64,000 nucleotides of DNA from Streptomyces sp. B21-083 (GTDB lineage Bacteria; Actinomycetota; Actinomycetes; Streptomycetales; Streptomycetaceae): assembly GCF_036898825.1 (NCBI RefSeq), contig NZ_JARUND010000001.1, positions 62,001 through 126,000 on the forward strand. The letters run 5' to 3'. Positions within the stretch are counted from its first letter, which is position 1. Every line of letters starts with the position of its first letter. Positions 1-64,000 of this stretch are shown in pieces. Position numbers and translations under genes: made by a program. The notes beneath the pieces were generated by a model. That model ran no database searches and was not told the DNA's origin. It worked only from the letters and a program-made list of their open reading frames with translations.

Positions 1-595
1 CGCGGGGGAAGGTGACGTGGACGCTGGTGGAGGTGGGCAGCGCCTGCGGGGTGACGGGGCGGGGGTCGATGCCGCGGGCGCGGTCGGCGGCCAGGCGTCC
101 GGCGCGGCCTCCCAGGATGCGCTGCACGGTGGCCGGCGCCAGTCCGGCGAGCAGGCCGACGCGGTCCACTCCATATCCCTTCAGTGCGGCGGCCTGGCGG
201 GGGCCGATGCCGTGGAGGGCGTCGACGGGCAGCGGTTCCAGCCAGCCGGTGACCTGGCCGGGGTCGACAGCGAGGACGCCGCCGGGATCAGTGATCTGGC
301 GGGAGGCGGTGGCCGCGACCGTGATCGTCGGCCCGACGCCGACTCTCACGTCGACACCCAGTAGCGCGACGCTCCGCAGACGCACGATTTCTCCGAGCCG
401 ACGGGCGTCGGCGCGGTGGCAGCGCAGCGCGCCCTTCAGCTCCACCAGGGCTGCGGACGGGGGCAGCGCCTGGACCACCGGGGACAGGTCCGCGAGTAGT
501 TCCAGGACCTGTCGGAAGGTGTCTTCGGGCAGCCGGTCGGGGCAGCGCACATGCATCACACTCGACACCCCTCGTGTCTGAACTCCAGCATTCAT
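1..595 (-). CDS. Y-family DNA polymerase-like protein, ImuB-like, 3' end outside window
   Basis: About 198 codons are visible; the gene continues off the left edge. The ATG at 595 follows a strong GGAGGAGG ribosome site. Residues about 129-145 carry a helix-hairpin-helix (ALHGIGPRQAAALKGYG) typical of the thumb of DinB/UmuC/ImuB proteins, preceded by the PxxxLHGIG spacing of that family. The two carboxylate motifs of active polymerases (an early DxD and a later S-x-D-E) are not found: the matching stretch reads PPSAALVELKG. This resembles ImuB, the catalytically inactive Y-family partner in actinobacterial mutasomes. A near-consensus LexA box lies about 30 bp upstream, which supports SOS control. 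No imuA or dnaE2 is visible. Family assignment is fairly sure; the ImuB subtype is inferred. Confidence 0.75.
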   Translation of the reverse strand, partial: MNAGVQTRGVSSVMHVRCPDRLPEDTFRQVLELLADLSPVVQALPPSAALVELKGALRCHRADARRLGEIVRLRSVALLGVDVRVGVGPTITVAATASRQITDPGGVLAVDPGQVTGWLEPLPVDALHGIGPRQAAALKGYGVDRVGLLAGLAPATVQRILGGRAGRLAADRARGIDPRPVTPQALPTSTSVHVTFPR

Positions 596-623
596 GGACG
601 CCCACCTCCTCCACCCCACGCTA

Positions 624-639
624 TCGAACTAATATTCGA
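624..639. promoter_or_regulatory. Putative LexA/SOS box
   Basis: The sequence TCGAACTAATATTCGA matches the actinobacterial LexA operator TCGAAC-N4-GTTCGA at 11 of 12 fixed positions (G to A at the start of the right arm). It sits between the divergent ImuB-like gene (start 595) and the DUF6233 gene (start 684). Confidence 0.7.
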
Positions 640-683
640 ACACGCGACAGGCGGGCATCGCCCCTCCACTTAGAATCGGAAAC

Positions 684-1106
684 ATGTTCGATGATCTGCC
701 GCCTGATCTGGCGCGACTGGATGCGCTGAGGGTGTGGCACGCCCTGTGGCTGGAGCGCATCGACCGCAAGATCGCCTACCTCCGGCAGCGACAGGCCGAA
801 GAGGAACACGGCCGCCGCAACCGGCCACGGCCCCCGGACTGGATCGTCGAACTCGGCACCAGCACCGGACAGCCCCTCCAGGTCCACGACGGCGAATGCG
901 GCATGGCCGGCACACGGCAACGCGCCATCGACCGCGACGAAGCCCGCCGCCTGCTCACCACCGGACAGGTGCAGGCATGTCCGTTCTGCCACCCCGACAC
1001 CCAACTGCACATCATCGACTTAGCCGACCCGACGGGGCCGCCACGGCGGAGCCTCGAACGACCGCGCCGTCCCGCCCCGACTGGGGCGACCGCGATGTTG
1101 ACCTAG
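684..1106 (+). CDS. DUF6233-like hypothetical protein
   Basis: This 140-residue protein opens with FDDLPPDLARLDALRVWHAL, followed by an Arg/Glu-rich helix, PPDWIVELG, and a CGMAG...CPFCHPDTQLHIIDL segment. That layout is familiar from a large family of Streptomyces proteins of unknown function (DUF6233). The three visible Cys residues and the His could bind a metal, but no function is known. It lies 88 bp from the divergent polymerase-like gene and may share the LexA box. The last 25 residues after IIDL are low-complexity and Pro/Arg-rich. Confidence 0.8.
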   Translation: MFDDLPPDLARLDALRVWHALWLERIDRKIAYLRQRQAEEEHGRRNRPRPPDWIVELGTSTGQPLQVHDGECGMAGTRQRAIDRDEARRLLTTGQVQACPFCHPDTQLHIIDLADPTGPPRRSLERPRRPAPTGATAMLT

Positions 1107-1121
1107 AACAGGACTCCGCCG

Positions 1122-1325
1122 ATGACCACGACTCCCCCGCCGCCCGTCAACGAGCCGGACCCGTCCGCACTGACCTGCCCCGGTGACCGAGTCGGCCTCT
1201 GCGCCGGGTGCCAGCGCAAGACCCACCGGTACGGCTCAGGCGGGTGTCCGCTGTGCCAGTGGTGCATGAAGCCGGCGATGGAGCGGTGGGGCCCAGGCGT
1301 GCGCTACGTCAGCATTCGCGCCTAA
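1122..1325 (+). CDS. Small Cys-rich hypothetical protein
   Basis: This 67-residue protein begins 15 bp after the DUF6233 gene and is probably cotranscribed. It holds five Cys: C19, a CAGC pair, then CPLC and WC in the second half, with a His between (KTHRYGSGGCPLCQWC). This suggests a small zinc ribbon or knuckle. I do not recognise a named family. It could be a DNA- or protein-binding accessory factor. Confidence 0.6.
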   Translation: MTTTPPPPVNEPDPSALTCPGDRVGLCAGCQRKTHRYGSGGCPLCQWCMKPAMERWGPGVRYVSIRA

Positions 1326-1405
1326 CGACGGCCACGGTCTCGCCTCCTCGACTGAACCGCGGGACTGACGGAGGGCCGCTTCTTCCTCGCCGACGCCATG
1401 GCGAT

Positions 1406-2311
1406 CTACGCGCCCCGTTTCGTCGCCGCCTTCTTCGTGACAGTCTTCTTGACTGCCGTCTTCCTGGCTGCGGACTTCTTCTTCGGCAGCTCGTGCACGT
1501 CGGCTTCCCTGCCCTCACCGCGGGAGGCCTTCGCCTTGGCCACGGACTCTTCGAGCGCCGCCATCAGATCGAGCACCCGCCCTGTCGGCTCCGCGGCCGC
1601 CGGCGCTACGGGCGGCGCACGGTGCTCCAGCTTCGCCTCGATCACCTGCTCCAGGGCCTCGGTGTATGTGTCCACGGCGAAGTCGGCGTCCTCGATGCCG
1701 TCGTGGGTCATCGAGTCGATGAGAGCCCGCGCCCCGGCGACCTCGTCCTCGTCCTCGTCCAGCTCGACTTCTTCCGGGGCCAGCTCGGAAGGGTCGCGGA
1801 TCTCGTCCGGCCAGCGCATCGCGTGCAAGACGATCGCGTCGTCCCGCACGCGCAGCAGGCCCAGACGTTCTCTGCCGGACCAGGCGTACTTCGCCACCGC
1901 GACCTTCGAGCTCCGCTCCAGCGCCTTCCGCAGCAGGACGTACGGCTTGGCCGCCACCTGACCCTTCGCCTGCAGGTAGTAACCCTCGGCGATCATCAAA
2001 GGGTCGATCGAGGACGCCGGTACGAAAGCGTGGATCTCGATCGCCTTCGCCGTCGGCAGCGGCATCTCCCGCAGCTCTTCGTCGGTGACGGCGATGACCC
2101 GGTCCTTGGAGACCTCGTAGCCCTTGCCGATCTCATCCTGCCTGACCTCACGGTCCTCGATCTCGCAGTACTTGCGCACCCGGACGCGCGCCATGTCTTC
2201 GAGGTGGATCTGGTGAAAGCGGACGCTGTGGTCCTCGGTGGCCGACTGGACGTTGACCGGCACGCTGACCAGGCCGAAGCTGATCGCGCCGCTCCAGACG
2301 GTTCGGGGCAT
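1406..2311 (-). CDS. ku: Ku protein, non-homologous end joining
   Basis: The 301-residue product opens with MPRTVWSGAISFGLVSVPV, the signature start of bacterial Ku. It continues with FHQIHLED, VRVRKYCEIED and a central beta-barrel region, then IDPLMIAEGYYLQ. Bacterial Ku forms a homodimeric ring on double-strand ends and recruits LigD. The length is usual, and the Lys/Ala-rich C-terminal tail (KKKSAARKTAVKKTVTKK) is the DNA-binding extension common in actinobacteria. No ligD is in the window. A ku gene on an accessory or linear replicon is common in Streptomyces. Confidence 0.97.
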   Translation of the reverse strand: MPRTVWSGAISFGLVSVPVNVQSATEDHSVRFHQIHLEDMARVRVRKYCEIEDREVRQDEIGKGYEVSKDRVIAVTDEELREMPLPTAKAIEIHAFVPASSIDPLMIAEGYYLQAKGQVAAKPYVLLRKALERSSKVAVAKYAWSGRERLGLLRVRDDAIVLHAMRWPDEIRDPSELAPEEVELDEDEDEVAGARALIDSMTHDGIEDADFAVDTYTEALEQVIEAKLEHRAPPVAPAAAEPTGRVLDLMAALEESVAKAKASRGEGREADVHELPKKKSAARKTAVKKTVTKKAATKRGA

Positions 2312-2716
2312 GGGGCACCTCCATAACAGGCCCCGAGCACGGTCAGCCTACGAGCCGGCAGTGACACGGGCACCTCGACGCCGCGTGCGAGCGGGGGCAC
2401 CCTGGAACGCAGCTCCGGGGGGCCGATGGAATGGGTCTCGCTGGCCAGCACGACCGTGGGCGCAGGAATCGCCACCGCGTCGGCCGGGATCCTCGAGGAC
2501 GTACCCGTAGCGCCTCCAGGCCCGGGTGACTCAAAAAGCCGGGCTTCCACGCCGTCTGCCGTGGATCTGCTGCCCGCCCGGGTCGGCCTGGCGAACCAGG
2601 GTGGGCGGGAGAAAGGCCAATCACATTGACGGCAGCCTCCGCCCGAGGCTCAACCGAAGCCGGGGCAGCCGACATTTTCTGTCTCGCAGGACGCCCAGAC
2701 GTCGCAGGCCTCGCCG
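2312..2716. other. Intergenic region, nothing recognised
   Basis: About 400 bp between the start of ku and the end of the DUF6207 gene. Open frames cross it on both strands, but none has a recognisable product or ribosome site. Confidence 0.5.
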
Positions 2717-2965
2717 CTACGACAGGATTTCCTGTGCGTCTGAAGGGACTTGGACGACGGGCTGGCGCAGGTCCAGGTAGCAGCGCAGCCGTACACCGGG
2801 CTGACCGGCGTCCCGCGTCGTCTGCTCCGTGATCGATGTAGCCCAGCGTTCGGCGAGCAGTTGCTGGACGGCGAGCGCGGTGGCGTCGTCTGCGGCTGCG
2901 ACGTCGACGACAACCAGGCCCGGCCGGCTTACATGCGTCTCGTTGATCGGGTCCATGTACATCAC
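2717..2965 (-). CDS. DUF6207-like protein, copy 1
   Basis: This 82-residue protein contains MDPINETHVSRPGLVVVDVA, then LLAERWATS, and TTRDAGQPGVRLRCYLDL. This is the compact pattern of the Streptomyces DUF6207 family, function unknown. A second copy lies at 26659-26925 and is almost identical through residue 65, after which the C-termini diverge. Similarity also extends into the upstream DNA, so this is a segmental duplication. The start could be the first Met or the Met before DPIN. Confidence 0.8.
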   Translation of the reverse strand: MMYMDPINETHVSRPGLVVVDVAAADDATALAVQQLLAERWATSITEQTTRDAGQPGVRLRCYLDLRQPVVQVPSDAQEILS

Positions 2966-3068
2966 TACGCCCAGGCTCCCAAGGGGAGTTCCGCCGGTGC
3001 GGGGTCTTCACCCGACCGAGTGGCGCCGTGCTCGGGCCAGTACGTCAGTGGCGCGCTGGCCGCCGGCC

Positions 3069-3359
3069 TCACCGCTCCCACAGCGGGCGGGCAAGCCCGG
3101 TCCCGCCGCAGTGGAAGCAGCGGCCCGAGCGGGCAGTTCCCGGCGTGCCGATGGTGTCGGCGGCGTCCAGCAGGAGCCGGGTGAGGCCGGTCAGGTGGTC
3201 CTTGTGCAGCGCGAGGTCATGGCGCCTGCCCACCATGATGTCCAGGGCGACGTCGGGGCCAAGGGTCCGGGCGTCCCAGCTGATGCCGCGCGTGGCGGTG
3301 GAGATCATGTCGTACAGGTCGCTGGTGGTCTGCGGCAATCCGGCTGCCGGTGAGGGCAC
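3069..3359 (-). CDS. Hypothetical protein
   Basis: A possible 96-residue protein starting at GTG 3359, reading VPSPAAGLPQTTSDLYDMIS and then a helical stretch with ALHKDHLTGLTRLLLDAADT. It ends in CFHCGGTG, one half of a zinc-ribbon-like motif. The helical centre resembles small Streptomyces proteins of unknown function. The ribosome site is weak and the reading frame is open upstream, so the start is uncertain. It lies downstream of, and on the same strand as, the frameshifted gene at 3386-4062. Confidence 0.4.
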   Translation of the reverse strand: MPSPAAGLPQTTSDLYDMISTATRGISWDARTLGPDVALDIMVGRRHDLALHKDHLTGLTRLLLDAADTIGTPGTARSGRCFHCGGTGLARPLWER

Positions 3360-3385
3360 TTGCCCATGGCCGTCCGGTCCGTGCT

Positions 3386-4062
3386 TTATGTCGCGCCGGT
3401 GAGCGAGGCCGGCGCGGGCTGCCACCACGGGGGCGGGACCGGGCCCGTGGCGTGGGTGTTGGGCCAGTCCTCCAGCAGGCGGTCGTCCTGGTGGTCGTCC
3501 CGGTGACCGCGGTCGCGGTCGCAGTACCAGCGGCCGAGGCGCGAGGAGTGCATCGCCGGGCAGGTCAGCTTCCCGCCGAACCGTACCCGGATCTCGTCCT
3601 CGATCCCGGGGGTCGGTTCCACATCGAAGGAGGCCGCCTCCACCGCGGACACGACAGCCCGCACGGCGTTCATCGCCGCCTCCGCGTCGGCATCGGACCA
3701 CACACGCAGGTAACCCCCGCGGTGCACGTCCCGGGAGAATGCCGAGCCGATGATGACGAACGGGTGCCGGCCACCGATCAGGGCGCGCTCGGTCACCTCG
3801 GTCACGAACTCATGCGGGTCAACGAGCACATAGCCGGTCCGCCGCAGTGCACCGCCGCGGCCGTCCTCGTACGGGTGCAGGCGACGGCCGTCGATATCGC
3901 GAGGACGCCGCCCGTGACCGCGTCGGCGACCCGGTACCGATCCGTTCCACGGTCCCGGTCCAGGATCCGTACGTACCGGGGCGGGCCGCTCGCGGACGCG
4001 CACGACCGGTAGATCTGGCCGCGCTGCAGATGGACCTGCGCGACCGAGAGTTCATCGTCCAC
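3386..4062 (-). pseudogene. Frameshifted Streptomyces hypothetical gene
   Basis: Two overlapping frames look like halves of one protein. The first runs from ATG 4062 (MDDELSVAQVHLQRGQIYRS, then RYVRILDRDRGTDRYRVADA) to about 3900. The second continues as RRLHPYEDGRGGALRRTGYV LVDPHEF and on to 3386. This order (a 'GQIY', 'VRIL' N-terminal module followed by 'LHP...RRTGYVLV') is common in small actinobacterial proteins. The switch lies near a GCGATATCGACGG stretch at about 3890-3905. It may be a real decay event or a base-calling error. Downstream residues include an unrecognised alpha/beta segment (FVIIGSAFSRDVHRGGYLRV). Confidence 0.5.
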
Positions 4063-4140
4063 AGCATCTCCAGGAGAGTGTTCAGCAGCCTCGAAACCCT
4101 ATCGGGGCCCTTCCGCGCGATTGTCGGCCCGGAACATGGG

Positions 4141-4599
4141 TCAGCTGCTGCTCGGTGCCACGGTCTGCGGGGCGGGCGCGGCCTCCAGCCGGTCAAGCCG
4201 TTCGTAGAGGGCACGCACGAGGCGGGCGCGGTTCTGGACGCAGTGCACGGTGCCCTCGATCGTCGCGGACAGCCGGCCTTCCGCCTCGCGCAGCACGACG
4301 TCGGCGAGCGCCCTGCGCCCGCTGCTCTTCGGCAGCTGGCTCGCGCGGTGCCGGACGTCGGAGGCGACGGCGCGGGCGTGGCCGGTCAGCTGGAGGGCGA
4401 TCTGCTCGTAGTCGCGTTCGGCGAGCGTGTCCTCGCCGGTCCACGCGAGGACGGCCTTGACGAGGCACTCGTACGGCTCGCGATCGAGGGGGAGCTCCGC
4501 CTCGATCAGCCCGTCGGGGTCGTACAGGACCGTGTGGCTGCTGGTGTGCATGGCGGGCCTCGCTGCTGGGGCGTCGTCGCGCGGGTGGCCGACGGTCAC
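4141..4599 (-). CDS. DUF6415-like protein
   Basis: The 152-residue product contains LPLDREPYECLVKAVLAWTG, then LAERDYEQIALQLTGHARAV and a helical C-terminus. I recognise this as the DUF6415 pattern of Streptomyces ('natural product biosynthesis' by annotation only; no reaction is known). Its GTG start at 4599 overlaps the stop of the upstream small gene (GTGA), so the two are probably translationally coupled. An internal ATG at residue 17 (MHTSSHT) is an alternative start. Confidence 0.75.
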   Translation of the reverse strand: MTVGHPRDDAPAARPAMHTSSHTVLYDPDGLIEAELPLDREPYECLVKAVLAWTGEDTLAERDYEQIALQLTGHARAVASDVRHRASQLPKSSGRRALADVVLREAEGRLSATIEGTVHCVQNRARLVRALYERLDRLEAAPAPQTVAPSSS

Positions 4600-4823
4600 C
4601 GCTGGGGGTCCTCGCCGCCGCCGTCCCCGTCGTCCTGGTCCTCGCCGTGCTGACCGAGGAACCGGGCGAAGCCCCGGTCTGCTCGGGCCAGCAGGGCCGG
4701 GGAGGGAACGCCGTAGACGGGCGGCTTAAGGCCGCGGCCCTCCCGGGCCGAGGCGGTGGAGTCGGTGTGTGAGCGCGAGGGGGCGCCTTTTCTTCGGCTG
4801 GTGGGACTGTGGCTGCTGCCCAT
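4596..4823 (-). CDS. Small hypothetical protein, coupled to DUF6415 gene
   Basis: This 75-residue, very hydrophilic protein has an Arg/Ser-rich N-terminus (MGSSHSPTSRRKGAPSRSHT) and an acidic tail (GEDQDDGDGGGED). It is upstream of the DUF6415-like gene with a 4-bp GTGA overlap, an arrangement that usually reflects an operon. No fold or function is recognised; similar short proteins occur next to DUF6415 genes in Streptomyces. Confidence 0.6.
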   Translation of the reverse strand: MGSSHSPTSRRKGAPSRSHTDSTASAREGRGLKPPVYGVPSPALLARADRGFARFLGQHGEDQDDGDGGGEDPQR

Positions 4824-4829
4824 CGTCGG

Positions 4830-5522
4830 CTATTCCGCTTCGTGGGTAGGTTCGAGCCCCGTGTGGTCGTGGTCTTTGTCGGTGCGGGTGGGGTCGGCGG
4901 CGTGGATGAGTTGGCGGAGCCCGCCGAAGTAGACCTCGTGGTCGACCATGGCGGGCAGGATGGCGGCGAGGTGGCCGGTCAGCACCGGAAACTTCTCGGG
5001 GTCCAGCGCGGCCAACGCCCGCCGGGTGGCGGCCTGGGCGGACTTCGGGTCGCGGTGGTCGACGAAGCTCGCGCTGCCCAGGGTGAGCAGGTAAAGCCGC
5101 CGGTAGCAGGTGATCGCCTCCGCGGCGGTCATGCCGGACGCGAGAGAGTCGGCGAGCTGCGGCTCGACCAGGCGCTTCAGCAGTTGCGGGCCGAGCCAGG
5201 GCCGGCCGCCGCGCAGGGCGACCAGGCCCGGATGGGCCGTCAGTAGCTCGTACAGCGCGGTGAAGCGGGTCTCGGTGGCGGTCGCCCAGTCGGTGCCGGG
5301 CGGGATCTCGGGCAGGTGGGCGGCGAGTTGGTCGGTCACCAGGTCCAGCAGGCCGGCCAGGTCGGTGCAGCGGCGCTGGAGCGAGGCGACGGAGATGTCC
5401 AGCGCGGAGGCGAGGGTGCGGAAGCTGAGTGTGCCGAGGCCTTGCTGATCCACGATCAACAGGGCTGTCTCGGCGATGCGTTCGGGAGTCGCGAGGTCCA
5501 GGGAAGCGGATTGCCGTGGCAT
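4830..5522 (-). CDS. TetR-family transcriptional regulator
   Basis: From ATG 5522 the product begins MPRQSASLDLATPERIAETA and continues LLIVDQQGLGTLSFRTLASA, LDISVASLQR: a TetR N-terminal helix-turn-helix (about residues 10-55) with the usual A..LD.S..SL recognition helix. The remaining 175 residues are helical and resemble a TetR ligand-binding C-terminal domain. It is divergent from the oxygenase gene starting at 5585, so the 62-bp gap probably holds its operator. Its ligand may relate to the oxygenase/PLP-enzyme pair. Confidence 0.9.
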   Translation of the reverse strand: MPRQSASLDLATPERIAETALLIVDQQGLGTLSFRTLASALDISVASLQRRCTDLAGLLDLVTDQLAAHLPEIPPGTDWATATETRFTALYELLTAHPGLVALRGGRPWLGPQLLKRLVEPQLADSLASGMTAAEAITCYRRLYLLTLGSASFVDHRDPKSAQAATRRALAALDPEKFPVLTGHLAAILPAMVDHEVYFGGLRQLIHAADPTRTDKDHDHTGLEPTHEAE

Positions 5523-5584
5523 GTGAGTCAGCGTACGGTACGGCGTATCGTCACGGTAGGCTTCCATCTCCTTACGGAGGCGAC

Positions 5585-6653
5585 ATGCCCCGCACCACGG
5601 CGCTCGACCCGCTGTTCACCGCCGTGAACACTGCGGCCTTCACCGACCGGCACCTGGCCAACCTCGCGGCCGGCTCCCTCGCTGCCGTCCGAGTTCCCGA
5701 CTTCCTCGACCGGCAGACCTGTGTCAGCGCGCTGGCCGCGCTGGACCGGCTGCCCACCGCCGACTACGACCCGGCCCGGGTGCCGACCCCGATCCTCCGC
5801 TTCGGCCCGGCGCTCAACGACTACCGCGTCCAGCAGGACGGCCGGCTGGACGCCGAGCGGTACTGGCGCGACGCCGAGGCGGCCCGGGCGGCCTGGCACC
5901 GGGCCGGGATGCGCCCGGACCCGATCACCGTCTCGCTGGCCCGGCTCGGCTCCGCCTGGGGCGCCGCCGTCACCGCGGCCACCATCGGCGGCAGGGCGGT
6001 CTTCGGCGGAACCCTGCGCGAAATCAACGCCGGGGCCCTGGTCCACTACTTGGCGGTGGTGCCGCCCTTGGTGCCGCGGCCGACGGCCAGTTCACCGCTG
6101 CCCGTCTGGACCGAGGTGAAGCCGGACTTGTCCTCGGAGTGCTGGTCGAACTCGCCGACGTACAGATGGAGTTTCCCGTAGCGGGTCTCCGTCTTGCTCG
6201 CATCGGCCGGGTCGGTCCACTCCCAGCCCTCCTGCGCGTCGAAGGTCCCGGTGACCTGCACCCAGGTGTCGGTCTCGGCGACATCGCCGCCCGGCACCTC
6301 GGCGCTCTCGGTGCTCGATCACCCGGGAGTTCTCCGCCGGGCTCTTCGACCAAGAGGTCGTCGCTCAGCTCGCGTTCAACGTCTGGGTGGCCGTCCCCGC
6401 CACCGGCGGGGCGACCACCGTGTGGCGCCACCGCTGGGAGCCGGCCGACGAACAGCACCGCCAGGCGTACGGCTACCAGCTCCAGACCGTCGGGCACTGC
6501 CAGCGGGTCAGCCTGCGGCCGGAGCTCGGCGACGGACTGCTGTTCAACCCGGCCAACTTCCACGCGGTCGATCCCTGCCCCGGCCAGCGGCGGATCGCCT
6601 TCGCCCTCTTCCTGGCGCTCACCACCAACGGCCAGCTCATCGCCTGGTCCTGA
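5585..6653 (+). pseudogene. 2OG-Fe(II) oxygenase-like gene interrupted by an inverted LamG fragment
   Basis: The first part (5585 to about 6044) starts with ATG after a GGAGGC site and reads MPRTTALDPLFTAV, then LRFGPALNDYR and LREINAGALVHY. The last part (about 6319-6653) reads LAFNVWVAVPATGGATTVWR, LGDGLLFNPANFHAVDP and RRIAFALFLALT. Together they resemble a small non-haem iron dioxygenase of the BesD-like halogenase/hydroxylase type. The final His of an iron site is visible in the FH of LFNPANFHAV. About 270 bp of foreign DNA in reverse orientation replace the centre, where the first iron ligands should follow VHY. The protein cannot be functional. The BesD resemblance is inference. Confidence 0.65.
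6046..6318 (-). other. Inserted fragment of a LamG-type domain gene
   Basis: Read on the minus strand this stretch encodes ESAEVPGGDVAETDTWVQV, then YGKLHLYVGEFDQ and a run ending GELAVGRGTKGG. That is a typical piece of a LamG/concanavalin-like jelly-roll repeat of large secreted Streptomyces proteins. It has no start signal and stops at 6046, exactly where the oxygenase frame breaks. No inverted ends or target duplication are seen, so its origin is probably illegitimate recombination. Confidence 0.6.
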
Positions 6654-6677
6654 CCCTCTCCCAGCAGGAGCAACAAC

Positions 6678-7733
6678 GTGCACCAGCTCACGTACGGCGA
6701 CATCAAGGCAGCAACCGACCGGATCGCCGGACGCATCCGCCCCGTCACCCTCGCCCCCGTCGACCCCGGCGCTATCCGCACCGCACACCGTGACCCCCTG
6801 GACGACCGCGAGCCACAGGACTGCGAGGTATGGCTCGCGCTGGAGTACATGCAGCACACCGGCTCCTTCAAGGCCCGCGGCGCCCAGAACTTCATCCAGG
6901 CCCACCGCGAGGCCGGCACCCTCCCGGAGGCGGGGGTGACCATCGCCTCCGGCGGCAACGCCGGACTCGCGTGCGCGTGGGCGGCCCAGCAGCAGGGCGT
7001 GCGGGCCACGGTGTTCCTCCCGGCCACCGCCCCGGAGGTCAAGGTCGCCAAGCTCCGCGGCTACGGCGCGGACGTGCGCCTGGTGGGCTCGGAGTACGCC
7101 GAAGCGCTCGCCGCCTGCGAGAACTTCACGGCCGCGACCGGTGCACTCCCCTCCCACGCCTACGATCACCCCCTGATCGCCGCCGGGGCCGGCACCCTGC
7201 TGGAGGAGATCCGCACCCAGATCCCGGGCCTGGACACCGTGGTGGTCGCCGTCGGCGGCGGCGGCCTGTTCGCCGGCATCGCCACCGCCGCCCAGCACCA
7301 CGGCATCCGCACCGTCGCCGTGGAACCGGAGAACTGCCGCGCCCTCAACGCCGCCCTCGAGGCCGGCCACCTCGTCGATGTCACCGTGGACTCCGTCGCC
7401 GCCGACTCCCTCGGCGCACGCCGCACCTCCGCCATGGCACTGCACGCCGCCCAGCAGGAACGCGTGCACTCCGTGCTCGTACCGGACAGCGAGATCATCC
7501 GGGCCCGCCAGGCACTGTGGGACCACCGCCGCATCGCCGTGGAGCACGGAGCGGCAACCGCGCTCGCCGCCCTCACAGCCGCGCCGCACCATGTACCCCA
7601 CCGCGACCTGCCCACCAGGCCCACCGGGCCGTCCCGCAACTACCGCCCCGCCAACGGCGAGAAGGTCGCCGTCGTGCTGTGCGGAGCGAACACAGACCCC
7701 GCACAGCTCACCTGGCAAACCCCCGAGCACTGA
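6678..7733 (+). CDS. PLP-dependent threonine/serine dehydratase-like enzyme
   Basis: The 351-residue product has the fold-type II PLP signature: the lysine motif HTGSFKARGA (about residues 56-65), the substrate loop ASGGNAGLA, and the phosphate-binding glycine loop VAVGGGGLFAG. A C-terminal VVLCGANTDP completes the catalytic domain. There is no ACT regulatory domain, so it is catabolic or biosynthetic rather than IlvA-like. It starts at GTG 6678, 24 bp after the broken oxygenase gene, with a GCAGGAG ribosome site, and was probably in one operon with it under the divergent TetR. Likely reactions are beta-elimination or racemisation of a hydroxy-amino acid. Confidence 0.9.
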   Translation: MHQLTYGDIKAATDRIAGRIRPVTLAPVDPGAIRTAHRDPLDDREPQDCEVWLALEYMQHTGSFKARGAQNFIQAHREAGTLPEAGVTIASGGNAGLACAWAAQQQGVRATVFLPATAPEVKVAKLRGYGADVRLVGSEYAEALAACENFTAATGALPSHAYDHPLIAAGAGTLLEEIRTQIPGLDTVVVAVGGGGLFAGIATAAQHHGIRTVAVEPENCRALNAALEAGHLVDVTVDSVAADSLGARRTSAMALHAAQQERVHSVLVPDSEIIRARQALWDHRRIAVEHGAATALAALTAAPHHVPHRDLPTRPTGPSRNYRPANGEKVAVVLCGANTDPAQLTWQTPEH

Positions 7734-8080
7734 CCCACCAGCCCGAAAGAGAAGCCCCGTTCCTGGAACGGCGGTTTCTAGGGATCGTCGCAACACGTGG
7801 TCGGTTGTGTCAGAAGCCGTAGTCCTATCGACCGTGAGGGCGGTTTTGGTCGAACGGGTTGCCTGGTCGGGTGATTTCGGCCGGGTCGGTGCATGAAGGC
7901 AGGACCTCCGGTGCAGCACGAGGGTTGCGAAGCCAACTCGTCTACGCCCGGAGGTCCTGTTGTCGCAGTTCTACGCCGTTTCGCCGGTTGTCTTCAACTC
8001 GGCGCGTTCTTCGTGCGTTTGCCTCGCTCACCGGTTCGGGAACGCGGCCGACCGGCCGGTTCCCGGTCTACGGCTCGGAC
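7734..8080. other. Gene-free segment with inverted repeat, likely IS debris
   Basis: No credible gene. A perfect 12-bp inverted repeat (CAGGACCTCCGG at 7900-7911 and its complement at 7948-7959) could form a hairpin. The stretch ends at an IS5-type transposase remnant, so it is probably relic insertion-sequence DNA. Confidence 0.4.
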
Positions 8081-8151
8081 ATGACGGACGCGCAGTGGGC
8101 GGTGGTGCGCGACGCGCTGCCGGTCCCGGCGTGGATGGAGGGAAAGGGCGG
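8081..8151 (+). mobile_element. IS5-family transposase N-terminal remnant
   Basis: From ATG 8081 the frame reads MTDAQWAVVRDALPVPAWME then GKGG. This is the start-region motif of actinobacterial IS5-type transposases (L-T-D-x-Q-W ... L-P-x-P). The similarity stops after about 24 residues, leaving only a stump. Confidence 0.65.
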
Positions 8152-8253
8152 GCACCGTTCAACCAGGCAGTCCGTGACAGCGGACGGTCCGTCGTTGAAA
8201 CGCACCGGCGCCGGCCACCCATCACGAAGGTGGCACCGGGCCCTGACGGGCGC

Positions 8254-8811
8254 TCAGCGTTCGGCCTCCGCCCGCTCTATCCCCCTCTGTTCACGTATGT
8301 GGGCGTCAATCACTCGGGCCTTGCGTATGGGCTCAGTCGGCTCTGGCAGTGGTTCGCCACGGACCGCCGCTCCCAGGCACTCCAGGCCGTATGAGCAGAC
8401 CGTCCAAGGCAACAAGAGCGATCCCCCGTGCACCAGGTAGTCGGTCAGTTCGTGAGTCATGCCCATGTAGCCGAGCACCTCTTCGATCCGCTCCCGAAGT
8501 TCCTTGTCGCGGATGCGGAGGACGGTGGGTTCCACCTGCGCGGCGAGCTGGCTCAGCTCCTGATCCCACGCGCCGAACCCTCTGTTGTCCTGAGGAAGAT
8601 CTCGCGCCCGCTGCTTGATCACGTACAGCTGAATGATCATTTCCTCCACGGCGGCCTCGGCCTTCTCCTCTATTCGAAAGTCTCGCGTCGCCTTCGCCTG
8701 ACGGTTCTGGGCCACCACCGAGGCCCAGATCGACAGTCCGCCACCGACCGCGGTACCCACCAAGGTGCCCGCGAGCCCCACCCACACCGATCCGTCCATA
8801 CGGATCATCAT
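8254..8811 (-). CDS. Hypothetical protein with one N-terminal membrane segment
   Basis: From the Met at 8811 the product is about 185 residues. A hydrophobic helix follows immediately (VWVGLAGTLVGTAVGGGLSI), then a basic stretch (AQNRQAKATRDFR) and a long helical cytoplasmic region with regular Glu/Arg heptads. This is the topology of small type II or N-in membrane proteins. No catalytic motif is visible. An upstream in-frame start at 8847 is possible but has no good ribosome site. Confidence 0.65.
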   Translation of the reverse strand: MMIRMDGSVWVGLAGTLVGTAVGGGLSIWASVVAQNRQAKATRDFRIEEKAEAAVEEMIIQLYVIKQRARDLPQDNRGFGAWDQELSQLAAQVEPTVLRIRDKELRERIEEVLGYMGMTHELTDYLVHGGSLLLPWTVCSYGLECLGAAVRGEPLPEPTEPIRKARVIDAHIREQRGIERAEAER

Positions 8812-8981
8812 GCCGACGGGACCAACCCCGTGGGGTGATCCCGTCAAGTCCTGTGAGTCCCGGAGTCCGGCCCAGCGCAGGCGGCTGAGGACGATCCGCG
8901 AGACAGCTGCGGTTTCAGTTCAGGCGGTGGCCGAGGGCCGACTGCGGCAGCGCGGTGCTGGTAGGCGCAGAGTCCTGGGGC

Positions 8982-9128
8982 GCCGAGGGCGAGGGGACCA
9001 CGTGGACCGAGGCCGCGGCCGCCGTCGGCGCCTCCGCCCCGGACGCTTTCGGCGAACGGGTGCGCCGCAAGGCCAAGCTGCTCGGCGCCGAGCAGCGCCG
9101 GCGTGGAAGGCAACGACGGGTCGAGTGA
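8982..9128 (+). pseudogene. Orphan C-terminal tail of the sigma-region-4-like HTH family, remnant A
   Basis: In frame this reads [40 protein letters not shown] and stops at 9126. It matches the last ~45 residues of the proteins at 11661-12662 and 13373-14254, but there is no start or N-terminal part. It is a decayed or recombined copy. Confidence 0.7.
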
Positions 9129-9173
9129 TCCGCCGGTGCGCCGGACTGGAGTGCCGGGGACGAAACCCGTCCG

Positions 9174-10592
9174 TCACTGCCGGCGCCGGTCGTACTCCGC
9201 CTTGAGGTACTTGAGGCGGCGGCGAACCTGTTGGCCCACGCGCGCCGCCTCCCCGGTGGGAACGCCGGCCTGCAGCGCGGCCTGGGTCCAGGTCGCTTCG
9301 GCGTCATCGGCGTAGGCGAGAGCCACGGACCGCTGGTCCGGATCCAGACGGCGCAGTACCCATTCGACACGGTCGTCGAAGCCTTCCAGCAGCGGATCGC
9401 CGACAGGGTCGCGAGCGCCGGAGGATGGTACGACGTCGTCGTCCTGGTCGAGCGCTTTGATGAAGCGGTGGCGGATCTCGCGCTCCCACTCGGGCTTGCC
9501 GTCAGTGGACGCACGCGTGACTGCGGCGCCCAACAGCCGCGCTATCGCCGCATCGGAGCGCGGCATGTCGTCCCAGGCGGGATTGAGCAAGCCACCCGCG
9601 GTCCGGGCACGCCAGCGGTCGGGCTTCTTACCGAGCAGGGACTGGGTCAGGTCGTCCAACTGAGCGTCGGGGCCGTCGCCACGGTGAACGACCGTGTGGC
9701 GTGCTTGCAAGGCAGCGGTGTAGGCCGAGCGTGCGGCGAAGCCGCTTCCCCACGTGCGGGCCCCCGATCGCTTCAGGTGCCGGTACAGCGTCATCAGGGC
9801 CTTGTCGGGGTGTCGACCGTGTGCCGGTGCGAGGGCGGCGGCGAGTTGCCCCAGCGGGGAGAGGGCGCCGCCCGCCCGCTTGGCGGCACCGTCACCGCCG
9901 ATCCTCAGAATGATCGGTCCGAGCATGCCCGCTTCGACCCGTGCCCCGGGCGCCGGGCGCACCTCGCGGGTGACGAAGCGGTCCAAGGACATCGTCTCCA
10001 AGACCTGCACGACGCGCCACATCCACCGGCCGAGGAACCTGTCGGCCGCCGGGAAAGCGGGCACGGTGGGCGTGGTGCAGTCGTCGTGCACCAGACGCCC
10101 GAAGGCGTCGCGGCCACAGCGCGCCGTGTCGAACGCCCCCCAGGGGCAGGCGCGGGCACGCGGGGGCAGATGCTCGGACTGTTCGGCGAACACCTCACCC
10201 AACATCTCCGCCGCGGCGCGCAGCAGGTCCTCTCCTCCGTCTCCGGCGGGCATCAGGTCGCCCAGGACAGGGCCGAAGCCATAGGGGAAATGCTGCTGGA
10301 GAGCACGGCGGGCGGCCCTCACCCGGGCAACGACCTGGTTCAGCAACTCGATCTCGGCGCGGACGGGCCCGTCCGCGCACAGGCCGGCCAGCTGCCGCGG
10401 ATCAGGGCGGGGCGTGTCGCCCAAGCGCACCTCTCGCGTCTGGACCGGAACACGCGCGCTGAGACCACAGTCCTCGCCGAGACCGGTGACCGGACCGGCG
10501 ACCCAGTACGGTCCACGCCGGGCCGGGACGTGCACCAGCTCGATGTTCGTCCTCCCCACGTCGGCGCCGCTCGCGCGGCACCCCTTGGTCAC
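9174..10592 (-). CDS. Unknown protein with sigma-region-4-like C-terminal HTH, long member
   Basis: The GTG at 10592 overlaps the stop of the small membrane gene (GTGA), giving 472 residues. The C-terminal 70 residues read RVEWVLRRLDPDQRSVALAY, then ATWTQAALQAGVPTGE and VRRRLKYLKAEYDRR. This is a helix-turn-helix pattern like sigma-70 region 4, where D/E-x-x-R-x-V-x-x-L-x-Y precedes the HTH. No sigma region 2 is found. The middle part is helical and carries WRVVQVLETMSLDRFV and scattered Cys. The same tail occurs in two further genes and four remnants between 8.9 and 14.5 kb. Function is unknown; a DNA-binding regulator coupled to a membrane partner is one reading. Confidence 0.65.
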   Translation of the reverse strand: MTKGCRASGADVGRTNIELVHVPARRGPYWVAGPVTGLGEDCGLSARVPVQTREVRLGDTPRPDPRQLAGLCADGPVRAEIELLNQVVARVRAARRALQQHFPYGFGPVLGDLMPAGDGGEDLLRAAAEMLGEVFAEQSEHLPPRARACPWGAFDTARCGRDAFGRLVHDDCTTPTVPAFPAADRFLGRWMWRVVQVLETMSLDRFVTREVRPAPGARVEAGMLGPIILRIGGDGAAKRAGGALSPLGQLAAALAPAHGRHPDKALMTLYRHLKRSGARTWGSGFAARSAYTAALQARHTVVHRGDGPDAQLDDLTQSLLGKKPDRWRARTAGGLLNPAWDDMPRSDAAIARLLGAAVTRASTDGKPEWEREIRHRFIKALDQDDDVVPSSGARDPVGDPLLEGFDDRVEWVLRRLDPDQRSVALAYADDAEATWTQAALQAGVPTGEAARVGQQVRRRLKYLKAEYDRRRQ

Positions 10593-10738
10593 CTGCGGTC
10601 CAGCAGCAGCACGGCCAGCGTCATCGCCGCGATCGCGACCGCGGCCGCGTCCGAGGAGCTCGCGCCCGCCGCCCGCAGCATGCCGAACACCAGGCCGCCG
10701 CACAACGCCAACACCAGCACCAGCACCCACAGGGGCAT
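10589..10738 (-). CDS. Tiny two-helix membrane protein coupled to the HTH gene
   Basis: A 49-residue protein starting at ATG 10738. It has two hydrophobic segments, PLWVLVLVLALCGGLVFGML and AAAVAIAAMTLAVLLLD, joined by a short loop, and ends in Arg-Arg. Its TGA overlaps the GTG of the 472-residue protein, which suggests one operon and possibly a physical pair (membrane anchor plus HTH protein). No family is recognised. Confidence 0.6.
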   Translation of the reverse strand: MPLWVLVLVLALCGGLVFGMLRAAGASSSDAAAVAIAAMTLAVLLLDRR

Positions 10739-11186
10739 TTGAACCACCTCCAGCGGGCAGATCCATTCCGCCCTCACCTCATACCGCCGAGAAACACCCC
10801 GACCGACAAAAAACTTTGGACGGAATCTCCGACGCCTCGGGCGGCAGCGAGAGACGATCAATATCCCGTACCCGTTCGGAAGAGCAGCCTGAGGCTGATA
10901 GGCGCAGGGCCTTCTCACCTGCATCGATGCCTTGCCCCGGGAAGGGGGGCCGGACATCAATGCGGTGAGGGAATCAGCCGGTGTGGCAGCAGGCCACGAT
11001 CACCGCTCCGCGCACGAACCATTGGCGAAGATCGTCATCGCGAACAGCGTCACGTGAGGTCGCCTCGCACGCCCTGTTGGGCGGCGCACTCGCCTTCGAC
11101 AACCTGGTGTGCGACATGTGGCTGGGTCGGCGCGGACCTGGACCCGGACGAGATCGACGTGGAGCGCCTGTCTCTCCTTGCGGCAG
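10739..11186. other. Gene-free region
   Basis: No credible coding frame. It is upstream DNA of the operon at 10738-9174 and then decayed sequence leading into remnant B of the HTH family. Confidence 0.4.
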
Positions 11187-11288
11187 GTCGCGTTCGGCGA
11201 ACGGGTGCGCCACAAGACCAAACGGCTCGCTGGCGGACAGCGACGCTGTGCAGCACAGCGTCGCCCTGTTCCCACTGCCGCGCCGTGA
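11187..11288 (+). pseudogene. Orphan tail of the HTH family, remnant B
   Basis: In frame: VAFGERVRHKTKRLAGGQRR, CAAQRRPVPTAAP, stop at 11286. It aligns with the end of the product of 11661-12662. The DNA after the stop also matches the region after that gene (GGGACCGAGAGGTGAAG here, GGGACCGGGAGGTGAA there), so a larger unit was duplicated. Confidence 0.7.
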
Positions 11289-11385
11289 CCCGGATCACAC
11301 CGGCATCCTGGAGATTCAATGCCGATGGCCCGCTCTCCCGGGACCGAGAGGTGAAGCATCCCTTTATGCAAGGAGCTGCCAGATC

Positions 11386-11544
11386 ATGACCCTCCAGAAC
11401 TCCGCATCGACCCAGGAGAGTTACCACATCGTCCCCGCCCGCGCAGGAACCGCGCAGACGTTCGTCGTCTCCACTGCTGACGGCGCCCGCCTGGGGCAGC
11501 AGAGCGAAGTGCCTCGCGATGAGGAGTGGCACGTACAGCATTGA
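11386..11544 (+). CDS. Small hypothetical protein
   Basis: A 52-residue frame starting at ATG 11386, about 10 bp after AAGGAG. It reads MTLQNSASTQESYHIVPARA, GTAQTFVVSTADGARLGQ and ends EEWHVQH. It has the look of a beta-rich small protein. No homology is recognised. It sits between two orphan HTH tails and may itself be a leftover. Confidence 0.4.
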   Translation: MTLQNSASTQESYHIVPARAGTAQTFVVSTADGARLGQQSEVPRDEEWHVQH

Positions 11545-11547
11545 TAC

Positions 11548-11632
11548 GGGAAGCGGTCCCAACGGCTCGCCGCCGAACAGCACCGTCGTGCCGCGCTGCA
11601 GCGTCCCCACGCACTTGGCGCCGACCGCTCGC
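11548..11632 (+). pseudogene. Orphan tail of the HTH family, remnant C
   Basis: Reads GKRSQRLAAEQHRRAALQRP HALGAD. It matches the last residues (RLAAEQHRRTAQRR) of the downstream full-length copy, and lies just upstream of that gene's start. Confidence 0.6.
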
Positions 11633-11660
11633 GCGAGACCTCGATTCGGAGGAACGAGCA

Positions 11661-12662
11661 GTGAGATCAGACTGGCGAAGGAAGCTCATGGGCGGACCAG
11701 CGCCTCTTCCCACATCACCAGGTAGACCGCGGGGTGAACGGGGCCCGATGCCCATCGTGGAGACCGCTGCATACCTCACGCAGGCCTTGCCGAGATTCCC
11801 GCCGACACCGCAGGCGACACCGTCCGGATTTGGACGCGCACCGTCGTCTCTGCCCAGCGGGCCCGATTTGAACAACGTGCTGTCCGCCTCGGCCCACGGC
11901 GCCGTCATCGAAGACGAGATCCATGACCTGATTCGTCAGGCCGACAAAGAAGGAGCCTTCTGGCACCGCAGCAACCAGCCTGACCACGCCGAAGCCACGC
12001 GGGTCCTAAGCGTGATCATCTGGCCGACGGGCGGAGCTCTGGGGTCGGCACTGCCTCAGGTCATCGAACGCAACCTCGACGCCCTCTGCTCCAGAGTGCT
12101 CCTTGTCCCGCGCAGCGACCGATGGAGGGACGCCGTCTCCACAGCACTGCTCGGCGACTGGAACCGGGAATTGAACCACGATGTTGATCCGGCCACCGCG
12201 CTCAGCATGCTCAAGGCGGAGGCCCGTACGCATCACCGGCACTCGGTGCCCATCTGGCGGCGCGGGACCAGGCACGGGCGTGTGCTCTCCCTGGACGCCG
12301 ACCTCGGCGGCCTGTCGCTGCACGACCTGGTCGCCGCCGACATGGACCTGCTCACCCACACGACGGACGGGGCGTATGAGGACGAGCGCCTCAACCGTGT
12401 GCTGCGCGGCCTGGCCGAAGCCGAACAGAAAGTGGTGCGCGCACGCGCCGCGCGCGAGGGCACCACCTGGACCGAGGCCGCAGCCGTCACCGGCGCCCCC
12501 GACCCGGTCGCCTTCGGAGAACGAGTCCGGCGCAAGGTCAGCCGGCTCGCCGCCGAACAGCACCGCCGAACTGCACAGCGCCGCCCTGCTCCCCCGGCGC
12601 GCGTCGCAGAAACTGCCCAAGAATCTTTGCTGGTAGGGCCGGAGCCCGGGACCGGGAGGTGA
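11661..12662 (+). CDS. Unknown protein with sigma-region-4-like C-terminal HTH, member 2
   Basis: I choose the GTG at 11661 because a GGAGGAA site lies 8 bp before it; the product is 333 residues. The central part shares VPRSDRWRDAVSTALLGDW and [20 protein letters not shown] with the protein encoded at 13373-14254. The C-terminus (LNRVLRGLAEAEQKVVRARA, EGTTWTEAAAVTGAPDPVAF, ERVRRKVSRLAAEQHRR) looks like sigma region 4. The N-terminal 70 residues are Pro/Arg-rich. No catalytic motif is seen. An ATG at 11688 is an alternative start. Confidence 0.65.
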   Translation: MRSDWRRKLMGGPAPLPTSPGRPRGERGPMPIVETAAYLTQALPRFPPTPQATPSGFGRAPSSLPSGPDLNNVLSASAHGAVIEDEIHDLIRQADKEGAFWHRSNQPDHAEATRVLSVIIWPTGGALGSALPQVIERNLDALCSRVLLVPRSDRWRDAVSTALLGDWNRELNHDVDPATALSMLKAEARTHHRHSVPIWRRGTRHGRVLSLDADLGGLSLHDLVAADMDLLTHTTDGAYEDERLNRVLRGLAEAEQKVVRARAAREGTTWTEAAAVTGAPDPVAFGERVRRKVSRLAAEQHRRTAQRRPAPPARVAETAQESLLVGPEPGTGR

Positions 12663-12824
12663 ACCCCCTCTTTATCTCGTCGAAGGCACCCAAGCCACCA
12701 TGATCCTGATCCTCCTCCTGGACCTTCTGGTCCTCGACCTCGGGCTCAGGATGAAGCCGGAGCTTGTCGCTACCGACAACGCCTCGTACCCCGGCAGTGC
12801 TCCGGAGGGGTGTGCTTCCGGTCC

Positions 12825-13376
12825 TCAGATCGAGGAGCCCCGGTTGCGGTTAGCGAAGGGGAGCGCTCCGTGAAGCGCGGTGAACTCCGCGATCAGCTCC
12901 GTCTCGGCTTGGCCGGCGGGCGGATCGTTCACGGTGCGCCAGGCGACCAGGAGCGTGTCGGAGTCGGCAAGGTGCCAGATGTACGCGCCGCCGCTGTGCC
13001 CGGCGTTGCGCCCCTGGCCCTGGCGGCGGTAGGCGTTCAGCCGGTTGCTCAACCCCTGGCGGCCAGCGGCCTTGCCGACGTACACCACCGTGGCGCCGGG
13101 CACCCAGGATCTGATCAGGTTGGCGGTCGTCGTGGTAGGGTCGTGGCCCTTGCGGTGGCCAGCTGGACTCCGTGCGAGATAGACCGGGGGCGCTGCGGAG
13201 GGGCGCAGCACGACGTAGATGCCCTCCCCGGCAGGGACATCGCTGTGCGGGAGGTCGGCGAACGGCACGAAGCCGACAAAGCCTCGGTCGGCCAGTGACA
13301 CGTGGGTCAAGGGCGCGGTGCGGCCCGCTGAGGTCCCGGCCAAGCCGTCCGCGGCATGGTTGATTTCGGGTGTCAT
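12825..13376 (-). CDS. GIY-YIG-like domain protein
   Basis: The 183-residue product carries a GIY-YIG nuclease core: GIYVVLRP (first motif), VVYVGKAAG (the YVG strand), then [19 protein letters not shown] with the conserved Arg/His helix, an E-T-E-L-I-A-E helix and the terminal LPFANRN, which supplies the Asn. GIY-YIG proteins cut DNA or act in repair and mobile elements. The ATG overlaps the upstream HTH gene's TGA (ATGA), so the two are coupled. Catalytic competence is plausible but not proven by eye. Confidence 0.8.
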
Positions 13377-14254
13377 CGTGCTCCTGCTCCCGGAGGGTGG
13401 GGCTGGTTCCCATCCCCTACGGTGGCGGCCGTGGCCGCTGCGGTGCGGGCCATGGCCGTACGGCGGCGGGCCTGCTCGGCGGCGAGCCGTTTGACCTTGC
13501 GCCGTACCCGTTCACCGAAGGCATCCGGGTCCGCGGCAGCCGCGGCTTCGGCCCACGTGGTGCCCTCGCACTCGGCGTATGCGAACACGGTCGCCCGCTC
13601 GGCCGGTTCGAGGCCGCGCAGGACACAGTTGAGGCGGTCGTCCTCGACCACGCCGCCCGTCACACGGGCCAGCAGGTCGATGTCGGCGGCGACCAGGTCG
13701 TAGAACGAGAGCCCGTCACCCAGACTCGCGTCCAGCGACAGCACCCGCCCGTGCCGGGTACCCCGTCGCCACAACGGGGTCAGGTCCCTGTGGAGAGCAC
13801 GGGCCTCGGCGCGCAGGGCAAGGACCGCAGTGTCGGGCAGCCGCCCGGTCTGCACGAGCGGATCGGACCAACTGCCCAGCAGAGCTGTCGACATCGCCTC
13901 CCTCCACTGGGCGCTGCTCGGCACCACCAGGACCTTGGCGGCGAACTCGTCCAGGAGCGCGCGTTCCGTGACACCGGTCTGCGGCTCGATCACCCCGCTG
14001 AACCGGCCCCTCAGATACAGCGACCGCCCAAGGTCCGACTCAAGGCAGTGCTCGTGGTCGACGCGGCTGGCCGGGGGACGGTCCGACAGCCGCACGCCGC
14101 CCTCGGCGGCCACCGCGACGACCACCACCACGCTGGACACCACGGGATGCTCTCCCGTGACAAGCCAGTGCGGCGGCGCGACGCGATCCCGGTGATACGC
14201 GGTCGACAAGCAGAGGGACTGGCCATAGTCGTCATTACGGGGCTGAGGATCCAC
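13373..14254 (-). CDS. Unknown protein with sigma-region-4-like C-terminal HTH, member 3
   Basis: This 293-residue protein is first in a two-gene operon with the GIY-YIG gene. It has a possible membrane segment near residues 38-52 ([13 protein letters not shown]), then [40 protein letters not shown] and the tail [40 protein letters not shown]. The tail matches sigma region 4 in hydrophobic pattern but lacks the rest of a sigma factor. Close similarity to the product of 11661-12662 from residue ~100 onward shows a local duplication. Confidence 0.65.
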
Positions 14255-14352
14255 GATGGTGCTCCTTCGACTAGTTGAGCGAACACCTCTCAGCGCCCGG
14301 GTGGGGCCCTACCGGCAATAAATCTTGAACGACTTCTCCGGCCGCGGCCAGG

Positions 14353-14467
14353 CATCACGGACGAGTGCTCCTCCTGGACGCCGACCTGGGCGGGCTGTCG
14401 CTGAACGCGTCCGGCGCAAGGCCAAGCGGCTCGCCGTCGAACAACACCGACGTCGGGACGGGTGTAC
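14353..14467 (+). pseudogene. Internally deleted copy of the HTH family, remnant D
   Basis: Starts in the conserved middle (HHGRVLLLDADLGGLSL) and jumps, with a frame change near 14400, to the tail (ERVRRKAKRLAVEQHRRRD). The roughly 100 residues between these blocks in the intact copies are missing. It abuts an ISL3-type transposase fragment. Confidence 0.65.
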
Positions 14468-14782
14468 GGCTATCACTGGCGGACGGTGGCCGACGTTCCG
14501 GTCGACGTGCGACGGGTGGTGGTCCGGGTGCGGCGTCTGGTGTGTCCCACGCGAGGCTGCCGCCACACCTTCCGCGAACAGGTGCCCGGGGTGCTGGAGC
14601 GATACCAACGACGCACCGCCTGCCTGATCAGGCAGGTCAGGGCCGTGGTCGAAGAGTTAGCGGGCCGGGCGGGATCACGTCTGCTGGCGATACTCGCGGT
14701 GGGCCTGTCCCGTCACACGGCTCTGCGCACCCTGCTGCACATCCCGTTGCCCGCCGGGCGGGTGCCCCGCGTGATCGGCGTC
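14462..14782 (+). mobile_element. ISL3-family transposase internal fragment
   Basis: Reads YGYHWRTVADVPVDVRRVVV, RLVCPTRGCRHTFREQVPG, and ends LPAGRVPRVIGV. This is nearly the same as residues 58-162 of the intact transposase at 50167-51702. No start, DDE region or terminal repeats are present. It stops just before the catalytic Asp region (DDFAL in the intact copy). Confidence 0.85.
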
Positions 14783-14940
14783 ACCGCGGACTGGGCGGCG
14801 AGCGTGACTTCAGGCACTGGTGAGCGTGATCGCTGTACCGGCAAGGGCAGGGCCGCTTCCGGGTTTCGGGCGCTCACCGAACTGCCGCGCTCTACAGTTC
14901 TGTGCACGGCGTTCGGGGGCAAGTTCGGGGGGCACGGGGC

Positions 14941-15816
14941 ATGGCACGTGTGGTGGCAGTGCACGGGATCGGTCAGCAGGCACGTGGGGAGCAGTCACTG
15001 CTCCGGCTGTGGTTACCGGCCCTCAACGACGGTCTCACCCGTGCCGAGGCTCCCGGTCTCCTGCGGGAGACGGAGGTGGCGGTGGCGGTGGCGTTCTATG
15101 GTGACGTGTTCCGTCCCGAGGGGCAGTTCCTGGCCGTCGGGGATCCTCCCTACACGGCCGCGGATGTCGAAGAGGGTTTTGAGCAGGAGCTGCTGCTGGC
15201 CTGGTGGCAGGCGGCCGCCGACAGTGATCCGGCCGTGGTCCCGCCGGACGCGGACACCCTGGTGGCCACGCCGCGCTCGGTGCAGGCCGCGCTGCGGGCG
15301 CTGTCCGGCTCGCGGTTCTTCGCCGGCCTCGCGCTGCGGGCGATGGTGTCCGACCTGAAACAGGTCAGCCGCTACCTCACCGACCCCGGCCTGCGTGCCA
15401 AGGCGCTCGCCCGCGTCACTGATCAGATCGGCGAGGACACCAGGGTCGTGGTCGCTCACTCGCTGGGCTCGGTGGTGGCCTATGAGGCGCTGTGTGCGCG
15501 CCCCGGCCACCAAGTGCGGGCCCTGGTTACCATCGGGTCCCCGCTGGGGATTGCGAACTTGATCCTGCACCGTCTCCAGCCGCCACCGCTCACGCTCGGA
15601 GACCGGCCGCGCGGGGTGTGGCCGGGCGGCGAGCGGCTGGTGTGGACGAATCTGGCCGACGGCGGCGACGTGGTCGCGCTGGTGAAGGATCTGCGCCCGG
15701 TCTTTGGGGAACGGGTGCGCTGCGCGGTGGTGCACAACGGTGCGACGGCGCACGATGCGTCGGCGTATCTGACGGACCGGCTGTGTGGGCAGGCGATCAG
15801 GGACGGGCTGGCGTGA
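14941..15816 (+). CDS. Alpha/beta-hydrolase, first gene of the caspase operon
   Basis: From ATG 14941 (GGGG-rich ribosome site) the product is 291 residues. It opens with MARVVAVHGIGQQ (oxyanion loop HG) and has the nucleophile elbow VVVAHSLGSVVAYEAL with Ser in G/A-H-S-L-G. It continues with LVTIGSPLGI and a late His in CAVVHNGATAHDA, the expected order of a Ser-Asp-His esterase or lipase. No signal peptide. Its TGA overlaps the GTG of the caspase-NTPase-WD40 gene, so both are translated together. The context suggests an effector or processing partner in a conflict system rather than a metabolic lipase. Confidence 0.85.
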   Translation: MARVVAVHGIGQQARGEQSLLRLWLPALNDGLTRAEAPGLLRETEVAVAVAFYGDVFRPEGQFLAVGDPPYTAADVEEGFEQELLLAWWQAAADSDPAVVPPDADTLVATPRSVQAALRALSGSRFFAGLALRAMVSDLKQVSRYLTDPGLRAKALARVTDQIGEDTRVVVAHSLGSVVAYEALCARPGHQVRALVTIGSPLGIANLILHRLQPPPLTLGDRPRGVWPGGERLVWTNLADGGDVVALVKDLRPVFGERVRCAVVHNGATAHDASAYLTDRLCGQAIRDGLA

Positions 15817-18800
15817 GTGGCCCCAACGGTGCCCCGCGGGGCAGTGAAGGGCCGCGCCGGTATCTGATCGCGACCGCAGTCGCCCGCTATCTCAAGTGCG
15901 CTGACTGGGACCGCCCTGAACTGGTGGAGGCGCGGGAGCAGGTCATCGAGCTGTTCACGCAGCAGTTGGGCTACGACCACTACACCGCGCTCGGCCTGGA
16001 CCCGACGCGGTTGCAGCTCACCGACCAGTTGCGGGCGTTCTGTACCTCGCAGGAGCGCCGCGAGGACGACCTAGTCGTCCTCTACCTCTCCGGGCATGGC
16101 GAGGTTCTCGAGGACGGTCATGAGCATGTGCTGCTGATGGCCGACACCGACCCGTCCGACGTCTCCTACACCTCGCTGCCCACCGTGAACCTCGTACGGG
16201 CGCTGCGCGGTACCAAGGTCCGCCGGCTCCTGCTGATGCTGGATACCTGCTACTCCGGACAGGGTGGCAACGAGCTCGCGGCCGCCGCGCTGGAGCGCCT
16301 TGGCGCGCAGTGGGGGCCGGGCACCCCCAGTCCGGGGCTGGTCGTCGTGTCCTCCGCGCAGCCCCATCAGCAGGCGAAGGCGGGCTTGTTCCCGCGGTTG
16401 CTGAAGGAGGCCGTGGGCAGTCAGGCCGCCGCGGGCCATGCGCCGGTCCACCTGTCGGTATCGGCGGTGGTGCAGCAGATGAACGACCATCCCGACCGGC
16501 CCGGCTACCAGCACATCAATCTCTCCCTGCTCGGGCTGACCGGTGAGCCGCCCGACTTCCTCACCAACCCGCGGCATGACATCCGCCTCACCGATGTCGA
16601 CCTCGCCCTGCAGGATGCCGCCGAATTCGACGCTTACGCCCTGCAGCGAGAGACGGAGTTCACCACCCGCTTGCTAGTACGCGCGATGGGCTATCACGGG
16701 GATCCGGCGCTGGGCTGGTGGTTCTGCGGCCGCCACCAAGTGCTTGCGGAACTCGCCACCTGGCTCAACCAGACCGGCGACAGCGCACCGGAGGAGCCGG
16801 TGCCGCCCGATGTTCTCGCGGACGGCTGCGTGCGGGTGGTCATGGCCGGTCCGGGCTCGGGCAAGACGGCCGTGCTCGGCCTCGTCGGCGCGCTCACGAT
16901 GCCCGATCGCCGCCGCGCCGTTCCCCTCGGCTCCCTCGGTCTGGATCCGGACTGGGTTCCCGGCGAGGGCATGATCGACGTCATCATGTACGCCCAGAAC
17001 CTCACCGACAGCCAGGTCCTGGCCGGCCTCGCCGCCGCCGCCGGCTTCCGCTGCACGACCGTCGGTGAATTCCTTGAAGCCCTGGAGCACCGTAACCAGG
17101 ACCGCGGGCGGCCGTTCACGGTGCTCATCGATGCTCTGGACGAAGCAGCCACCCCCGCCACCTTGTGCTCCCAGATCGTGCGGCCGCTCATCGAGCACTC
17201 GCGCGGGCGGATCCGCCTGCTCCTGGGCACCCGCCCCCACCTGCTCGACTGTCTCGGCCTCAGCAATCGGCCGGCGCACCGAGGTGGCCCGGTGATCGAC
17301 CTCGACAGCGACCGCTACGCCGACCGTGAGGCGCTGCTGTCCTACACGATCCGCAACCTGGTCCAAAGCTGCCCCACCGCCCCCTACCGGCTAGAGGAAA
17401 ACCGCGCCCTGCTGCGGCCCGTTGCCGAAGCCGTCGCGGCCGCGGCCGGCATGTCCTTCCTCGTCGCCCGCTTCGCCGCCTACACTCTCGCCTCCGCCGA
17501 CACCGCCGTCACCGACCCGTTCGACCCACACTGGCGCGACAGCCTGCCGCGCCACGCCGGGCAGGCCATGCACGACGACCTCAACCAACGCCTCGGACCC
17601 GACGCCCAGCGCGTCACCGACCTGCTGCGCCCCCTCGCCTACGCCGAGGGCCAGGGCCTGCCCTGGGAAGACATCTGGGCGCCCCTCGCCTCCGCCGTCT
17701 CCGGCCGCCCCTACACCGACGACGACCTGCTCTGGCTGCGCCGCAACGCCGGCTCCTACGTCGTGGAGGCCACCGAGAACGGCCGCTCCGCCTACCGCCT
17801 CTACCACCAGGCCCTCACCGAACACCTCCGCGAAGACACCGACCCCACCCCCGTGCACGCCGCGTTCGTCGACACCCTCACCGACCGCGTCCCCTACCGC
17901 GGCGACGCCACCCGCGACTGGTCCCGCGCCCACCCCTACACCCTCCACCACCTCGCCACCCACACCGCCGCCTCAGGCCGCATCGACGACCTCCTCAGCA
18001 ACGCCGAGTACCTCATCCATGCGGACCCTCATAGCCTCACTCCGCACCTGCGGCGGGCATCGAGCAGGCAGGCACGCCTGACCGCAGCGGTGTACCGCAA
18101 TTCCTTCGATCTACACGCCGACGCCTCGGTGTCCATCCGCCGCAGTGTCCTTGCCCTCAACGCCGCCCGCGCCGGCGCCACCACACTGCTCGCACAGCTC
18201 AACCGCTGTGCCCACGCCACCGAGTGGATTCCGGCCTGGGCCACGGGCAATGACTTCGCTCATGCACTACGGACATCTATCACCGGACTCGACCGCGGAG
18301 TTGTAGGCATAGCGTGCAGTGTGCTTGAGGACCTTCCCGTCGGCCTCATTTCTGGACGTGACGGCGTATCCGTGTGGGATCTGTCTGCCGGGCGCCGCAT
18401 CAGCAAACCGCTCACCGACCGGATGGTGGGGTCATTGGCCTGCAGCGTTCTTGCCGATCGCCCAGTCGCTGTCATCGCCGGCGGTAACACGGTGACCGTG
18501 TCAGATCTGGCTTCTGGACGCCTGATCTGCAAACCGTTCGTCCACGGCCCGGGCCCGGTTGTTGCTATGGCGTGTACGGTCCTCAGCGGTCGGCCTGTGG
18601 CCGTCATCGGTGGTGACACGGTGACGGTGTGGGATCTGGCTTCCGGACGCCGCATCGGTGAACCGTTCACCCCAGGACGTAGCCCGGTGCGTTCCATTTC
18701 CTGCAGCCTCCTTGACGGCGGTGCGGTTGCCGTCATCAGCGGCCTCCGCTTCGACGGCGGCAGCGCTGGAACGGTGTCGGTGTGGGACCTGGCCACCGGG

Positions 18801-19767
18801 CGTCGCGTCGGTACCTCATTCGCCCCAGGCCATAGGCCGGTGGCCTCCGTTTCCTGCGCCACGCTGGACGGCCAGCCCGTCGCTGTTACCGCAGATGGCA
18901 CGGTGGAGGTCTGGGACCTGGCCACGGGACACCACCTCCGCAGATTCTTGGCCCCTTACGACGACATGGTGCGCTCCGTGGCTTGCACCGTGCTCGACGG
19001 CCGTCCCGTGGTCGTCGCCGCTGGCGCCAGGGTGGCGGTGTGGGATCTGGCCACTGGACGCCGCATCGGCAGACCTCTGATTCACCCTGGCGGCCCGGCG
19101 GACACCCTTGAGTGCACCGTCCTCGATGACCGGCCTGTCGCCGTAACGGGTAGCAGTATCGGAACCGTACGCGTCTGGGACCTGTCTGACCTTGCGTCGC
19201 CTGATGATCCGCGTGCTGTCTCAGACAACGCGTTCATGTCGTCCGTAGCTTGCACCACCCTCAACGGCCAGCTCGTTGCCGTCACCGGTGGTGAGACCGT
19301 GTCGATCTGGGACCTTGCCTCCGGACAGCGCATCAGCCAATCCCCCGCCCTAGAGGGCGACTGTGCGCGCTCGGTTTCCTGCACTGTGCTCGGCGACCGG
19401 CCCGTTGCCGTCACCGGTGGTGAGACCGTGTCGATCTGGGACCTTGCCTCCGGACAGCGCATCAGCAGCCTCTCTATCAGTCAAGACGGGCCGGTGCACT
19501 CCTTGGCGTGCAGCACCGTCGATGGCAGACCGGTTGCCGCCATCGGCGGCGATGGCACGGTGTCGATGTGGGATCTGGCCTCCGGACACCGCATCGGCAG
19601 ATCTGATACTCCTGCAGGAGGTCACTGGAGTAGCCGGGTGCACACCGTGGCGTGCACGATGCTCGACGGTCGCGCCACTGTGGTCACCGGCGGCCCCGCA
19701 CTGTCGATGTGGGACCTGACGACCGCACGCAGGATCGGCGAACCTTACGTCCAAGAGGGCCTGGGCT
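15813..19767 (+). pseudogene. Caspase - NTPase - WD40 protein, 5' part (split by IS3)
   Basis: GTG 15813 overlaps the hydrolase stop. Domains in order: a caspase (C14) domain with the dyad His95 in YLSGHGE and Cys146 in LDTCYSG; a linker; a P-loop NTPase with Walker A GPGSGKTA (346-353) and Walker B VLIDALDEA (437-445), followed by LLGTRPHLLD (sensor-like) and a helical STAND-type region; then from about residue 825, eleven WD blades. Each blade follows 'VACTVLDGRPVAVTGG' then 'VSVWDLASGRRIG', about 43 residues. The frame runs into IS3 at 19768 and ends after about 50 foreign residues. The missing three blades lie at 24896-25305. The spliced gene would encode 1453 residues and 14 blades. Such proteins are inferred anti-phage or suicide switches. 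In its present form the second propeller is truncated. Confidence 0.85.
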
Positions 19768-19824
19768 TGATCCGCTTTGACGGACATTCGAGATCAGGGG
19801 TTCTACCCCGGGAGGATGTCCATC

Positions 19825-20133
19825 ATGGAGAGCATGGGGAAGAAGAAGCCTCGCCCTCGCCGTTCGTTCACGCCGGAGTTCAAGGCCGAGATCGTCGAGC
19901 TGTGCCGACGCGGTGACCGCTCGGTCGGTCAGATCGCCAAGGACTTCGATCTGACCGAGACCGCGGTGCGGCTGTGGGTCAGCCAGGCCGAGGTCGACGC
20001 GGGCGAGCGGGACGGCCTGACCAGCGGTGAACGCGAGGAACTGGCGTCCCTGCGGCGGGAGAACCGCCGGCTGCGCGAGGACGTGGAGGTCCTCAAGCGT
20101 GCGACGGCTTTCTTCGCGAAGGAGACCCGGTGA
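19825..20133 (+). CDS. IS3-family transposase OrfA
   Basis: From ATG 19825 (GGGAGG nine bases upstream) the product is about 102 residues. It begins MESMGKKKPRPRRSFTPEFK and continues AEIVELCRRGDRSVGQIAKD, a HTH_Tnp_1 domain. A leucine-zipper-like coiled coil follows (LASLRRENRRLREDVEVLKR). It ends in FFAKETR. OrfA binds the IS ends; the stop overlaps the orfB start, where IS3 elements normally make an OrfAB fusion by frameshifting. Confidence 0.9.
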   Translation: MESMGKKKPRPRRSFTPEFKAEIVELCRRGDRSVGQIAKDFDLTETAVRLWVSQAEVDAGERDGLTSGEREELASLRRENRRLREDVEVLKRATAFFAKETR

Positions 20134-20309
20134 CGGTCCACCCGTTCATCGAGGCGGAGAAGCGTGCAGGTCACAGCGTCAAACGGGCGTGTGAACTGCT
20201 GAAGGTCTCCCGGACCGCCTTCTATGCCCGCCGCACCGGCACGCCCGGTCCACGCGCGGCCCGTGACGCCGGAGCAATTGTCAAATCCTGTGGATCACCG
20301 CGAAGAGCC

Positions 20310-20807
20310 TCAATCCAGCCGTAGCCATTGACCAAGGACTGCGAAGTCCTGGTCGGTGAGGCCGCGGGACGACGCAATGCGATGGAGGAGGGCTGGTGCC
20401 GGGTGGCGGGTGGACACCCAGTCCCGATCGGCGTCGGTGATCTCGTCGTCGACCCAGGCGAACGGGCGTCCGTCCGCCCATGCCACGAGGGTTCGGGTCT
20501 TCCAGTGGAGCCCGAACCACTGGTCTTCTCGTTCGTGGGCGGCGGAGGGCTCCGGCCAGTTCACGACCGGCAGTTGGGGCAGGCCGAGCCGCGGTGCCAG
20601 CTCGATATTCGCCTCCTCTTCCCAGGTCGTGGCCCAGACCAGGTCGCACGGCAGCGCCGCGAGCCGCGGCCCGGCCTGTGGGACGAGCCGCGCCAGGTGC
20701 GTGTCCGATGCGGTGCCCGCCGGCTCGCGCTGCGGGCCATCGCCGAACGGCAGGAGCGGCCCGTCGACGTCCAAGAAGAGCAGTGGACGGTTCCCGTGCG
20801 CGGTCAT
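20310..20807 (-). CDS. HAD-like protein, passenger in the IS256-type element
   Basis: This 165-residue protein begins with the HAD motif I (PLLFLDVDGPLLPFG, Asp-x-Asp) and continues LPCDLVWATTWEEEANIELA (motif II Thr), KTRTLVAWADGRPFAWVDDE (conserved Lys, then the DD of motif IV). It resembles the short HAD proteins of actinobacteria that some databases link to RNA repair. Its ATG overlaps the transposase TGA (ATGA), so it is translated with the transposase. All core HAD acids are visible, so it should be an active phosphatase or similar. Its role for the element is unknown. Confidence 0.85.
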   Translation of the reverse strand: MTAHGNRPLLFLDVDGPLLPFGDGPQREPAGTASDTHLARLVPQAGPRLAALPCDLVWATTWEEEANIELAPRLGLPQLPVVNWPEPSAAHEREDQWFGLHWKTRTLVAWADGRPFAWVDDEITDADRDWVSTRHPAPALLHRIASSRGLTDQDFAVLGQWLRLD

Positions 20808-22057
20808 GCTGCGCTCACCTCGGGGCGCTCGACGAGGTAGCCGTTCTGGAACGTGGCGCCGTTGCGGACGAGGGCGACGAGGTGGGGTGCGGTGATCGCG
20901 CGCCAGCGTGCCTGGGCGGACTCGGCGAGCTTGAACACCATGGCCAGGGCGGCAGCGGGGCTGCCGGCGCCGCGGGTGACCCGGGTCCTCAACTTGACGG
21001 TGCTGAAGGTGGATTCGATCGGGTTCGTCGTCCTGAGGTGCACCCAGTGTTCGGCGGGGAAGTCGTAGAACGCCAGGAGTTCATCGGTCTCGTCGCTGAC
21101 CTTCTTCACCGCTTTCGGCCACTTCGCGCCGTAGGTGCGCTCGAACTCCTTGACGGCCTTCTGGGCGTGGTCGCGGTCTTCGGCGTTGTAGATCTCCTGC
21201 AGTGCCTTCTTAGCGCCGGGCTGGGCCGACTTCGGCAGGGCGTTGACCACGTTGCGGGTTTTGTGAACCCAGCACCTTTGGTGCCTGGCCTGCGGAAACA
21301 CCTCCGCCAGAGCCCGCCACAGGCCCATCGCGCCGTCACCGACCACGAGCTCGGGATCCCGCATGCCGCGCCGTCGGCAATCACGCAGCAGGTCGGCCCA
21401 GGACTCGGTGGACTCGCGCAATCCTTCAGCGAGCGCGATGAGTTCCTTGCGGCCGTCGGTGCGCACGCCCATGAGGACCAGGACGCAGGAGCGGGCCTGG
21501 CCGAGGCGGACCTTGGGGTGGACGCCGTCGGCCCACACGTACACGTAGTCGGATTCCGACAGGTCCCGGTCCTGGAAGGCAGCATGGTCGTCGCTCCACT
21601 GCTTGGTCAGACGGGTCACGGTGGCCGGCGAGAGCCCGGCCGAGCTGCCGAGGAACTGCTCGAGTGCGGGAACGAAGTCGCCGGAGGACAGTCCGTGCAG
21701 GTAGAGCAGGGGAAGGACCTCGCTGATCTTCGGGGACTTGCGGCACCAGGGGGCCAGGATCTGCGACGAGAACCGCTTGCGTTCGCCCGTCTCGGCATCG
21801 ACGCGCTTGTCGTTCACGCGCGGTGCCTTGACCGGGATCGGCCCGGCGGCCGTGGTCACGGTGCGCTCGGCGTGGTGGCCGTTGCGGACCACCAGACGTC
21901 GGCCGGTCTCGTCGCGCTGGTCAGCCAACTCGGCTATGTACTGGTTGACTTCGGCCTCCAGGGCCGCGGCGAGCATCCGCCGGGCGCCCTCGCGGACTAT
22001 GTTGTCCATCAGGGAGCCGGTCTCGGTGGTTCCGTCGTTGTTGACTACGCTGAGCAC
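20804..22057 (-). CDS. IS256-family (Mutator) transposase
   Basis: 417 residues, full length. N-terminal: MDNIVREGARRMLAAALEAE and VNQYI, typical of IS256. DDE core: the first Asp in YVYVWADGVHPKVR, the second in LVVGDGAMGLWRA followed by the family motif FPQARHQRCWVHKTRNV, and Glu in TTNPIESTFSTVKLRTR. It shares only family-level similarity with the 431-residue IS256 transposases at 44-50 kb. The start at 22057 (GTG) is 134 bp from the element end. Confidence 0.95.
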   Translation of the reverse strand: MLSVVNNDGTTETGSLMDNIVREGARRMLAAALEAEVNQYIAELADQRDETGRRLVVRNGHHAERTVTTAAGPIPVKAPRVNDKRVDAETGERKRFSSQILAPWCRKSPKISEVLPLLYLHGLSSGDFVPALEQFLGSSAGLSPATVTRLTKQWSDDHAAFQDRDLSESDYVYVWADGVHPKVRLGQARSCVLVLMGVRTDGRKELIALAEGLRESTESWADLLRDCRRRGMRDPELVVGDGAMGLWRALAEVFPQARHQRCWVHKTRNVVNALPKSAQPGAKKALQEIYNAEDRDHAQKAVKEFERTYGAKWPKAVKKVSDETDELLAFYDFPAEHWVHLRTTNPIESTFSTVKLRTRVTRGAGSPAAALAMVFKLAESAQARWRAITAPHLVALVRNGATFQNGYLVERPEVSAA

Positions 22058-22465
22058 GGGCGTGCCTTCCCGACCCGCGCGCCAACGCGGGCCTACTCGA
22101 TGACCAGAAGTCGATCACTCGGGAAGGTACGCCCTCCGCGTTGTGCGAGGCATCCCTCCCGAGGTCGATCCACAGGTCTTGAGCATTGCTCGTGACGCCG
22201 AACTGGCGGCACAGATCACCGATGTCCACACGCGATCGCGGGGAACCTACGGTGCCCCGCGCGTGCACGCCGTGCTCAAGCGGGCGGGTGCCGGGTGCGG
22301 GCGGCGCCGCGTCGCCCGGCTGATGCGGGCAGCCGGCCTGCAGGGCAGGCATCGCAGACGGCGGCACCTGACGACGGTCCCCGATCCGCGGGCTGTTCTG
22401 CGGCCCGATCTCATCGTCCGCGACTTCCAGCCCGACCCCGACGGGCTGAATACCCGCTGGTGCGG

Positions 22466-22539
22466 GTCGGGTAGCCGGAGGGAATCTCACCCTCCGGCTC
22501 CCACAGAACCGTGCGTAACAGTCTCCCGTTACACGGCTC
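22466..22539 (-). ncRNA. Group II intron domains V and VI
   Basis: Domain V is the 34-nt hairpin at 22506-22539, beginning GAGCCGTGTAACGGGAGA and closing ACGCACGGTTC; it holds the catalytic AGC-type base. Domain VI follows at 22466-22503 as a GGGAGCCGGAGGG hairpin that would carry the branch-point A. Confidence 0.85.
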
Positions 22540-22551
22540 TTGTCACCCTGA

Positions 22552-23883
22552 TCACCAGAAATTACGGCACAGGCGCCAATGCGCGAACATTCCCGGGTAT
22601 CGCCGTGTGATCCCCTGGAAACAATCCTTGGCTTTCTTGAACCCGGCCAGCCGTTTGTACTTTCTGCGGATCCAGCGCACCAGGTAGGCATTGATGCGCC
22701 GCAGGAGGGGTTTCAGCGCGGAGTGATAGAACGCTCCGTAGTACTGCATCCACCCTCGCACGATCGGGTTGATGATGCGTGCGAGTTGAGCGAAGGTGTG
22801 ACCCGTGCGCCGGTGGATCCGCCACCCGCGCAATTCAGAACTGAGCCTCTTCAGGGCGTCCTTGCTGATCGCAGGCAGAAAGCACGGAAATGTCACCCCA
22901 TGCTTGCTGCGCGCCGCGCGAGCGCGGAACGTGAACCCCAGGAACGTGAACGCCGTGTGCTCATACGAGCCCCGCCGGTTCGCGTCCTTGCAGTAGACAA
23001 TCCGGGTCTTGTCGGGATGCAGACACAACCCGACCTCTTCCATCCGGTTCCCGATCGCCTCCACCAGTCTTCTGGCCTGGCGCTCGCTGACGCAGTGCAC
23101 GACCGCGTCATCCACGTAGCGTTCGAAGGGGACGTTCGGGAACTCCCGAGCCAGCCACATGTCGAACGCGTAGTGCAGAAACAGATTCGCCAACACGGGC
23201 GAAACCGATGACCCTTGCGGGGTCCCCCGGTCTCGCATCTGCAAGGTGCCATCGGGTAGTTGAAGCGGTGCCTCCAGCCATCGCCGGACGTACAACTTCA
23301 CCCAAACGGCGTCGGTGTGCGCTTCCACAGCCTTGACGATGAGGTCCCAGCGGACGCTGTCGAAGAACTTCCGGATGTCGAGGTCGACGACCCAGTCCTT
23401 CTTCCAGCAGCGTTCTCGGCACTTTTCCACCGCGTCCAGTGCCGACCGCCCTGGCCGATACCCATAGGAGTCCGGATGGAACTTCGGTTCCACCTCGCGC
23501 TCCAAGCGGGCGGCCACTACGGTCTGTGCAATTCTGTCCGCGACCGTGGGAACGCCGAGAATTCTGGTACCACCGCCATGCGACTTCGGAATCTCCACCG
23601 CTCGCACCGGGGGCGGAAAGTAGCTGCCCGAGGACATTCGGTTCCAGATCTTGAAGAGATTGCCCTTCAGATCCTTCTCGAAGTCCTCGATCGAGCAGCC
23701 ATCTACACCCGGCGCCCCCTTATTTGCCCTGACCTTCTCCCATGCCTCCCAAACTTCCCACTTCGAGATCTCAAACGACTTCCCTGGCGACTTCAGCTCG
23801 CCCACCCGACTCCTCCCAGGACACACCCGGTTGATCGAACGAACACAGCCACGGATGACCCGGCCCCTTCGCTCCATCTCCAT
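22552..23883 (-). CDS. ltrA: Group II intron reverse transcriptase/maturase
   Basis: From the Met at 23883 the product is about 443 residues. Reverse transcriptase blocks in order: KVRANKGAPGVDG, GTRILGVPTVADRIAQ, SYGYRPGRSALDAV, VVDLDIRKFFDSV, GTPQGSSVSPVLANLF, and the active site FERYVDDAVVHC (YVDD). The maturase X domain follows (NPIVRGWMQYYGAFYHSALK, YLVRWIRRKYKRL). No HNH endonuclease domain follows, so mobility would rely on nicked or single-strand targets. The frame is open well upstream of this Met; the exact start is uncertain. Confidence 0.95.
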   Translation of the reverse strand: MEMERRGRVIRGCVRSINRVCPGRSRVGELKSPGKSFEISKWEVWEAWEKVRANKGAPGVDGCSIEDFEKDLKGNLFKIWNRMSSGSYFPPPVRAVEIPKSHGGGTRILGVPTVADRIAQTVVAARLEREVEPKFHPDSYGYRPGRSALDAVEKCRERCWKKDWVVDLDIRKFFDSVRWDLIVKAVEAHTDAVWVKLYVRRWLEAPLQLPDGTLQMRDRGTPQGSSVSPVLANLFLHYAFDMWLAREFPNVPFERYVDDAVVHCVSERQARRLVEAIGNRMEEVGLCLHPDKTRIVYCKDANRRGSYEHTAFTFLGFTFRARAARSKHGVTFPCFLPAISKDALKRLSSELRGWRIHRRTGHTFAQLARIINPIVRGWMQYYGAFYHSALKPLLRRINAYLVRWIRRKYKRLAGFKKAKDCFQGITRRYPGMFAHWRLCRNFW

Positions 23884-24895
23884 TACAGAGACTTCATCAC
23901 TACTACGAGCCGGTCCGCCGGCGAGTCCCGCACCGGTACTCGATCCCTCGCGGTTTCCGCCGCTTCGGGACACTCCCTCTCCCTGCCCATGAGGCAGGAC
24001 TATCGGGACTCGCCTTCCCACGTTCCACGTGAAAGCAGCAGACCAGGCTCGCGTCGCCTCCATGCCGGGCACCGTCTGGCCAGTAGACGGGTGTCCGCCA
24101 GACTTGTCCTGGAGCCATATCTACACCCCCAGTTTCGATGCCATCTAAATAGGTTTTCGACACGTCATCAGCGATTCGCTTGCGCTCGCCTTCCTGGTCC
24201 CCACCTGACGCCTCTTGGGCGCCTTTTCCACATCGCTCACCACGACGGCCTTCAGCCAACGCAGCATGTGGCGGTTTGAAGCCTCCCCCCGCAGGGCGGC
24301 TCCGAAGGGCCTACCTTCATCTTTCACGCAGCACCGCATTCAAAGAGGTGCCGACCTACATTCCTGAACCTCTCTTCCTGCGTTCGTGGCACACCGACAT
24401 CACCTATATCGCCACACAGGAGGGCTGGCTCTACCTGGCCACCGTCATCGACATCGCTTCCCGCCGCGTGGTCGGCTGGGCAACGGCTGATCACCTGCGG
24501 ACCGATCTCGTCGCCGACGCCCTGACGAACGCCTGCCGGCAACGTCGCCCCACCGCTCCGGTGATCTTCCACTCGGATCGCGGCTGTCAATACACCAGTC
24601 AGCAACTTGCCGCGCTGGCAGACCAGTTGGGGGTGCGTCTGTCGGTCGGCCGCACCGGGCAGTGCTGGGACAACGCACTCGCCGAGTCGTTCTTCGCCAC
24701 CATCAAACGCGAGTTGCTCGACACCACCGCCTGGCCCAGCCGGGCCTCCGCCCACACCGCGATCTTCGATTTCATCGAGGGCTGGTACAACTTGCACCGT
24801 CTGCACAGCAGCCTCGGCTACCGCAGTCCCGCCGAATACGAGACCGCATCCGCAGCCTGACCACCACACCAATGGTGTCCGTCAAAGCGGAACAA

Positions 24896-25305
24896 GCTCA
24901 GGCCACCGGGTACACGCCGTGGCATGCACCTACCTCGATGGTCGCGCCATCGCCGTCGTCGGCGCCCGCGAATTCTTCAGCGGCACTGTGTCGGTGTGGG
25001 ACCTGGCTTCCAGACGCCGCATCTGCCAACTCGAGGAATTTGACGGCCGGGTGGGCTCCGTGGCGTGCACTGTCCTCGGCGGTCGGCCCATCGCCGTTAC
25101 CGGCACCACATCAGAAAGTGGTCCGGGTCATATTCGTGTATGGGACCTCAGGACACGGAAGCTCGTGCAGCACTTCGTACTGCCAGATCTGCAACGAGTT
25201 GAGGTGGCTCCCGATGGCAGCCTCGTCGTCCTGTTGGGACGCGATATCGCCGTCTTGCAACCGCAATCGGACTGGTCCTCTGGGAGACCGTTTCGCGGAG
25301 CCTGA
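24896..25305 (+). pseudogene. Caspase - NTPase - WD40 protein, 3' part (last three blades)
   Basis: In the frame restored by removing IS3, this reads GHRVHAVACTYLDGRAIAVV, GTVSVWDLASRRRICQLEEF, a second blade with VRVWDLRTRKLVQHF-like spacing (HIRVWDLRTRKLVQHF), and a last degenerate blade with RVEVAPDGSLVVLLGRD. It has no start codon or ribosome site of its own. The stop is at 25303. Confidence 0.85.
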
Positions 25306-25538
25306 GCGATGGCGAGCTGCCCCGCCGGTCACTGTCAGTAGACGTCGCCCTGCCCCCACTACACCTCCGCGCTTCGACCCGGCTGGCAGTGTGCTGCGGT
25401 CCCTGCACGACCCGGTCATGGACGACGGACGAGGACGAGCAGGTCTGACCCCGCCGAGACAATGCGGAACAGGGACAGGACAGTTGTTGGACCCCGCGCT
25501 CGGCCGGGGAATCCGGTAGACCCGCCAAGAGCTTGACG

Positions 25539-26537
25539 ATGAAGATATGGGCCATGGACCCCGAGGATTCAGAACAGCTCCAGGAACTGGTCACCCGCTT
25601 GGCGGCCGACGCCATACGTCGCGCCCCGAGAACGCTCGGCCGCATCAGCCGTCGGCGGCACGGGTTCCAGAGCCGCCTTCGCCGACACTGGGGCCGCAGT
25701 CTGGACCTCTACGAACTGACTCTCCACCGAGCCCGCGAGCTCGGCGCCGAACTCAGCCGGACCGCCGACCCGGCGGAGTGCGACGCCCTGACCTATGTGT
25801 TGACCAGCATCCACGCCAGGGCGTGCCGGGTGGCTGACGAGGTGCACTGCTTGCTGACCGTCGGGCACGGCCAAGGTGCGCTGAAGTCAGCGCGTGTGCT
25901 CTACGAGCTCGCCGTCGTGTCGATGGCACTCAGCGAGTACGGCCGCCAGCCTGGGCACGAGGACCTGGTCGACCGGTACCTCGCGCACGCGGACGTCATC
26001 CAGTTCAAGGCGATGAAGGTCTATCAGGAGCATGCCCCAGACCTGGGCCAGGAGCCGTTCTCGCCGGAGGAGGTTGAGGCGGCGGAGCATGCCTCCGAAA
26101 CTGCCAAGGCCCAGTACGGGAAGGTCATCGGGCAGCAGTTCGGATGGGCGGCCAACCTGCCGGGCGCCCCAGGAAAGACCACCGAGGGTCTGGCCGCCGT
26201 GGTTGGCATCGCCCATCTCCATCCGTACTTCGACTGGGCCTCAGCGGAGAGCCACGGCGGTGCACACGGCGTGTCCCTGAACACGGTGGACACCCGACGA
26301 GGCGCCATGCTGATGGCCGGCCCCAGCGTGGACGGACTGGTCACGCCCGCCAGCCTCAGCCTCATCTGCCTCCACCACTGCACCCTCAGCCTCGTTGTCC
26401 ATGGACAGGCCGAACCGGATCTGGCGGCCCTGGTAATGCTCCAGGTAGTCGACAAGCTACGAGCCCGAACCGACGCCGCCCTTAAAGCCGCACACGAGAA
26501 GGGGCCACAACTACCGCTCGTGGGCAGCAGGGTGTGA
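25539..26537 (+). CDS. DUF5677-like protein
   Basis: About 332 residues, predicted largely helical. The core HGQGALKSARVLYELAVVSM, followed by DRYLAHADVIQ, resembles DUF5677, whose members have the pattern of repeated helices with A-x-x-L-x-R-x-x-x-E. The middle has HPYFDWASAESHGGAHGVSL with two His and Asp that could bind metal. Function is unknown. It begins 234 bp after the caspase-WD40 gene end and may once have been in the same transcription unit. The start could be Met 25539 or Met 25554; neither has a strong ribosome site. Confidence 0.75.
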   Translation: MKIWAMDPEDSEQLQELVTRLAADAIRRAPRTLGRISRRRHGFQSRLRRHWGRSLDLYELTLHRARELGAELSRTADPAECDALTYVLTSIHARACRVADEVHCLLTVGHGQGALKSARVLYELAVVSMALSEYGRQPGHEDLVDRYLAHADVIQFKAMKVYQEHAPDLGQEPFSPEEVEAAEHASETAKAQYGKVIGQQFGWAANLPGAPGKTTEGLAAVVGIAHLHPYFDWASAESHGGAHGVSLNTVDTRRGAMLMAGPSVDGLVTPASLSLICLHHCTLSLVVHGQAEPDLAALVMLQVVDKLRARTDAALKAAHEKGPQLPLVGSRV

Positions 26538-26658
26538 CCCTGGGTGAGAAACCGAACCGCCGCGCGATCCACGAACGCCCCTGACCCGTACGACGGACGG
26601 CCACGGGGAACTGCCAGCCCGCCGGGAACCGTGGCAGGTACCGCCCGACGCGCGGTCG

Positions 26659-26925
26659 TCACCGTGCCCCCTCTGCGCCGGTTTGTGGCACCACCTCGGC
26701 CAGCGCATCCGAGCCGACCAGCTGGAGTAGATCCAGGTAGCAGCGCAGTCGCACACCAGGCTGTCCGACGTCCCGTGTTGTCCTCTCCGCGATCGACGTC
26801 GCCCAGCGTTCGGCGAGCAGCTGCTGGAAGTCGAGCGCGGTGGCGTCGTCTGCGGCCGCGATGTCGACGACGATCAGGCCGGGCCGGCTTACGTGTGTCT
26901 TGTTGATCGGGTCCATGTACGTCAC
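26659..26925 (-). CDS. DUF6207-like protein, copy 2
   Basis: 88 residues: MDPINKTHVSRPGLIVVDIA, LLAERWATSIAERTTRDVGQ, PGVRLRCYLDL. It differs from copy 1 at 2717-2965 by only a few residues until the C-terminal 20, which are unrelated. Upstream DNA (CAAAGGGAGTTCCGTCGG, then TCTTCACCCGACTGAG) also matches copy 1's upstream DNA. Confidence 0.8.
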   Translation of the reverse strand: MTYMDPINKTHVSRPGLIVVDIAAADDATALDFQQLLAERWATSIAERTTRDVGQPGVRLRCYLDLLQLVGSDALAEVVPQTGAEGAR

Positions 26926-27097
26926 TACGCCCGGCCTACCAAAGGGAGTTCCGTCGGCATGGTGTCTTCACCCGACTGAGTGGCCCTGGGCGTGGGGCAG
27001 CCGAAAACAGGCGGGCCTCCATCGCGCTGGGGTGGCCTGGGCTGCGGCCTCGGTTCGTGAACGAGATCGCGGTTGTCACCCGTCAGGTGCCCGGCGG

Positions 27098-27376
27098 TCA
27101 GGGGCTGTCGCCGACCCAGTCCCAGCGGGCGGGGTAACCGGGGCGCGGGGCGTACAGCGCCCGCCCTCCAGGGCCGAAGCTGCCGAGCTCGGTCTGGAGG
27201 GAGACGCCTGTGCCGATTTCGTCCTGCGTCCAACCCGTGATGTCCAGCAGCAGCCCGTCCAGCGGGCCGCCGACCAGTTCGACGTACGTCTGACCCGGGC
27301 GCGGTCCCCGGTCGGGGTCATCGTGGTCGGCGCCGTAGACCCGGCCGCGCAGCAACTGCTCATCGTCGCCGTTCAT
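27098..27376 (-). CDS. Small Streptomyces hypothetical protein
   Basis: 92 residues from ATG 27376. It has the pattern YVELVGGPLDGLLLDITGWT, then a Gly-rich turn GGRALYAPRPG and an aromatic end RWDWVGDSP. This beta-rich layout ('VGGP.DG', 'GG.ALY.P') is common in small actinobacterial proteins of unknown role. The frame is open upstream to 27631, but only the chosen start gives the usual N-terminus. Confidence 0.7.
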   Translation of the reverse strand: MNGDDEQLLRGRVYGADHDDPDRGPRPGQTYVELVGGPLDGLLLDITGWTQDEIGTGVSLQTELGSFGPGGRALYAPRPGYPARWDWVGDSP

Positions 27377-27941
27377 ACGGTCCAGCCTTCCAGCCGCCAC
27401 TGACATCAACTCGGCTCGCCCAGAAACGCCGGGGGCTTGCCCGCGCCTCCGGCGGAAGGCTTGCCCGATCAGGTTCGAATGAAGGACCCCGGCTGTCATG
27501 TCGGCGCCCGGGGATTCGTGCCATCCGGCGGGGCTCGGCGGCGAACCGCTTGAGCACAGCTTCGGAGCGGTTGTCTCGTCGTCGATCCGGTCGAAGAAAG
27601 CGTCCCCGTTGCGGGTGACCATATGGGCCAACTGCGCCTCACACCTCTACGGGTCGGATTTGCTGTTCGTCAGCAGAGTGCTCAGGTACCGGCTGTGGAC
27701 GAGCGAGGTTATCTGCGATGAACACCGCGGCCCGTGGTGCGGCGTCAATGCAGCTGGCCTCTGCCGCATCCGTTCTGAGGCCGGACTCCCTCAGCGGGCA
27801 TCGGCTCGCCCAGCCTGGGCTTTGGTCTGCTACATAGCCACCCGGAACTGCTGCGGTGCTTCACCACGAACCATGACCAGGCGGCGGCGCGCCGGGCCGT
27901 TGTGGGCCCGACGCGCCGCCGCTCACCTGCTTGGGCGGGTG
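27377..27941. other. Gene-free region
   Basis: About 560 bp without a recognisable gene, repeat or terminator. Open frames on both strands have no family features. Confidence 0.4.
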
Positions 27942-28445
27942 TCAGGCGCGGCGGCGGGCGTCGCCCCGGTGGTCGCGGTCGTGGTCGCGGCCCCAGGACT
28001 CGTCGTCGATGAAGCGGCCGTGGTCGTTGCGCAGGGTGGCCGTGTCCCGGTCGTTGTTCCACACGTAGTTGCGGCGGTCCTGGTAGAGGTCGGTGCGGGT
28101 GTCGCGGCCCTCACCGGTGTGGATACGGACCGTGGCACGGCCGGCCAGGCGGTAGTCGTCGAAGGTGTAGGTGTGCCCCGACTCGTCCTCCAGCGTCCAG
28201 CCGTCGAGGTCCACGCCGTTGCGGGTGGTGTTGGTGAGTTCCACCCACTCCTTGTTCAGTGAGCGGTTGGAGCGGTCGTCGCGTCCCGGGGAGTCGTACT
28301 GGACAGCGGAGATCTCCACCTTCGGGTGCTGCGGACGCGCGTGGCCGGCAGCGGATGCCGGCAGCGCCGCCACCGAGACCAGAGCACCGGCCGCGAGCGC
28401 TCCGGCGGCCAGACGACGGGCGGTGACAGAAGCAGAAGCGGACAA
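27942..28445 (-). CDS. Secreted lamin-tail domain (LTD) protein
   Basis: The TTG at 28445 follows AGGGGGA by five bases, giving 167 residues. A signal peptide is clear: basic TARR, hydrophobic LAAGALAAGALVSVAALPA, cleavage after SAAG. The mature part has VEISAVQYDSPG, EWVELTNTTRNGVDLDGWTL and YTFDDYRLAGRATVRIHTG, YVWNNDRDTATLRND, the core strands of the lamin-tail fold found in many secreted bacterial proteins. The C-terminus is Asp/Arg-rich. Probably an exported nucleic-acid or envelope-binding module, usually fused to nucleases elsewhere; here it stands alone. Confidence 0.85.
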   Translation of the reverse strand: MSASASVTARRLAAGALAAGALVSVAALPASAAGHARPQHPKVEISAVQYDSPGRDDRSNRSLNKEWVELTNTTRNGVDLDGWTLEDESGHTYTFDDYRLAGRATVRIHTGEGRDTRTDLYQDRRNYVWNNDRDTATLRNDHGRFIDDESWGRDHDRDHRGDARRRA

Positions 28446-28880
28446 GAAGTCCCCCTGAAGGTGCGGGCGCCACTCCCCCGTAAACGGCCTTCCGGTCGCT
28501 GTGGGAGTCGGTGCGGTGTGCGGGTGGCGGCCGGACTGGCCGCACACCCACACTCTGTCCACCCCGTGCAGGAGTTGGGTAGAAAACATGGACTGTGTTA
28601 CTGGTTACCCATATTCCTGTGACTCTCGACTGCCTCATCCATGTATGCCGCTGATGCCCGAGGTTGACGACCCGACACGATCCCACCCCCGTGCAGGAGT
28701 TGGTTCAGTGCCCGCAGCCGTCACACCACGCCACCCCGGCACCGCGGGGGCCGTCACCCGAAAGTGAGTAACAGCCCTGGTGCAGTGTCAAGGAGGTGGG
28801 GCGCGGCCAGTCCTGGTGGGCACGTCGGCGCACCGTCTCGTCGGGATGATGGCCGCCCGCAGTGCGGGCCCGCGGTCCAG
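28446..28880. other. Gene-free region upstream of the LTD gene
   Basis: About 430 bp. It must hold the LTD promoter near 28480-28620; an AT-richer patch (GTAGAAAACATGG, GGTTACCCATATTCC) is at 28580-28620. No other feature recognised. Confidence 0.4.
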
Positions 28881-29081
28881 TCAGTGCCGCGTCTCCCACC
28901 ACAAGATCAGCAGCGTCACAGCGCCGCTGCCCAGCCTGTAGGCGACGCCCTGCAGGAAGTGGTGGTGGACACCGCGTCCACGACCCCCACTCCATTTCCG
29001 CAGGTGAGTACTGATGGACAAGCGCCACCTGTCCACACGGCGTGGGTGCTTCGGATCTGAATTCGCGCTAGGCTCGGACAT
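28881..29081 (-). CDS. Small basic single-helix membrane protein
   Basis: 66 residues starting at ATG 29081 after a CAAGGAAA site. The N-terminal half is hydrophilic and basic; the end reads FLQGVAYRLGSGAVTLLILW WETRH, a single membrane helix preceded by positive charge. Similar 'GVAYGLG' tail-anchored proteins occur on Streptomyces accessory replicons. No function is known. Coding support is moderate. Confidence 0.45.
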   Translation of the reverse strand: MSEPSANSDPKHPRRVDRWRLSISTHLRKWSGGRGRGVHHHFLQGVAYRLGSGAVTLLILWWETRH

Positions 29082-29120
29082 GCGTTTCCTTGCGTTAGCT
29101 TGCGTTCAGGGACACGCGTG

Positions 29121-29173
29121 AGGAGCCCTCCCAACTCAAAGGCCTGAGAAACCCGTTGGGACGCAGGGCTCCT
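29121..29173. terminator. Strong stem-loop, probable terminator
   Basis: AGGAGCCCT at 29121 pairs perfectly with AGGGCTCCT at 29165-29173, and the stem extends with CCCAAC/GTTGGG after a small bulge. A short T-rich stretch follows on the plus strand. Confidence 0.5.
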
Positions 29174-29377
29174 TTCGCGTTCTCCGGATCCTATCGGCGA
29201 GAAGCTGATCGGTGTAGTTGCTCATGCGGGAATGCACTCACCAGACGACACTCTGCCTACACTCTGCCTACCTTCTCGCGCACCAGCGATACACCCACAC
29301 CGGAAAACTCGCAGCTCACAGGCGTGCGTGTGATCCCGGTCACCATTAAGCAGCAAAGCGGCATTCGCCGGTCTTCC

Positions 29378-29427
29378 CTCCTGCGAGAAACGCAGGAGCG
29401 GGTCTTCCTCCTGCGGAAAACGCAGGA
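29378..29427. repeat. Two tandem hairpins with a shared stem
   Basis: CTCCTGCG-AGAAA-CGCAGGAG at 29378-29398 and TCCTGCG-GAAAA-CGCAGGA at 29409-29427. Both have perfect 7-8 bp stems and five-base purine loops, spaced 31 bp. Confidence 0.7.
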
Positions 29428-29454
29428 AAACACAAGCTCCAATGCGCTCCAACT

Positions 29455-29504
29455 TAATCCATTGCATTCCATTGCATCGCGATGAGATGTAATGAAATGG
29501 ATTA
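29455..29504. repeat. 50-bp imperfect AT-rich palindrome
   Basis: The left arm TAATCCATTGCATTCCATTG.. and the right arm ..GTAATGAAATGGATTA match at 19 of 23 positions around a central CGCG (29478-29481). Confidence 0.75.
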
Positions 29505-29852
29505 CAGAGGGTTACGGCAGGAGTGCCGGGCTTGAGGTCGCCTCGGGAGCCGAGCCTCACGGTCTGCTCCTCGCAGGAATGTGAAACGCCTCGTCCCCGG
29601 CAGCTTCAATGCCTGAGCCGAAGCACGATGATTGTCACCGCTGGTCTCCACTGATCTGCGGTTTCGGTTGGGCAAAGCACGCTGGTCACCACCGGATCGG
29701 CGGGCTTTCTGTCACCAGGACTGCGCGAAGCACGGTGATGATCACCAGCTCCGGCGCCGGCAGTCTCGTACGGACGAGTGATGGTCCCCGACCCCGGCCG
29801 AGTGCGAACCTCAGTTCGTTATGATCCGCATGCCTTATACCGGGGAGGGACC

Positions 29853-30416
29853 ATGGCCGAAGGCCACAGCGACCGAGGCATCAACAACGCGGAATCCTCT
29901 GACAATGTCGTGGACGGGCGAACCACAGTTGAACTGGCGTACCGGCCCCAGTCTGCCGACACTCTGGTCGGCCTGCGGGTCCGCGAGCGGATCAAGTGGG
30001 CCGGGCTGATACTGCGGGGCGCACTCCTCTTCCTGTCGGTAGGAAACTGGCTGGTCTCCGCCGCCGTCCGCAGCGGTGTCGACGTGTTCTCGACGGCCGT
30101 GCTCCTGTCGGTCGTCTTGCTGGTGTGGGGTTACCCGCGGCTGCAAGCCGCCCACGTGCAGCGCCTCGTCGGATGGCAGGGCGAGTACCGCGCCACCGTG
30201 TCTCCCGCCGGGATCACATGCCGAACCGAGCACAGCACACTGATCCAGAAGTGGTCCGTCTTCCAGGGGTACCGGGAAACGGCAGGTCACTTCGTCCTGC
30301 TCAGCCGGGATCCCAACATCCTGTGCGTCGACGTCCTGCCCAAGCGGGGCGTGCATGAGGCTGGGGGCATCGAGCGGCTACGGGCGATCCTGGACCAGCA
30401 CACCCCTCGCGTGTGA
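29853..30416 (+). CDS. YcxB-like membrane protein
   Basis: ATG 29853 follows GGGGAGGGACC. The 187-residue product has two membrane helices (IKWAGLILRGALLFLSVGNW and VFSTAVLLSVVLLVWGYPRL, about residues 50-105). A C-terminal beta-rich domain follows, with YRATVSPAGITCRTEHSTLI, then KWSVFQGYRETAGHFVLLS and VDVLPKRGV. This is the YcxB-like arrangement seen in many small membrane proteins of unknown function. The AT-rich palindrome lies about 350 bp upstream and could regulate it. Confidence 0.75.
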   Translation: MAEGHSDRGINNAESSDNVVDGRTTVELAYRPQSADTLVGLRVRERIKWAGLILRGALLFLSVGNWLVSAAVRSGVDVFSTAVLLSVVLLVWGYPRLQAAHVQRLVGWQGEYRATVSPAGITCRTEHSTLIQKWSVFQGYRETAGHFVLLSRDPNILCVDVLPKRGVHEAGGIERLRAILDQHTPRV

Positions 30417-30432
30417 ACAGGTTTCCGCCGTT

Positions 30433-30459
30433 GTGACAACCATCCCGCTTCGGCTCAGT
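30433..30459. repeat. Direct repeat, left copy
   Basis: GTGACAACCATCCCGCTTCG followed by GCTCAGT. It matches 31052-31078 at 24 of 27 positions. The pair brackets the ORF at 30616-31035. Confidence 0.65.
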
Positions 30460-30615
30460 CGGCGATGCGCTCGGGCTTGTGGTCGGCGTTCAGGAGTGGG
30501 CTCTTGTCGCGGTCGATGGCTGTGCCGAAGCTCAGTAGTTGTCAGCGTCGGCGCCGGATAGCCTGCGAAGGGAGTAGATCGAAGCAGTCGGACTGTCATC
30601 AGAGAGGCACTGCAG

Positions 30616-31035
30616 TTGTCACACGAGGTCGATGAGTGGGTCGTACGGGTACCGGCGCGCAGCCTGCCTCGCGAGGAATTCATCGCCATGCTTCGCGAAC
30701 AGACCCCGGCATGCAGACCTGCCCGTGACGCCTTGATTGCCGGTGGCGCCTTCGATGTCTCGGACGGTCTGGTCCCCGCCAACCGGCACGCGGGTGTGTT
30801 CGCGATTCGAGTGCGCACGGCGGCTCGGCGCGGCCACACAATTGAGGGCCTTGCCGCCTCTGTCGACATCCTCCGGCAGGCTGGGGAAGAGCGTGTGCGT
30901 ACCGGTCGCATTGACTCCGTGGACAGATCGTCCGTGTTCACGATCTTCCTGAACTCTTCAACGACGGAAGTGCTGGCCTGCGCAGGCGGACTCCGGCCCA
31001 CCCCCCTGCAGGAGCCGACCGAAGCCCCCGAGTGA
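30616..31035 (+). CDS. Hypothetical protein between direct repeats
   Basis: 139 residues from TTG 30616 with an AGAGAGG site. It reads SHEVDEWVVRVPARSLPREE and contains GGAFDVSDGLVPANRHAGVF, AIRVRTAARRGHTIEGLAAS. Codon positions show the expected GC bias. No family is recognised. It lies alone between two 27-bp direct repeats 619 bp apart. Confidence 0.5.
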   Translation: MSHEVDEWVVRVPARSLPREEFIAMLREQTPACRPARDALIAGGAFDVSDGLVPANRHAGVFAIRVRTAARRGHTIEGLAASVDILRQAGEERVRTGRIDSVDRSSVFTIFLNSSTTEVLACAGGLRPTPLQEPTEAPE

Positions 31036-31051
31036 CAGCACGCCTGCCTTG

Positions 31052-31078
31052 GTGACAACTATCGCGCTTCGGCTCAAT
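31052..31078. repeat. Direct repeat, right copy
   Basis: GTGACAACTATCGCGCTTCG followed by GCTCAAT; partner of 30433-30459. It sits about 35 bp from the tpg stop. Confidence 0.65.
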
Positions 31079-31111
31079 GCCGGGGACGAGGCGCTTGTGA
31101 TGGAGCCCGGG

Positions 31112-31669
31112 TTACAGCACGATCCGGATGTGCTCCATGTCGGTGAACTCCACGCCCAGGCCGGCCGCCCGGGTGTTGTTGTTCCGGAAGTACATTTCCG
31201 CGAGTCCTTCGGCCGCGATGCGCTGGAGCTGCTGCTCGGTGGCGCCGGCGTCGCGGGCCTCGAAGAGGCGGTCGGCCCAGCGCGGTGGGAGGGCCTGGGT
31301 GATGTCGCGGATCCGGGCGTCGTCGGTCGTGCCGGGGGCGGCGGTGAAGCCGAAGCGGGCCCGTGTGGTGACGACCAGGCCGTCGGTGCTCGCGGCCTTC
31401 TTCTTGGCCTTCGCCCGGATCTGCGGCTGCCACCGCTTCTTGACCTCACGCTCGATGCGCTCGCGCAGGTCGTGGCGGGGCCGCTTGAACTTGCCCGCGA
31501 CGTACCGCTCCACGGTGCGCTGGGAGATCCCGAGTGCCTGGGCGGCGGCCTTGGTGCCCTTGTGCTGTTTGACCAGGTACTTCATTTGCGCCTGGGCGCT
31601 CTGCGGGATGCGGCGGGTGAACGCCGTCTCCAGCGCATGGTCCAGGCTGTCCGCGAGCGAGTCGACCAT
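31112..31669 (-). CDS. tpg: Telomere terminal protein Tpg
   Basis: 185 residues, the normal Tpg length. Signature stretches are FTRRIPQSAQAQMKYLVKQH, the HTH GTKAAAQALGISQRTVERYV, VKKRWQPQIRAKAKKKAAST, RARFGFTAAPGTTDDARIRD and the end AEGLAEMYFRN..GVEFTD. Tpg is covalently bound to the 5' ends of linear Streptomyces chromosomes and plasmids and primes telomere patch synthesis. It follows tap by three bases, the usual tap-tpg operon. This is strong evidence that the replicon is linear or derives from one. Confidence 0.96.
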   Translation of the reverse strand: MVDSLADSLDHALETAFTRRIPQSAQAQMKYLVKQHKGTKAAAQALGISQRTVERYVAGKFKRPRHDLRERIEREVKKRWQPQIRAKAKKKAASTDGLVVTTRARFGFTAAPGTTDDARIRDITQALPPRWADRLFEARDAGATEQQLQRIAAEGLAEMYFRNNNTRAAGLGVEFTDMEHIRIVL

Positions 31670-31672
31670 CGG

Positions 31673-33856
31673 TTACTCCCCTTCTCCGGCGGTCGGGTCG
31701 TTCTTGATGAGGTTGGCGATGTTGAACACGCCGCCGTGTTCCTCGAACAACTGCTCTGCCCACAGGACGGTCTGGGTGCCCTGGTGTTTGACCATCCCCG
31801 GCGAGACACCGAGCCGGAACGTGCCCGGCGCCGGCTTGCCCTCGGGTGTGTGGGGCAGGACGTCCAGCGGGGACGGGCCGGGCGAGGGGTAGACGATCGC
31901 GTCGGTGCCGATGGAGACCGGGTACAGGTCGGCGGCGGCCGCCGTCTTCATCAGCTTGCGGTGCAGGCCCACGCGCTGGTTCGCCAGCACGGCGGCCCGG
32001 ATGTCGGGGCGCCACGTCTCCCGCTTCAGCGCCGGGTATTCCTCGTAGTACGGCACCTGGCCCCGGCTGCGCTGGCGCAGCTTGCCGATGCCGCCCTTCG
32101 CCGTCGCTTTGATCGCGGTCGCCAGCAGGTTCATGGTCGGGTCGACGCTCTTGGAGCGGTTCATCGCGTCCAGGAACTCCTGGCCCGTCAGGTCGGTGGT
32201 GACGCCCAGGTCGGCCATGGTCGTGATGTAGGCGTCGCGCAGGCGTTTGTACCAGGCGTCCAGGTAGCGGCCGGTCCGGGTGCGCACGTGCGCCTCGATC
32301 GGCGTGACGTCGAAGCCGAGTTCCACCGCGTAGGCGACGGTGGGGGTGGCGTACCAGGCCGGGCCCTGGGGCCGGTCGCCCTTCGGCGTGAACGGGCTCG
32401 GGAGCCGGTCGCCGTCGACGGTGCGTCCGTTGACCGGTACGCGGGACAGGTCGACGTGGCTCAGGTCGACCAGCCACGAGCCGGGCAGTGCCGCGTCGAA
32501 CTTCGGGTTGTTCTCCAGGTGGGTCGGCCCGTTCAGCCCGACCGTGATTCCGTTCGCGGCTGCGGCGAACGACATGTTGATGTCGACCGTGACCAGGAAC
32601 TGGTTCACGCACTCCTCATCGGTGAGCGGTCGGCACCAGTCGTAGGGCTCCTCCATCAGCATCTGGTCCGGGGTGCGCAGGTGGTGACGGGTGAACTTGT
32701 CCTTGAGGACCGGGTGTTCGTCGGGGACCTCGCACTCCACCGCGGGATACAAGGCGGTGAGCGCGTCGTCGTTGAAGGCCCGCTTGAACTCGCCGGTCGT
32801 CGGGTCCTTCTCCGCGCGGGTCGGCGGGCGCAGCGCGACCATCAGCTCGAGGCCGGTCGTCGAAGTGGTGCCGCGCGGCGTCATCACCCGATCCGCGTAC
32901 AAGCCGAGGTAGCGGGCAAGGTCGGCCGGGTGCATCGTCGGCAGCTGCGGGTCGTCCTTCTTGTCCCACTCCCGGGCGTCCAGCGCGTTCCAGGACAGGA
33001 TGCACAGCTGGACGCAGCGGCGCCTGGAGCCCTCGGGCTCGCGGAAGACGCGGGCCCACGGCCCGAACCCGCGCTGGGTGAGCTGGAGCCCGGCCCGCTC
33101 GATCTGCTTGACCACCTTGTGGCCGGCCGGGATCCGTCCCGCATTCCGCTCCTCCTCCGACAGGGCGGCGGGCAGACCGTAGCGCTCCAGCGCGGCCGGA
33201 GTGAGGACGAGGATCGGGTCGGCGTCCCGGCCGTTGCGGTGCAGCCGGGCCTGACCGAGCCGGGCCTCAATCAGCGTCCAGTCGACGAGCGCCGGAATGG
33301 ACTTGGCGGGCACGTCCAGGACCAGGCCGCCGACGCAGTACGCCGACACCTGTCCCTCCTCGCAGTCGATCACAGCAAGCGGGCCGTTCTCGAAGCGTGG
33401 ATCGACGGTGGTCGGCTTCTTCGCCGCCTTCTTCGCACCCGGGCGCCGCGACGACGGGGCGGGCCCGGCGGTGCCGCTCGCCTCCGTCGTCAGGCGGGAG
33501 GGCGGTACAGCGGCGGGCACGGGGACCAGCTCTGAGGGCGGACCGGTGAACGCCTCCGGGACCACGGGCGCCGGGGCATCGGCGGGCACGTCGGTGGCCG
33601 GGGCGGGGAACCGCGCGGCGAGGCCCTCCAAGAGTCGGGCGTAGGCGGCGCGCTTCGGCGGCCGGGGCTCCGTCTTTCCGGTCTCCCAGTTCCCCACCGC
33701 TTCCCGGCGGGCATCCAGCGCTGTGGCGATCTGTGCCTGACTCAGGCCCGCCGCCTCACGTAGACGCTTGCGCTCCGCAGGGTCCGGCAGGTCGTCCTGC
33801 GCGACTTGCTCCAGCAGTGCATCGACGGCGCTGAACAGCTCGTTCTCAGCGGACAC
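31673..33856 (-). CDS. tap: Telomere-associated protein Tap
   Basis: GTG 33856 is chosen because TGGAGGTGA lies just upstream, giving 727 residues, close to known Tap proteins. An XRE-type HTH is near the N-terminus (LREAAGLSQAQIATALDARR then AVGNWETGKTEPR). A Pro/Ala-rich linker follows, then the large conserved body with LAVIDCEEGQVSAYC, GFGPWARVFREPEG, LCILSWNALDAREWD and VTVDINMSFAAAANGITVGL. Tap binds telomeric 3' overhangs and recruits Tpg. The HTH may also bind the repeat array immediately upstream and control the operon. Confidence 0.96.
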   Translation of the reverse strand: MSAENELFSAVDALLEQVAQDDLPDPAERKRLREAAGLSQAQIATALDARREAVGNWETGKTEPRPPKRAAYARLLEGLAARFPAPATDVPADAPAPVVPEAFTGPPSELVPVPAAVPPSRLTTEASGTAGPAPSSRRPGAKKAAKKPTTVDPRFENGPLAVIDCEEGQVSAYCVGGLVLDVPAKSIPALVDWTLIEARLGQARLHRNGRDADPILVLTPAALERYGLPAALSEEERNAGRIPAGHKVVKQIERAGLQLTQRGFGPWARVFREPEGSRRRCVQLCILSWNALDAREWDKKDDPQLPTMHPADLARYLGLYADRVMTPRGTTSTTGLELMVALRPPTRAEKDPTTGEFKRAFNDDALTALYPAVECEVPDEHPVLKDKFTRHHLRTPDQMLMEEPYDWCRPLTDEECVNQFLVTVDINMSFAAAANGITVGLNGPTHLENNPKFDAALPGSWLVDLSHVDLSRVPVNGRTVDGDRLPSPFTPKGDRPQGPAWYATPTVAYAVELGFDVTPIEAHVRTRTGRYLDAWYKRLRDAYITTMADLGVTTDLTGQEFLDAMNRSKSVDPTMNLLATAIKATAKGGIGKLRQRSRGQVPYYEEYPALKRETWRPDIRAAVLANQRVGLHRKLMKTAAAADLYPVSIGTDAIVYPSPGPSPLDVLPHTPEGKPAPGTFRLGVSPGMVKHQGTQTVLWAEQLFEEHGGVFNIANLIKNDPTAGEGE

Positions 33857-33876
33857 AGAGGTCACCTCCAATAGAC

Positions 33877-33925
33877 ATCATACCTGATCGCGCATTGGAT
33901 CGATCATTGAATCGCTCATCAATCG
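33877..33925 (-). promoter_or_regulatory. tap promoter and operator-like repeats
   Basis: On the minus strand a -10-like TATGAT is at 33882-33877, just before the ribosome site. Upstream of it the tetramer CGAT recurs in the same orientation (plus-strand ATCG at 33887, 33899, 33911 and 33922), spaced 12, 12 and 11 bp, each with an AT-rich flank (ATTGATC, ATTGAATC, ATCAATC). This is about one helical turn apart, as for cooperative repressor binding. Confidence 0.55.
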
Positions 33926-34400
33926 CGCGTTGATTTGGAGTGCAACACGCGGGCAGGTAAGTCGCGCAACGGCTATCCGTTCAGGTCGGGCCCGCAACTG
34001 TCCTGTCTCTGTGATGTCCGGGCAGTCTCGGAGATCTCCGGGCATCAGCCCCGGCGTCTCGCGCAAGTCCGGCACGGCCCCGATATCCGTGCCGGTCACG
34101 AGCCCTGTGGCCTTCCCGGACCGGCGCATCGCACCGGCGGTTACCCGGACTTCTTCGGGACGCCGGACCCGCTGGGCGTCTCACCCAAGTCCGGGTAACG
34201 CAGGTCGGAGGGGCGTCGTACCTGGAGATATCTGGGACCGGACACCGGACGTTGCGTCATGTGTTGCACGCCCGCTGCCCTTGGCCCCGTTGCCCGGCAG
34301 AGCGACGGCGCAGAGTCAAGGCCGGCTGCCAGGACATGGGTGCCCGCACCGAAGGACAGGCGGCAGACCTGGTCGTTCGGGGAACTACGCCCCGTTCGAG
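33926..34400. other. Gene-free region upstream of tap with a long hairpin
   Basis: No credible gene. It holds a cluster of short inverted repeats, the clearest at 34140-34199. Confidence 0.5.
34140..34199. repeat. 60-bp hairpin or cruciform
   Basis: GTTACCCGGACTT at 34140-34152 is perfectly complementary to AAGTCCGGGTAAC at 34187-34199, with an inner ACGCC/GGCGT stem. Stem 13 bp plus inner pairs. Confidence 0.7.
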
Positions 34401-34768
34401 ATGGCGGGTCGGCACACTGGCCCGGTGACTTCCTGGCTGAACCGCCGTTGGCTCGGGCTTTGGTCCCGTCTGCACCGCGACTTCGACGGCACCGACCCCA
34501 CCGCGAAATGGACCGCCCGCGCCGTCTGGGCACTGCTGACCGGGGCAACCTGCCTGGTGCTGGGCCGCGCAGCCACCTGGCCTCCCGGGCCGTAGGCGCA
34601 TCCCCGGCCCTGACCGGGTGGCTTGCCGTGTGGCTCCTGGTCTCCGTGTTCACCGTCGCGCTGATCGCGGTCGGTGCCGGACCGGGCCGCACCCGTCGGC
34701 CGGCACTGACCGCGCTCAGCCTCGTGACCGGCGTCGTCCTGCTGACGGCGCCGTCTTGGCCGGCCTGA
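34401..34768 (+). pseudogene. Small membrane protein with apparent frameshift
   Basis: From ATG 34401 the frame reads MAGRHTGPVTSWLNRRWLGL, TAKWTARAVWALLTGATCLV and stops at 34593. A one-base shift near 34575 continues as HLASRAVGASPALTGWLAVW, LLVSVFTVALIAVGAG and ALTALSLVTGVVLLTAPSWP, stop 34766. Together they would make a protein of about 120 residues with three membrane helices. It may be one gene with a frameshift or two overlapping small genes. Confidence 0.4.
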
Positions 34769-34794
34769 CACCCGCCCCGTACAGCAGCCCGCAG

Positions 34795-35490
34795 TCAGGC
34801 AGAGGGGTGCTGCCTGGTGCCGCCGCCGCTGCCGCTGCCGTTCAGCGGGATCAGGGTCTCCAGACGAGCGCCCTTGACCCAGGAGCCCAGCAGGTCGCGG
34901 TGCAGGGCCACGATGTCCTGGCGCAGCGCCAGGCCCAGCGCGGCCTTCGTGAACGAGCGGCACGTGGTGACGAACAAGGCGACATCCGCGCCGTGTTCGA
35001 GACGGGCGGTGCCGACGAACTTCTGCATGTCCTGCGAGGACACGCTCCGGTGCGGCGCGTACTTCTTGCACTGGACGACCAGCTTGCGGCCGTCGGCCAG
35101 GTAGCCGACGACATCCGCGCCCAAGTCGCCGCTCTTGCCGCTGACGACGACCTTCGTGCAGCCGTCCCGCCGACACAGATCGGCGACGTACGTCTCGAAC
35201 TCCTGCCACGACAACGCGTCGACCTCTGCCATCGACAACTCCCGCGCCCGGGCCTCCTCCCGCGCCCGCCACACACGGTCCTGGCCGGCCGCGAGACGGT
35301 GCGCCCGCCACAGCGCCCATCCGACCCCGCCCACCACGGCCGTGGCGAGCACGGCCACCAAGACCGGCCACACCACCGCCCAGTGCCGGGCCACCCAGAC
35401 CGCGGCGACCACGGCCACCACCGCACCCCAGCCCTGCAACTGCCGGCGCGTCCGCTTCTTCAAACGCCGGCACCGTCGACGTGCCGCCAT
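34795..35490 (-). CDS. Membrane-anchored Mrr-like restriction endonuclease
   Basis: From ATG 35490, 231 residues. Two N-terminal membrane helices (WGAVVAVVAAVWVARHWAVV and VLVAVLATAVVGGVGWALW) lead to a coiled linker. A PD-(D/E)xK Mrr-type domain follows: LSWQEFETYVADL (helix with catalytic E), SGKSGDLGADVVGYLADGRK, VVQCKKYA (Asp...Gln-x-Lys) and a final TTCRSFTKAALGLA. All key residues are visible. Mrr-like nucleases cut modified or foreign DNA; membrane-tethered forms often lie beside tap-tpg on Streptomyces linear replicons. Confidence 0.88.
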   Translation of the reverse strand: MAARRRCRRLKKRTRRQLQGWGAVVAVVAAVWVARHWAVVWPVLVAVLATAVVGGVGWALWRAHRLAAGQDRVWRAREEARARELSMAEVDALSWQEFETYVADLCRRDGCTKVVVSGKSGDLGADVVGYLADGRKLVVQCKKYAPHRSVSSQDMQKFVGTARLEHGADVALFVTTCRSFTKAALGLALRQDIVALHRDLLGSWVKGARLETLIPLNGSGSGGGTRQHPSA

Positions 35491-35566
35491 CACTCCCCCA
35501 CTCCCCCGACCCGTGCCCTGCAGTGCGCACCGACGGGCGCCGTCCGGCCCGTACGTGTGCGGGGGC

Positions 35567-35776
35567 TCATCGGCCGGCCTGGGTGACGCCGCTCGCAAGC
35601 TGTCCCACGATGTTCAAGATCCCCTGGCCCGCCGCGGTGGGCGCGATCAGGACGCCCAGCGCCAGGACGATGACGACGGTCAGCTTCTCGTCGACGCGGC
35701 TACGGGCCTGCGTACGCCTCCGCAGCCGCCAGACGACAATGACTGCGAGCAGCACCGTCACGTTGATGGTCAGCAA
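35567..35776 (-). CDS. Small two-helix membrane protein
   Basis: 69 residues: MLTINVTVLLAVIVVWRLRR (helix 1 with basic end), a short linker, LTVVIVLALGVLIAPTAAG (helix 2) and a small polar tail. It ends 77 bp upstream of the Mrr-like start on the same strand and is probably cotranscribed. Similar pairs of tiny membrane protein and Mrr are common on linear plasmids; function unknown. Confidence 0.7.
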   Translation of the reverse strand: MLTINVTVLLAVIVVWRLRRRTQARSRVDEKLTVVIVLALGVLIAPTAAGQGILNIVGQLASGVTQAGR

Positions 35777-36133
35777 CCGTCACAACCTCCCCCACACGAC
35801 CGGACATCACCCACGCGTACGGCAGCACACCACCCCAGCCTCCTTATGTAGCCAGGCCTCAGCGATGTTGGGACCGGGTTGCCGACGAATGGCACAAAGC
35901 CATCGGACCTGGCCGAATACCGCACGACGGAACAGCCGTGGACGTGCACGGCGACGCAAGCGCCCTTCAGAAGCCGAGCACCGGCAGACGGCGCGAGGCC
36001 CCGGCGCGGCTATGTCACAGCGGGCCGACGGTCACCTGCGCAAAGCTTTCCGCCAGGGCCGCTCCACAGCTGGCTGATCATCGCGCTGACACGGCCTCAG
36101 CCCCCGTGGCAACGCCGTGGGTCGAGGTTTCGG
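35777..36133. other. Gene-free region
   Basis: About 350 bp; promoter of the 35776-34795 operon is expected here. Nothing else recognised. Confidence 0.4.
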
Positions 36134-36832
36134 CTATTCGGAGGGCGGTAGGACCCTGCCCAGACCTCGCCCCGGGGCAGGAGAGTTGGATGTCGGGAGG
36201 GCTATGCCCAGAAATGGCCCCAGGGCCGTGGAGTCAGATGCCGGAGGGTCCTCCACGTACTCATGGCTTTCGGGCACCCAGACGGTGAGCATGGGTTGGG
36301 TCACCGTGCGCAAGGCGACGGCGGCACCGATGTGGTCGCCAACGGCCTGGAGGGCGTAGCGCAGGGTGCTGTATTGACGGCTCCCCGCGGCTGCCCGCCG
36401 CTCGATGTTGTCCCACCAGGGGTGGGGTGCAGCTGGCCGTGTATGGGCCATGCCCGGCTCGAAGGCTTCCACCAGTGCACCGCTGCGCCAGTGTTCGAAC
36501 CGGTGCGTGCCGTCCCCGCCGCGCAAGATGCACAGCGTTTCCGTCCCTTTCGAGAGTGAAGCAAGCGCTTGGGGCATTGCGCCAAGGATGTTGTCCTCCT
36601 CCAGGCACAAGGTCCAGTCAGCAAGCTGCACCGCCCGCAGAACGGAGCCCTTCTCGGGAGCGCGCGAAACTACGAGGGCGTCCTGTCGGCTTGCCAGGTG
36701 TGCGTCCTGAAGGTCGGCGCCGTAGGCCGTCAGTACTTGGCCGGGGGTACGAGAACGCGTGAAGGTCAGGCACGCCGAGGGCATCCCGGGATCCGTAATC
36801 CAGGCTTCCGGCCCGCTACTGGACTGGCTCAT
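36134..36832 (-). CDS. DUF6461-like protein
   Basis: 232 residues. The N-terminus has ACLTFTRSRTPGQVLTAYGA, the centre WTLCLEEDNILGAMPQALAS and the D-G-T-H-R-F-E-H-W strand. This matches the DUF6461 pattern common in Streptomyces, function unknown. It may act in stress or immunity-like roles, but nothing in the sequence shows this. It is 70 bp downstream of the secreted nuclease gene on the same strand. Confidence 0.75.
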   Translation of the reverse strand: MSQSSSGPEAWITDPGMPSACLTFTRSRTPGQVLTAYGADLQDAHLASRQDALVVSRAPEKGSVLRAVQLADWTLCLEEDNILGAMPQALASLSKGTETLCILRGGDGTHRFEHWRSGALVEAFEPGMAHTRPAAPHPWWDNIERRAAAGSRQYSTLRYALQAVGDHIGAAVALRTVTQPMLTVWVPESHEYVEDPPASDSTALGPFLGIALPTSNSPAPGRGLGRVLPPSE

Positions 36833-36902
36833 GAGGCGACTTTCGTGGTGGGGTTTGGGGCCCGCAGTGTAATGGCGCTGCGGGCCCCGACAAAAAGGGC
36901 TG

Positions 36903-38183
36903 TCAGTTGGTCACGACAATGTCGAACTTCTCAGTGTCCAGAACGCGCTGGTTCTTGACCATGGAGCCGTAGACGCCGCCAGCAGAGGAGTTGGCCGTGG
37001 ACGACACATGTGCACGAATGCACGGCTCGGTGCCCTTGACGGGCTTGTCGGTGCGCGCTGCGTAGAACTTCCACTGTCCGCCCTCGAGCTTCGGCACGAT
37101 GTCTGCGCACAGTGCACCATCCGTGCCGCCCTCGTAGGTGCCGGCGAATGGGAACTCGTCACACGAATCGTCAGGAACCTGGTTGGGCATCGCGACGAAC
37201 GGGTCACTGCTCTTGGCGCCACAGGTCCGCTCCCGGTTGGCAACTGCGACCGTCTCACTGGCAACCCGGCGCAGGGGCGCACCTCCCCGCAGGTTGTTCT
37301 GCGCCCACGCGTATGCGGCTGCTGCGGAAGCGTGCTTGGGGTCGGACAGGGAGAACGAGGAGTAGGCGCGGCGCTCCGGGATGACGCAACCGGAGGTGGT
37401 GAACTCCGCGTCGCAGCGGATCTTGGCCTCGGGCGGGCTGCCCCAGTTCAGATTGGGCTGGATGGGGACCGCGCCGCTGCTCACGACGTAGATGTGGTAC
37501 TGGGTGTCGAAGCTGTCGTGTGTGCCCGAGGGGACGCTGCTCTTGTACGTGACAGAGCCGGTCGCACTCTGGCCGGCCGCGAGTGTCTTGATGCCCGTCC
37601 ACGGCTTGTTCGACGGCGCCGAGCAGCTGGAGGTGCAACCGACGTCGAATGCCACGTTCAGCGACTTGACCTGGCCGGTTGTCTGCGTCACCGTCAGCGT
37701 GATGGATTCACTCCAGGTCAGGCTGCTGGCACTGAACTGGTTACTGCTGTTGACGCTCATCGTGCCGGTGCCGATGGGCTTGCTCTTGTCATCGATCAGC
37801 GTGTAGGTCGCAATGGTGTCGGCCTGGCAGATCGGGCCTGTACGGGTCCAGGTGAACAGCCCGGGCCGAAGCTGGCAGGAGTCTGCCAGCGGGGACACAG
37901 CGGCTGCCGACCTGGCCGCCTCGGCCGCCGGCTTGACCTCAACACAGGATTTTATGGCTCCGCCCAGTGCTTCCTGATTTGCAGCAGGGATGGAATCGCA
38001 CGACGCTTCGGGCTCGACGGCCGAGCTACCCACCTCCGGCACGTGCGCCGAAGCAGAAGCGCTCACAACCCCCAAAGGCTGAGCAGTGTCCGGCGCGCCA
38101 GCGGCGCTGGCGGCCGGCGCCGTGAACCCTGCCACTGCAAGCGCAGCGGCTACGGCGATGGCTCTTCGTAATGCTGTGGGCAC
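36903..38183 (-). CDS. Secreted NucA/NucB-type deoxyribonuclease
   Basis: 426 residues. Signal peptide MPTALRRAIAVAAALAVAGF, then TAPAASAAG cleavage region. The middle is beta-rich with paired Cys (VGCTSSCSAPSN). The C-terminal 120 residues hold the NucA/NucB domain: RTCGAKSSDPF, PDDSCDEFPFAGTYEGG with the D-E-F/Y-P-F-A catalytic motif, and a terminal strand. NucB of Bacillus is a metal-dependent DNase that degrades extracellular DNA. This long form is typical of actinobacteria. Role: nutrient release, competition or biofilm turnover. Confidence 0.88.
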   Translation of the reverse strand: MPTALRRAIAVAAALAVAGFTAPAASAAGAPDTAQPLGVVSASASAHVPEVGSSAVEPEASCDSIPAANQEALGGAIKSCVEVKPAAEAARSAAAVSPLADSCQLRPGLFTWTRTGPICQADTIATYTLIDDKSKPIGTGTMSVNSSNQFSASSLTWSESITLTVTQTTGQVKSLNVAFDVGCTSSCSAPSNKPWTGIKTLAAGQSATGSVTYKSSVPSGTHDSFDTQYHIYVVSSGAVPIQPNLNWGSPPEAKIRCDAEFTTSGCVIPERRAYSSFSLSDPKHASAAAAYAWAQNNLRGGAPLRRVASETVAVANRERTCGAKSSDPFVAMPNQVPDDSCDEFPFAGTYEGGTDGALCADIVPKLEGGQWKFYAARTDKPVKGTEPCIRAHVSSTANSSAGGVYGSMVKNQRVLDTEKFDIVVTN

Positions 38184-38675
38184 GAACTACCTCTTCCATT
38201 TTCTGCTCGTCACGGCCGTGCGGCTGCGACATGGACGCACCGGCAGATAGTTCGGACATTGGAACAGAGGAACTCGGAAGCGCGCATCACGACGCTGCGC
38301 TTAACCAACAGTAAACAAATGCCAGTTGGCGTGATCTCCGGTAATACCCCCGTTGCCAGAACGAAGTAACTGCTCGGCATGATCAATAAAACGCTGAGGA
38401 CGGCGCTTCGGGCAAGGAAGTTTTCAGGCCAGCTGGCGAAACCTGTGCATTTTGGTCGAATGTCGGCTTGAATTCTTCGTTCACTCACTCGCCATAGGAG
38501 CGTTTCCCGATGCACTCGCCCCGCACTACTGGGCGGCGCGAACGGCGATGGGTGCAGATCTTCTGAGGGTGCCTCGTTGGGGTGATTCGCCGAGGTTCGG
38601 GATGTAGCTGATCGTGTCGACTTCTACCGTCGCCCGGGTCGAGCCCGCCGTGAGGCGTGCGGGTGCTGAGCGAGG
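38184..38675. other. Gene-free region
   Basis: About 490 bp between divergent genes, AT-richer at 38290-38420. It should contain the promoter of the NucB-like gene. No repeat or gene recognised. Confidence 0.4.
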
Positions 38676-39148
38676 GTGATAGAGGCGCTGGAGGCCAGGC
38701 GGGCTGAGGTGCTGGGCGAGGCCGAGCGGCTGCGTGAGCAGATCGCTGGTCTGTCTGAAGAGTTGTCGCGGGCCGAGGAGCGGCTGGCGCGGTTGGAGAT
38801 CGCACGCGAGACGGTGGAGGAGGTGCTGGCCGCGCCGTCTTCGCCGGTGCCGAGCGCGGACGCCGCGGGCGGGGATGCCGGTAGCGGGGTCGCGGTGGCG
38901 CTGGTGAAGGCCGAGGCGGAGCTGGATGTGACGGTGATGCCGCCGGAGTACCGGGAGATCATCGCTTTGTTCGCGACCTCGGGAGCGGCGATGCGCTGCA
39001 AAGAGGTCTGCCGGCACCTGGGTCTGGGGACCGAGCCGCGGCATGTCGAGGGATACGTTCGAAGCTGAAGAGGCTGGTGGAGCGCGGGACCCTGGCCGAG
39101 CCTTCGTCCGGGCTGTTCAAGGTCGACGGCAGGAAGCAGGGGTGGTGA
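38676..39148 (+). pseudogene. Coiled-coil/winged-helix hypothetical gene with frameshift
   Basis: GTG 38676 starts MIEALEARRAEVLGEAERLR, a long coiled coil (residues 1-52), then a winged-helix-like part YREIIALFATSGAAMRCKEV, CRHLGLGTEPRHVEG. At about 39050 one base appears lost: the frame ends YVRS-stop, while the next frame continues RSKLKRLVERGTLAEPSSG, LFKVDGRKQGW and stops at 39146. The restored form (about 157 residues) is a frequent Streptomyces protein near mobile DNA. Probably decayed. Confidence 0.6.
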
Positions 39149-39195
39149 GCGTGGTGGGGCGGGCCGTGGGCCCCTCCACGCGACGGAGAACGGCC

Positions 39196-39281
39196 ATGCT
39201 CACCGGTCGGACCAGTGGGGTGAACGCTCTCGTGTTCAGCCCTGGCGACCGGAGCCTGGCCACGGCCGACGCCGACGGGGG
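39196..39281 (+). pseudogene. Single WD40 blade fragment
   Basis: Reads MLTGRTSGVNALVFSPGDRS then LATADADGG, a canonical WD40 half-blade (normally LTGHTSGVNAVAFSPDG). It differs from the caspase-gene blades, so it comes from another WD40 gene. Confidence 0.6.
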
Positions 39282-39536
39282 AAGAAGTCAGCGTGGTGGG
39301 CGCAGCGAGCGCTGCCCAAAGCAGGACGGCTACCGCTATCGCCGCTTGTGCACCTCGACGGTACGCCGGGAGTCCGCCGGCACGGCGGATGGGGACAGTC
39401 GTGCGTGAGACCACAGGGCCCGGCTCCGGGTGCTTCCCACACAGCCCCGGCCGCCGGCCCCTCGCGGGCTGGGCACATAACTCCGTACGCGGTGGTGCAC
39501 GGCGAGGTCGTACGCGACTGGGTACGTATCTCTGTA

Positions 39537-39566
39537 CTTCCCCCCTTCCTCGATGAAGGGGGGAAG
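39537..39566. terminator. Perfect hairpin terminator downstream of gntR-type gene
   Basis: CTTCCCCCCTTC-CTCGAT-GAAGGGGGGAAG: 12-bp perfect stem with a six-base loop, 66 bp after the stop of the GntR gene (minus strand). Confidence 0.7.
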
Positions 39567-39632
39567 TGGTCTCAGCCGTCGGCCGGCGCGAGGGTGAAGT
39601 GGAGGGCGAAGACGCCGGGGGCTTCCTTCAGT

Positions 39633-40394
39633 TCAGCGGGGCGGTTCGGCGGAGGGGTGGCGGGTGACGGAGTATCCGACCTCGAAGGCGTCGGCGGACA
39701 TGCGGGTGTCGTTGACCTCGAGCACGGTCCCGCCCGGGCCGGTGGTCGTCCGCACAATCCGCAGCAGCGGAATGCCCTTGGGCAGGCCGAGCCGCCCGGC
39801 CTCGGCCGGGGTGGGCATGCGGGCGCCCACGGACTCCTCCCAGGCCAGGGGACGGTGGCCCATGTCCTCCAGCAGGTCGTAGATCCCGCCGGGTCCGGTG
39901 TCTCGTTCGGCGAGGCGGGTCCCGCGGGCCACGGCGGCGGGCAGGAAGCTGGTGGCCAGCTGCATCGCCTTGCCCACGGTGGTATCGCCCATGATCCGGT
40001 CACGGATCAGAACGTCCTCGTCCTGCCCGGCGCCGAGCAGGACAGCGACGTCGCGCGGGGCCGGTCCCCAGGTGATCGTCGGAGGCTCGAGCGCGTTCCA
40101 GGGCTGGGCGGTGGGGTCGAAGTAGTAGCCGCGCTCGTCGCGGAAGACCTGCCGGCTGCGGGTCAGCCGCCGCTTGACGGGCCTGGCCCGGACGATGGTG
40201 CCGCGGCGGCGGACCACCTCCACCAGCCCCTCGGCCTCCAGCTCGGCGATGGCCTCGCGGGCGGTCTGCTTGGCGATCCCATAGCTCTGGGCGACCTCGG
40301 TGATCTTCGGCAGCACCGCGCCCTCGGGATACTCCCCCCGCTCGATGGCCTGACGCAGGTCCGCGGCGACCTGACGATAGGCGGGGCCGTTCAT
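39633..40394 (-). CDS. GntR/HutC-family regulator with UTRA domain
   Basis: ATG 40394 follows AAGGAGG by four bases; 253 residues. The N-terminal winged helix is clear: YRQVAADLRQAIERGEYPEG, LPKITEVAQSYGIAKQTARE, AIAELEAEGLVEVVRRRG. The rest is a UTRA ligand domain (RDRIMGDTTVGKAMQLATSF, GIYDLLEDMGHRPLAWEESV, LLRIVRTTTGPGGTVLEVND). Divergent from an acyltransferase/acyl-CoA dehydrogenase pair, which it probably controls together with itself through the TAGTCCTAG sites. Confidence 0.92.
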   Translation of the reverse strand: MNGPAYRQVAADLRQAIERGEYPEGAVLPKITEVAQSYGIAKQTAREAIAELEAEGLVEVVRRRGTIVRARPVKRRLTRSRQVFRDERGYYFDPTAQPWNALEPPTITWGPAPRDVAVLLGAGQDEDVLIRDRIMGDTTVGKAMQLATSFLPAAVARGTRLAERDTGPGGIYDLLEDMGHRPLAWEESVGARMPTPAEAGRLGLPKGIPLLRIVRTTTGPGGTVLEVNDTRMSADAFEVGYSVTRHPSAEPPR

Positions 40395-40434
40395 GAATCC
40401 TCCTTGAGAAGGCGAGTGCGTCACCAACACAACT

Positions 40435-40492
40435 TAGTCCTAGCCCTATTGACGCGCAGGACTTCCGCGCAGACGATAGTCCTAGTTCTAAT
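40435..40492. promoter_or_regulatory. Putative GntR operator, two TAGTCCTAG sites
   Basis: TAGTCCTAGCCCTATTG at 40435 and TAGTCCTAGTTCTAATG at 40477, a direct repeat 42 bp (four helical turns) apart in the gap between the divergent regulator and acyltransferase genes. Confidence 0.65.
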
Positions 40493-40614
40493 GCGTCGTC
40501 AGTGTCGGCGCATCCCCTTGTTGTCCCTCATGCCGGATCACCGGCTTGCTCGCCATGCCCGAAACGGGGCGGCGAGGGACGGTGCGCGTCCGGACGAGAT
40601 GGCTGGAGGCCCGC

Positions 40615-41412
40615 GTGAACGAACAGCACAGCACCACGCGCATGCACGAGTCCGGGATGCACGAGCTGGTGGCAGCGGGACTGCTGGAGCTCGGGACCGG
40701 CTGTCGGATCAGCCCCAGCGCGCTCTTCGCGCCGCAGGACGAGCAGGGCACCCTGCGGCCGGTCCGCCTCGGCGACCGCGTCGTGATCTCCGCCGGAGCG
40801 GTGATCTGCGGCGGAGTCGAGGTCGGCGACGGCGCCCGCATCGACGAGCAGGCCGTGGTCGGCAAGCCGGAGCTCGGCTATGCGGTCGGCCGCACCTACC
40901 CCGGCGCGGGGGCCCGCACCCGCATCGGAGCGAACGTCATCCTGCGGTCCGGCTCGGTCATCTACGCCGGCACCGAGATCGACGCCAACACCGCCGTCGG
41001 CCACCACACCCTGGTCCGCAGCTTCTCCCGCCTGGGCGGCGACTGTCTCCTGGGCCACTTCCTGGTCATCGAGCGCGAGTGCCGCATCGGCGAGCGGGTG
41101 CGGTGCTCACCCCACTCGCACCTCACCTCCGCGACCGTGGTCGCCGACGACGTCTTCCTCGGCGCCGGGATCCGCACCGTCAACGACAAGCACCTCATCT
41201 GGCGCGACCCGACCCGCGAACCGGACCTTCTCCCGCCCCGCTTCGAGGCCGGAGCCAAGGTCGGCTCCGGCTCCACGATCCTGTCCGGCGTCACCATCGG
41301 CGAACGCGCCCTCGTCGGCGCCGGATCGGTCGTCACCCGCGACATCCCGGCCGGCGCGACCGCCTACGGCGTCCCAGCCCGCGTCCGTCCCTCCACCGCC
41401 GAGACCACCTGA
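40615..41412 (+). CDS. Hexapeptide-repeat acyltransferase (left-handed beta helix)
   Basis: GTG 40615 has GGAGG six bases upstream; 265 residues. From residue 30 there are many imperfect hexapeptides of the [LIV]-G-x-x-x-x type: RLGDRVVISAGAVICGGVEV, GDGARIDEQAVVGK, RIGANVILRSGSVIYAGTEI, then KVGSGSTILSGVTIGERALV and the closing AGSVVTRDIPAGATAYGVPA. This is the LbH fold of acetyl- and acyltransferases. A loop with HHTLVR could hold the catalytic His. Probably works with the next gene on an amino-sugar or amine. Confidence 0.85.
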   Translation: MNEQHSTTRMHESGMHELVAAGLLELGTGCRISPSALFAPQDEQGTLRPVRLGDRVVISAGAVICGGVEVGDGARIDEQAVVGKPELGYAVGRTYPGAGARTRIGANVILRSGSVIYAGTEIDANTAVGHHTLVRSFSRLGGDCLLGHFLVIERECRIGERVRCSPHSHLTSATVVADDVFLGAGIRTVNDKHLIWRDPTREPDLLPPRFEAGAKVGSGSTILSGVTIGERALVGAGSVVTRDIPAGATAYGVPARVRPSTAETT

Positions 41413-41441
41413 CCAGCCCGCGAACACGGGAACGGGGAAGG

Positions 41442-42674
41442 ATGAGCATGAACGGCACCGAGAGCGTCAGCTCCTGGATCACACCGCTGCGGCCCGCGTT
41501 AACGGACCTCAGCGACCGCCACCTGGAGCGGCTGCACCGCCTGGAGAGCGACCTGAGCGAGGTCCTCGCCGCCGCCCCGGCCAGCGGAGTGGGACCGTCG
41601 GCGAGGCTGCTGGCCGTCCGCAGGCGCCTGGCCGAGCGCGTCCGCGCCGGCCACACCCCCACCGACAGCCCCTCGGTCACGGCCCTGACCGAGGCCCTGG
41701 CCGGCTTCGTCTGCGGTTTCCACGACCTGGACCTGCGCGACGCGGTCGGCCCCGGGCACGGCCGCATGATCCTTCGGCACGGCACCGGCCTGGTCCGCCG
41801 CCGCTGGTCCGCCCGCCTGGCCGGCGGCGACCTGGTCGGCATCGCCGCCACCGAACGCCACGGCGGCAGCCGCCTGCAGAAGATCACCACCCGGGCCGTC
41901 CCCCGCCCGGGCGGCGGCTGGTGGCTCAACGGAGAGAAGTGCTGGGTCTCCCGGCTGACGGAGTCCGCCGCGTTCGTGGTGTTCTTCAAGAACCCCGACG
42001 GCCACATCGCCGCGGCCGTCATCGACGCCCGCGCTCCCGGCCTGGAACGCGGCCCCGTCATCCCGGCCGGACTCGGCGGCTGGGCCTGGGGCAGCCTGTC
42101 CTTCACCGACGTCCCCGTAGACGAGGCGGACCTGCTCGCCGGGCCCGACGGCGGGCTGGCGGTGTTCCGGGAACACTTCGCCGCCTTCCGACCGCTGGTC
42201 GCCGCGACCGCGCTGGGCACCGCCGCCGGCGTCCACTCGCAGGTCACCGCGACCCTCACCGCGCGGCTGACCACCGGCATCCTGCCCCGCCTGCGGGACA
42301 CCACGCTGGTCACACTCGGCCGCACCCACGCCGAACTGAACTCCGCCCTGCTGGCGGCCCTGGCCGCCGCCCGGATCACCACCGCGGGCAGCGGGCAGGC
42401 GGACATGTGGTCACGCGGGGTGAAAGCACACGCGGTCGACACCGCCCACCACGCGGTCGCGGAGCTGTCGCTGCTGGTCGGCGCGAGCGGCTTCCAGGCC
42501 GACTCGGCGCTGGCCAAGGCCCGCGGCGACCTCGGCGGCCTGCTCTATGCCGACGGCATCCACGACTCGCTGCTGCGGTCCGTCGGCCGCACCCTCACCA
42601 CCCCCACCGCCCAGGCTGCCCTCCCGCACCCTCGGACAGCCACGGCGGAGATTCACCCGCACGCGGTCGCCTGA
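41442..42674 (+). CDS. Acyl-CoA dehydrogenase-like flavoprotein
   Basis: ATG 41442 follows GGGGAAGG; 410 residues. Key features: VGIAATERHGGSRLQKITTR (FAD/substrate-binding T-E), WWLNGEKCWVSRLTESAAFV (the N-G-x-K-x-W-x-S strand), a beta domain, then helices with AVAELSLLVGASGFQADSAL (G-A-x-G) and YADGIHDSLLRSVGR. These match acyl-CoA dehydrogenases; the variant may act on a carrier-bound or small-molecule substrate, as in natural product pathways. It is 29 bp after the acyltransferase gene and surely cotranscribed. Confidence 0.85.
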   Translation: MSMNGTESVSSWITPLRPALTDLSDRHLERLHRLESDLSEVLAAAPASGVGPSARLLAVRRRLAERVRAGHTPTDSPSVTALTEALAGFVCGFHDLDLRDAVGPGHGRMILRHGTGLVRRRWSARLAGGDLVGIAATERHGGSRLQKITTRAVPRPGGGWWLNGEKCWVSRLTESAAFVVFFKNPDGHIAAAVIDARAPGLERGPVIPAGLGGWAWGSLSFTDVPVDEADLLAGPDGGLAVFREHFAAFRPLVAATALGTAAGVHSQVTATLTARLTTGILPRLRDTTLVTLGRTHAELNSALLAALAAARITTAGSGQADMWSRGVKAHAVDTAHHAVAELSLLVGASGFQADSALAKARGDLGGLLYADGIHDSLLRSVGRTLTTPTAQAALPHPRTATAEIHPHAVA

Positions 42675-42679
42675 ACCCG

Positions 42680-42709
42680 CCGGTCCCGGCCCGCGAGGGC
42701 CGGGACCGG
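42680..42709. terminator. Bidirectional terminator
   Basis: CCGGTCCCGGCCC-GCGA-GGGCCGGGACCGG, a perfect 13-bp stem between the convergent acyl-CoA dehydrogenase and NUDIX genes. Confidence 0.8.
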
Positions 42710-43222
42710 TCACCCGACAGCAACGCCGTTCTCCAGATAGACGGTCACACCGCGACGGCGGGCGTCGACACACGCCTCCACCCGACGGGCCAGCAGCGGG
42801 ATCAGCCGCTCCCGGATCCCATCGAGGCCGACGAACTCGAACGCGCGCAGTTCCTCGCTCTGCAGCCGGATGCCCGCCACCTCCTCCGGGCCGAGCACGC
42901 CACCGTCGAAGACGGCGGTCATACCCTCGCTGCGGCCCGGACGCGGCCCGGCCCAGTCCACCCCCAGCAGCCGTCCCGGCACCCAGGCCAGCCCGAGCTC
43001 CTCCTTGACCTCGCGCACGGCACCGTCCCGGGGCGACTCGTCCCACTCCACGGCCCCACCGGGAATCTCCCACGGCTCCTTATAGACCGGGTCGACCAGC
43101 ATCACCCGGCCCTCGCCGTCGAAGAACAACACCCCGGCAGCGACCCTCTTGCGCGGCAGCGACCGGTCATACTCCGACAGCTCATCCGCCGGGCCTTCTG
43201 CAACAGCAGTACTCGTACTCAT
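42710..43222 (-). CDS. NUDIX hydrolase
   Basis: From ATG 43222, 170 residues. The NUDIX box is intact: GGAVEWDESPRDGAVREVKE then ELGL (G-x5-E-x7-R-E-V-x-E-E-L-G). Upstream is AGVLFFDGEGRVMLVDPVYK and downstream a typical WAG...FDGGVL strand. It hydrolyses a nucleoside-diphosphate derivative; substrate cannot be read. It faces the acyl-CoA dehydrogenase gene. The frame is open far upstream, but MSTSTAV is the likely start. Confidence 0.93.
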   Translation of the reverse strand: MSTSTAVAEGPADELSEYDRSLPRKRVAAGVLFFDGEGRVMLVDPVYKEPWEIPGGAVEWDESPRDGAVREVKEELGLAWVPGRLLGVDWAGPRPGRSEGMTAVFDGGVLGPEEVAGIRLQSEELRAFEFVGLDGIRERLIPLLARRVEACVDARRRGVTVYLENGVAVG

Positions 43223-43903
43223 GCTCAGCGAGCCTAAGCACACCAGGCCGTCCCCGGAGGGCGAACCAGCCTCATCCACCCCAACAGCATGCCCATGCCC
43301 CAGCCGACGACCGCCCGGGCAGCCCAAGGGGAAACCACACCGCCTCGCCGGCCCGACCGTCCCTGAGTCCGTCACCGCCGATGCGGGCCTGGCAAGGGAA
43401 AATCCCTCGTCACAGGCCCCCAGCGGGAGAAGCACACCGATTGTCCCACTGCAAGGCTTCAAGTGCCGTCAAAACTGGGCAACAACACCCTTCGCGATAC
43501 GAAGCCGCCTTCCGCACTGAACGACAAACGCCCCCCTGCTCAGGGACACCGACTTGGACCGGGTCGCCGCCCATGTCTGCGACAGCGCGTACCCGAGAAT
43601 CAGCAGAACCGAATGGGCACGGTACTTCCCGGCGACGGACTTCGACCCGCCCTGCGGTGCCCTCGGTTGAAGCCCCGGAAAGGCACTTCAGCCGAACGAT
43701 CGTCCCCGTGGGTAATAGGTGGGGCACACGGAAACCGTTACTCCACGACCACGCCCTCTGCAACCAGACACCCCCAGCGGATAGTTCTCTCGGTACCACC
43801 GTGCCGGTGAACTCTCCAGCGGCAGGCGTCGACGCCATCCAAACGAGTGGGCTTGTGAAGGCTCGCTCAAGGGCGGTGCCCGCCCTTGCCTACCGTCATC
43901 GAG
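43223..43903. other. Gene-free region
   Basis: About 680 bp. No recognisable gene on either strand. A CAAGGGCGG-TGC-CCGCCCTTG hairpin at about 43868-43888 precedes the next small gene. Confidence 0.4.
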
Positions 43904-44098
43904 ATGGACGTCGAATACTTGCACCATGGCGTGCCGTTGGCCGACTACCAGCTGACCAAGGCCGACGGTCAGCGCCAGGACGAGGCCGCGCAAGTTCACG
44001 AGTGGGTTCAACGCCAACTCGCCAAGGCCCCTCCCTGGTCAGAAGAACGCTGGGAGCGGATGCGTCAGTCCTGGGGGTCTGTACGCTCACCGGTGTAA
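43904..44098 (+). CDS. Small Streptomyces hypothetical protein, 3' end cut by IS256
   Basis: From ATG 43904: MDVEYLHHGVPLADYQLTKA, then WVQRQLAKAPPWSEERWERM. This pattern (D-V-E, G-V-P-L-A-x-Y-Q-L-T-K, A-P-P-W-S-E-E-R-W) is a familiar short Streptomyces family of unknown role. The natural C-terminus is replaced after RQSWG by IS256 end sequence (SVRSPV-stop), so the gene is slightly truncated. Confidence 0.65.
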   Translation: MDVEYLHHGVPLADYQLTKADGQRQDEAAQVHEWVQRQLAKAPPWSEERWERMRQSWGSVRSPV

Positions 44099-44716
44099 TT
44101 GATGATCATGGAAGAGACATCAAGTGACTGACACCGTGACCAAGTTCGTGGCCGCCGATGACCAGGCGGATCCGTCGCCGGAGGCCGCGACGGTCGAGCA
44201 GAAACTGATCGACCAGCTCGTCGAGCAGGCCCGCAGCAAGGGGCTGCAGCTCACCGGCGAGGGCGGGCTGCTGCAGCAGCTGACCAAGAAGGTGCTGGAG
44301 TCCGCCCTGGAGGGCGAGATCACCGACCATCTCGGCTATGACAAGCACGACCCGGCAGGCAAGGACGGCGGCAACTCCCGTAACGGCACCTGGTCCAAGA
44401 CGGTGCTGACGGACATCGGGCCGGTCGAGATCGACGTGCCCCGCGACCGGGAGGGCTCCTTCGAGCCGGCCATCGTCAAGAAGCGGCAGCGCCGGCTGAC
44501 CGGCGTCGACGAGATGGTGCTCTCGCTGTCGGCGAAGGGCCTCACGCACGGGGAGATCTCCGCGCACCTGGCCGAGGTCTACGGCGCGGCCGTGTCCAAG
44601 ACGACCATCAGCACGATCACCGACAAGGTGATGGATGGGATGGCGGAATGGCAGAACCGGCCGCTCGACCGCGTCTACCCGGTCGTCTTCATTGACGCTA
44701 TCAACGTCAAGATTCG

Positions 44717-46394
44717 GGTTCTGTCGACGATCTTGTGATCCGGACGGTTGAGCGGTTCGTGTCGACCGTTCGCAATCATGCATCGCGTGCTCTCGTGATG
44801 TGCTTTTGGAGCTGTTTCCTTACCTGTCCGCGTTGCTCATCGAGGAGGTCGAGCGACGGCCGGACAAGGTGGTGTTGCGGACGCGGGTGCGGGCGGCGAG
44901 CGGGTCCTGTCGGTGCGGTCAAAGCTCCGCTCGGGTGCACGGCCGGTACGTACGCAAGCTGCGTGACGTCGCCGTGGGCGGGCTCGGCGTGGTGATCGAG
45001 TTACGTATACGCCGGTTCCGCTGCGAGAACACTGCCTGCACGGCGGTGACGTTCGCCGAACAGATCGTGGGACTGACGACCCCGCACAGTCGGCAGACCC
45101 CGCTATTGCGTGGGGTGCTGACGCGGATCGGACTGGCCGTGGCCGGCCGGGCCTCTGCGGTCGGCATCACCGTGGGCAAGGACACGCTGTTGCGGCTGGT
45201 CAGAGCCCTGCCCGAACCGGAGGTCGGCGAGGTGGAGGTCCTCGGTGTTGACGACTTCGCCTTCCGCAAGGGCCGTCACTACGGCACGGTGCTGATCGAC
45301 ATGGCCACCCACCGTCCACTGCATCTCTACGAGGGGCGCGAGGGCGAAGACCTCGCCGCATGGCTCCGCGACCACCCCGAGGTGAAGGTGATCTGCCGGG
45401 ACCGGTCCAGCGGTTACGCAGAGGGCGCACGCATCGGAGCGCCGCAGGCCGAGCAGGTCGCTGATCGCTGATCGCTATCATCTGTGGGCCAATCTCGGCC
45501 AGGCGGTCGAGAAGACAGTGAACGGTCATCGCTCCCGTCTGGCCGAACCGCCTTCACAACCCGCAGACATCCCCGACGAACCGCAGGTAGTCCAGCTGCC
45601 GACAGAGCTGAAGATCGTGACTCGGTTCCGTGAACAACATGCGCCGCCCACGAGTTGTGGCAGCAGGGGATGTCGAAGGCGGGGATCGGCCGGAAACTCG
45701 GACTGCACCAGGCCACCGTCCGCAAACTGGTTAACGCCCCCTCCGCGGACGACGTCGTCGCCAAAAGCCTGCAGCGTGCGCACGTCGTCGACCCGTATGT
45801 CGGCTACCTGCACCGGCGCTGGAACGGTGGCGTCAGAAACGCCACCCAGCTCTACCGCGAGATACAGGAACAGGGCTACCCCGGAGGCGAGTTGGCCGTC
45901 CAGCGTCACCTGCGGCAGTACCGCACCGGGCGCGGACATGCACCCGATCCGGGGCCGAAGCCTCCGTCGGTCCGTGAGGTCACCTCATGGATCATGACTC
46001 GCCCCGAACACCTGCGGGACGAGGTCGCCGGAAAGCTTCACCGGCTGCGCGAACGCGATCCCGAGCTGGACCGGCTCACTCTTCACGTCAGGAAGTTCGC
46101 CGTCATGATGACTGCACGCCACGGCGACCGCCTCGACGACTGGATCACCGAGGTCGAACGAGACTCCCTCGCCCCACTCGCGGGCTTCGCCCGCAACCTC
46201 CGCCGCGACTTCGACGCCGTCCGCAACGGACTGTCCCTTCCCCACAGTTCCGGCGCCGTCGAAGGCAACATCAACCGGCTGAAGATGCTGAAACGGCAGA
46301 TGTTCGGCCGGGCCAGCCTCGATCTCCTTCGCAAACGCGTCCTGCTCGCGCGATGAGTCCAACCCGTCCGGATCACAAGATCGTCGACAGAACC
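44717..46394 (+). mobile_element. ISL3-family element 1 inside IS256 copy 1
   Basis: Perfect 31-bp inverted ends beginning GGTTCTGTCGACGATCTTGT; 8-bp target duplication AAGATTCG at 44709-44716 and 46395-46402; 1678 bp. It is inserted in the IS256 transposase codons for Lys-Ile-Arg. Confidence 0.95.
44800..46356 (+). pseudogene. ISL3-family transposase with two frameshifts
   Basis: Begins [20 protein letters not shown] and includes the zinc-finger-like part with CRCG and the DDE start [21 protein letters not shown] 7-bp tandem duplication (GCTGATC twice, near 45462-45475) shifts the frame before YHLWANLGQAVEKTVNGH. A second shift is near 45640 before HELWQQGMSKAGIGRKLGLH. The last part ends SSGAVEGNINRLKMLKRQMF, with the conserved Glu. 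Inactive as read, but the inverted ends could still be moved in trans. Confidence 0.85.
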
Positions 46395-47135
46395 AAGATT
46401 CGCGATGGTCAAGTAGCGAACAGGCCGATCTATGTGGCCCTGGCGGTCACCGCCGAGGGGCACCGTGACATCCTCGGCCTGTGGGCCGGCGACGGCGGCG
46501 AAGGCGCGAAACACTGGCTCCGAGTACTCTCCGAGCTCAAGAACAGGGGCGTCGAAGACGTCCTCATGCTGGTCTGTGACGGGTTGAAGGGGCTGCCCGA
46601 CGCAGTCAGCGAGGTCTGGCCGCGAACTGTGGTGCAAACGTGCGTGGTTCACCTGCTGCGGGCGTCGTTCCGTTACGCAGCCCGGCAGGACTGGGACAAG
46701 ATCACGAAGGCGCTCAAGCCCGTCTACACCGCGCCGACCGAGGACGCGGCCACGACACGGTTCCTGGAATTCGCTGAGACCTGGGGCAAGAAGTACCCGG
46801 CGATCGTCCGCCTCTGGGAGTCCAGCTGGCCCGAGTTCACGCCTTTCCTTCAGTTTGACGCAGAAATACGCCGCATTGTGTGCACGACCAACAGCATCGA
46901 GAGCGTCAACGCCCGCATCCGCAAGGCCGTCCGCTCCCGCGGGCACTTTCCCACAGAGCAGGCCGCCCTCAAATGTGTCTACATGGCCGTCATGAGCCTC
47001 GACCCGACCGGCGCCGGCCGTAAACGCTGGACCATGCGCTGGAAAGGCGCCATGAACGCCTTCGACCTGGCCTTCGACGGCCGCCTCACCGCAGGCCAAC
47101 TCTAACCACACCAAGCCCAGTTACACCGCTCGCTT

Positions 47136-48763
47136 GGCTCTGTTCCGTAGTCGGTGGTGACGGCTGGTGACGGGCGTCGTTGACGTTGTATGCGAGATAT
47201 CAACTCCCTTGTGCTAACGGTGTTTTCAGGGCTTTCGGCGCTGGTCATCGAGGATGTGGTGGGCGACGGCGAGATGATCCGGGTCCTGGCGCGGACCCGG
47301 GATGTGCCCTGTCCCTGCCCGATGTGCGGGGTCCCGACGGGGAAGGTGCACGGATACCACGTCCGGACCGTTGCGGATGTGCCGGTCGATGGCCGCCGGG
47401 TCGTGGTCAACGTCCGGGTACGACGCCTGGTCTGCCCGGTCCTGGGCTGTCGGCGGCAGACCTTCCGCGAGCAAGTCCCTGGGCTGATCGAGCGACTGCA
47501 GCGCCGCACCACGCGTCTGACCAGCCAGGTCTCGAGCGTGGTTAAAGAGTTATGTGGCCGGGCGGCTGCCCGGCTCACCCGGTTACTGAGCGTGCCCGTA
47601 TCGTTCGCCACCGCCCTGCGAGTGCTGCGGGGAATCCCCCCGCCGACGCTGCGGATCCCGAGGGTGATCGGTGTCGATGACTTCGCCCTGCGCCGCCGTC
47701 ACCGCTACGCCACGATCATCATCGATGCCGAGACCGGGGAACGCGTCGATGTCCTGCCCGACCGCGAGGCCGCCACATTGGAGGCGTGGCTGCGCGGGCA
47801 GAAAGGGATCGAAGTCGTGTGCCGGGATGGCTCGGCCACCTACGCCGAGGCGATCCGCCGGGCTCTGCCCGACGCGGTGCAGGTCAGCGACCGCTGGCAT
47901 CTGTGGCGGAACCTGTGCGACAAAGTTCTGGCCGAGGTCCGCGCCCACGCCCCCTGCTGGGCCACCGTCAACGCGCCCCGGCCCGGCGGCGTCCGCGAGC
48001 AGACCACCCGCGAGCGCTGGCACAAAGTCCACGCCCTCATCGACTCCGGCGTCGGCCTGCTCGACTGCTCCCGCAGACTGAACCTCGCCCTGAACACCGT
48101 CAAGCGCTACACCCGCATCCCTGAACCACCCGCGGATCGCATCGCCCCCCGCTACCGGCCCACCCTCGTCGACCCCTACCGCGACCACCTGCGCCGACGC
48201 CGGTCCGACAACCCGGCCGTTCCCGTCACGCACCTCCTGCACGAGATCAGAGAACTGGGCTATACCGGCAGTGCCAACCTGCTGGTCCGCTACCTCAATC
48301 AGGGCCGCGCAGAAGGCGACCGCCCCGTGACAACCCCCCGCCGCGTTGCCCGGCTCCTGCTCACCCACCCCGAGCACCTGTGGACCAAGGACACCGACCT
48401 GCTCGGCCTCCTCACCGCGGCATGCCCGGAGATGACCGAACTCGCCCGACTCACCGGCGAGTTCGCCGGGTTCCTGACCCCGGCCCAGGCCAACGACGAC
48501 AAGCTCACCCAGTGGATCGCCACAGTCCGCACCGCTGGCCTGCCCCACCTGCACAGCTTCTGCAACGGCCTCGAGCTCGACCGCGCCGCCGTGAACGCCG
48601 GCCTCACTCTGCCCCACCACAACGGCCGGACCGAGGGCGTCAACACCAGCACGAAGAAGATCATGCGGCAGATGCACGGCCGAGCAGGATTCGACCTCCT
48701 CCGTCACCGCATCCTCCTGCAATGAGGAGAACGCACTGTCACCACCGACTACGGAACAGAGCC
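47136..48763 (+). mobile_element. ISL3-family element 2, between inverted IS256 copies
   Basis: 1628 bp with inverted ends starting GGCTCTGTTCCGTAGTCGGT. The flanks GCTCGCTT (left) and AAGCGAGC (right) are complements of each other, not a direct target duplication. Confidence 0.9.
47190..48725 (+). CDS. ISL3-family transposase 2
   Basis: 511 residues, intact. N-terminal Zn-like motif CPCPMCGVPTGKVHGYHVRT and CPVLGCRRQTFREQVPG; DDE region VIGVDDFALRRRHRYATIII (Asp), VVCRDGSATYAEAIRRALPD (Asp) with QVSDRWHLWRNL, and late HNGRTEGVNTSTKKIMRQMH (Glu). About 60 percent similar by eye to element 3. Starts at ATG 47190, 54 bp inside the element. Confidence 0.95.
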   Translation: MRDINSLVLTVFSGLSALVIEDVVGDGEMIRVLARTRDVPCPCPMCGVPTGKVHGYHVRTVADVPVDGRRVVVNVRVRRLVCPVLGCRRQTFREQVPGLIERLQRRTTRLTSQVSSVVKELCGRAAARLTRLLSVPVSFATALRVLRGIPPPTLRIPRVIGVDDFALRRRHRYATIIIDAETGERVDVLPDREAATLEAWLRGQKGIEVVCRDGSATYAEAIRRALPDAVQVSDRWHLWRNLCDKVLAEVRAHAPCWATVNAPRPGGVREQTTRERWHKVHALIDSGVGLLDCSRRLNLALNTVKRYTRIPEPPADRIAPRYRPTLVDPYRDHLRRRRSDNPAVPVTHLLHEIRELGYTGSANLLVRYLNQGRAEGDRPVTTPRRVARLLLTHPEHLWTKDTDLLGLLTAACPEMTELARLTGEFAGFLTPAQANDDKLTQWIATVRTAGLPHLHSFCNGLELDRAAVNAGLTLPHHNGRTEGVNTSTKKIMRQMHGRAGFDLLRHRILLQ

Positions 48764-48771
48764 AAGCGAGC

Positions 48772-50121
48772 GGTGTAACTGGGCTTGGTGTGGTTAGAGT
48801 TGGCCTGCGGTGAGGCGGCCGTCGAAGGCCAGGTCGAAGGCGTTCATGGCGCCTTTCCAGCGCATGGTCCAGCGTTTACGGCCGGCGCCGGTCGGGTCGA
48901 GGCTCATGACGGCCATGTAGACACATTTGAGGGCGGCCTGCTCTGTGGGAAAGTGCCCGCGGGAGCGGACGGCCTTGCGGATGCGGGCGTTGACGCTCTC
49001 GATGCTGTTGGTCGTGCACACAATGCGGCGTATTTCTGCGTCAAACTGAAGGAAAGGCGTGAACTCGGGCCAGCTGGACTCCCAGAGGCGGACGATCGCC
49101 GGGTACTTCTTGCCCCAGGTCTCAGCGAATTCCAGGAACCGTGTCGTGGCCGCGTCCTCGGTCGGCGCGGTGTAGACGGGCTTGAGCGCCTTCGTGATCT
49201 TGTCCCAGTCCTGCCGGGCTGCGTAACGGAACGACGCCCGCAGCAGGTGAACCACGCACGTTTGCACCACAGTTCGCGGCCAGACCTCGCTGACTGCGTC
49301 GGGCAGCCCCTTCAACCCGTCACAGACCAGCATGAGGACGTCTTCGACGCCCCTGTTCTTGAGCTCGGAGAGTACTCGGAGCCAGTGTTTCGCGCCTTCG
49401 CCGCCGTCGCCGGCCCACAGGCCGAGGATGTCACGGTGCCCCTCGGCGGTGACCGCCAGGGCCACATAGATCGGCCTGTTCGCTACTTGACCATCGCGAA
49501 TCTTGACGTTGATAGCGTCAATGAAGACGACCGGGTAGACGCGGTCGAGCGGCCGGTTCTGCCATTCCGCCATCCCATCCATCACCTTGTCGGTGATCGT
49601 GCTGATGGTCGTCTTGGACACGGCCGCGCCGTAGACCTCGGCCAGGTGCGCGGAGATCTCCCCGTGCGTGAGGCCCTTCGCCGACAGCGAGAGCACCATC
49701 TCGTCGACGCCGGTCAGCCGGCGCTGCCGCCTCTTGACGATGGCCGGCTCGAAGGAGCCCTCCCGGTCGCGGGGCACGTCGATCTCGACCGGCCCGATGT
49801 CCGTCAGCACCGTCTTGGACCAGGTGCCGTTACGGGAGTTGCCGCCGTCCTTGCCTGCCGGGTCGTGCTTGTCATAGCCGAGATGGTCGGTGATCTCGCC
49901 CTCCAGGGCGGACTCCAGCACCTTCTTGGTCAGCTGCTGCAGCAGCCCGCCCTCGCCGGTGAGCTGCAGCCCCTTGCTGCGGGCCTGCTCGACGAGCTGG
50001 TCGATCAGTTTCTGCTCGACCGTCGCGGCCTCCGGCGACGGATCCGCCTGGTCATCGGCGGCCACGAACTTGGTCACGGTGTCAGTCACTTGATGTCTCT
50101 TCCATGATCATCAATTACACC
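48772..50121 (-). mobile_element. IS256-family element copy 2, inverted
   Basis: 1350 bp, inverted relative to copy 1 and nearly identical to it. Outer flank GGTGAGCG is the complement of copy 1's outer flank CGCTCACC; inner flanks are also complementary. The arms form an inverted repeat around ISL3 element 2. Confidence 0.92.
48794..50089 (-). CDS. IS256-family transposase copy 2, intact
   Basis: 431 residues: N-terminal MTDTVTKFVAADDQADPSPE, the IS256 helical part LVEQARSKGLQLTGEGGLLQ, DHLGYDKHDPAGKDGGNSRN, DDE motifs VVFIDAINVKIRDGQVANRP, LVCDGLKGLPDAVSEVWPRT, VQTCVVHLLRASFRYAAR and CTTNSIESVNARIRKAVRSR. Likely active and able to move both copies. Confidence 0.96.
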   Translation of the reverse strand: MTDTVTKFVAADDQADPSPEAATVEQKLIDQLVEQARSKGLQLTGEGGLLQQLTKKVLESALEGEITDHLGYDKHDPAGKDGGNSRNGTWSKTVLTDIGPVEIDVPRDREGSFEPAIVKRRQRRLTGVDEMVLSLSAKGLTHGEISAHLAEVYGAAVSKTTISTITDKVMDGMAEWQNRPLDRVYPVVFIDAINVKIRDGQVANRPIYVALAVTAEGHRDILGLWAGDGGEGAKHWLRVLSELKNRGVEDVLMLVCDGLKGLPDAVSEVWPRTVVQTCVVHLLRASFRYAARQDWDKITKALKPVYTAPTEDAATTRFLEFAETWGKKYPAIVRLWESSWPEFTPFLQFDAEIRRIVCTTNSIESVNARIRKAVRSRGHFPTEQAALKCVYMAVMSLDPTGAGRKRWTMRWKGAMNAFDLAFDGRLTAGQL

Positions 50122-50129
50122 GGTGAGCG

Positions 50130-51758
50130 GGCCCTGTCTCTCTTTCGGTGGTGACGGAGCGTGCTGCTATCCGAGGAGGATGCGGTGGCGGAGGAGGGTG
50201 AAGCCTGCTCGTCCGTGCATCTGTCGTGCGATCCGTTTGGTCTTGGTGTTGACGCCTTCGGTGGGGCCGTTGCTGTACGGAAGTGTGAACCCGGCGGTCA
50301 CGGCGTCGAGGTCTCGCTCCAGGCCGCGGGTGAAGGAGTGCAGATGGGGTAGATCCGCTGTTCGGACTTGGTCGATCCAGCCCGTGAGCGCGTCGGCGTT
50401 GTCGGCGTGGGGCGTAAGGAGCGGGGCGAAGTCCCTGATGCCGGTTGCCAGTTGTGTCATCTCGGGGCAGGCGTTGGTGAGCTTGGCGAGGAGCTGGTGT
50501 TGATCGGCTTTGAGGTTGTCGGGCCTGGTCAGCAGCATCCGGGCGAGCCTGCGCGGGGAGATATGGCTGCGGTCGGCGTCCGCGCGGCCCTGGTTGATGT
50601 ACTTGTGCAGGAGGTTCAGGCAGCCCGTGAAGCCGAGGGCTTTGATCTCTTCGAAGAGGTGCTTGACCGGGACGCCGGGGTCCTCGGCCCGTCGTTTGCG
50701 CAGGTGTTCGCGGTAGGGGTCGACGAGGCCGGCGCGGTATTTGGGGACGCGGAGCATGCGTTCAGGCCGGTCGGCTCGGGCGTAGCGTTTGACGGTGTTC
50801 AGGGCCAGTTGGAGACGGCGGGCGCATTCGAGCAGGCCGACGCCCTGGTCGAGCAGGCCGTGGACCTGGTTCCAGCGTTCCAGGGTGGTGCGGGCGCGGG
50901 GTCCGTCGTAGATGGGTGCGTCCAGCACGGTGGCCCAACAGGTGCTGTGCGCCTTGACCTCGCTGAGGGCTGCTTCGCACAGGTTGTGCCAAATATGCCA
51001 CCGGTCCGCGACCTGGACCGCGTGGGGCAGGGCGCGGCGGATGGCCTCGGCGTAGGTGGCCGAGCCGTCACGGCATACGATCTCGATGCCCGGATGCTCG
51101 CGCAGCCACGCTTCCAGAGTGTCGGCCGTGCGGCCGGGCAGCACGTCGATCCGCTCATGAGTCTCGGCGTCGATGATCACGGTGGCGTAGCGGTGCCGGC
51201 GGCGCAGTGCGAAGTCGTCGACGCCGATCACACGGGGCACCCGCCCGGCAGGCAACGGGATCCGCAGCAGGACGCGCAGGGCCGTGTGACGAGACAGGCT
51301 CACCGCCAATATCGCGAGCAGACGTGCCCCGGCCCGGCCCGCTAACTCCTTGACCACGGCCTTGACTTGCCTGGTCAGGCGGGTCGTGCGCCGCTGGTAG
51401 CGGTCCAGGACACCGGGTACCTGTTCGCGGAAGGTGTGGCGACAGCCGCGGGTGGGGCACACCAGACGCCGCACCCGCACACAGACCACCACCCGTCGTT
51501 CATCGACCGGCACGTCCGCGACTGTCCGCCAGTGATAGCCGTGCACGCGTTCCGACGGGGTCCCGCACACCGGGCAGACTGCAGTGTCCTGCGGAGTTCG
51601 TGCCCGCACCACGATCCGCTCACCTTCGTCGACTACATCCTCGATGACCAGCGGGGACAGGCCCGAAAAGACCGTCTGCACAAGCTCGTTGACATCCTTC
51701 ACATGAATGTCAACGACCCATCACAACGCTCCGTCACCACCGAAAGCGAGACAGGGCC
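50130..51758 (-). mobile_element. ISL3-family element 3
   Basis: 1629 bp with 33-bp inverted ends (GGCCCTGTCTCTCTTTCGGT at one end, one mismatch at the other). The 8-bp flanks GGTGAGCG and GGTGAGGG match at 7 of 8, probably a target duplication with one change. Confidence 0.9.
50167..51702 (-). CDS. ISL3-family transposase 3
   Basis: 511 residues, intact. MKDVNELVQTVFSGLSPLVI, the Cys motif CPVCGTPSERVHGYHWRTV and CPTRGCRHTFREQVPG, VIGVDDFALRRRHRYATVII (Asp), VCRDGSATYAEAIRRALPHA (Asp), then SNGPTEGVNTKTKRIARQMH (Glu). The fragment at 14462-14782 comes from a near-identical gene. Confidence 0.95.
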   Translation of the reverse strand: MKDVNELVQTVFSGLSPLVIEDVVDEGERIVVRARTPQDTAVCPVCGTPSERVHGYHWRTVADVPVDERRVVVCVRVRRLVCPTRGCRHTFREQVPGVLDRYQRRTTRLTRQVKAVVKELAGRAGARLLAILAVSLSRHTALRVLLRIPLPAGRVPRVIGVDDFALRRRHRYATVIIDAETHERIDVLPGRTADTLEAWLREHPGIEIVCRDGSATYAEAIRRALPHAVQVADRWHIWHNLCEAALSEVKAHSTCWATVLDAPIYDGPRARTTLERWNQVHGLLDQGVGLLECARRLQLALNTVKRYARADRPERMLRVPKYRAGLVDPYREHLRKRRAEDPGVPVKHLFEEIKALGFTGCLNLLHKYINQGRADADRSHISPRRLARMLLTRPDNLKADQHQLLAKLTNACPEMTQLATGIRDFAPLLTPHADNADALTGWIDQVRTADLPHLHSFTRGLERDLDAVTAGFTLPYSNGPTEGVNTKTKRIARQMHGRAGFTLLRHRILLG

Positions 51759-51764
51759 GGTGAG

Positions 51765-51800
51765 GGCTCTGGCTCGTAATCGGTGGTTACGATTGGTGAC
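51765..51800. mobile_element. Relic ISL3-type terminal repeat
   Basis: GGCTCTGGCTCGTAATCGGT then GGTTACGATTGGTGAC closely resembles the end of ISL3 element 2 (GGCTCTGTTCCGTAGTCGGT, GGTGACGGCTGGTGAC). Only the end is left; element 3 was inserted beside it. Confidence 0.6.
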
Positions 51801-51997
51801 ATTGCGCCATGATCAGGGATGCTTGACGTCAACTGAGAATGTCCACTGTGCCGTGGGGGCCCTGGCCGAGGGCGCCACCGTGTGCTGCAGCGCCCGACGG
51901 GCAGAGGGTTTGCGCCATGCGTTGTGAATGCGGCGGATATTGGTGATGTGGCAGCAGGCAACGCCTGCGGCGGATAGGTTCGGCCCCTTGGAGGAGG

Positions 51998-53326
51998 GTG
52001 CGGGGGCGCCTGGCCGGTTCTGGGGGGAGCTTGTCTGCACAGGAGAGCGGCTTCGAGCAGGGTGATCTGTTCGATGGTGCTGCCGCTGGGGTTCGCAGTG
52101 ACCCGTTGGACTTCGTGCGGCCGTTTGTTGCGCCGGTGGCGTCGACGGTGGGTGCGGTCTCGGACGATCCTTTGTCGTTGCAGCTGGCCGAGGCGATTCA
52201 CGATGCGTTTGGTGATCTTGCCTCCGATCGGGGGCTGACCCGGCAGGAGATTGCTGCAGCGTGTGCTCCGGTGGCCTCGGGTGAGGCCTTTGCTGCCCGG
52301 TTCCGGGTCTTTGCGGAGCTGGGGATGCTGGAGCAGGCCCGCGGCAAGGCATATGAGGGGCGCTACGTCTTCAATCCGACCAGTGGTGCGGCCTTGTTGG
52401 TCTTCGAGCGGCTGGCGGAAGCCGGCGGCGTCGAGGAGATCATGACCCTGCTGGACCGTACGCAGGTCGGTCTGGCGCAGGGCTTGTTGAGTGAGAATCA
52501 GCTGGCCGGACGGCTGCGGCGAGTGCGGCGTGATCTGTCCATCACCACCGCGCATCTGCTGCGGCTGGTGCGGTCCAAGCCTATCGAGGAGCTGGTGGGT
52601 GAGCGTCACCATCACCAGTCCAAGGCCGTGTTGCTGGACCACGCGAAGCAGTTGGTCAAAGCCGTCAGCAACCGCTTCCCGCGATTGAGAGCGTCGGGGA
52701 CGCGGTTGATCGATGAGGCGCTTCACTATTCGGCGGCCGTGGATGAGTTCTCCGACCGGCTGCTGCAACAGGTGCGTGCTCGGCGGGACTTCAGCATGCT
52801 GCTGCCGGAGCAGTACCTGTCGGCGGCCTTGGGCGCGCCGGTGGACGCGCTCGCGAAGGCGTTCGCTGCCACGGTGTTTGATCCCGCCAGCGTGGAGATC
52901 ACCGCAGCGCAGGTGCTCGTGGCCGCCGGGGAGCGGCGGCCACCGGCCCCCCGGCGGCGGCCGGCGCGGCCGGCTCCGCTCCCCCCGGGTCCTGATCCGG
53001 TGGAAGCGGCGCGGGAGAAGGCGCTGCTGTTGCGCCGGCGGCGCTCGGCGTCGATGGAGTCGTTGGCCAGGGGCGGGCAGGAGGCAGACCTGACCGGGAC
53101 GCTGGGAGCACTGCCATGGCGTGCGGCGATCGCCACGGTGGTGGACTTGCTGCAGGCGTCTGCGGACCCGGCGACACCGTTCTTCGTGGAGATCGGCGAA
53201 GAGATCCTCGTCGATCCGGCCGGGGCGGTCACCTATGCCAGTCCGCTGTCCTTGTACCGGCTGCCGCAGGACGTGTCGGGTGCCGTGGGCGGGGACTCTT
53301 CGGCCGTGCAGGAGGGGCCGGCATGA
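51998..53326 (+). CDS. Kleisin-like subunit of a Wadjet-like SMC system (JetA-like)
   Basis: 442 residues from GTG 51998 (GGAGGAGG just before it; a TTG at 52031 is an alternative). It is mostly helical. The N-terminal winged-helix part is LTRQEIAAACAPVASGEAFA, ARFRVFAELGMLEQARGK; a long helical middle includes LVKAVSNRFPRLRASG and a Pro/Arg-rich linker (RRPPAPRRRPARPAPLPP). The C-terminal domain reads TLGALPWRAAIATVVDLLQA, VEIGEEILVDP. This resembles MksF/JetA, which bridges the SMC heads. The assignment rests mainly on position before two small proteins, an SMC ATPase and a Toprim protein. Confidence 0.65.
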   Translation: MRGRLAGSGGSLSAQESGFEQGDLFDGAAAGVRSDPLDFVRPFVAPVASTVGAVSDDPLSLQLAEAIHDAFGDLASDRGLTRQEIAAACAPVASGEAFAARFRVFAELGMLEQARGKAYEGRYVFNPTSGAALLVFERLAEAGGVEEIMTLLDRTQVGLAQGLLSENQLAGRLRRVRRDLSITTAHLLRLVRSKPIEELVGERHHHQSKAVLLDHAKQLVKAVSNRFPRLRASGTRLIDEALHYSAAVDEFSDRLLQQVRARRDFSMLLPEQYLSAALGAPVDALAKAFAATVFDPASVEITAAQVLVAAGERRPPAPRRRPARPAPLPPGPDPVEAAREKALLLRRRRSASMESLARGGQEADLTGTLGALPWRAAIATVVDLLQASADPATPFFVEIGEEILVDPAGAVTYASPLSLYRLPQDVSGAVGGDSSAVQEGPA

Positions 53327-53889
53327 ACGAGGACGCCTATCTGCTGGCCCGGGCCCGGGCCAGACGGGTTGTGCCGCTGGTCGCGGGTGCGGCGGATGGG
53401 CTGTCGGTGCTGCGGCGGGCCGCCGACGATGTGCAGCGGCGCCTTGTCGAGGTGGAGTCGGCTGGCGGCCCAGGGGTCATGGTGCGTTGGGCGCCGGACG
53501 TGGAGCCGGTCAGCGGTGTGGTGGGCGATCCGCTGACGCATCGGGAGGCGACGCCGTCGCAACTGCTGACGCTGGGAGCGGCTGTGCGCCTGTGCTGGCC
53601 CGATCCGGAGCGGCGGCTGTACCCGGGGGGCGTGGTGGCCGAGGAGGAGGTGCTGGCCGCCTGTGCTCCGCCTGGGGACGGTCTGCTGCGGGAAGGCATG
53701 GCGCTCATCGCGCAGACCTCGGCGTATCGCAGCGCGCTGCGGGTCCTGCGCGCGTGGGGCTACCTGGCCACCGATGTCGGGGACGGCATGGTGCGGCTGG
53801 GGCCGATGGTGGCCGCGTGGAGCGAGCGGGATGTAGATGAGTTGCGGAACGGCTACGGTCTGCTGCCCTGCCAGGTGGAGGAGGGGTAG
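53323..53889 (+). CDS. Small winged-helix subunit 1 of the SMC operon (Kite-like)
   Basis: 188 residues; ATG overlaps the previous stop (ATGA). The C-terminal half is winged-helix-like: EVLAACAPPGDGLLREGMAL, SAYRSALRVLRAWGYLATDV, GDGMVRLGPMVAAWSERDV. A Kite (MksE/JetB-like) protein is expected here. The N-terminal half has no motif I know. With the next gene it gives the operon two small subunits instead of the usual one. Confidence 0.6.
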   Translation: MNEDAYLLARARARRVVPLVAGAADGLSVLRRAADDVQRRLVEVESAGGPGVMVRWAPDVEPVSGVVGDPLTHREATPSQLLTLGAAVRLCWPDPERRLYPGGVVAEEEVLAACAPPGDGLLREGMALIAQTSAYRSALRVLRAWGYLATDVGDGMVRLGPMVAAWSERDVDELRNGYGLLPCQVEEG

Positions 53890-53891
53890 AC

Positions 53892-54518
53892 GTGGAGGTG
53901 CGGTATCTGGAGGCGCTGTCGGAGCAGCGCCGTGCAGAGGTGCGCGCGGCTGTGTGCGCGGTGGAGACCGCGCGGTGGCCGGTGCCGTCGGCGCGTTTCC
54001 GAGCGTTGGCAGAGGTGCCGCTGCGCAGGGTGGTGGAGGAGGTACTGGCTGCTTCGGGCCGGGCGCTGCTCGGTGTGGGAGAGGGATTCCTGTCTGGCTA
54101 TGACGACACGGTCAGGGCGCGGCTGGCCGATGAGGGTGTCGGTGTCCTGCCTGTTGAGGACCGTGCGGTGCTGACGTTGGTGCTGCTGTTCAGCGTCGCT
54201 GTCCCGCGCGCTGGCGGCAGTGTCCTGCCGCAGGCCTTGTGGACTCAGGGGGAGCCAGTGAGCCGGGAGCGGTTGAAGGAGTCCGCGGTGCCCGACGGGG
54301 TCGTGGACGCCGCACTGAGCCGTCTTGCCGCCGCCGACCTGGTGCGGTCCACCAGTTCGGGGATCGTGCTGGGCAGCCAGCTGCTGCGGTTGACGCCGAC
54401 AGCCCAAGCGGACCTGTTCGAACAGCTGGTGCTGCTGGCTGAGCCGAGGGGGGTCATGGCCGAGTCGATATGGCGGCGCCAGGCCCGCGCCGCCGGCCAG
54501 GAAAGGCAGGAGCCATGA
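53892..54518 (+). CDS. Small winged-helix subunit 2 of the SMC operon (Kite-like)
   Basis: 208 residues from GTG 53892 after GGAGGAGGGG. It includes RALAEVPLRRVVEEVLAASG, DRAVLTLVLLFSVAVPRAGG and a C-terminal winged helix (VSRERLKESAVPDGVVDAAL, SRLAAADLVRSTSSGIVLG). MksE proteins have two such winged helices. It shares no obvious sequence with the preceding 188-residue protein. The stop overlaps the start of the SMC gene (ATGA). Confidence 0.6.
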   Translation: MEVRYLEALSEQRRAEVRAAVCAVETARWPVPSARFRALAEVPLRRVVEEVLAASGRALLGVGEGFLSGYDDTVRARLADEGVGVLPVEDRAVLTLVLLFSVAVPRAGGSVLPQALWTQGEPVSRERLKESAVPDGVVDAALSRLAAADLVRSTSSGIVLGSQLLRLTPTAQADLFEQLVLLAEPRGVMAESIWRRQARAAGQERQEP

Positions 54519-57500
54519 ACGACACATGGACTCAGGACAGGACCGAGGAGCCGGGTGAGGACGGGGAGGAGGGACTGCCCGAGCTCGTCGAGCACCGCGG
54601 CATCATCGGCGGCCGTCATCTGGTGGCGGTCCAGACGTTCGACATCGCTCGGCTGACCACCCACGCGGTGCCGGTGGTGCCCGAGACGTTCGTCGCCGTG
54701 TCCGGGATGGGCCCCAAGGACGACTCCAACGGCTCGGGCAAGACCTCGTTCCTCATCGCGGTCTCGCTGCTGCTGGCCGATCCTCAGTGGCGGTTGGAGT
54801 CCAACCACGGGCTGTACGCCAGCGGGATCCTGTTCAAGCCCGATGCGGCCGGGGTGGATCGGGCCCAACAGATGCCTGCTGCCTCGCACGGTTACGTGGT
54901 CGGCGTCTTCGCACACGACAGGTCCGGCCCGTATCACGCGGACGGTGCGGTCACCGGCGACGAGCTCGGGGAGGGGGTGCTGACGGTGTGGGTGCGCATC
55001 GCCGCGTCCGCCCCGTACGTCCAGGCCAACTGGGCCGAGGGCGTCCACGTGGCCGATGACGCGTCCGATGCCGAGCGTGCGGTGCAGGCGGATGCCCTGT
55101 GGCAGGAGCTGGGCAGTGCGAGCCGGCTGTCGGCACGTCGGATGGCCGATGCCCTCTACGGCAACGCACCGCGGTGCCTGACCTACCTCGACACGCCGCT
55201 GCGCCCGGCGGTGCCCTCGCTGCTGAGCCAGCAGATGACCGCGATGGAACCGCACGACATCGGGGAGGCTCTGATCGCGCTATCCGGTATGTCCCATCTG
55301 CTGGAGCAGGAGGGTGCCCGCCGCGGCAAGGCCCTGGAACATGCCGCGCAGTTGGAGAAGGCGCGCGATGAGCACGCGCTGGCCCTGGCGGACGAGGAGA
55401 CGGTGCTTGAGGGCGTGCGGGCACGTGTCGCCGCGCGCGGTGCGTTGGAGGAAGGACGCCATGCGTGGCGGCGCTATGTGGCTGCCTGCTACCTGCAGGC
55501 AGCCACAGCCGACCGGAAGCAGGCGGTGGGCTTGGAAGACAAAGAGCAGCGGGTGGCGCAGACGCGGACCCTGCTCGCCGGCGCCGAGGAGAGGCTGCGC
55601 GAGCTGACCGCGGCAACCGGGCTGGCCGCGGCTGCTGGCGCCGCCCGCCAGAAGTGGGTGGACGCCAGGCAGATCACCGAGGAGGCCGCCGCACAACGAA
55701 CATCGGCGGCTACCCGGCGGGACATCGTCCGCCGGGACATGGCTCCCCTGCGGCCGAGCGCCGGCTTGTGGCAGGGAACTCCGGTTGCCGATGCCCGGGA
55801 CGCGCTGGAAGCCGCCCGGAACGCACTGTATGCGGCGCGACAGGAGAAGGCCGGCGCAGACAGCGCCCTGTCCCAGGCCCTGCGGCTGGAGGATGCGGCC
55901 CGTCAGGGACGCAGTGGGGTCGCGGGTCAGGCCCTGGAGATCCTCGACGGCCACGGCATCAGCGCCGCCGGATTGATGGACCAACTGCAACTGGAGGAGC
56001 CGGCCCGTGCGCAGTGGGAAGCGCGCCTGTGGCCCTGGCGCGACGCCGTGGTGGTGCCGTGCGGCGAAGCCGAACGCGCTCGGAAGTTTCTGCACGGCCT
56101 GCCCGGTGCCCAGGTCATCGCCGCCGATCCCGCCGACGGGACGGGAGGTGCCGGGGATGTCCTGCCCCAGGGGGTGCGCAGCGGCAGGGCGCTGGCAGGA
56201 TTCCTCGGCATGTTGCAGGAGCGCATGACGGCTCTGGATGACCCGCCAGCGGCCTACGATGCCGGTCTGTCGTTGGCGGTCGTCGGCGGCTTCCAGGCTC
56301 CGATCGCCGGACGGGACGCTCGCGTGGCCCAGGCCGTCGCGCACCGGCGCCAGTGCGCGGACGACGTGTCTGCGGCAGTTGAGGGCCTGAGCACGGCTAA
56401 ATCGGAGTTCGAGGTCGCCGAGATCGAGCACAATGCGGCCGTGGCGGCACGGGATCTGGCCGCTCTGGAAGAGCATGCCTCCACCTTGAAGGACGCAATC
56501 ACCGAGGCCGACGGCAAAGTCACCGTTGCCCGGGACGCGGAAGAGGGACTGCACGACGTGTGGGAGCGGGCCCAGAGCGCAGTGGCGGCCCACGACCAGG
56601 CTGTGACGACTGCGAAGCTCACCCGGGACGCGGCTTCCAAGGCATACAAGGAGCAGATCAAGGAGCACACGGCTCTGGTCAGGGCCCGTGCCGAGATCGC
56701 CTGCCCGCAGTGGCAGCAGCTGTGGAGCGCCTCCGCCGAGGAGGCGGCTGAGCTCCTGGAGGCTACCGATCCCGGCACTCCGGTGCCCCGGCCCGGCCGG
56801 CTGCGGCGAAACGTCGAGGATCATCTGCGGGACGCGTACGAGCACTACGGTCTGCCGGCTGGCGTTGTGGCCGGTGTCGACGAGGACCTGCTGCTGGCGC
56901 AGCGCCTGCGGGCCGCCTTCGCCGAGGAGGAGGCAGCCGCGCTGCCGCGCACGGTTTTCGGCGAGGTGGCCGCGCCCTTGCAGATCCGGCTGGACGGCCA
57001 CGCCGACAAGGACGCCGTCGAAGCCGCCCGGATCGCCTCCGGCCGTTCCTTGCGCGAGCAGGCCCTGGCCAAGCTCACCGCTGCCGCAGAGCGCAGCGAG
57101 CACACCCTCCAGGCGCTGCAGGACATGATCGAGCATCATGTCGAAGGTTTGTTCGCGCAGATCAGCGAAGCCTTCAACGTGTTGGATCGGCAGCGGGGTG
57201 GTGACGGTGCGCGCCTGGAATACGACAGTGTGCGGCCCGAGGGTGCCAGGCCCTGGCGGTGGCAGGTGACACCGCGCTGGAAACGCTCCCCGCGCGGCGC
57301 CTTCGTGCACTACCGGGAGAACGCCAACGGCGCCCAGGTGAAGGTGCATGCCATCCAGCTGGTCCTGGCCGCGGTGCTGGCCGATGCCGAGACCAGGGGC
57401 CGAGTGCTGATCCTGGACGAGCTCGGCAACAGCCTGGGCGAGGTCAACCGCAAGGACATGCTCGCCGCGTTGCGGGACGTGGCGCGCCGCCAGCACCTGA

Positions 57501-57691
57501 CCATCCTGGGCACCTGCCAGGACAGTGTGCTGGTGGATGCCGCCGACGTCTGCGACGAGCTGCTGTGGTTCGTCCACGCCTCCTCCTCCGACGCCTACAA
57601 CCAGCCCACCCGCGCCTGGGGACACGACGCCGACGGCCAGCGTGTGGAACTGACCGCCGACTGGATCAGCGCAGGACGCTCCGATGCCTGA
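54515..57691 (+). CDS. SMC-like ATPase of a Wadjet-like system (JetC-like)
   Basis: 1058 residues from ATG 54515. The N-terminal head has ETFVAVSGMGPKDD then SNGSGKTSF (Walker A, about 71-79) and SLLLADPQWRLESNHG. Long coiled-coil arms rich in Ala/Arg/Glu (about 260-450 and 600-760) surround a central globular hinge-like part (QLEEPARAQWEARLWPWRDA VVVPCG). The C-terminal head has a degenerate signature ENANGAQVKVHAIQL and Walker B VLILDELGNSLGE with the D-switch ILGTCQDSVLVD. This is the MukB/MksB/JetC architecture: a DNA motor that extrudes plasmid DNA loops. All ATPase residues are visible. Confidence 0.82.
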   Translation: MNDTWTQDRTEEPGEDGEEGLPELVEHRGIIGGRHLVAVQTFDIARLTTHAVPVVPETFVAVSGMGPKDDSNGSGKTSFLIAVSLLLADPQWRLESNHGLYASGILFKPDAAGVDRAQQMPAASHGYVVGVFAHDRSGPYHADGAVTGDELGEGVLTVWVRIAASAPYVQANWAEGVHVADDASDAERAVQADALWQELGSASRLSARRMADALYGNAPRCLTYLDTPLRPAVPSLLSQQMTAMEPHDIGEALIALSGMSHLLEQEGARRGKALEHAAQLEKARDEHALALADEETVLEGVRARVAARGALEEGRHAWRRYVAACYLQAATADRKQAVGLEDKEQRVAQTRTLLAGAEERLRELTAATGLAAAAGAARQKWVDARQITEEAAAQRTSAATRRDIVRRDMAPLRPSAGLWQGTPVADARDALEAARNALYAARQEKAGADSALSQALRLEDAARQGRSGVAGQALEILDGHGISAAGLMDQLQLEEPARAQWEARLWPWRDAVVVPCGEAERARKFLHGLPGAQVIAADPADGTGGAGDVLPQGVRSGRALAGFLGMLQERMTALDDPPAAYDAGLSLAVVGGFQAPIAGRDARVAQAVAHRRQCADDVSAAVEGLSTAKSEFEVAEIEHNAAVAARDLAALEEHASTLKDAITEADGKVTVARDAEEGLHDVWERAQSAVAAHDQAVTTAKLTRDAASKAYKEQIKEHTALVRARAEIACPQWQQLWSASAEEAAELLEATDPGTPVPRPGRLRRNVEDHLRDAYEHYGLPAGVVAGVDEDLLLAQRLRAAFAEEEAAALPRTVFGEVAAPLQIRLDGHADKDAVEAARIASGRSLREQALAKLTAAAERSEHTLQALQDMIEHHVEGLFAQISEAFNVLDRQRGGDGARLEYDSVRPEGARPWRWQVTPRWKRSPRGAFVHYRENANGAQVKVHAIQLVLAAVLADAETRGRVLILDELGNSLGEVNRKDMLAALRDVARRQHLTILGTCQDSVLVDAADVCDELLWFVHASSSDAYNQPTRAWGHDADGQRVELTADWISAGRSDA

Positions 57692-59153
57692 CATGCCTGA
57701 ACCCAGCGCGCCCCTCCCCCGACCCGCCCTGATGGTCGGCGAAGCCCACGGTCGGCGGGAAGTGCCGCTGCACGGACTTCCCGCCGGGATCATCGCCGTC
57801 ACCGTGCCCCGCACCCGAAAAGACGGCGACGAGGTCCTCACCCGCGTGCCCGTGGACCGCAAACGGCGCGTCAACCCCGCCTTCGTCGACCTCGTCGCCT
57901 CCGATCCGGTCCCCGCCTACGACCCGCCGGCCGGCCTGGCCGACCGTGATCTGATCAAGGTTCTGACGACCCGGACCCGCAAGCGGTGGGCCACCATCGA
58001 GGCCGACTTCGGCCAGGAGCACGCGTGGCGCACGACCGCGTCGCTGATCCGCTGCGGCGCCGTCGTCCTGCGCTGCAAGGTCGTCCAGGCCACCGGGTTC
58101 GCCCCCGACTCCTGGCGGCTGAGCCCGTCCTGGGCATCGCTGAGGGAGGACAAGCTCGCCCAGCTGCGCGGCCACCCCGACCCCTTGCGGCTGCACACCG
58201 AGCTGCTGCAAGCGATGGCAGGCATCCCCCAACTGGCCGGCGAACACAACCTGCTGGCCGCCACCGCCCCGGCCCGCACCCTGCAGGTTCCCGCGGGCAG
58301 CGCCACCGGAACCGGGGACTGGCGGGTGTATGAGGTGGCCGTCAGGTCCGCCGCGGTGTGGTGGGCCGCCCAGTCCAACCCCCAGCCGATGACCGCCAAG
58401 GTTCTGGCGGGCAAGAGCATGCGCGACACCAAGTACAGGTGGTTGCCGGCGCGTCGGCAGGCGTTCGCCAACCTCGTCGGCCGCCCCTTCGACCAGGCGG
58501 TGGAAGAGACCGACACGGAGCTGCGCATGCGCGGGCCCCTGCGCTGGCGCGTCGATACCGTCATCGCCGACGCCGCAGCCTGCCTCCCCTGGCTGGGACT
58601 GCCCGCAGGCGGCCTGCGCAGCCTTGGACTGATCGACTGCTCGGCGGTGGGCGTCTTCCTGGTCGAGAACGAGGACGCCTTCGCACAGGTGTGCAAACTC
58701 CCCGACGTCGCGGAGCAGTGGCTGTGCATATGGGGCGCCGGCTACGCCACGCACGGCCTGGCCTCGTTCCTCAAGGCGATGGCGCCGCTGCCGGTGGCCG
58801 CCTGGCAGGATCTGGACGCCCACGGCATCCAGATCATCGCCAACCTCACCGAGCGCATCGGCCGGCCCATCACCCCGGTGGGCATGGACGTCGACTTCTA
58901 CAGGAGTGGTACGAAGTACCACCAGAAACCCGAGAAACGGGCGGGCAACCTCAAACTCGCCGAGCGGCTCGCCGTCAGCGGACCGCCCGCACTGCGCGCC
59001 CTGGCCGCCGAAATCGTCGCAAACGGCGGCGACGGCTGCGAACACGAAACCCTCTACCACGAGGTCCTGCCAGCTCTGGCGCGCACGCTGGACCAGATCA
59101 CCGACGGACCCGCCCCGGCCGCCCGGCCGTCCAACGTCGACGGTGCCATGTGA
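57684..59153 (+). CDS. Toprim nuclease of a Wadjet-like system (JetD-like)
   Basis: 489 residues; ATG 57684 overlaps the SMC gene by 8 bp. The N-terminal part is helical with basic patches. The C-terminal Toprim domain contains LGLIDCSAVGVFLVENEDAF (catalytic Glu), LCIWGAGYATHGLASFLKAM and AAWQDLDAHGIQIIANLTER (Asp-x-Asp), then PVGMDVDFY. JetD proteins cleave the DNA that the SMC part has trapped, and this order E ... DxD is the metal site of Toprim nucleases. Being last in a five-gene overlapping operon fits this role. Confidence 0.8.
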   Translation: MPDMPEPSAPLPRPALMVGEAHGRREVPLHGLPAGIIAVTVPRTRKDGDEVLTRVPVDRKRRVNPAFVDLVASDPVPAYDPPAGLADRDLIKVLTTRTRKRWATIEADFGQEHAWRTTASLIRCGAVVLRCKVVQATGFAPDSWRLSPSWASLREDKLAQLRGHPDPLRLHTELLQAMAGIPQLAGEHNLLAATAPARTLQVPAGSATGTGDWRVYEVAVRSAAVWWAAQSNPQPMTAKVLAGKSMRDTKYRWLPARRQAFANLVGRPFDQAVEETDTELRMRGPLRWRVDTVIADAAACLPWLGLPAGGLRSLGLIDCSAVGVFLVENEDAFAQVCKLPDVAEQWLCIWGAGYATHGLASFLKAMAPLPVAAWQDLDAHGIQIIANLTERIGRPITPVGMDVDFYRSGTKYHQKPEKRAGNLKLAERLAVSGPPALRALAAEIVANGGDGCEHETLYHEVLPALARTLDQITDGPAPAARPSNVDGAM

Positions 59154-59354
59154 TCGCCACTTCTCACCGCCCGGTTCTGGCTTTGAGCATCACAACCCGG
59201 GGCTGGCGGTTAGTCCAGCGCCCCGAACCGCAACCGCCGTGAACATCCAGCAGCTGCGGACCGCCCGCTTCGATGGTGCGAAGCGATCGGAATGGTCGAC
59301 AGCTGGGACCGCGCCATGGCCGCGGGACAGCCGTCGACAGACCTGCCTGACCGG

Positions 59355-61607
59355 CTACAGCGCGGCGGCCGCCGCCGCGCGGTCACGGATGGTTCGCAGG
59401 CTGACGCGTACTCCGTTCTCGTCTTCGATGTGCCATTCGTTCATGCCCTGGCAGGTCTTGGTGCCACGGGCGACGGCCCCGGCCTCGTCGACCCGGCCGT
59501 ACGGTGTGCCTCCGGTCGCAGCGAGGATGATGCCGCCGTTCGCGTCGATGGTGGCCCAGTGCTCGGTGGCGCGGTAGGTGAGCACGATCCGGGTGCCGGC
59601 TGTCAGAACTTGGGCGTCGATCATCCTGGCCACGTCGGTGCGTCGACCAGAAGCCGCTCTGCGCCGCGGAGGGGCCTGGCGCGGACGGGCGACCGGCTGG
59701 CTGGCGTCGCGTTCCGAAGGTGCAACGGCAACAGGGACGGGCAACCCCAGGCGTTCGGGTTTCCAAACGTATTCGAACAGGCGCAGATACAGCTCCTGCC
59801 GGGTCTCGATGACCGTGGTCATGGTCTCTCTCGGCCCGAAGGCCCGCATGTGCTTGTCGAGTTGGTGTGCCTTGATGAAGTCGCGCAGTTCAGGGTTGCG
59901 GTGATCGTATTCAGGGGCCAGGACGCCCAGGAGGACGTTGTTGCGGGCGTAGAGGCGGTTCTTGTCGTGGAAGGGGAGGTCATTGATGCTGGAGTTCTCG
60001 CGGCCCCTCAGCAGGCCGAGGCCACCGAGTTGGTTGCGGCGGCTGCGGAAGACGACCGGGTCTGGGATGTCACCGGCGACGCGATGGTGGTGGTTGGCCC
60101 ACAGGTGTTCGATGTGGAACTGGTCGCGGTCGAGGTAGGCGAGGATGTCGAAGGGCTTTTTGCAGGCCTCGTCGGCGTAAGCGGTGGCGCGGGCGAGGAG
60201 ATAGCGGATCTGATGGGCGTTGTTGCCTCGCAGGCCCAGGGTGATTGCTTCGCGCACCGGGTTCCCGTTGTGCTGGGCGAGGTCGCCCAGTGTGGAGGCG
60301 ACGTCGGCGACGGTGCGGCAGCCGCGCAGGAGGGGGACGAGCTCGGTGTGGACCAGGGCGTCGGCGTCGGCGGACTGGACGGGCAGGTCCTGCAGGATCC
60401 GCAGGGCGTACCAGCGGTCGATGTAGGCGGCGACGAGGCGGCCCTTGTCCTTGGCGTCGGTGGGCCGGTCGTCGGGGGCGATGGCAGCGAGCACGGCGAC
60501 GGACTGGACGCCGAGGCCGTTGCGCTCGTTGAACAGCACCGTCTCCAGGCGGTCACCGTCCATCTTCAGGGTGCGGGTGGCGGCGAGGACGGGCCTGTAC
60601 AGACGGGCCGTCTTCAGTAGATTCTGCACGAAGTTGAGGAAGTGGTCGGGGCGTCCCGGGGTCAGGCCGAGGTACTCCGCGTTGTGGCGTACCCACACGT
60701 TGAGGTTGGTGGTGATCTGGCGGCGGTCCTCGTCACAGTCCTCGCGTGCGCAGCGGGCAAGGAGGTATGCCTTGATGAAGCGGGATGCCGCCTGGGGGTC
60801 ATCGCGGTCGGTGGAGAGTTCCCGCAGCATCTCCTGCCACTGGGTGTTCAGCTGATCTTCAGCGGAGCCGACGTTGGACAGCAGATGGCTCTTGAGGAGG
60901 TCGACGGTGGTGAGGCGGGCGCCGCGGTCATTCATCGTCTCGAACATGCGGTAGCCGTGGTCGGGGCCTGCCGCGCGGATGCCCACCAGGACCACGCGTG
61001 TCAGGAGCCATTCGGTAAAGGGGTGGAGCTTCTCGGCGTCGAGTTCCTCGGCGAGCTGGGATTCGATCTGCTGGCCGCGTGCCCACAGGTTGCGGCGGGA
61101 GAGGGAGTCCCCCGCGCCGGCCTCGTACTTGCGGCTCTCGCTGACGGCTTGCAGGACGGGGTCGTGGTCGGTGATGCCGACGCTGAAGTGCTTCCCGTCG
61201 GTCGTGATAACACGGTTGAGTTGGTCGACCGTGTGCGTGTCACCGGCCTCCCGGGCCGACAGTCTCAGCTGCAAAAAGAGCAGGTGCAAAGTGACGAAGC
61301 GCTGCTGACCGTCGACGAGGAAGCGGCGCTTTTTCGACGGCTCGTGGTAGACGAAGGGGCCGAGGAAGTACTGCGGCGCGGTGTGGGGGCGGCGCCGGTA
61401 CGCGGAGTCGCCCAGCCAGTGCTTGAACGAATCGCACAAATCCCGCAGCAGGGTGCGGACTTCTTCGTCACCCCAGGTGTAGTCACGCTGGTAGTAGTCG
61501 ATCTCGTACGTCACGTCACGGAACAGCTCATTCAGGTTGAATCCCTGAGACCTGATCTCGTCCGCCCCCACGCAACCACCCCTCACCTGCCAGGCATATC
61601 CCGTCAT
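59355..61607 (-). CDS. DUF262/HNH type IV restriction protein (GmrSD-like) with RAMA-like C-terminus
   Basis: Met 61607 has GGGAGC nearby; about 750 residues. DUF262 domain: NELFRDVTYEIDYYQRDYTW, FLGPFVYHEPSKKRRFLVDG and QQRFVTLHLL (the D-G-Q-Q-R nucleotide-binding motif), MFETMNDRGARLTTVDLLKS. The DUF1524-type HNH domain follows: DQFHIEHLWANHHH and NDLPFHDKNRLYARNNVLLG. The C-terminal 75 residues (LTAGTRIVLTYRATEHWATI, TPYGRVDEAGAVARG, NEWHIEDENGVRVSLRTIRD) look like a RAMA domain, which reads modified DNA. GmrSD enzymes cut glucosylated or otherwise modified phage DNA. It is convergent with the Wadjet-like operon. Confidence 0.85.
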   Translation of the reverse strand: MTGYAWQVRGGCVGADEIRSQGFNLNELFRDVTYEIDYYQRDYTWGDEEVRTLLRDLCDSFKHWLGDSAYRRRPHTAPQYFLGPFVYHEPSKKRRFLVDGQQRFVTLHLLFLQLRLSAREAGDTHTVDQLNRVITTDGKHFSVGITDHDPVLQAVSESRKYEAGAGDSLSRRNLWARGQQIESQLAEELDAEKLHPFTEWLLTRVVLVGIRAAGPDHGYRMFETMNDRGARLTTVDLLKSHLLSNVGSAEDQLNTQWQEMLRELSTDRDDPQAASRFIKAYLLARCAREDCDEDRRQITTNLNVWVRHNAEYLGLTPGRPDHFLNFVQNLLKTARLYRPVLAATRTLKMDGDRLETVLFNERNGLGVQSVAVLAAIAPDDRPTDAKDKGRLVAAYIDRWYALRILQDLPVQSADADALVHTELVPLLRGCRTVADVASTLGDLAQHNGNPVREAITLGLRGNNAHQIRYLLARATAYADEACKKPFDILAYLDRDQFHIEHLWANHHHRVAGDIPDPVVFRSRRNQLGGLGLLRGRENSSINDLPFHDKNRLYARNNVLLGVLAPEYDHRNPELRDFIKAHQLDKHMRAFGPRETMTTVIETRQELYLRLFEYVWKPERLGLPVPVAVAPSERDASQPVARPRQAPPRRRAASGRRTDVARMIDAQVLTAGTRIVLTYRATEHWATIDANGGIILAATGGTPYGRVDEAGAVARGTKTCQGMNEWHIEDENGVRVSLRTIRDRAAAAAAL

Positions 61608-61847
61608 GCTCCCAATTCGGCGCCGCGGCGTACAGACCGGCGCGGGAGTCTGGTCGGCGGCGTGCAGAAACATCGGCGCAGGCGACGGTGTCGTCCCCGG
61701 CCCGCTGTTTTCCCGACTACGGTCCCAGCCGCTGCCGCGGCGCACGTTTGCCCGCAGCCGTGCGGGCTGCGGGCAGGCCGACGTTGTGGGTGATGGCAGC
61801 CGCGACTGAACGGGGCGGTGTCAGTGCCCGCCGTTAGGGTCGGTGCT

Positions 61848-64000
61848 GTGATCAGGGAGTACTACCCGCGGGCGTGGCAGCACCTGCGCGACGCGCAGCA
61901 GGCCAGGATGGCGATGGCGCCGCTGTGGAGCACGCTCCTCAAGGACGGACTCGTCGAGGAGAGCGTGGTCACGCATCCGGACGGGTCGGGGGTCATCGGT
62001 GCCTGGCTGGCCTGGCCACCAGGCGGGCAGACGGAACTGACCGAGCTGTTCCGCGGGTGTGTGCGGGAGTTGTGGGCGTGTCTGGATGCGCTGGTGACGG
62101 AGTCGGCTGAGGCGTTCAGTGCGCTGCAGCGGCTGCGCAGGCCGGAGTGTCCCCGGTTCTTTCCGGTCGCTGATTCTCTCGAGGGGTTCAGGGCGTCGCT
62201 GGCCGAGTCGTGCATGGACGGCACCCTGCGCTCGCACGTGGCGATGGTGGAGGATTGCCAGCCCTTCCAGGACAGCGCCGGCGACGAGGTCATCGACAGA
62301 ATCCGCCGCGGGCTGGGCCATCTGCTGGAGTGGGAGGCGGCGCTGGATTCGGGTGCGGTGATGGGCGCCTGGGCGACTCCCATCGAACCGCAGGTCCATG
62401 CCGCGGCGCCCGCGGTGGTCGAGAGCGTGGAGGCGGCGGAGCCCGGTGCGCTCGACGGACAAGAGCGTGTCCTGGCCCGCTACCGGCTGAGCTCCTACCA
62501 GAGCGGGTGCGCTGTGAACGCGCAGGCCGGCACCTGGGTCGATCTGTGTTTCACCGAGGGGTTCGCCCCGGCCGATGACGAGGACACCTTCGATCAGCGG
62601 CTGTCGCTGGTGATCGAGGCGGTCACCCGGTTCGCCACCTCGTTCGCGTGGCTGTCCAGCCAGGTGCCGGGCAGCCGGCGCGTGTTGTCTGCCGGACGCA
62701 TCGGCGCTACGGATACCTGGATTGAGGCCACGCGCTCGTCGAGGCACTGGTCCGCCGAGGAACTGGCCGCGCTGGCCTCCTCGGACATTGGCCTGGGGCG
62801 GGTCCAGGACGCCGACACGCTCACGCTGATGGTGAGCACGCCCGGCGGTGTGTTCGAGCGGGTCGTCCCGCACGCGACACCCCTGCGCCACCACGACCGG
62901 CGGGGCACGGCCGCGGAGACAGCCGTCAAGGATTCGGCCGCCACCTGGGGCCTGCCCGATTTTGTGATGGCCCCGAGCGTGGAGCGTAAAGGCCGTGGGG
63001 TGCGGGAGATCAGTGACGGACTGCTGGTGGTCGGCGACCGCGGTGTGGTCGTGCAGATCAAGGCCCGCGAGGGTGAACCCGCCACCGTGGAGCGGGAGAC
63101 GTCCTGGGTCCTCAAACAGCTGACCGCGGCGGGCAAGCAGATCCACGGCACCGTACGCCGGCTGAAAACGCAGGGCGTGCAGATGGTCAACGGACGCGGC
63201 CATCGTCTCAGCATCGACAGCCCGGCCATCGACTGGGTAGGCGTCACCATCATCGAACACCCCGCTCCCCCGCAGGAGTTGGCTGTTCCCGAACACCATG
63301 GGAACACGCCGGTGATCGCCCTGCTGCGGCGTGACTGGGAGTTCCTGTTCAACCAGCTTCGCTCCACCCACGCCGTCGTCGGCTATCTGCACCGGGTCGG
63401 CACGTCGGCGCCCGTTCTGGGCGGCGAGCCGGAGCGTTACTACGATCTAGCCGCTGCGGATGCCGAGGCAGCACTGGAAGAGGCGGACCCGTCCTGGACT
63501 CGGCGCGGCGGACAGCCGCACAGCGTGCCGCTGTTGCCCGCCGCCCCGGCCGGCAGTGACGACGACGAGGCTCACACCATGGTCCGCGTCATGCTCGAGG
63601 ACGTAGCTACCAGCCCACTGGCCCCGGACGAGTGGGATACCCGGCAACGCGTCCTGGCCTCTCTCGACAGCCTGCCGGTCGGATGCCGCACAGATCTGGG
63701 CCGATTTCTGTTGGACGCGCTGGCCGCGGCCGCTGAGCCTGAGACAGGCACCACGGTATGGCGGATGCGCACCTTCATCGCCGGGCCTGACCTGGATCAG
63801 CTTGGCTTCGCCGTCTGTTCCGCCCTGACCGACCACACCCGCGCCGCGTTCTCCGCCTGGCTTCAGTTGCGTCATCACGAACGCGGCGAGCATGCGAACC
63901 TCGCCCAGCTCATGTCGGTCGGTGTGCTGCTCACTCCCCGCGCAGACGGCTACCGGGAATGGGACACCACCATGAGTGCCATCAGCGGCGACCCGGAGCT
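61848..64000 (+). CDS. Large nuclease-like protein, 3' end outside window
   Basis: Open from GTG 61848 to the edge (717 codons seen). The N-terminal 200 residues are helical (YYPRAWQHLRDAQQARMAMA, SGVIGAWLAWPPGG). The centre has a probable PD-(D/E)xK nuclease core: WGLPDFVMAPSVERKGRGVR, EISDGLLVVGDRGVVVQIKA, RE, followed by a helix with KQLTAAGKQIHGTVRRL. The pattern (E)...x-D...x-V-V-Q-I-K fits such folds. The later part (DWEFLFNQLRSTHAVVGYLH) is unknown. It begins about 240 bp from the divergent GmrSD-like gene and may be part of the same defence island. Name and function uncertain. Confidence 0.7.
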   Translation, partial: MIREYYPRAWQHLRDAQQARMAMAPLWSTLLKDGLVEESVVTHPDGSGVIGAWLAWPPGGQTELTELFRGCVRELWACLDALVTESAEAFSALQRLRRPECPRFFPVADSLEGFRASLAESCMDGTLRSHVAMVEDCQPFQDSAGDEVIDRIRRGLGHLLEWEAALDSGAVMGAWATPIEPQVHAAAPAVVESVEAAEPGALDGQERVLARYRLSSYQSGCAVNAQAGTWVDLCFTEGFAPADDEDTFDQRLSLVIEAVTRFATSFAWLSSQVPGSRRVLSAGRIGATDTWIEATRSSRHWSAEELAALASSDIGLGRVQDADTLTLMVSTPGGVFERVVPHATPLRHHDRRGTAAETAVKDSAATWGLPDFVMAPSVERKGRGVREISDGLLVVGDRGVVVQIKAREGEPATVERETSWVLKQLTAAGKQIHGTVRRLKTQGVQMVNGRGHRLSIDSPAIDWVGVTIIEHPAPPQELAVPEHHGNTPVIALLRRDWEFLFNQLRSTHAVVGYLHRVGTSAPVLGGEPERYYDLAAADAEAALEEADPSWTRRGGQPHSVPLLPAAPAGSDDDEAHTMVRVMLEDVATSPLAPDEWDTRQRVLASLDSLPVGCRTDLGRFLLDALAAAAEPETGTTVWRMRTFIAGPDLDQLGFAVCSALTDHTRAAFSAWLQLRHHERGEHANLAQLMSVGVLLTPRADGYREWDTTMSAISGDPE

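What the first reader, a model, noticed from the sequence alone, without database searches (positions are those of the whole stretch)
14941..25305. Hydrolase plus caspase-NTPase-WD40 operon: a candidate conflict system, now split by IS3
Seen: GTGA overlap between an alpha/beta hydrolase with a Ser elbow (AHSLGS) and a protein with a caspase dyad (His95, Cys146), Walker A/B and WD blades. Removing the IS3 at its GCT duplication joins 11 and 3 blades, exactly 14, as for two seven-bladed propellers. Known: caspase and STAND-NTPase-WD40 combinations are thought to act in bacterial suicide or anti-phage defence. Inference: the pair is a two-gene switch with two effectors; the hydrolase pairing is the unusual part.
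Basis: partly seen in the sequence, partly recalled or inferred. Interest (0 to 1): 0.85.

Follow-up and report, generated by a model that had tools for sequence, protein, structure and literature searches.

The report
Caspase–lipase immune switch, broken here
A bacterial gene pair couples an immune-receptor-like protein carrying a caspase to a lipase-like enzyme; the pairing recurs in several bacterial phyla and looks like a cell-suicide switch, although both copies in this strain are broken.

Summary
A lipase-like alpha/beta hydrolase overlaps (GTGA) a caspase–STAND NTPase–WD40 gene that is split by an insertion with a GCT duplication. The insert is a nest: an IS3-type element holding an IS256-family element and a group II intron. 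The two pieces give 13 profile-detected blades (11+2), the commonest count among relatives.

The pairing is real. In sampled genomes of the genus, 42 of 44 hydrolase loci hold a caspase. Of 64 loci matching the large protein, 44 of 51 with a caspase domain have an alpha/beta hydrolase nearby, against 1 of 13 without: the hydrolase follows the caspase, not the NTPase. In five loci an LCAT-family protein takes its place. Both active sites are invariant in all members aligned. Pairs also occur in Pseudomonadota, Bacteroidota and Cyanobacteriota, some without NTPase or WD40.

Best reading (mechanism inferred): an NLR-like receptor with a diversifying WD40 sensor activates its caspase, which unleashes a membrane lipase. 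Kaur et al. 2020 already reported caspase–hydrolase pairing in MoxR-vWA ternary systems; I add the STAND-WD40 two-gene form and the lipase swap. This genome's second copy is also broken. Literature search was down.

The parts
14941..15816 (+). alpha/beta hydrolase (lipase-like), 291 aa; presumed triad Ser174-Asp243-His271, HG at 8-9
   Evidence: AlphaFold model pLDDT 91.8; nearest folds are lipases/esterases
15813..19767 (+). caspase-STAND NTPase-WD40 gene, upstream part: caspase, NTPase and blades 1-11 (the open frame runs on to 19916 inside the insert)
15849..16559 (+). caspase domain (approximate ends); His95 codon 16095-16097, Cys146 codon 16248-16250, Asp144 two residues before the Cys
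   Evidence: Peptidase_C14; 60 of 60 aligned keep the dyad; structural match to caspases, MALT1 and metacaspase
16563..18212 (+). STAND-type NTPase region (approximate ends); Walker A codons 16848-16868, Walker B 17124-17147
   Evidence: Foldseek matches to MalT, NRC resistosomes, Dark/Dronc
18297..19767 (+). WD40 blades 1-11
19765..19767 (.). GCT target-site duplication, left copy
19768..24895 (+). IS3-type insertion sequence (itself interrupted) that splits the WD40 gene
   Evidence: inverted repeats and GCT duplication; the IS3 name rests on layout, recalled; no family scan was run on its ORFs
20272..22191 (-). IS256-family element nested in the IS3-type element; transposase 20804-22057
   Evidence: 9-bp duplication GTGACGCCG; identical 1920-bp copy in the paralogous gene; Transposase_mut
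22466..24394 (-). group II intron nested in the IS3-type element; RT/maturase 22552-24072; intron ends inferred by eye
   Evidence: Rfam RF01999 and RF00029; RVT_1 and GIIM
24896..24898 (.). GCT target-site duplication, right copy
24899..25305 (+). caspase-STAND-WD40 gene, downstream part: blades 12-14 and stop

Best explanation
This is a two-gene, NLR-like conflict (immune/suicide) module. The large protein is a receptor: WD40 propellers sense a ligand, the STAND NTPase switches to an oligomer on NTP binding, and the N-terminal caspase becomes active by proximity. The active caspase, probably cutting after Arg/Lys, acts on or with the co-encoded hydrolase, a lipase-like enzyme that attacks membrane lipids and stops or kills the infected cell. 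Shown by computation: gene pairing, conserved active sites, fold classes, dependence of the hydrolase on the caspase domain, LCAT-family neighbours in its place, hypervariable blade positions. Inferred: lipid substrate, activation by cleavage, phage as trigger, cell death as outcome. In this genome both copies are broken, so the module probably does not work here.
Against: No experiment shows defence, death, lipid hydrolysis or cleavage. Seven caspase-positive loci have no hydrolase found; three are truncated, fragmentary or near a contig end, but L116, L117, L120 and L121 have no such excuse, and plasmid locus L224 has a caspase without hydrolase. Only 21 of 42 loci share the same nearest neighbour for hydrolase and caspase (27 of 42 for hydrolase and NTPase), so the co-divergence is loose. 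No hydrolase-caspase fusion was found. Foldseek gave the hydrolase no match at E<=0.001, and its nearest folds also include thioesterases and cutinases. pN/pS at the variable blade sites is 0.78-1.47, about 1, and the sites were chosen from some of the same proteins. None of 50,697 phage records encodes the hydrolase at E<=1e-5.
Confidence: 0.5

Rival explanations
1. The hydrolase is not the killer but a regulator or maturation enzyme, for example a deacylase/thioesterase that keeps the caspase receptor off or releases it from the membrane; the caspase itself kills by proteolysis.
For: Nearest folds include acyl-protein thioesterase-like enzymes APT1 and SOBER1. Gene order varies: 36 hydrolase-first, 4 caspase-first, 1 divergent, 1 rearranged, of 42. 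The caspase active site is intact in 60 of 60.
Against: An LCAT-family protein in the same seat is easier to explain if lipid hydrolysis is the shared job.
Confidence: 0.2
2. The module serves self-recognition or developmental cell death in multicellular bacteria, as fungal NWD/HET proteins do, rather than phage defence.
For: Diversifying WD40 arrays. Present in 40 of 246 genomes of the genus but 12 of 396 of a phylum-wide sample, six of those 12 in the genus itself (different query and threshold). Fungal parallel recalled.
Against: Patchy presence, plasmid copies and two CRISPR neighbourhoods fit defence better.
Confidence: 0.2
3. In this genome the locus is decaying DNA in an insertion-bearing region near a contig end, with no remaining function (compatible with the best explanation, which concerns intact relatives).
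For: The gene is split by three nested elements; the second copy carries the same IS256 and an apparent frameshift, which could also be a sequencing error; the closest named relative, S. phaeochromogenes L063, has an IS256-like element where the caspase gene should start.
Against: Concerns only this genome; many relatives have uninterrupted frames.
Confidence: 0.75
4. The hydrolase and caspase are merely co-transferred neighbours with no joint function.
For: Four unexplained caspase loci without hydrolase; loose nearest-neighbour agreement.
Against: Pairing across four phyla, order reversal, replacement lipase.
Confidence: 0.03

Closest known systems
VMAP (MoxR-vWA) ternary conflict systems with caspase plus alpha/beta-hydrolase (Kaur et al. 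2020, PMC7159879)
   Same: A caspase domain on a large protein with a neighbouring alpha/beta-hydrolase gene; the authors suggest the two operate together (passages).
   Different: No VMAP-C match in this genome; STAND-WD40 instead. In 2 of 20 VMAP stretches opened a hydrolase matched our profile, only distantly (E about 1e-12 and 2e-6).
EACC1-caspase two-gene system (Kaur et al. 2020, System 4)
   Same: Two genes, caspase at the N-terminus of the 3' protein, variable C-terminal domains that can include STAND NTPases (section read). NCBIfam's EACC1-type caspase model is the nearest curated caspase family: 49 of 50 members match at 1e-3.
   Different: The window caspase scores 62.8 bits, under the cut-off of 140. 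EACC1 was found in 18 of 30 carrier genomes searched (30 chosen from 40 carriers), in no case at the pair loci. The partner here is a hydrolase.
PADLOC 'caspase' (PDLC02987)
   Same: 20 of 50 aligned caspase-NTPase proteins match at E<=1e-3, best 5.4e-16; window 4e-4.
   Different: The hydrolase has no PADLOC match in 49 members.
APAF-1/Dark apoptosome and plant NLR resistosomes
   Same: STAND NTPase with a repeat sensor coupled to a death effector; Foldseek lists Dark/Dronc and NRC3/NRC4.
   Different: The caspase is fused to the receptor, not recruited; the partner is a lipase-like enzyme.
Fungal NWD/HET STAND receptors with hypervariable WD40 (recalled)
   Same: Near-identical blades with variation at a few positions; PF23586 NWD2_C is the one propeller model above cut-off in the window.
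   Different: Caspase domain and separate hydrolase gene; bacterial.
Bacterial gasdermin-protease systems (recalled, not read)
   Same: A protease releases a membrane-attacking partner encoded next door, as proposed here.
   Different: The partner is an enzyme of the lipase fold with an intact triad, not a pore-former.

Membership tests
Caspase superfamily (Peptidase_C14) | caspase fold with His-Cys dyad | tested here: met
STAND NTPase | Walker A and B in a STAND-like architecture | tested here: met
   Walker A GK and Walker B Asp 59 of 59 each; Foldseek matches to MalT, NRC3/4, Dark. STAND clade not resolved; Pfam scores weak
Two seven-bladed WD40 propellers | 14 blades in the two pieces together | tested here: met
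   11 + 2 by profile and one degenerate blade by eye; 19 of 33 relatives with 8 or more detected blades also give 13; the propellers were not modelled
Alpha/beta hydrolase superfamily, lipase-like | fold plus Ser-Asp-His triad | tested here: met
Alpha/beta hydrolase superfamily, lipase-like | activity on lipids | not testable with these tools
   needs enzymology
A named curated hydrolase family | window copy above a curated cut-off | tested here: not met
   under every Pfam cut-off; 0 of 49 members match NCBIfam at 1e-3 or PADLOC at 0.01. 26 of 49 members match PF07819 PGAP1 at E<=0.01, best 3.2e-6, so some members may pass that cut-off
VMAP ternary system | VMAP protein (VMAP-C domain) | tested here: not met
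   no PF20028 match in G000
VMAP ternary system | MoxR and vWA genes | not tested
   none among the 10 window ORFs scanned, but no search was made for them
EACC1-caspase system | EACC1 gene 5' of the caspase | tested here: not met
   no EACC1 in G000; none at the pair loci of the 30 carrier genomes searched
EACC1-caspase system | EACC1-type caspase model above cut-off | tested here: not met
   62.8 bits against 140 for the window copy
Anti-phage defence system | protection against phage | not testable with these tools
   only indirect genomic evidence

The most novel reading that the evidence does not exclude
A class of bacterial NLRs in which a diversifying, self-homogenising WD40 receptor drives a built-in caspase whose dedicated job is to unleash a neighbouring lipase. 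The caspase-lipase pair is the portable core: it is plugged into STAND-WD40, STAND-TPR, PIN-TPR-GreAB/C-like and ternary sensors, and the lipase can be swapped for an LCAT-type enzyme. Proteolysis-triggered membrane lipolysis would then be a death mechanism parallel to caspase-gasdermin pyroptosis.
Probability: 0.4. Interest if true: 0.8.

Novelty: new variant of a known kind. Interest (0 to 1): 0.62.

Why it matters
If the mechanism holds, bacteria use caspases to switch on lipases, an immune cell-death route parallel to caspase-gasdermin pyroptosis, with a receptor that evolves like fungal and animal WD40 immune sensors. The hydrolase is poorly covered by curated libraries (no NCBIfam or PADLOC match in 49 members, weak Pfam matches), yet it marks caspase loci in four phyla, so it can be used to find more such systems. 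The LCAT-family replacement makes the lipase hypothesis directly testable.

Tried and rejected
Hydrolase-caspase fusions: apparent ones from long open frames disappeared when frames were compared (0 in the 71 loci). EACC1 as a hidden third gene: not at the loci. A common third gene by neighbour clustering: none; the largest cluster, an ABC-transporter-like protein in 6 loci, lay 1.0-5.4 kb away; the informative ones were the LCAT gene (5 loci) and a large unnamed protein beside the divergent pairs L109-L113. VMAP hydrolases as the same family: only distant. Positive selection on blades: suggestive at best. Preference of insertions for the large gene: three cases, gene length alone could explain it. 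A fold that did not appear in the structure lists is not thereby excluded.

Literature: all ten full-text searches that ran failed, as did six look-ups, so I cannot claim that this module is absent from print. Two PMC numbers recalled wrongly gave unrelated papers. The large protein database was switched off, so that homologue query could not be made. Genome searches score only a limited number of candidates per genome, so carrier counts are lower bounds.
Full report
What is there. The window lies at 62-126 kb of a 5.4-Mb contig in a 10.5-Mb genome. At 14941-15816 a 291-residue alpha/beta hydrolase is encoded, and a GTG start at 15813 overlaps its stop codon. The second gene encodes a caspase domain, a STAND-type NTPase and WD40 blades. 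It is cut between blades 11 and 12 by an IS3-type element flanked by GCT. That element holds an IS256-family element with a 9-bp duplication and a minus-strand group II intron. The nesting implies that the IS3-type element came first.

A second copy, also broken. The same genome has a paralogous pair about 106 kb away (hydrolase 79%, caspase-NTPase 77% identical). It too is interrupted in the WD40 region, by an IS256 copy identical over 1920 bases but with a different 9-bp duplication, and it has an apparent frameshift upstream, which could be a sequencing error. Three full identical copies of that IS256 were found in the genome, two of them at these two genes. The closest named relative, S. 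phaeochromogenes L063 (hydrolase 88%), has an IS256-like element where the caspase gene should begin. I draw no selection argument from three cases. The plain consequence is that this strain probably has no working copy.

Is the pairing real? In 246 genomes of the genus, 40 have the hydrolase at E<=1e-30 (45 rows, 44 loci) and 49 have the caspase-NTPase. With profiles built from fetched loci, 42 of the 44 hydrolase loci contain a caspase (window itself). The two exceptions are L114, with a truncated hydrolase, and L091, whose genome carries a caspase-NTPase without hydrolase elsewhere (L116). Order is hydrolase-first in 36, caspase-first in 4 (L087-L090), divergent in 1 (L100) and rearranged in 1 (L101).

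Which part does the hydrolase follow? I examined all 64 loci behind the 66 match rows (three rows are one locus). Of 51 with a caspase domain, 39 have this hydrolase and 5 more an LCAT-family protein in the stretch; 7 have neither. Of the 7, L128 is truncated, L202 is a fragment and L209 lies near a contig end, leaving L116, L117, L120 and L121 unexplained. Of 13 without a caspase domain, none has this hydrolase and one has an LCAT gene 5.9 kb off. So the hydrolase goes with the caspase. The loci are related by descent, so the Fisher value (1.7e-7) is a guide only.

Replacement lipase. The five LCAT proteins (L115, L119, L126, L127, L130) score above Pfam's cut-off for PF02450 and lie beside caspase-NTPase genes that lack the usual hydrolase. 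In L127 the LCAT gene directly precedes the caspase gene on the same strand; in L115, L119 and L130 it is divergent, in L126 downstream. LCAT enzymes act on phospholipid acyl chains (recalled). Another lipase family in the same seat is my main reason to call the usual hydrolase a lipase.

Other phyla and other sensors. Ten loci came from named genomes; 8 have a caspase, L063 has the IS256-like element instead, and L068 ends soon after the hydrolase. They include Bradyrhizobium (L070, caspase and NTPase in two adjacent frames, perhaps one frameshifted gene), Chitinophaga (L071) and two Nocardia (L067, L072). Of 38 plasmid records with a hydrolase match I opened 8, two of them because a caspase was annotated; all 8 have a caspase match beside the hydrolase (weakest L200 at 2.7e-4, annotated as caspase but without a Pfam match). 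Rhizobium, Sinorhizobium and Hymenobacter carry a caspase protein of 593-655 residues plus the hydrolase, with no NTPase or WD40 match. In the cyanobacterium Leptolyngbya the caspase is fused to an HTH_upst_double_PIN domain above cut-off and a PIN-TPR-GreABC match just under it (27.2 of 27.8 bits). L127 has TPR instead of WD40, and L079 has caspase and AAA but no WD40 match. A caspase search of plasmids gave 10 records; I opened two more: L223 has the hydrolase, L224 does not. No phage record matched. A phylum-wide sample gave 12 of 396 genomes, six of them in the genus.

Co-divergence. Distances of hydrolase and caspase correlate at r=0.78, hydrolase and NTPase at 0.83, with permutation maxima 0.39 and 0.42 over 42 loci having all three; within the genus (38 loci) 0.80. 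But nearest neighbours agree in only 21 and 27 of 42, so exchange between lineages is not excluded.

The sensor. Blade counts by one profile: window 11 + 2. Of 55 other rows, 33 have at least 8 detected blades; 19 of these give 13, six give 18-20 and eight give 8-12 (some of the 33 lack a caspase, and L065 and L076 are the same protein). The 22 rows below 8 include truncated and divergent proteins. With a weak last blade this fits two, or in some three, seven-bladed propellers; I did not model them. Blade identity within a protein ranges from 0.28 to 0.83, window 0.53, against a between-protein mean of 0.39. In four arrays inspected the changes pile up at positions such as 2, 3, 5 and 23; in 12 proteins that I chose, position 3 is among the six most variable in 11, position 5 in 10, position 23 in 9. 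pN/pS at these sites exceeds the rest in 12 of 12 but is about 1, and the sites were picked from some of the same proteins. This looks like a homogenising, surface-diversifying receptor as known from fungal WD40 receptors (recalled).

Comparison with what is known. Kaur et al. 2020 (PMC7159879: outline, passages and section 33) describe caspase plus alpha/beta-hydrolase pairing in VMAP ternary systems and an EACC1-caspase two-gene system. Kaur et al. 2021 (PMC8195603: outline and passages) treat alpha/beta-hydrolases as membrane-lipid effectors and describe a TPR-GreA/B-C-PIN system; the passages I saw do not mention a neighbouring hydrolase there. The present module fails the tests made for VMAP and EACC1, but on paper it works like them. 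PADLOC's generic caspase model matches 20 of 50 members; four members weakly match NCBIfam's antiphage EruA (best 1.2e-4). Paper searches failed throughout, so later descriptions may exist.

Verdict. A real, widespread and probably immune caspase-lipase module, a new variant of a known kind, seen here in a broken state.

Noticed in passing
window 20272-22191 and L003:11496-13415: The same 1920-bp IS256-family element, 100% identical, sits at both copies of the system; three full identical copies were found in the 10.5-Mb genome.
   Followed up: partly
L063:1106-1733: An IS256-like element (83% identical DNA) lies at the caspase start next to an intact hydrolase in S. phaeochromogenes, the closest named relative found.
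   Followed up: partly
window 22466-24394: Group II intron on the minus strand nested in the IS3-type element; the RF00029 match ends at the junction that I inferred by eye.
   Followed up: partly
L109-L113: More divergent pairs share a third gene of about 1400-1800 residues (some cut by the stretch end); the L110 copy matched no Pfam family at 1e-3.
   Followed up: no
L198:1417-2013: In a Hymenobacter plasmid, a gene annotated as DEAD/DEAH helicase carries a caspase-profile match (E 9e-20) close to the caspase-hydrolase pair.
   Followed up: no
L201 and L223: On two Streptomyces plasmids the pair is followed by an HD-domain gene and type I-E CRISPR Cse1.
   Followed up: no
L091 and L116 (genome G197): Hydrolase without caspase and caspase-NTPase without hydrolase occur in the same genome at unlinked places; possibly a split pair.
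   Followed up: no
L172:1-3279: Another caspase-NTPase protein at the edge of a stretch fetched for a VMAP gene; its neighbours were not seen.
   Followed up: no
L224:5592-7398: A plasmid caspase protein preceded by a 137-residue gene and no hydrolase; whether the small gene is EACC1 was not tested.
   Followed up: no
window 36906-38183 and 27945-28589: A NucA/NucB-type DNase protein and a lamin-tail-domain protein are encoded nearby.
   Followed up: no
window 25539-26537: A DUF5677 protein follows the broken gene; whether relatives have it was not tested.
   Followed up: no
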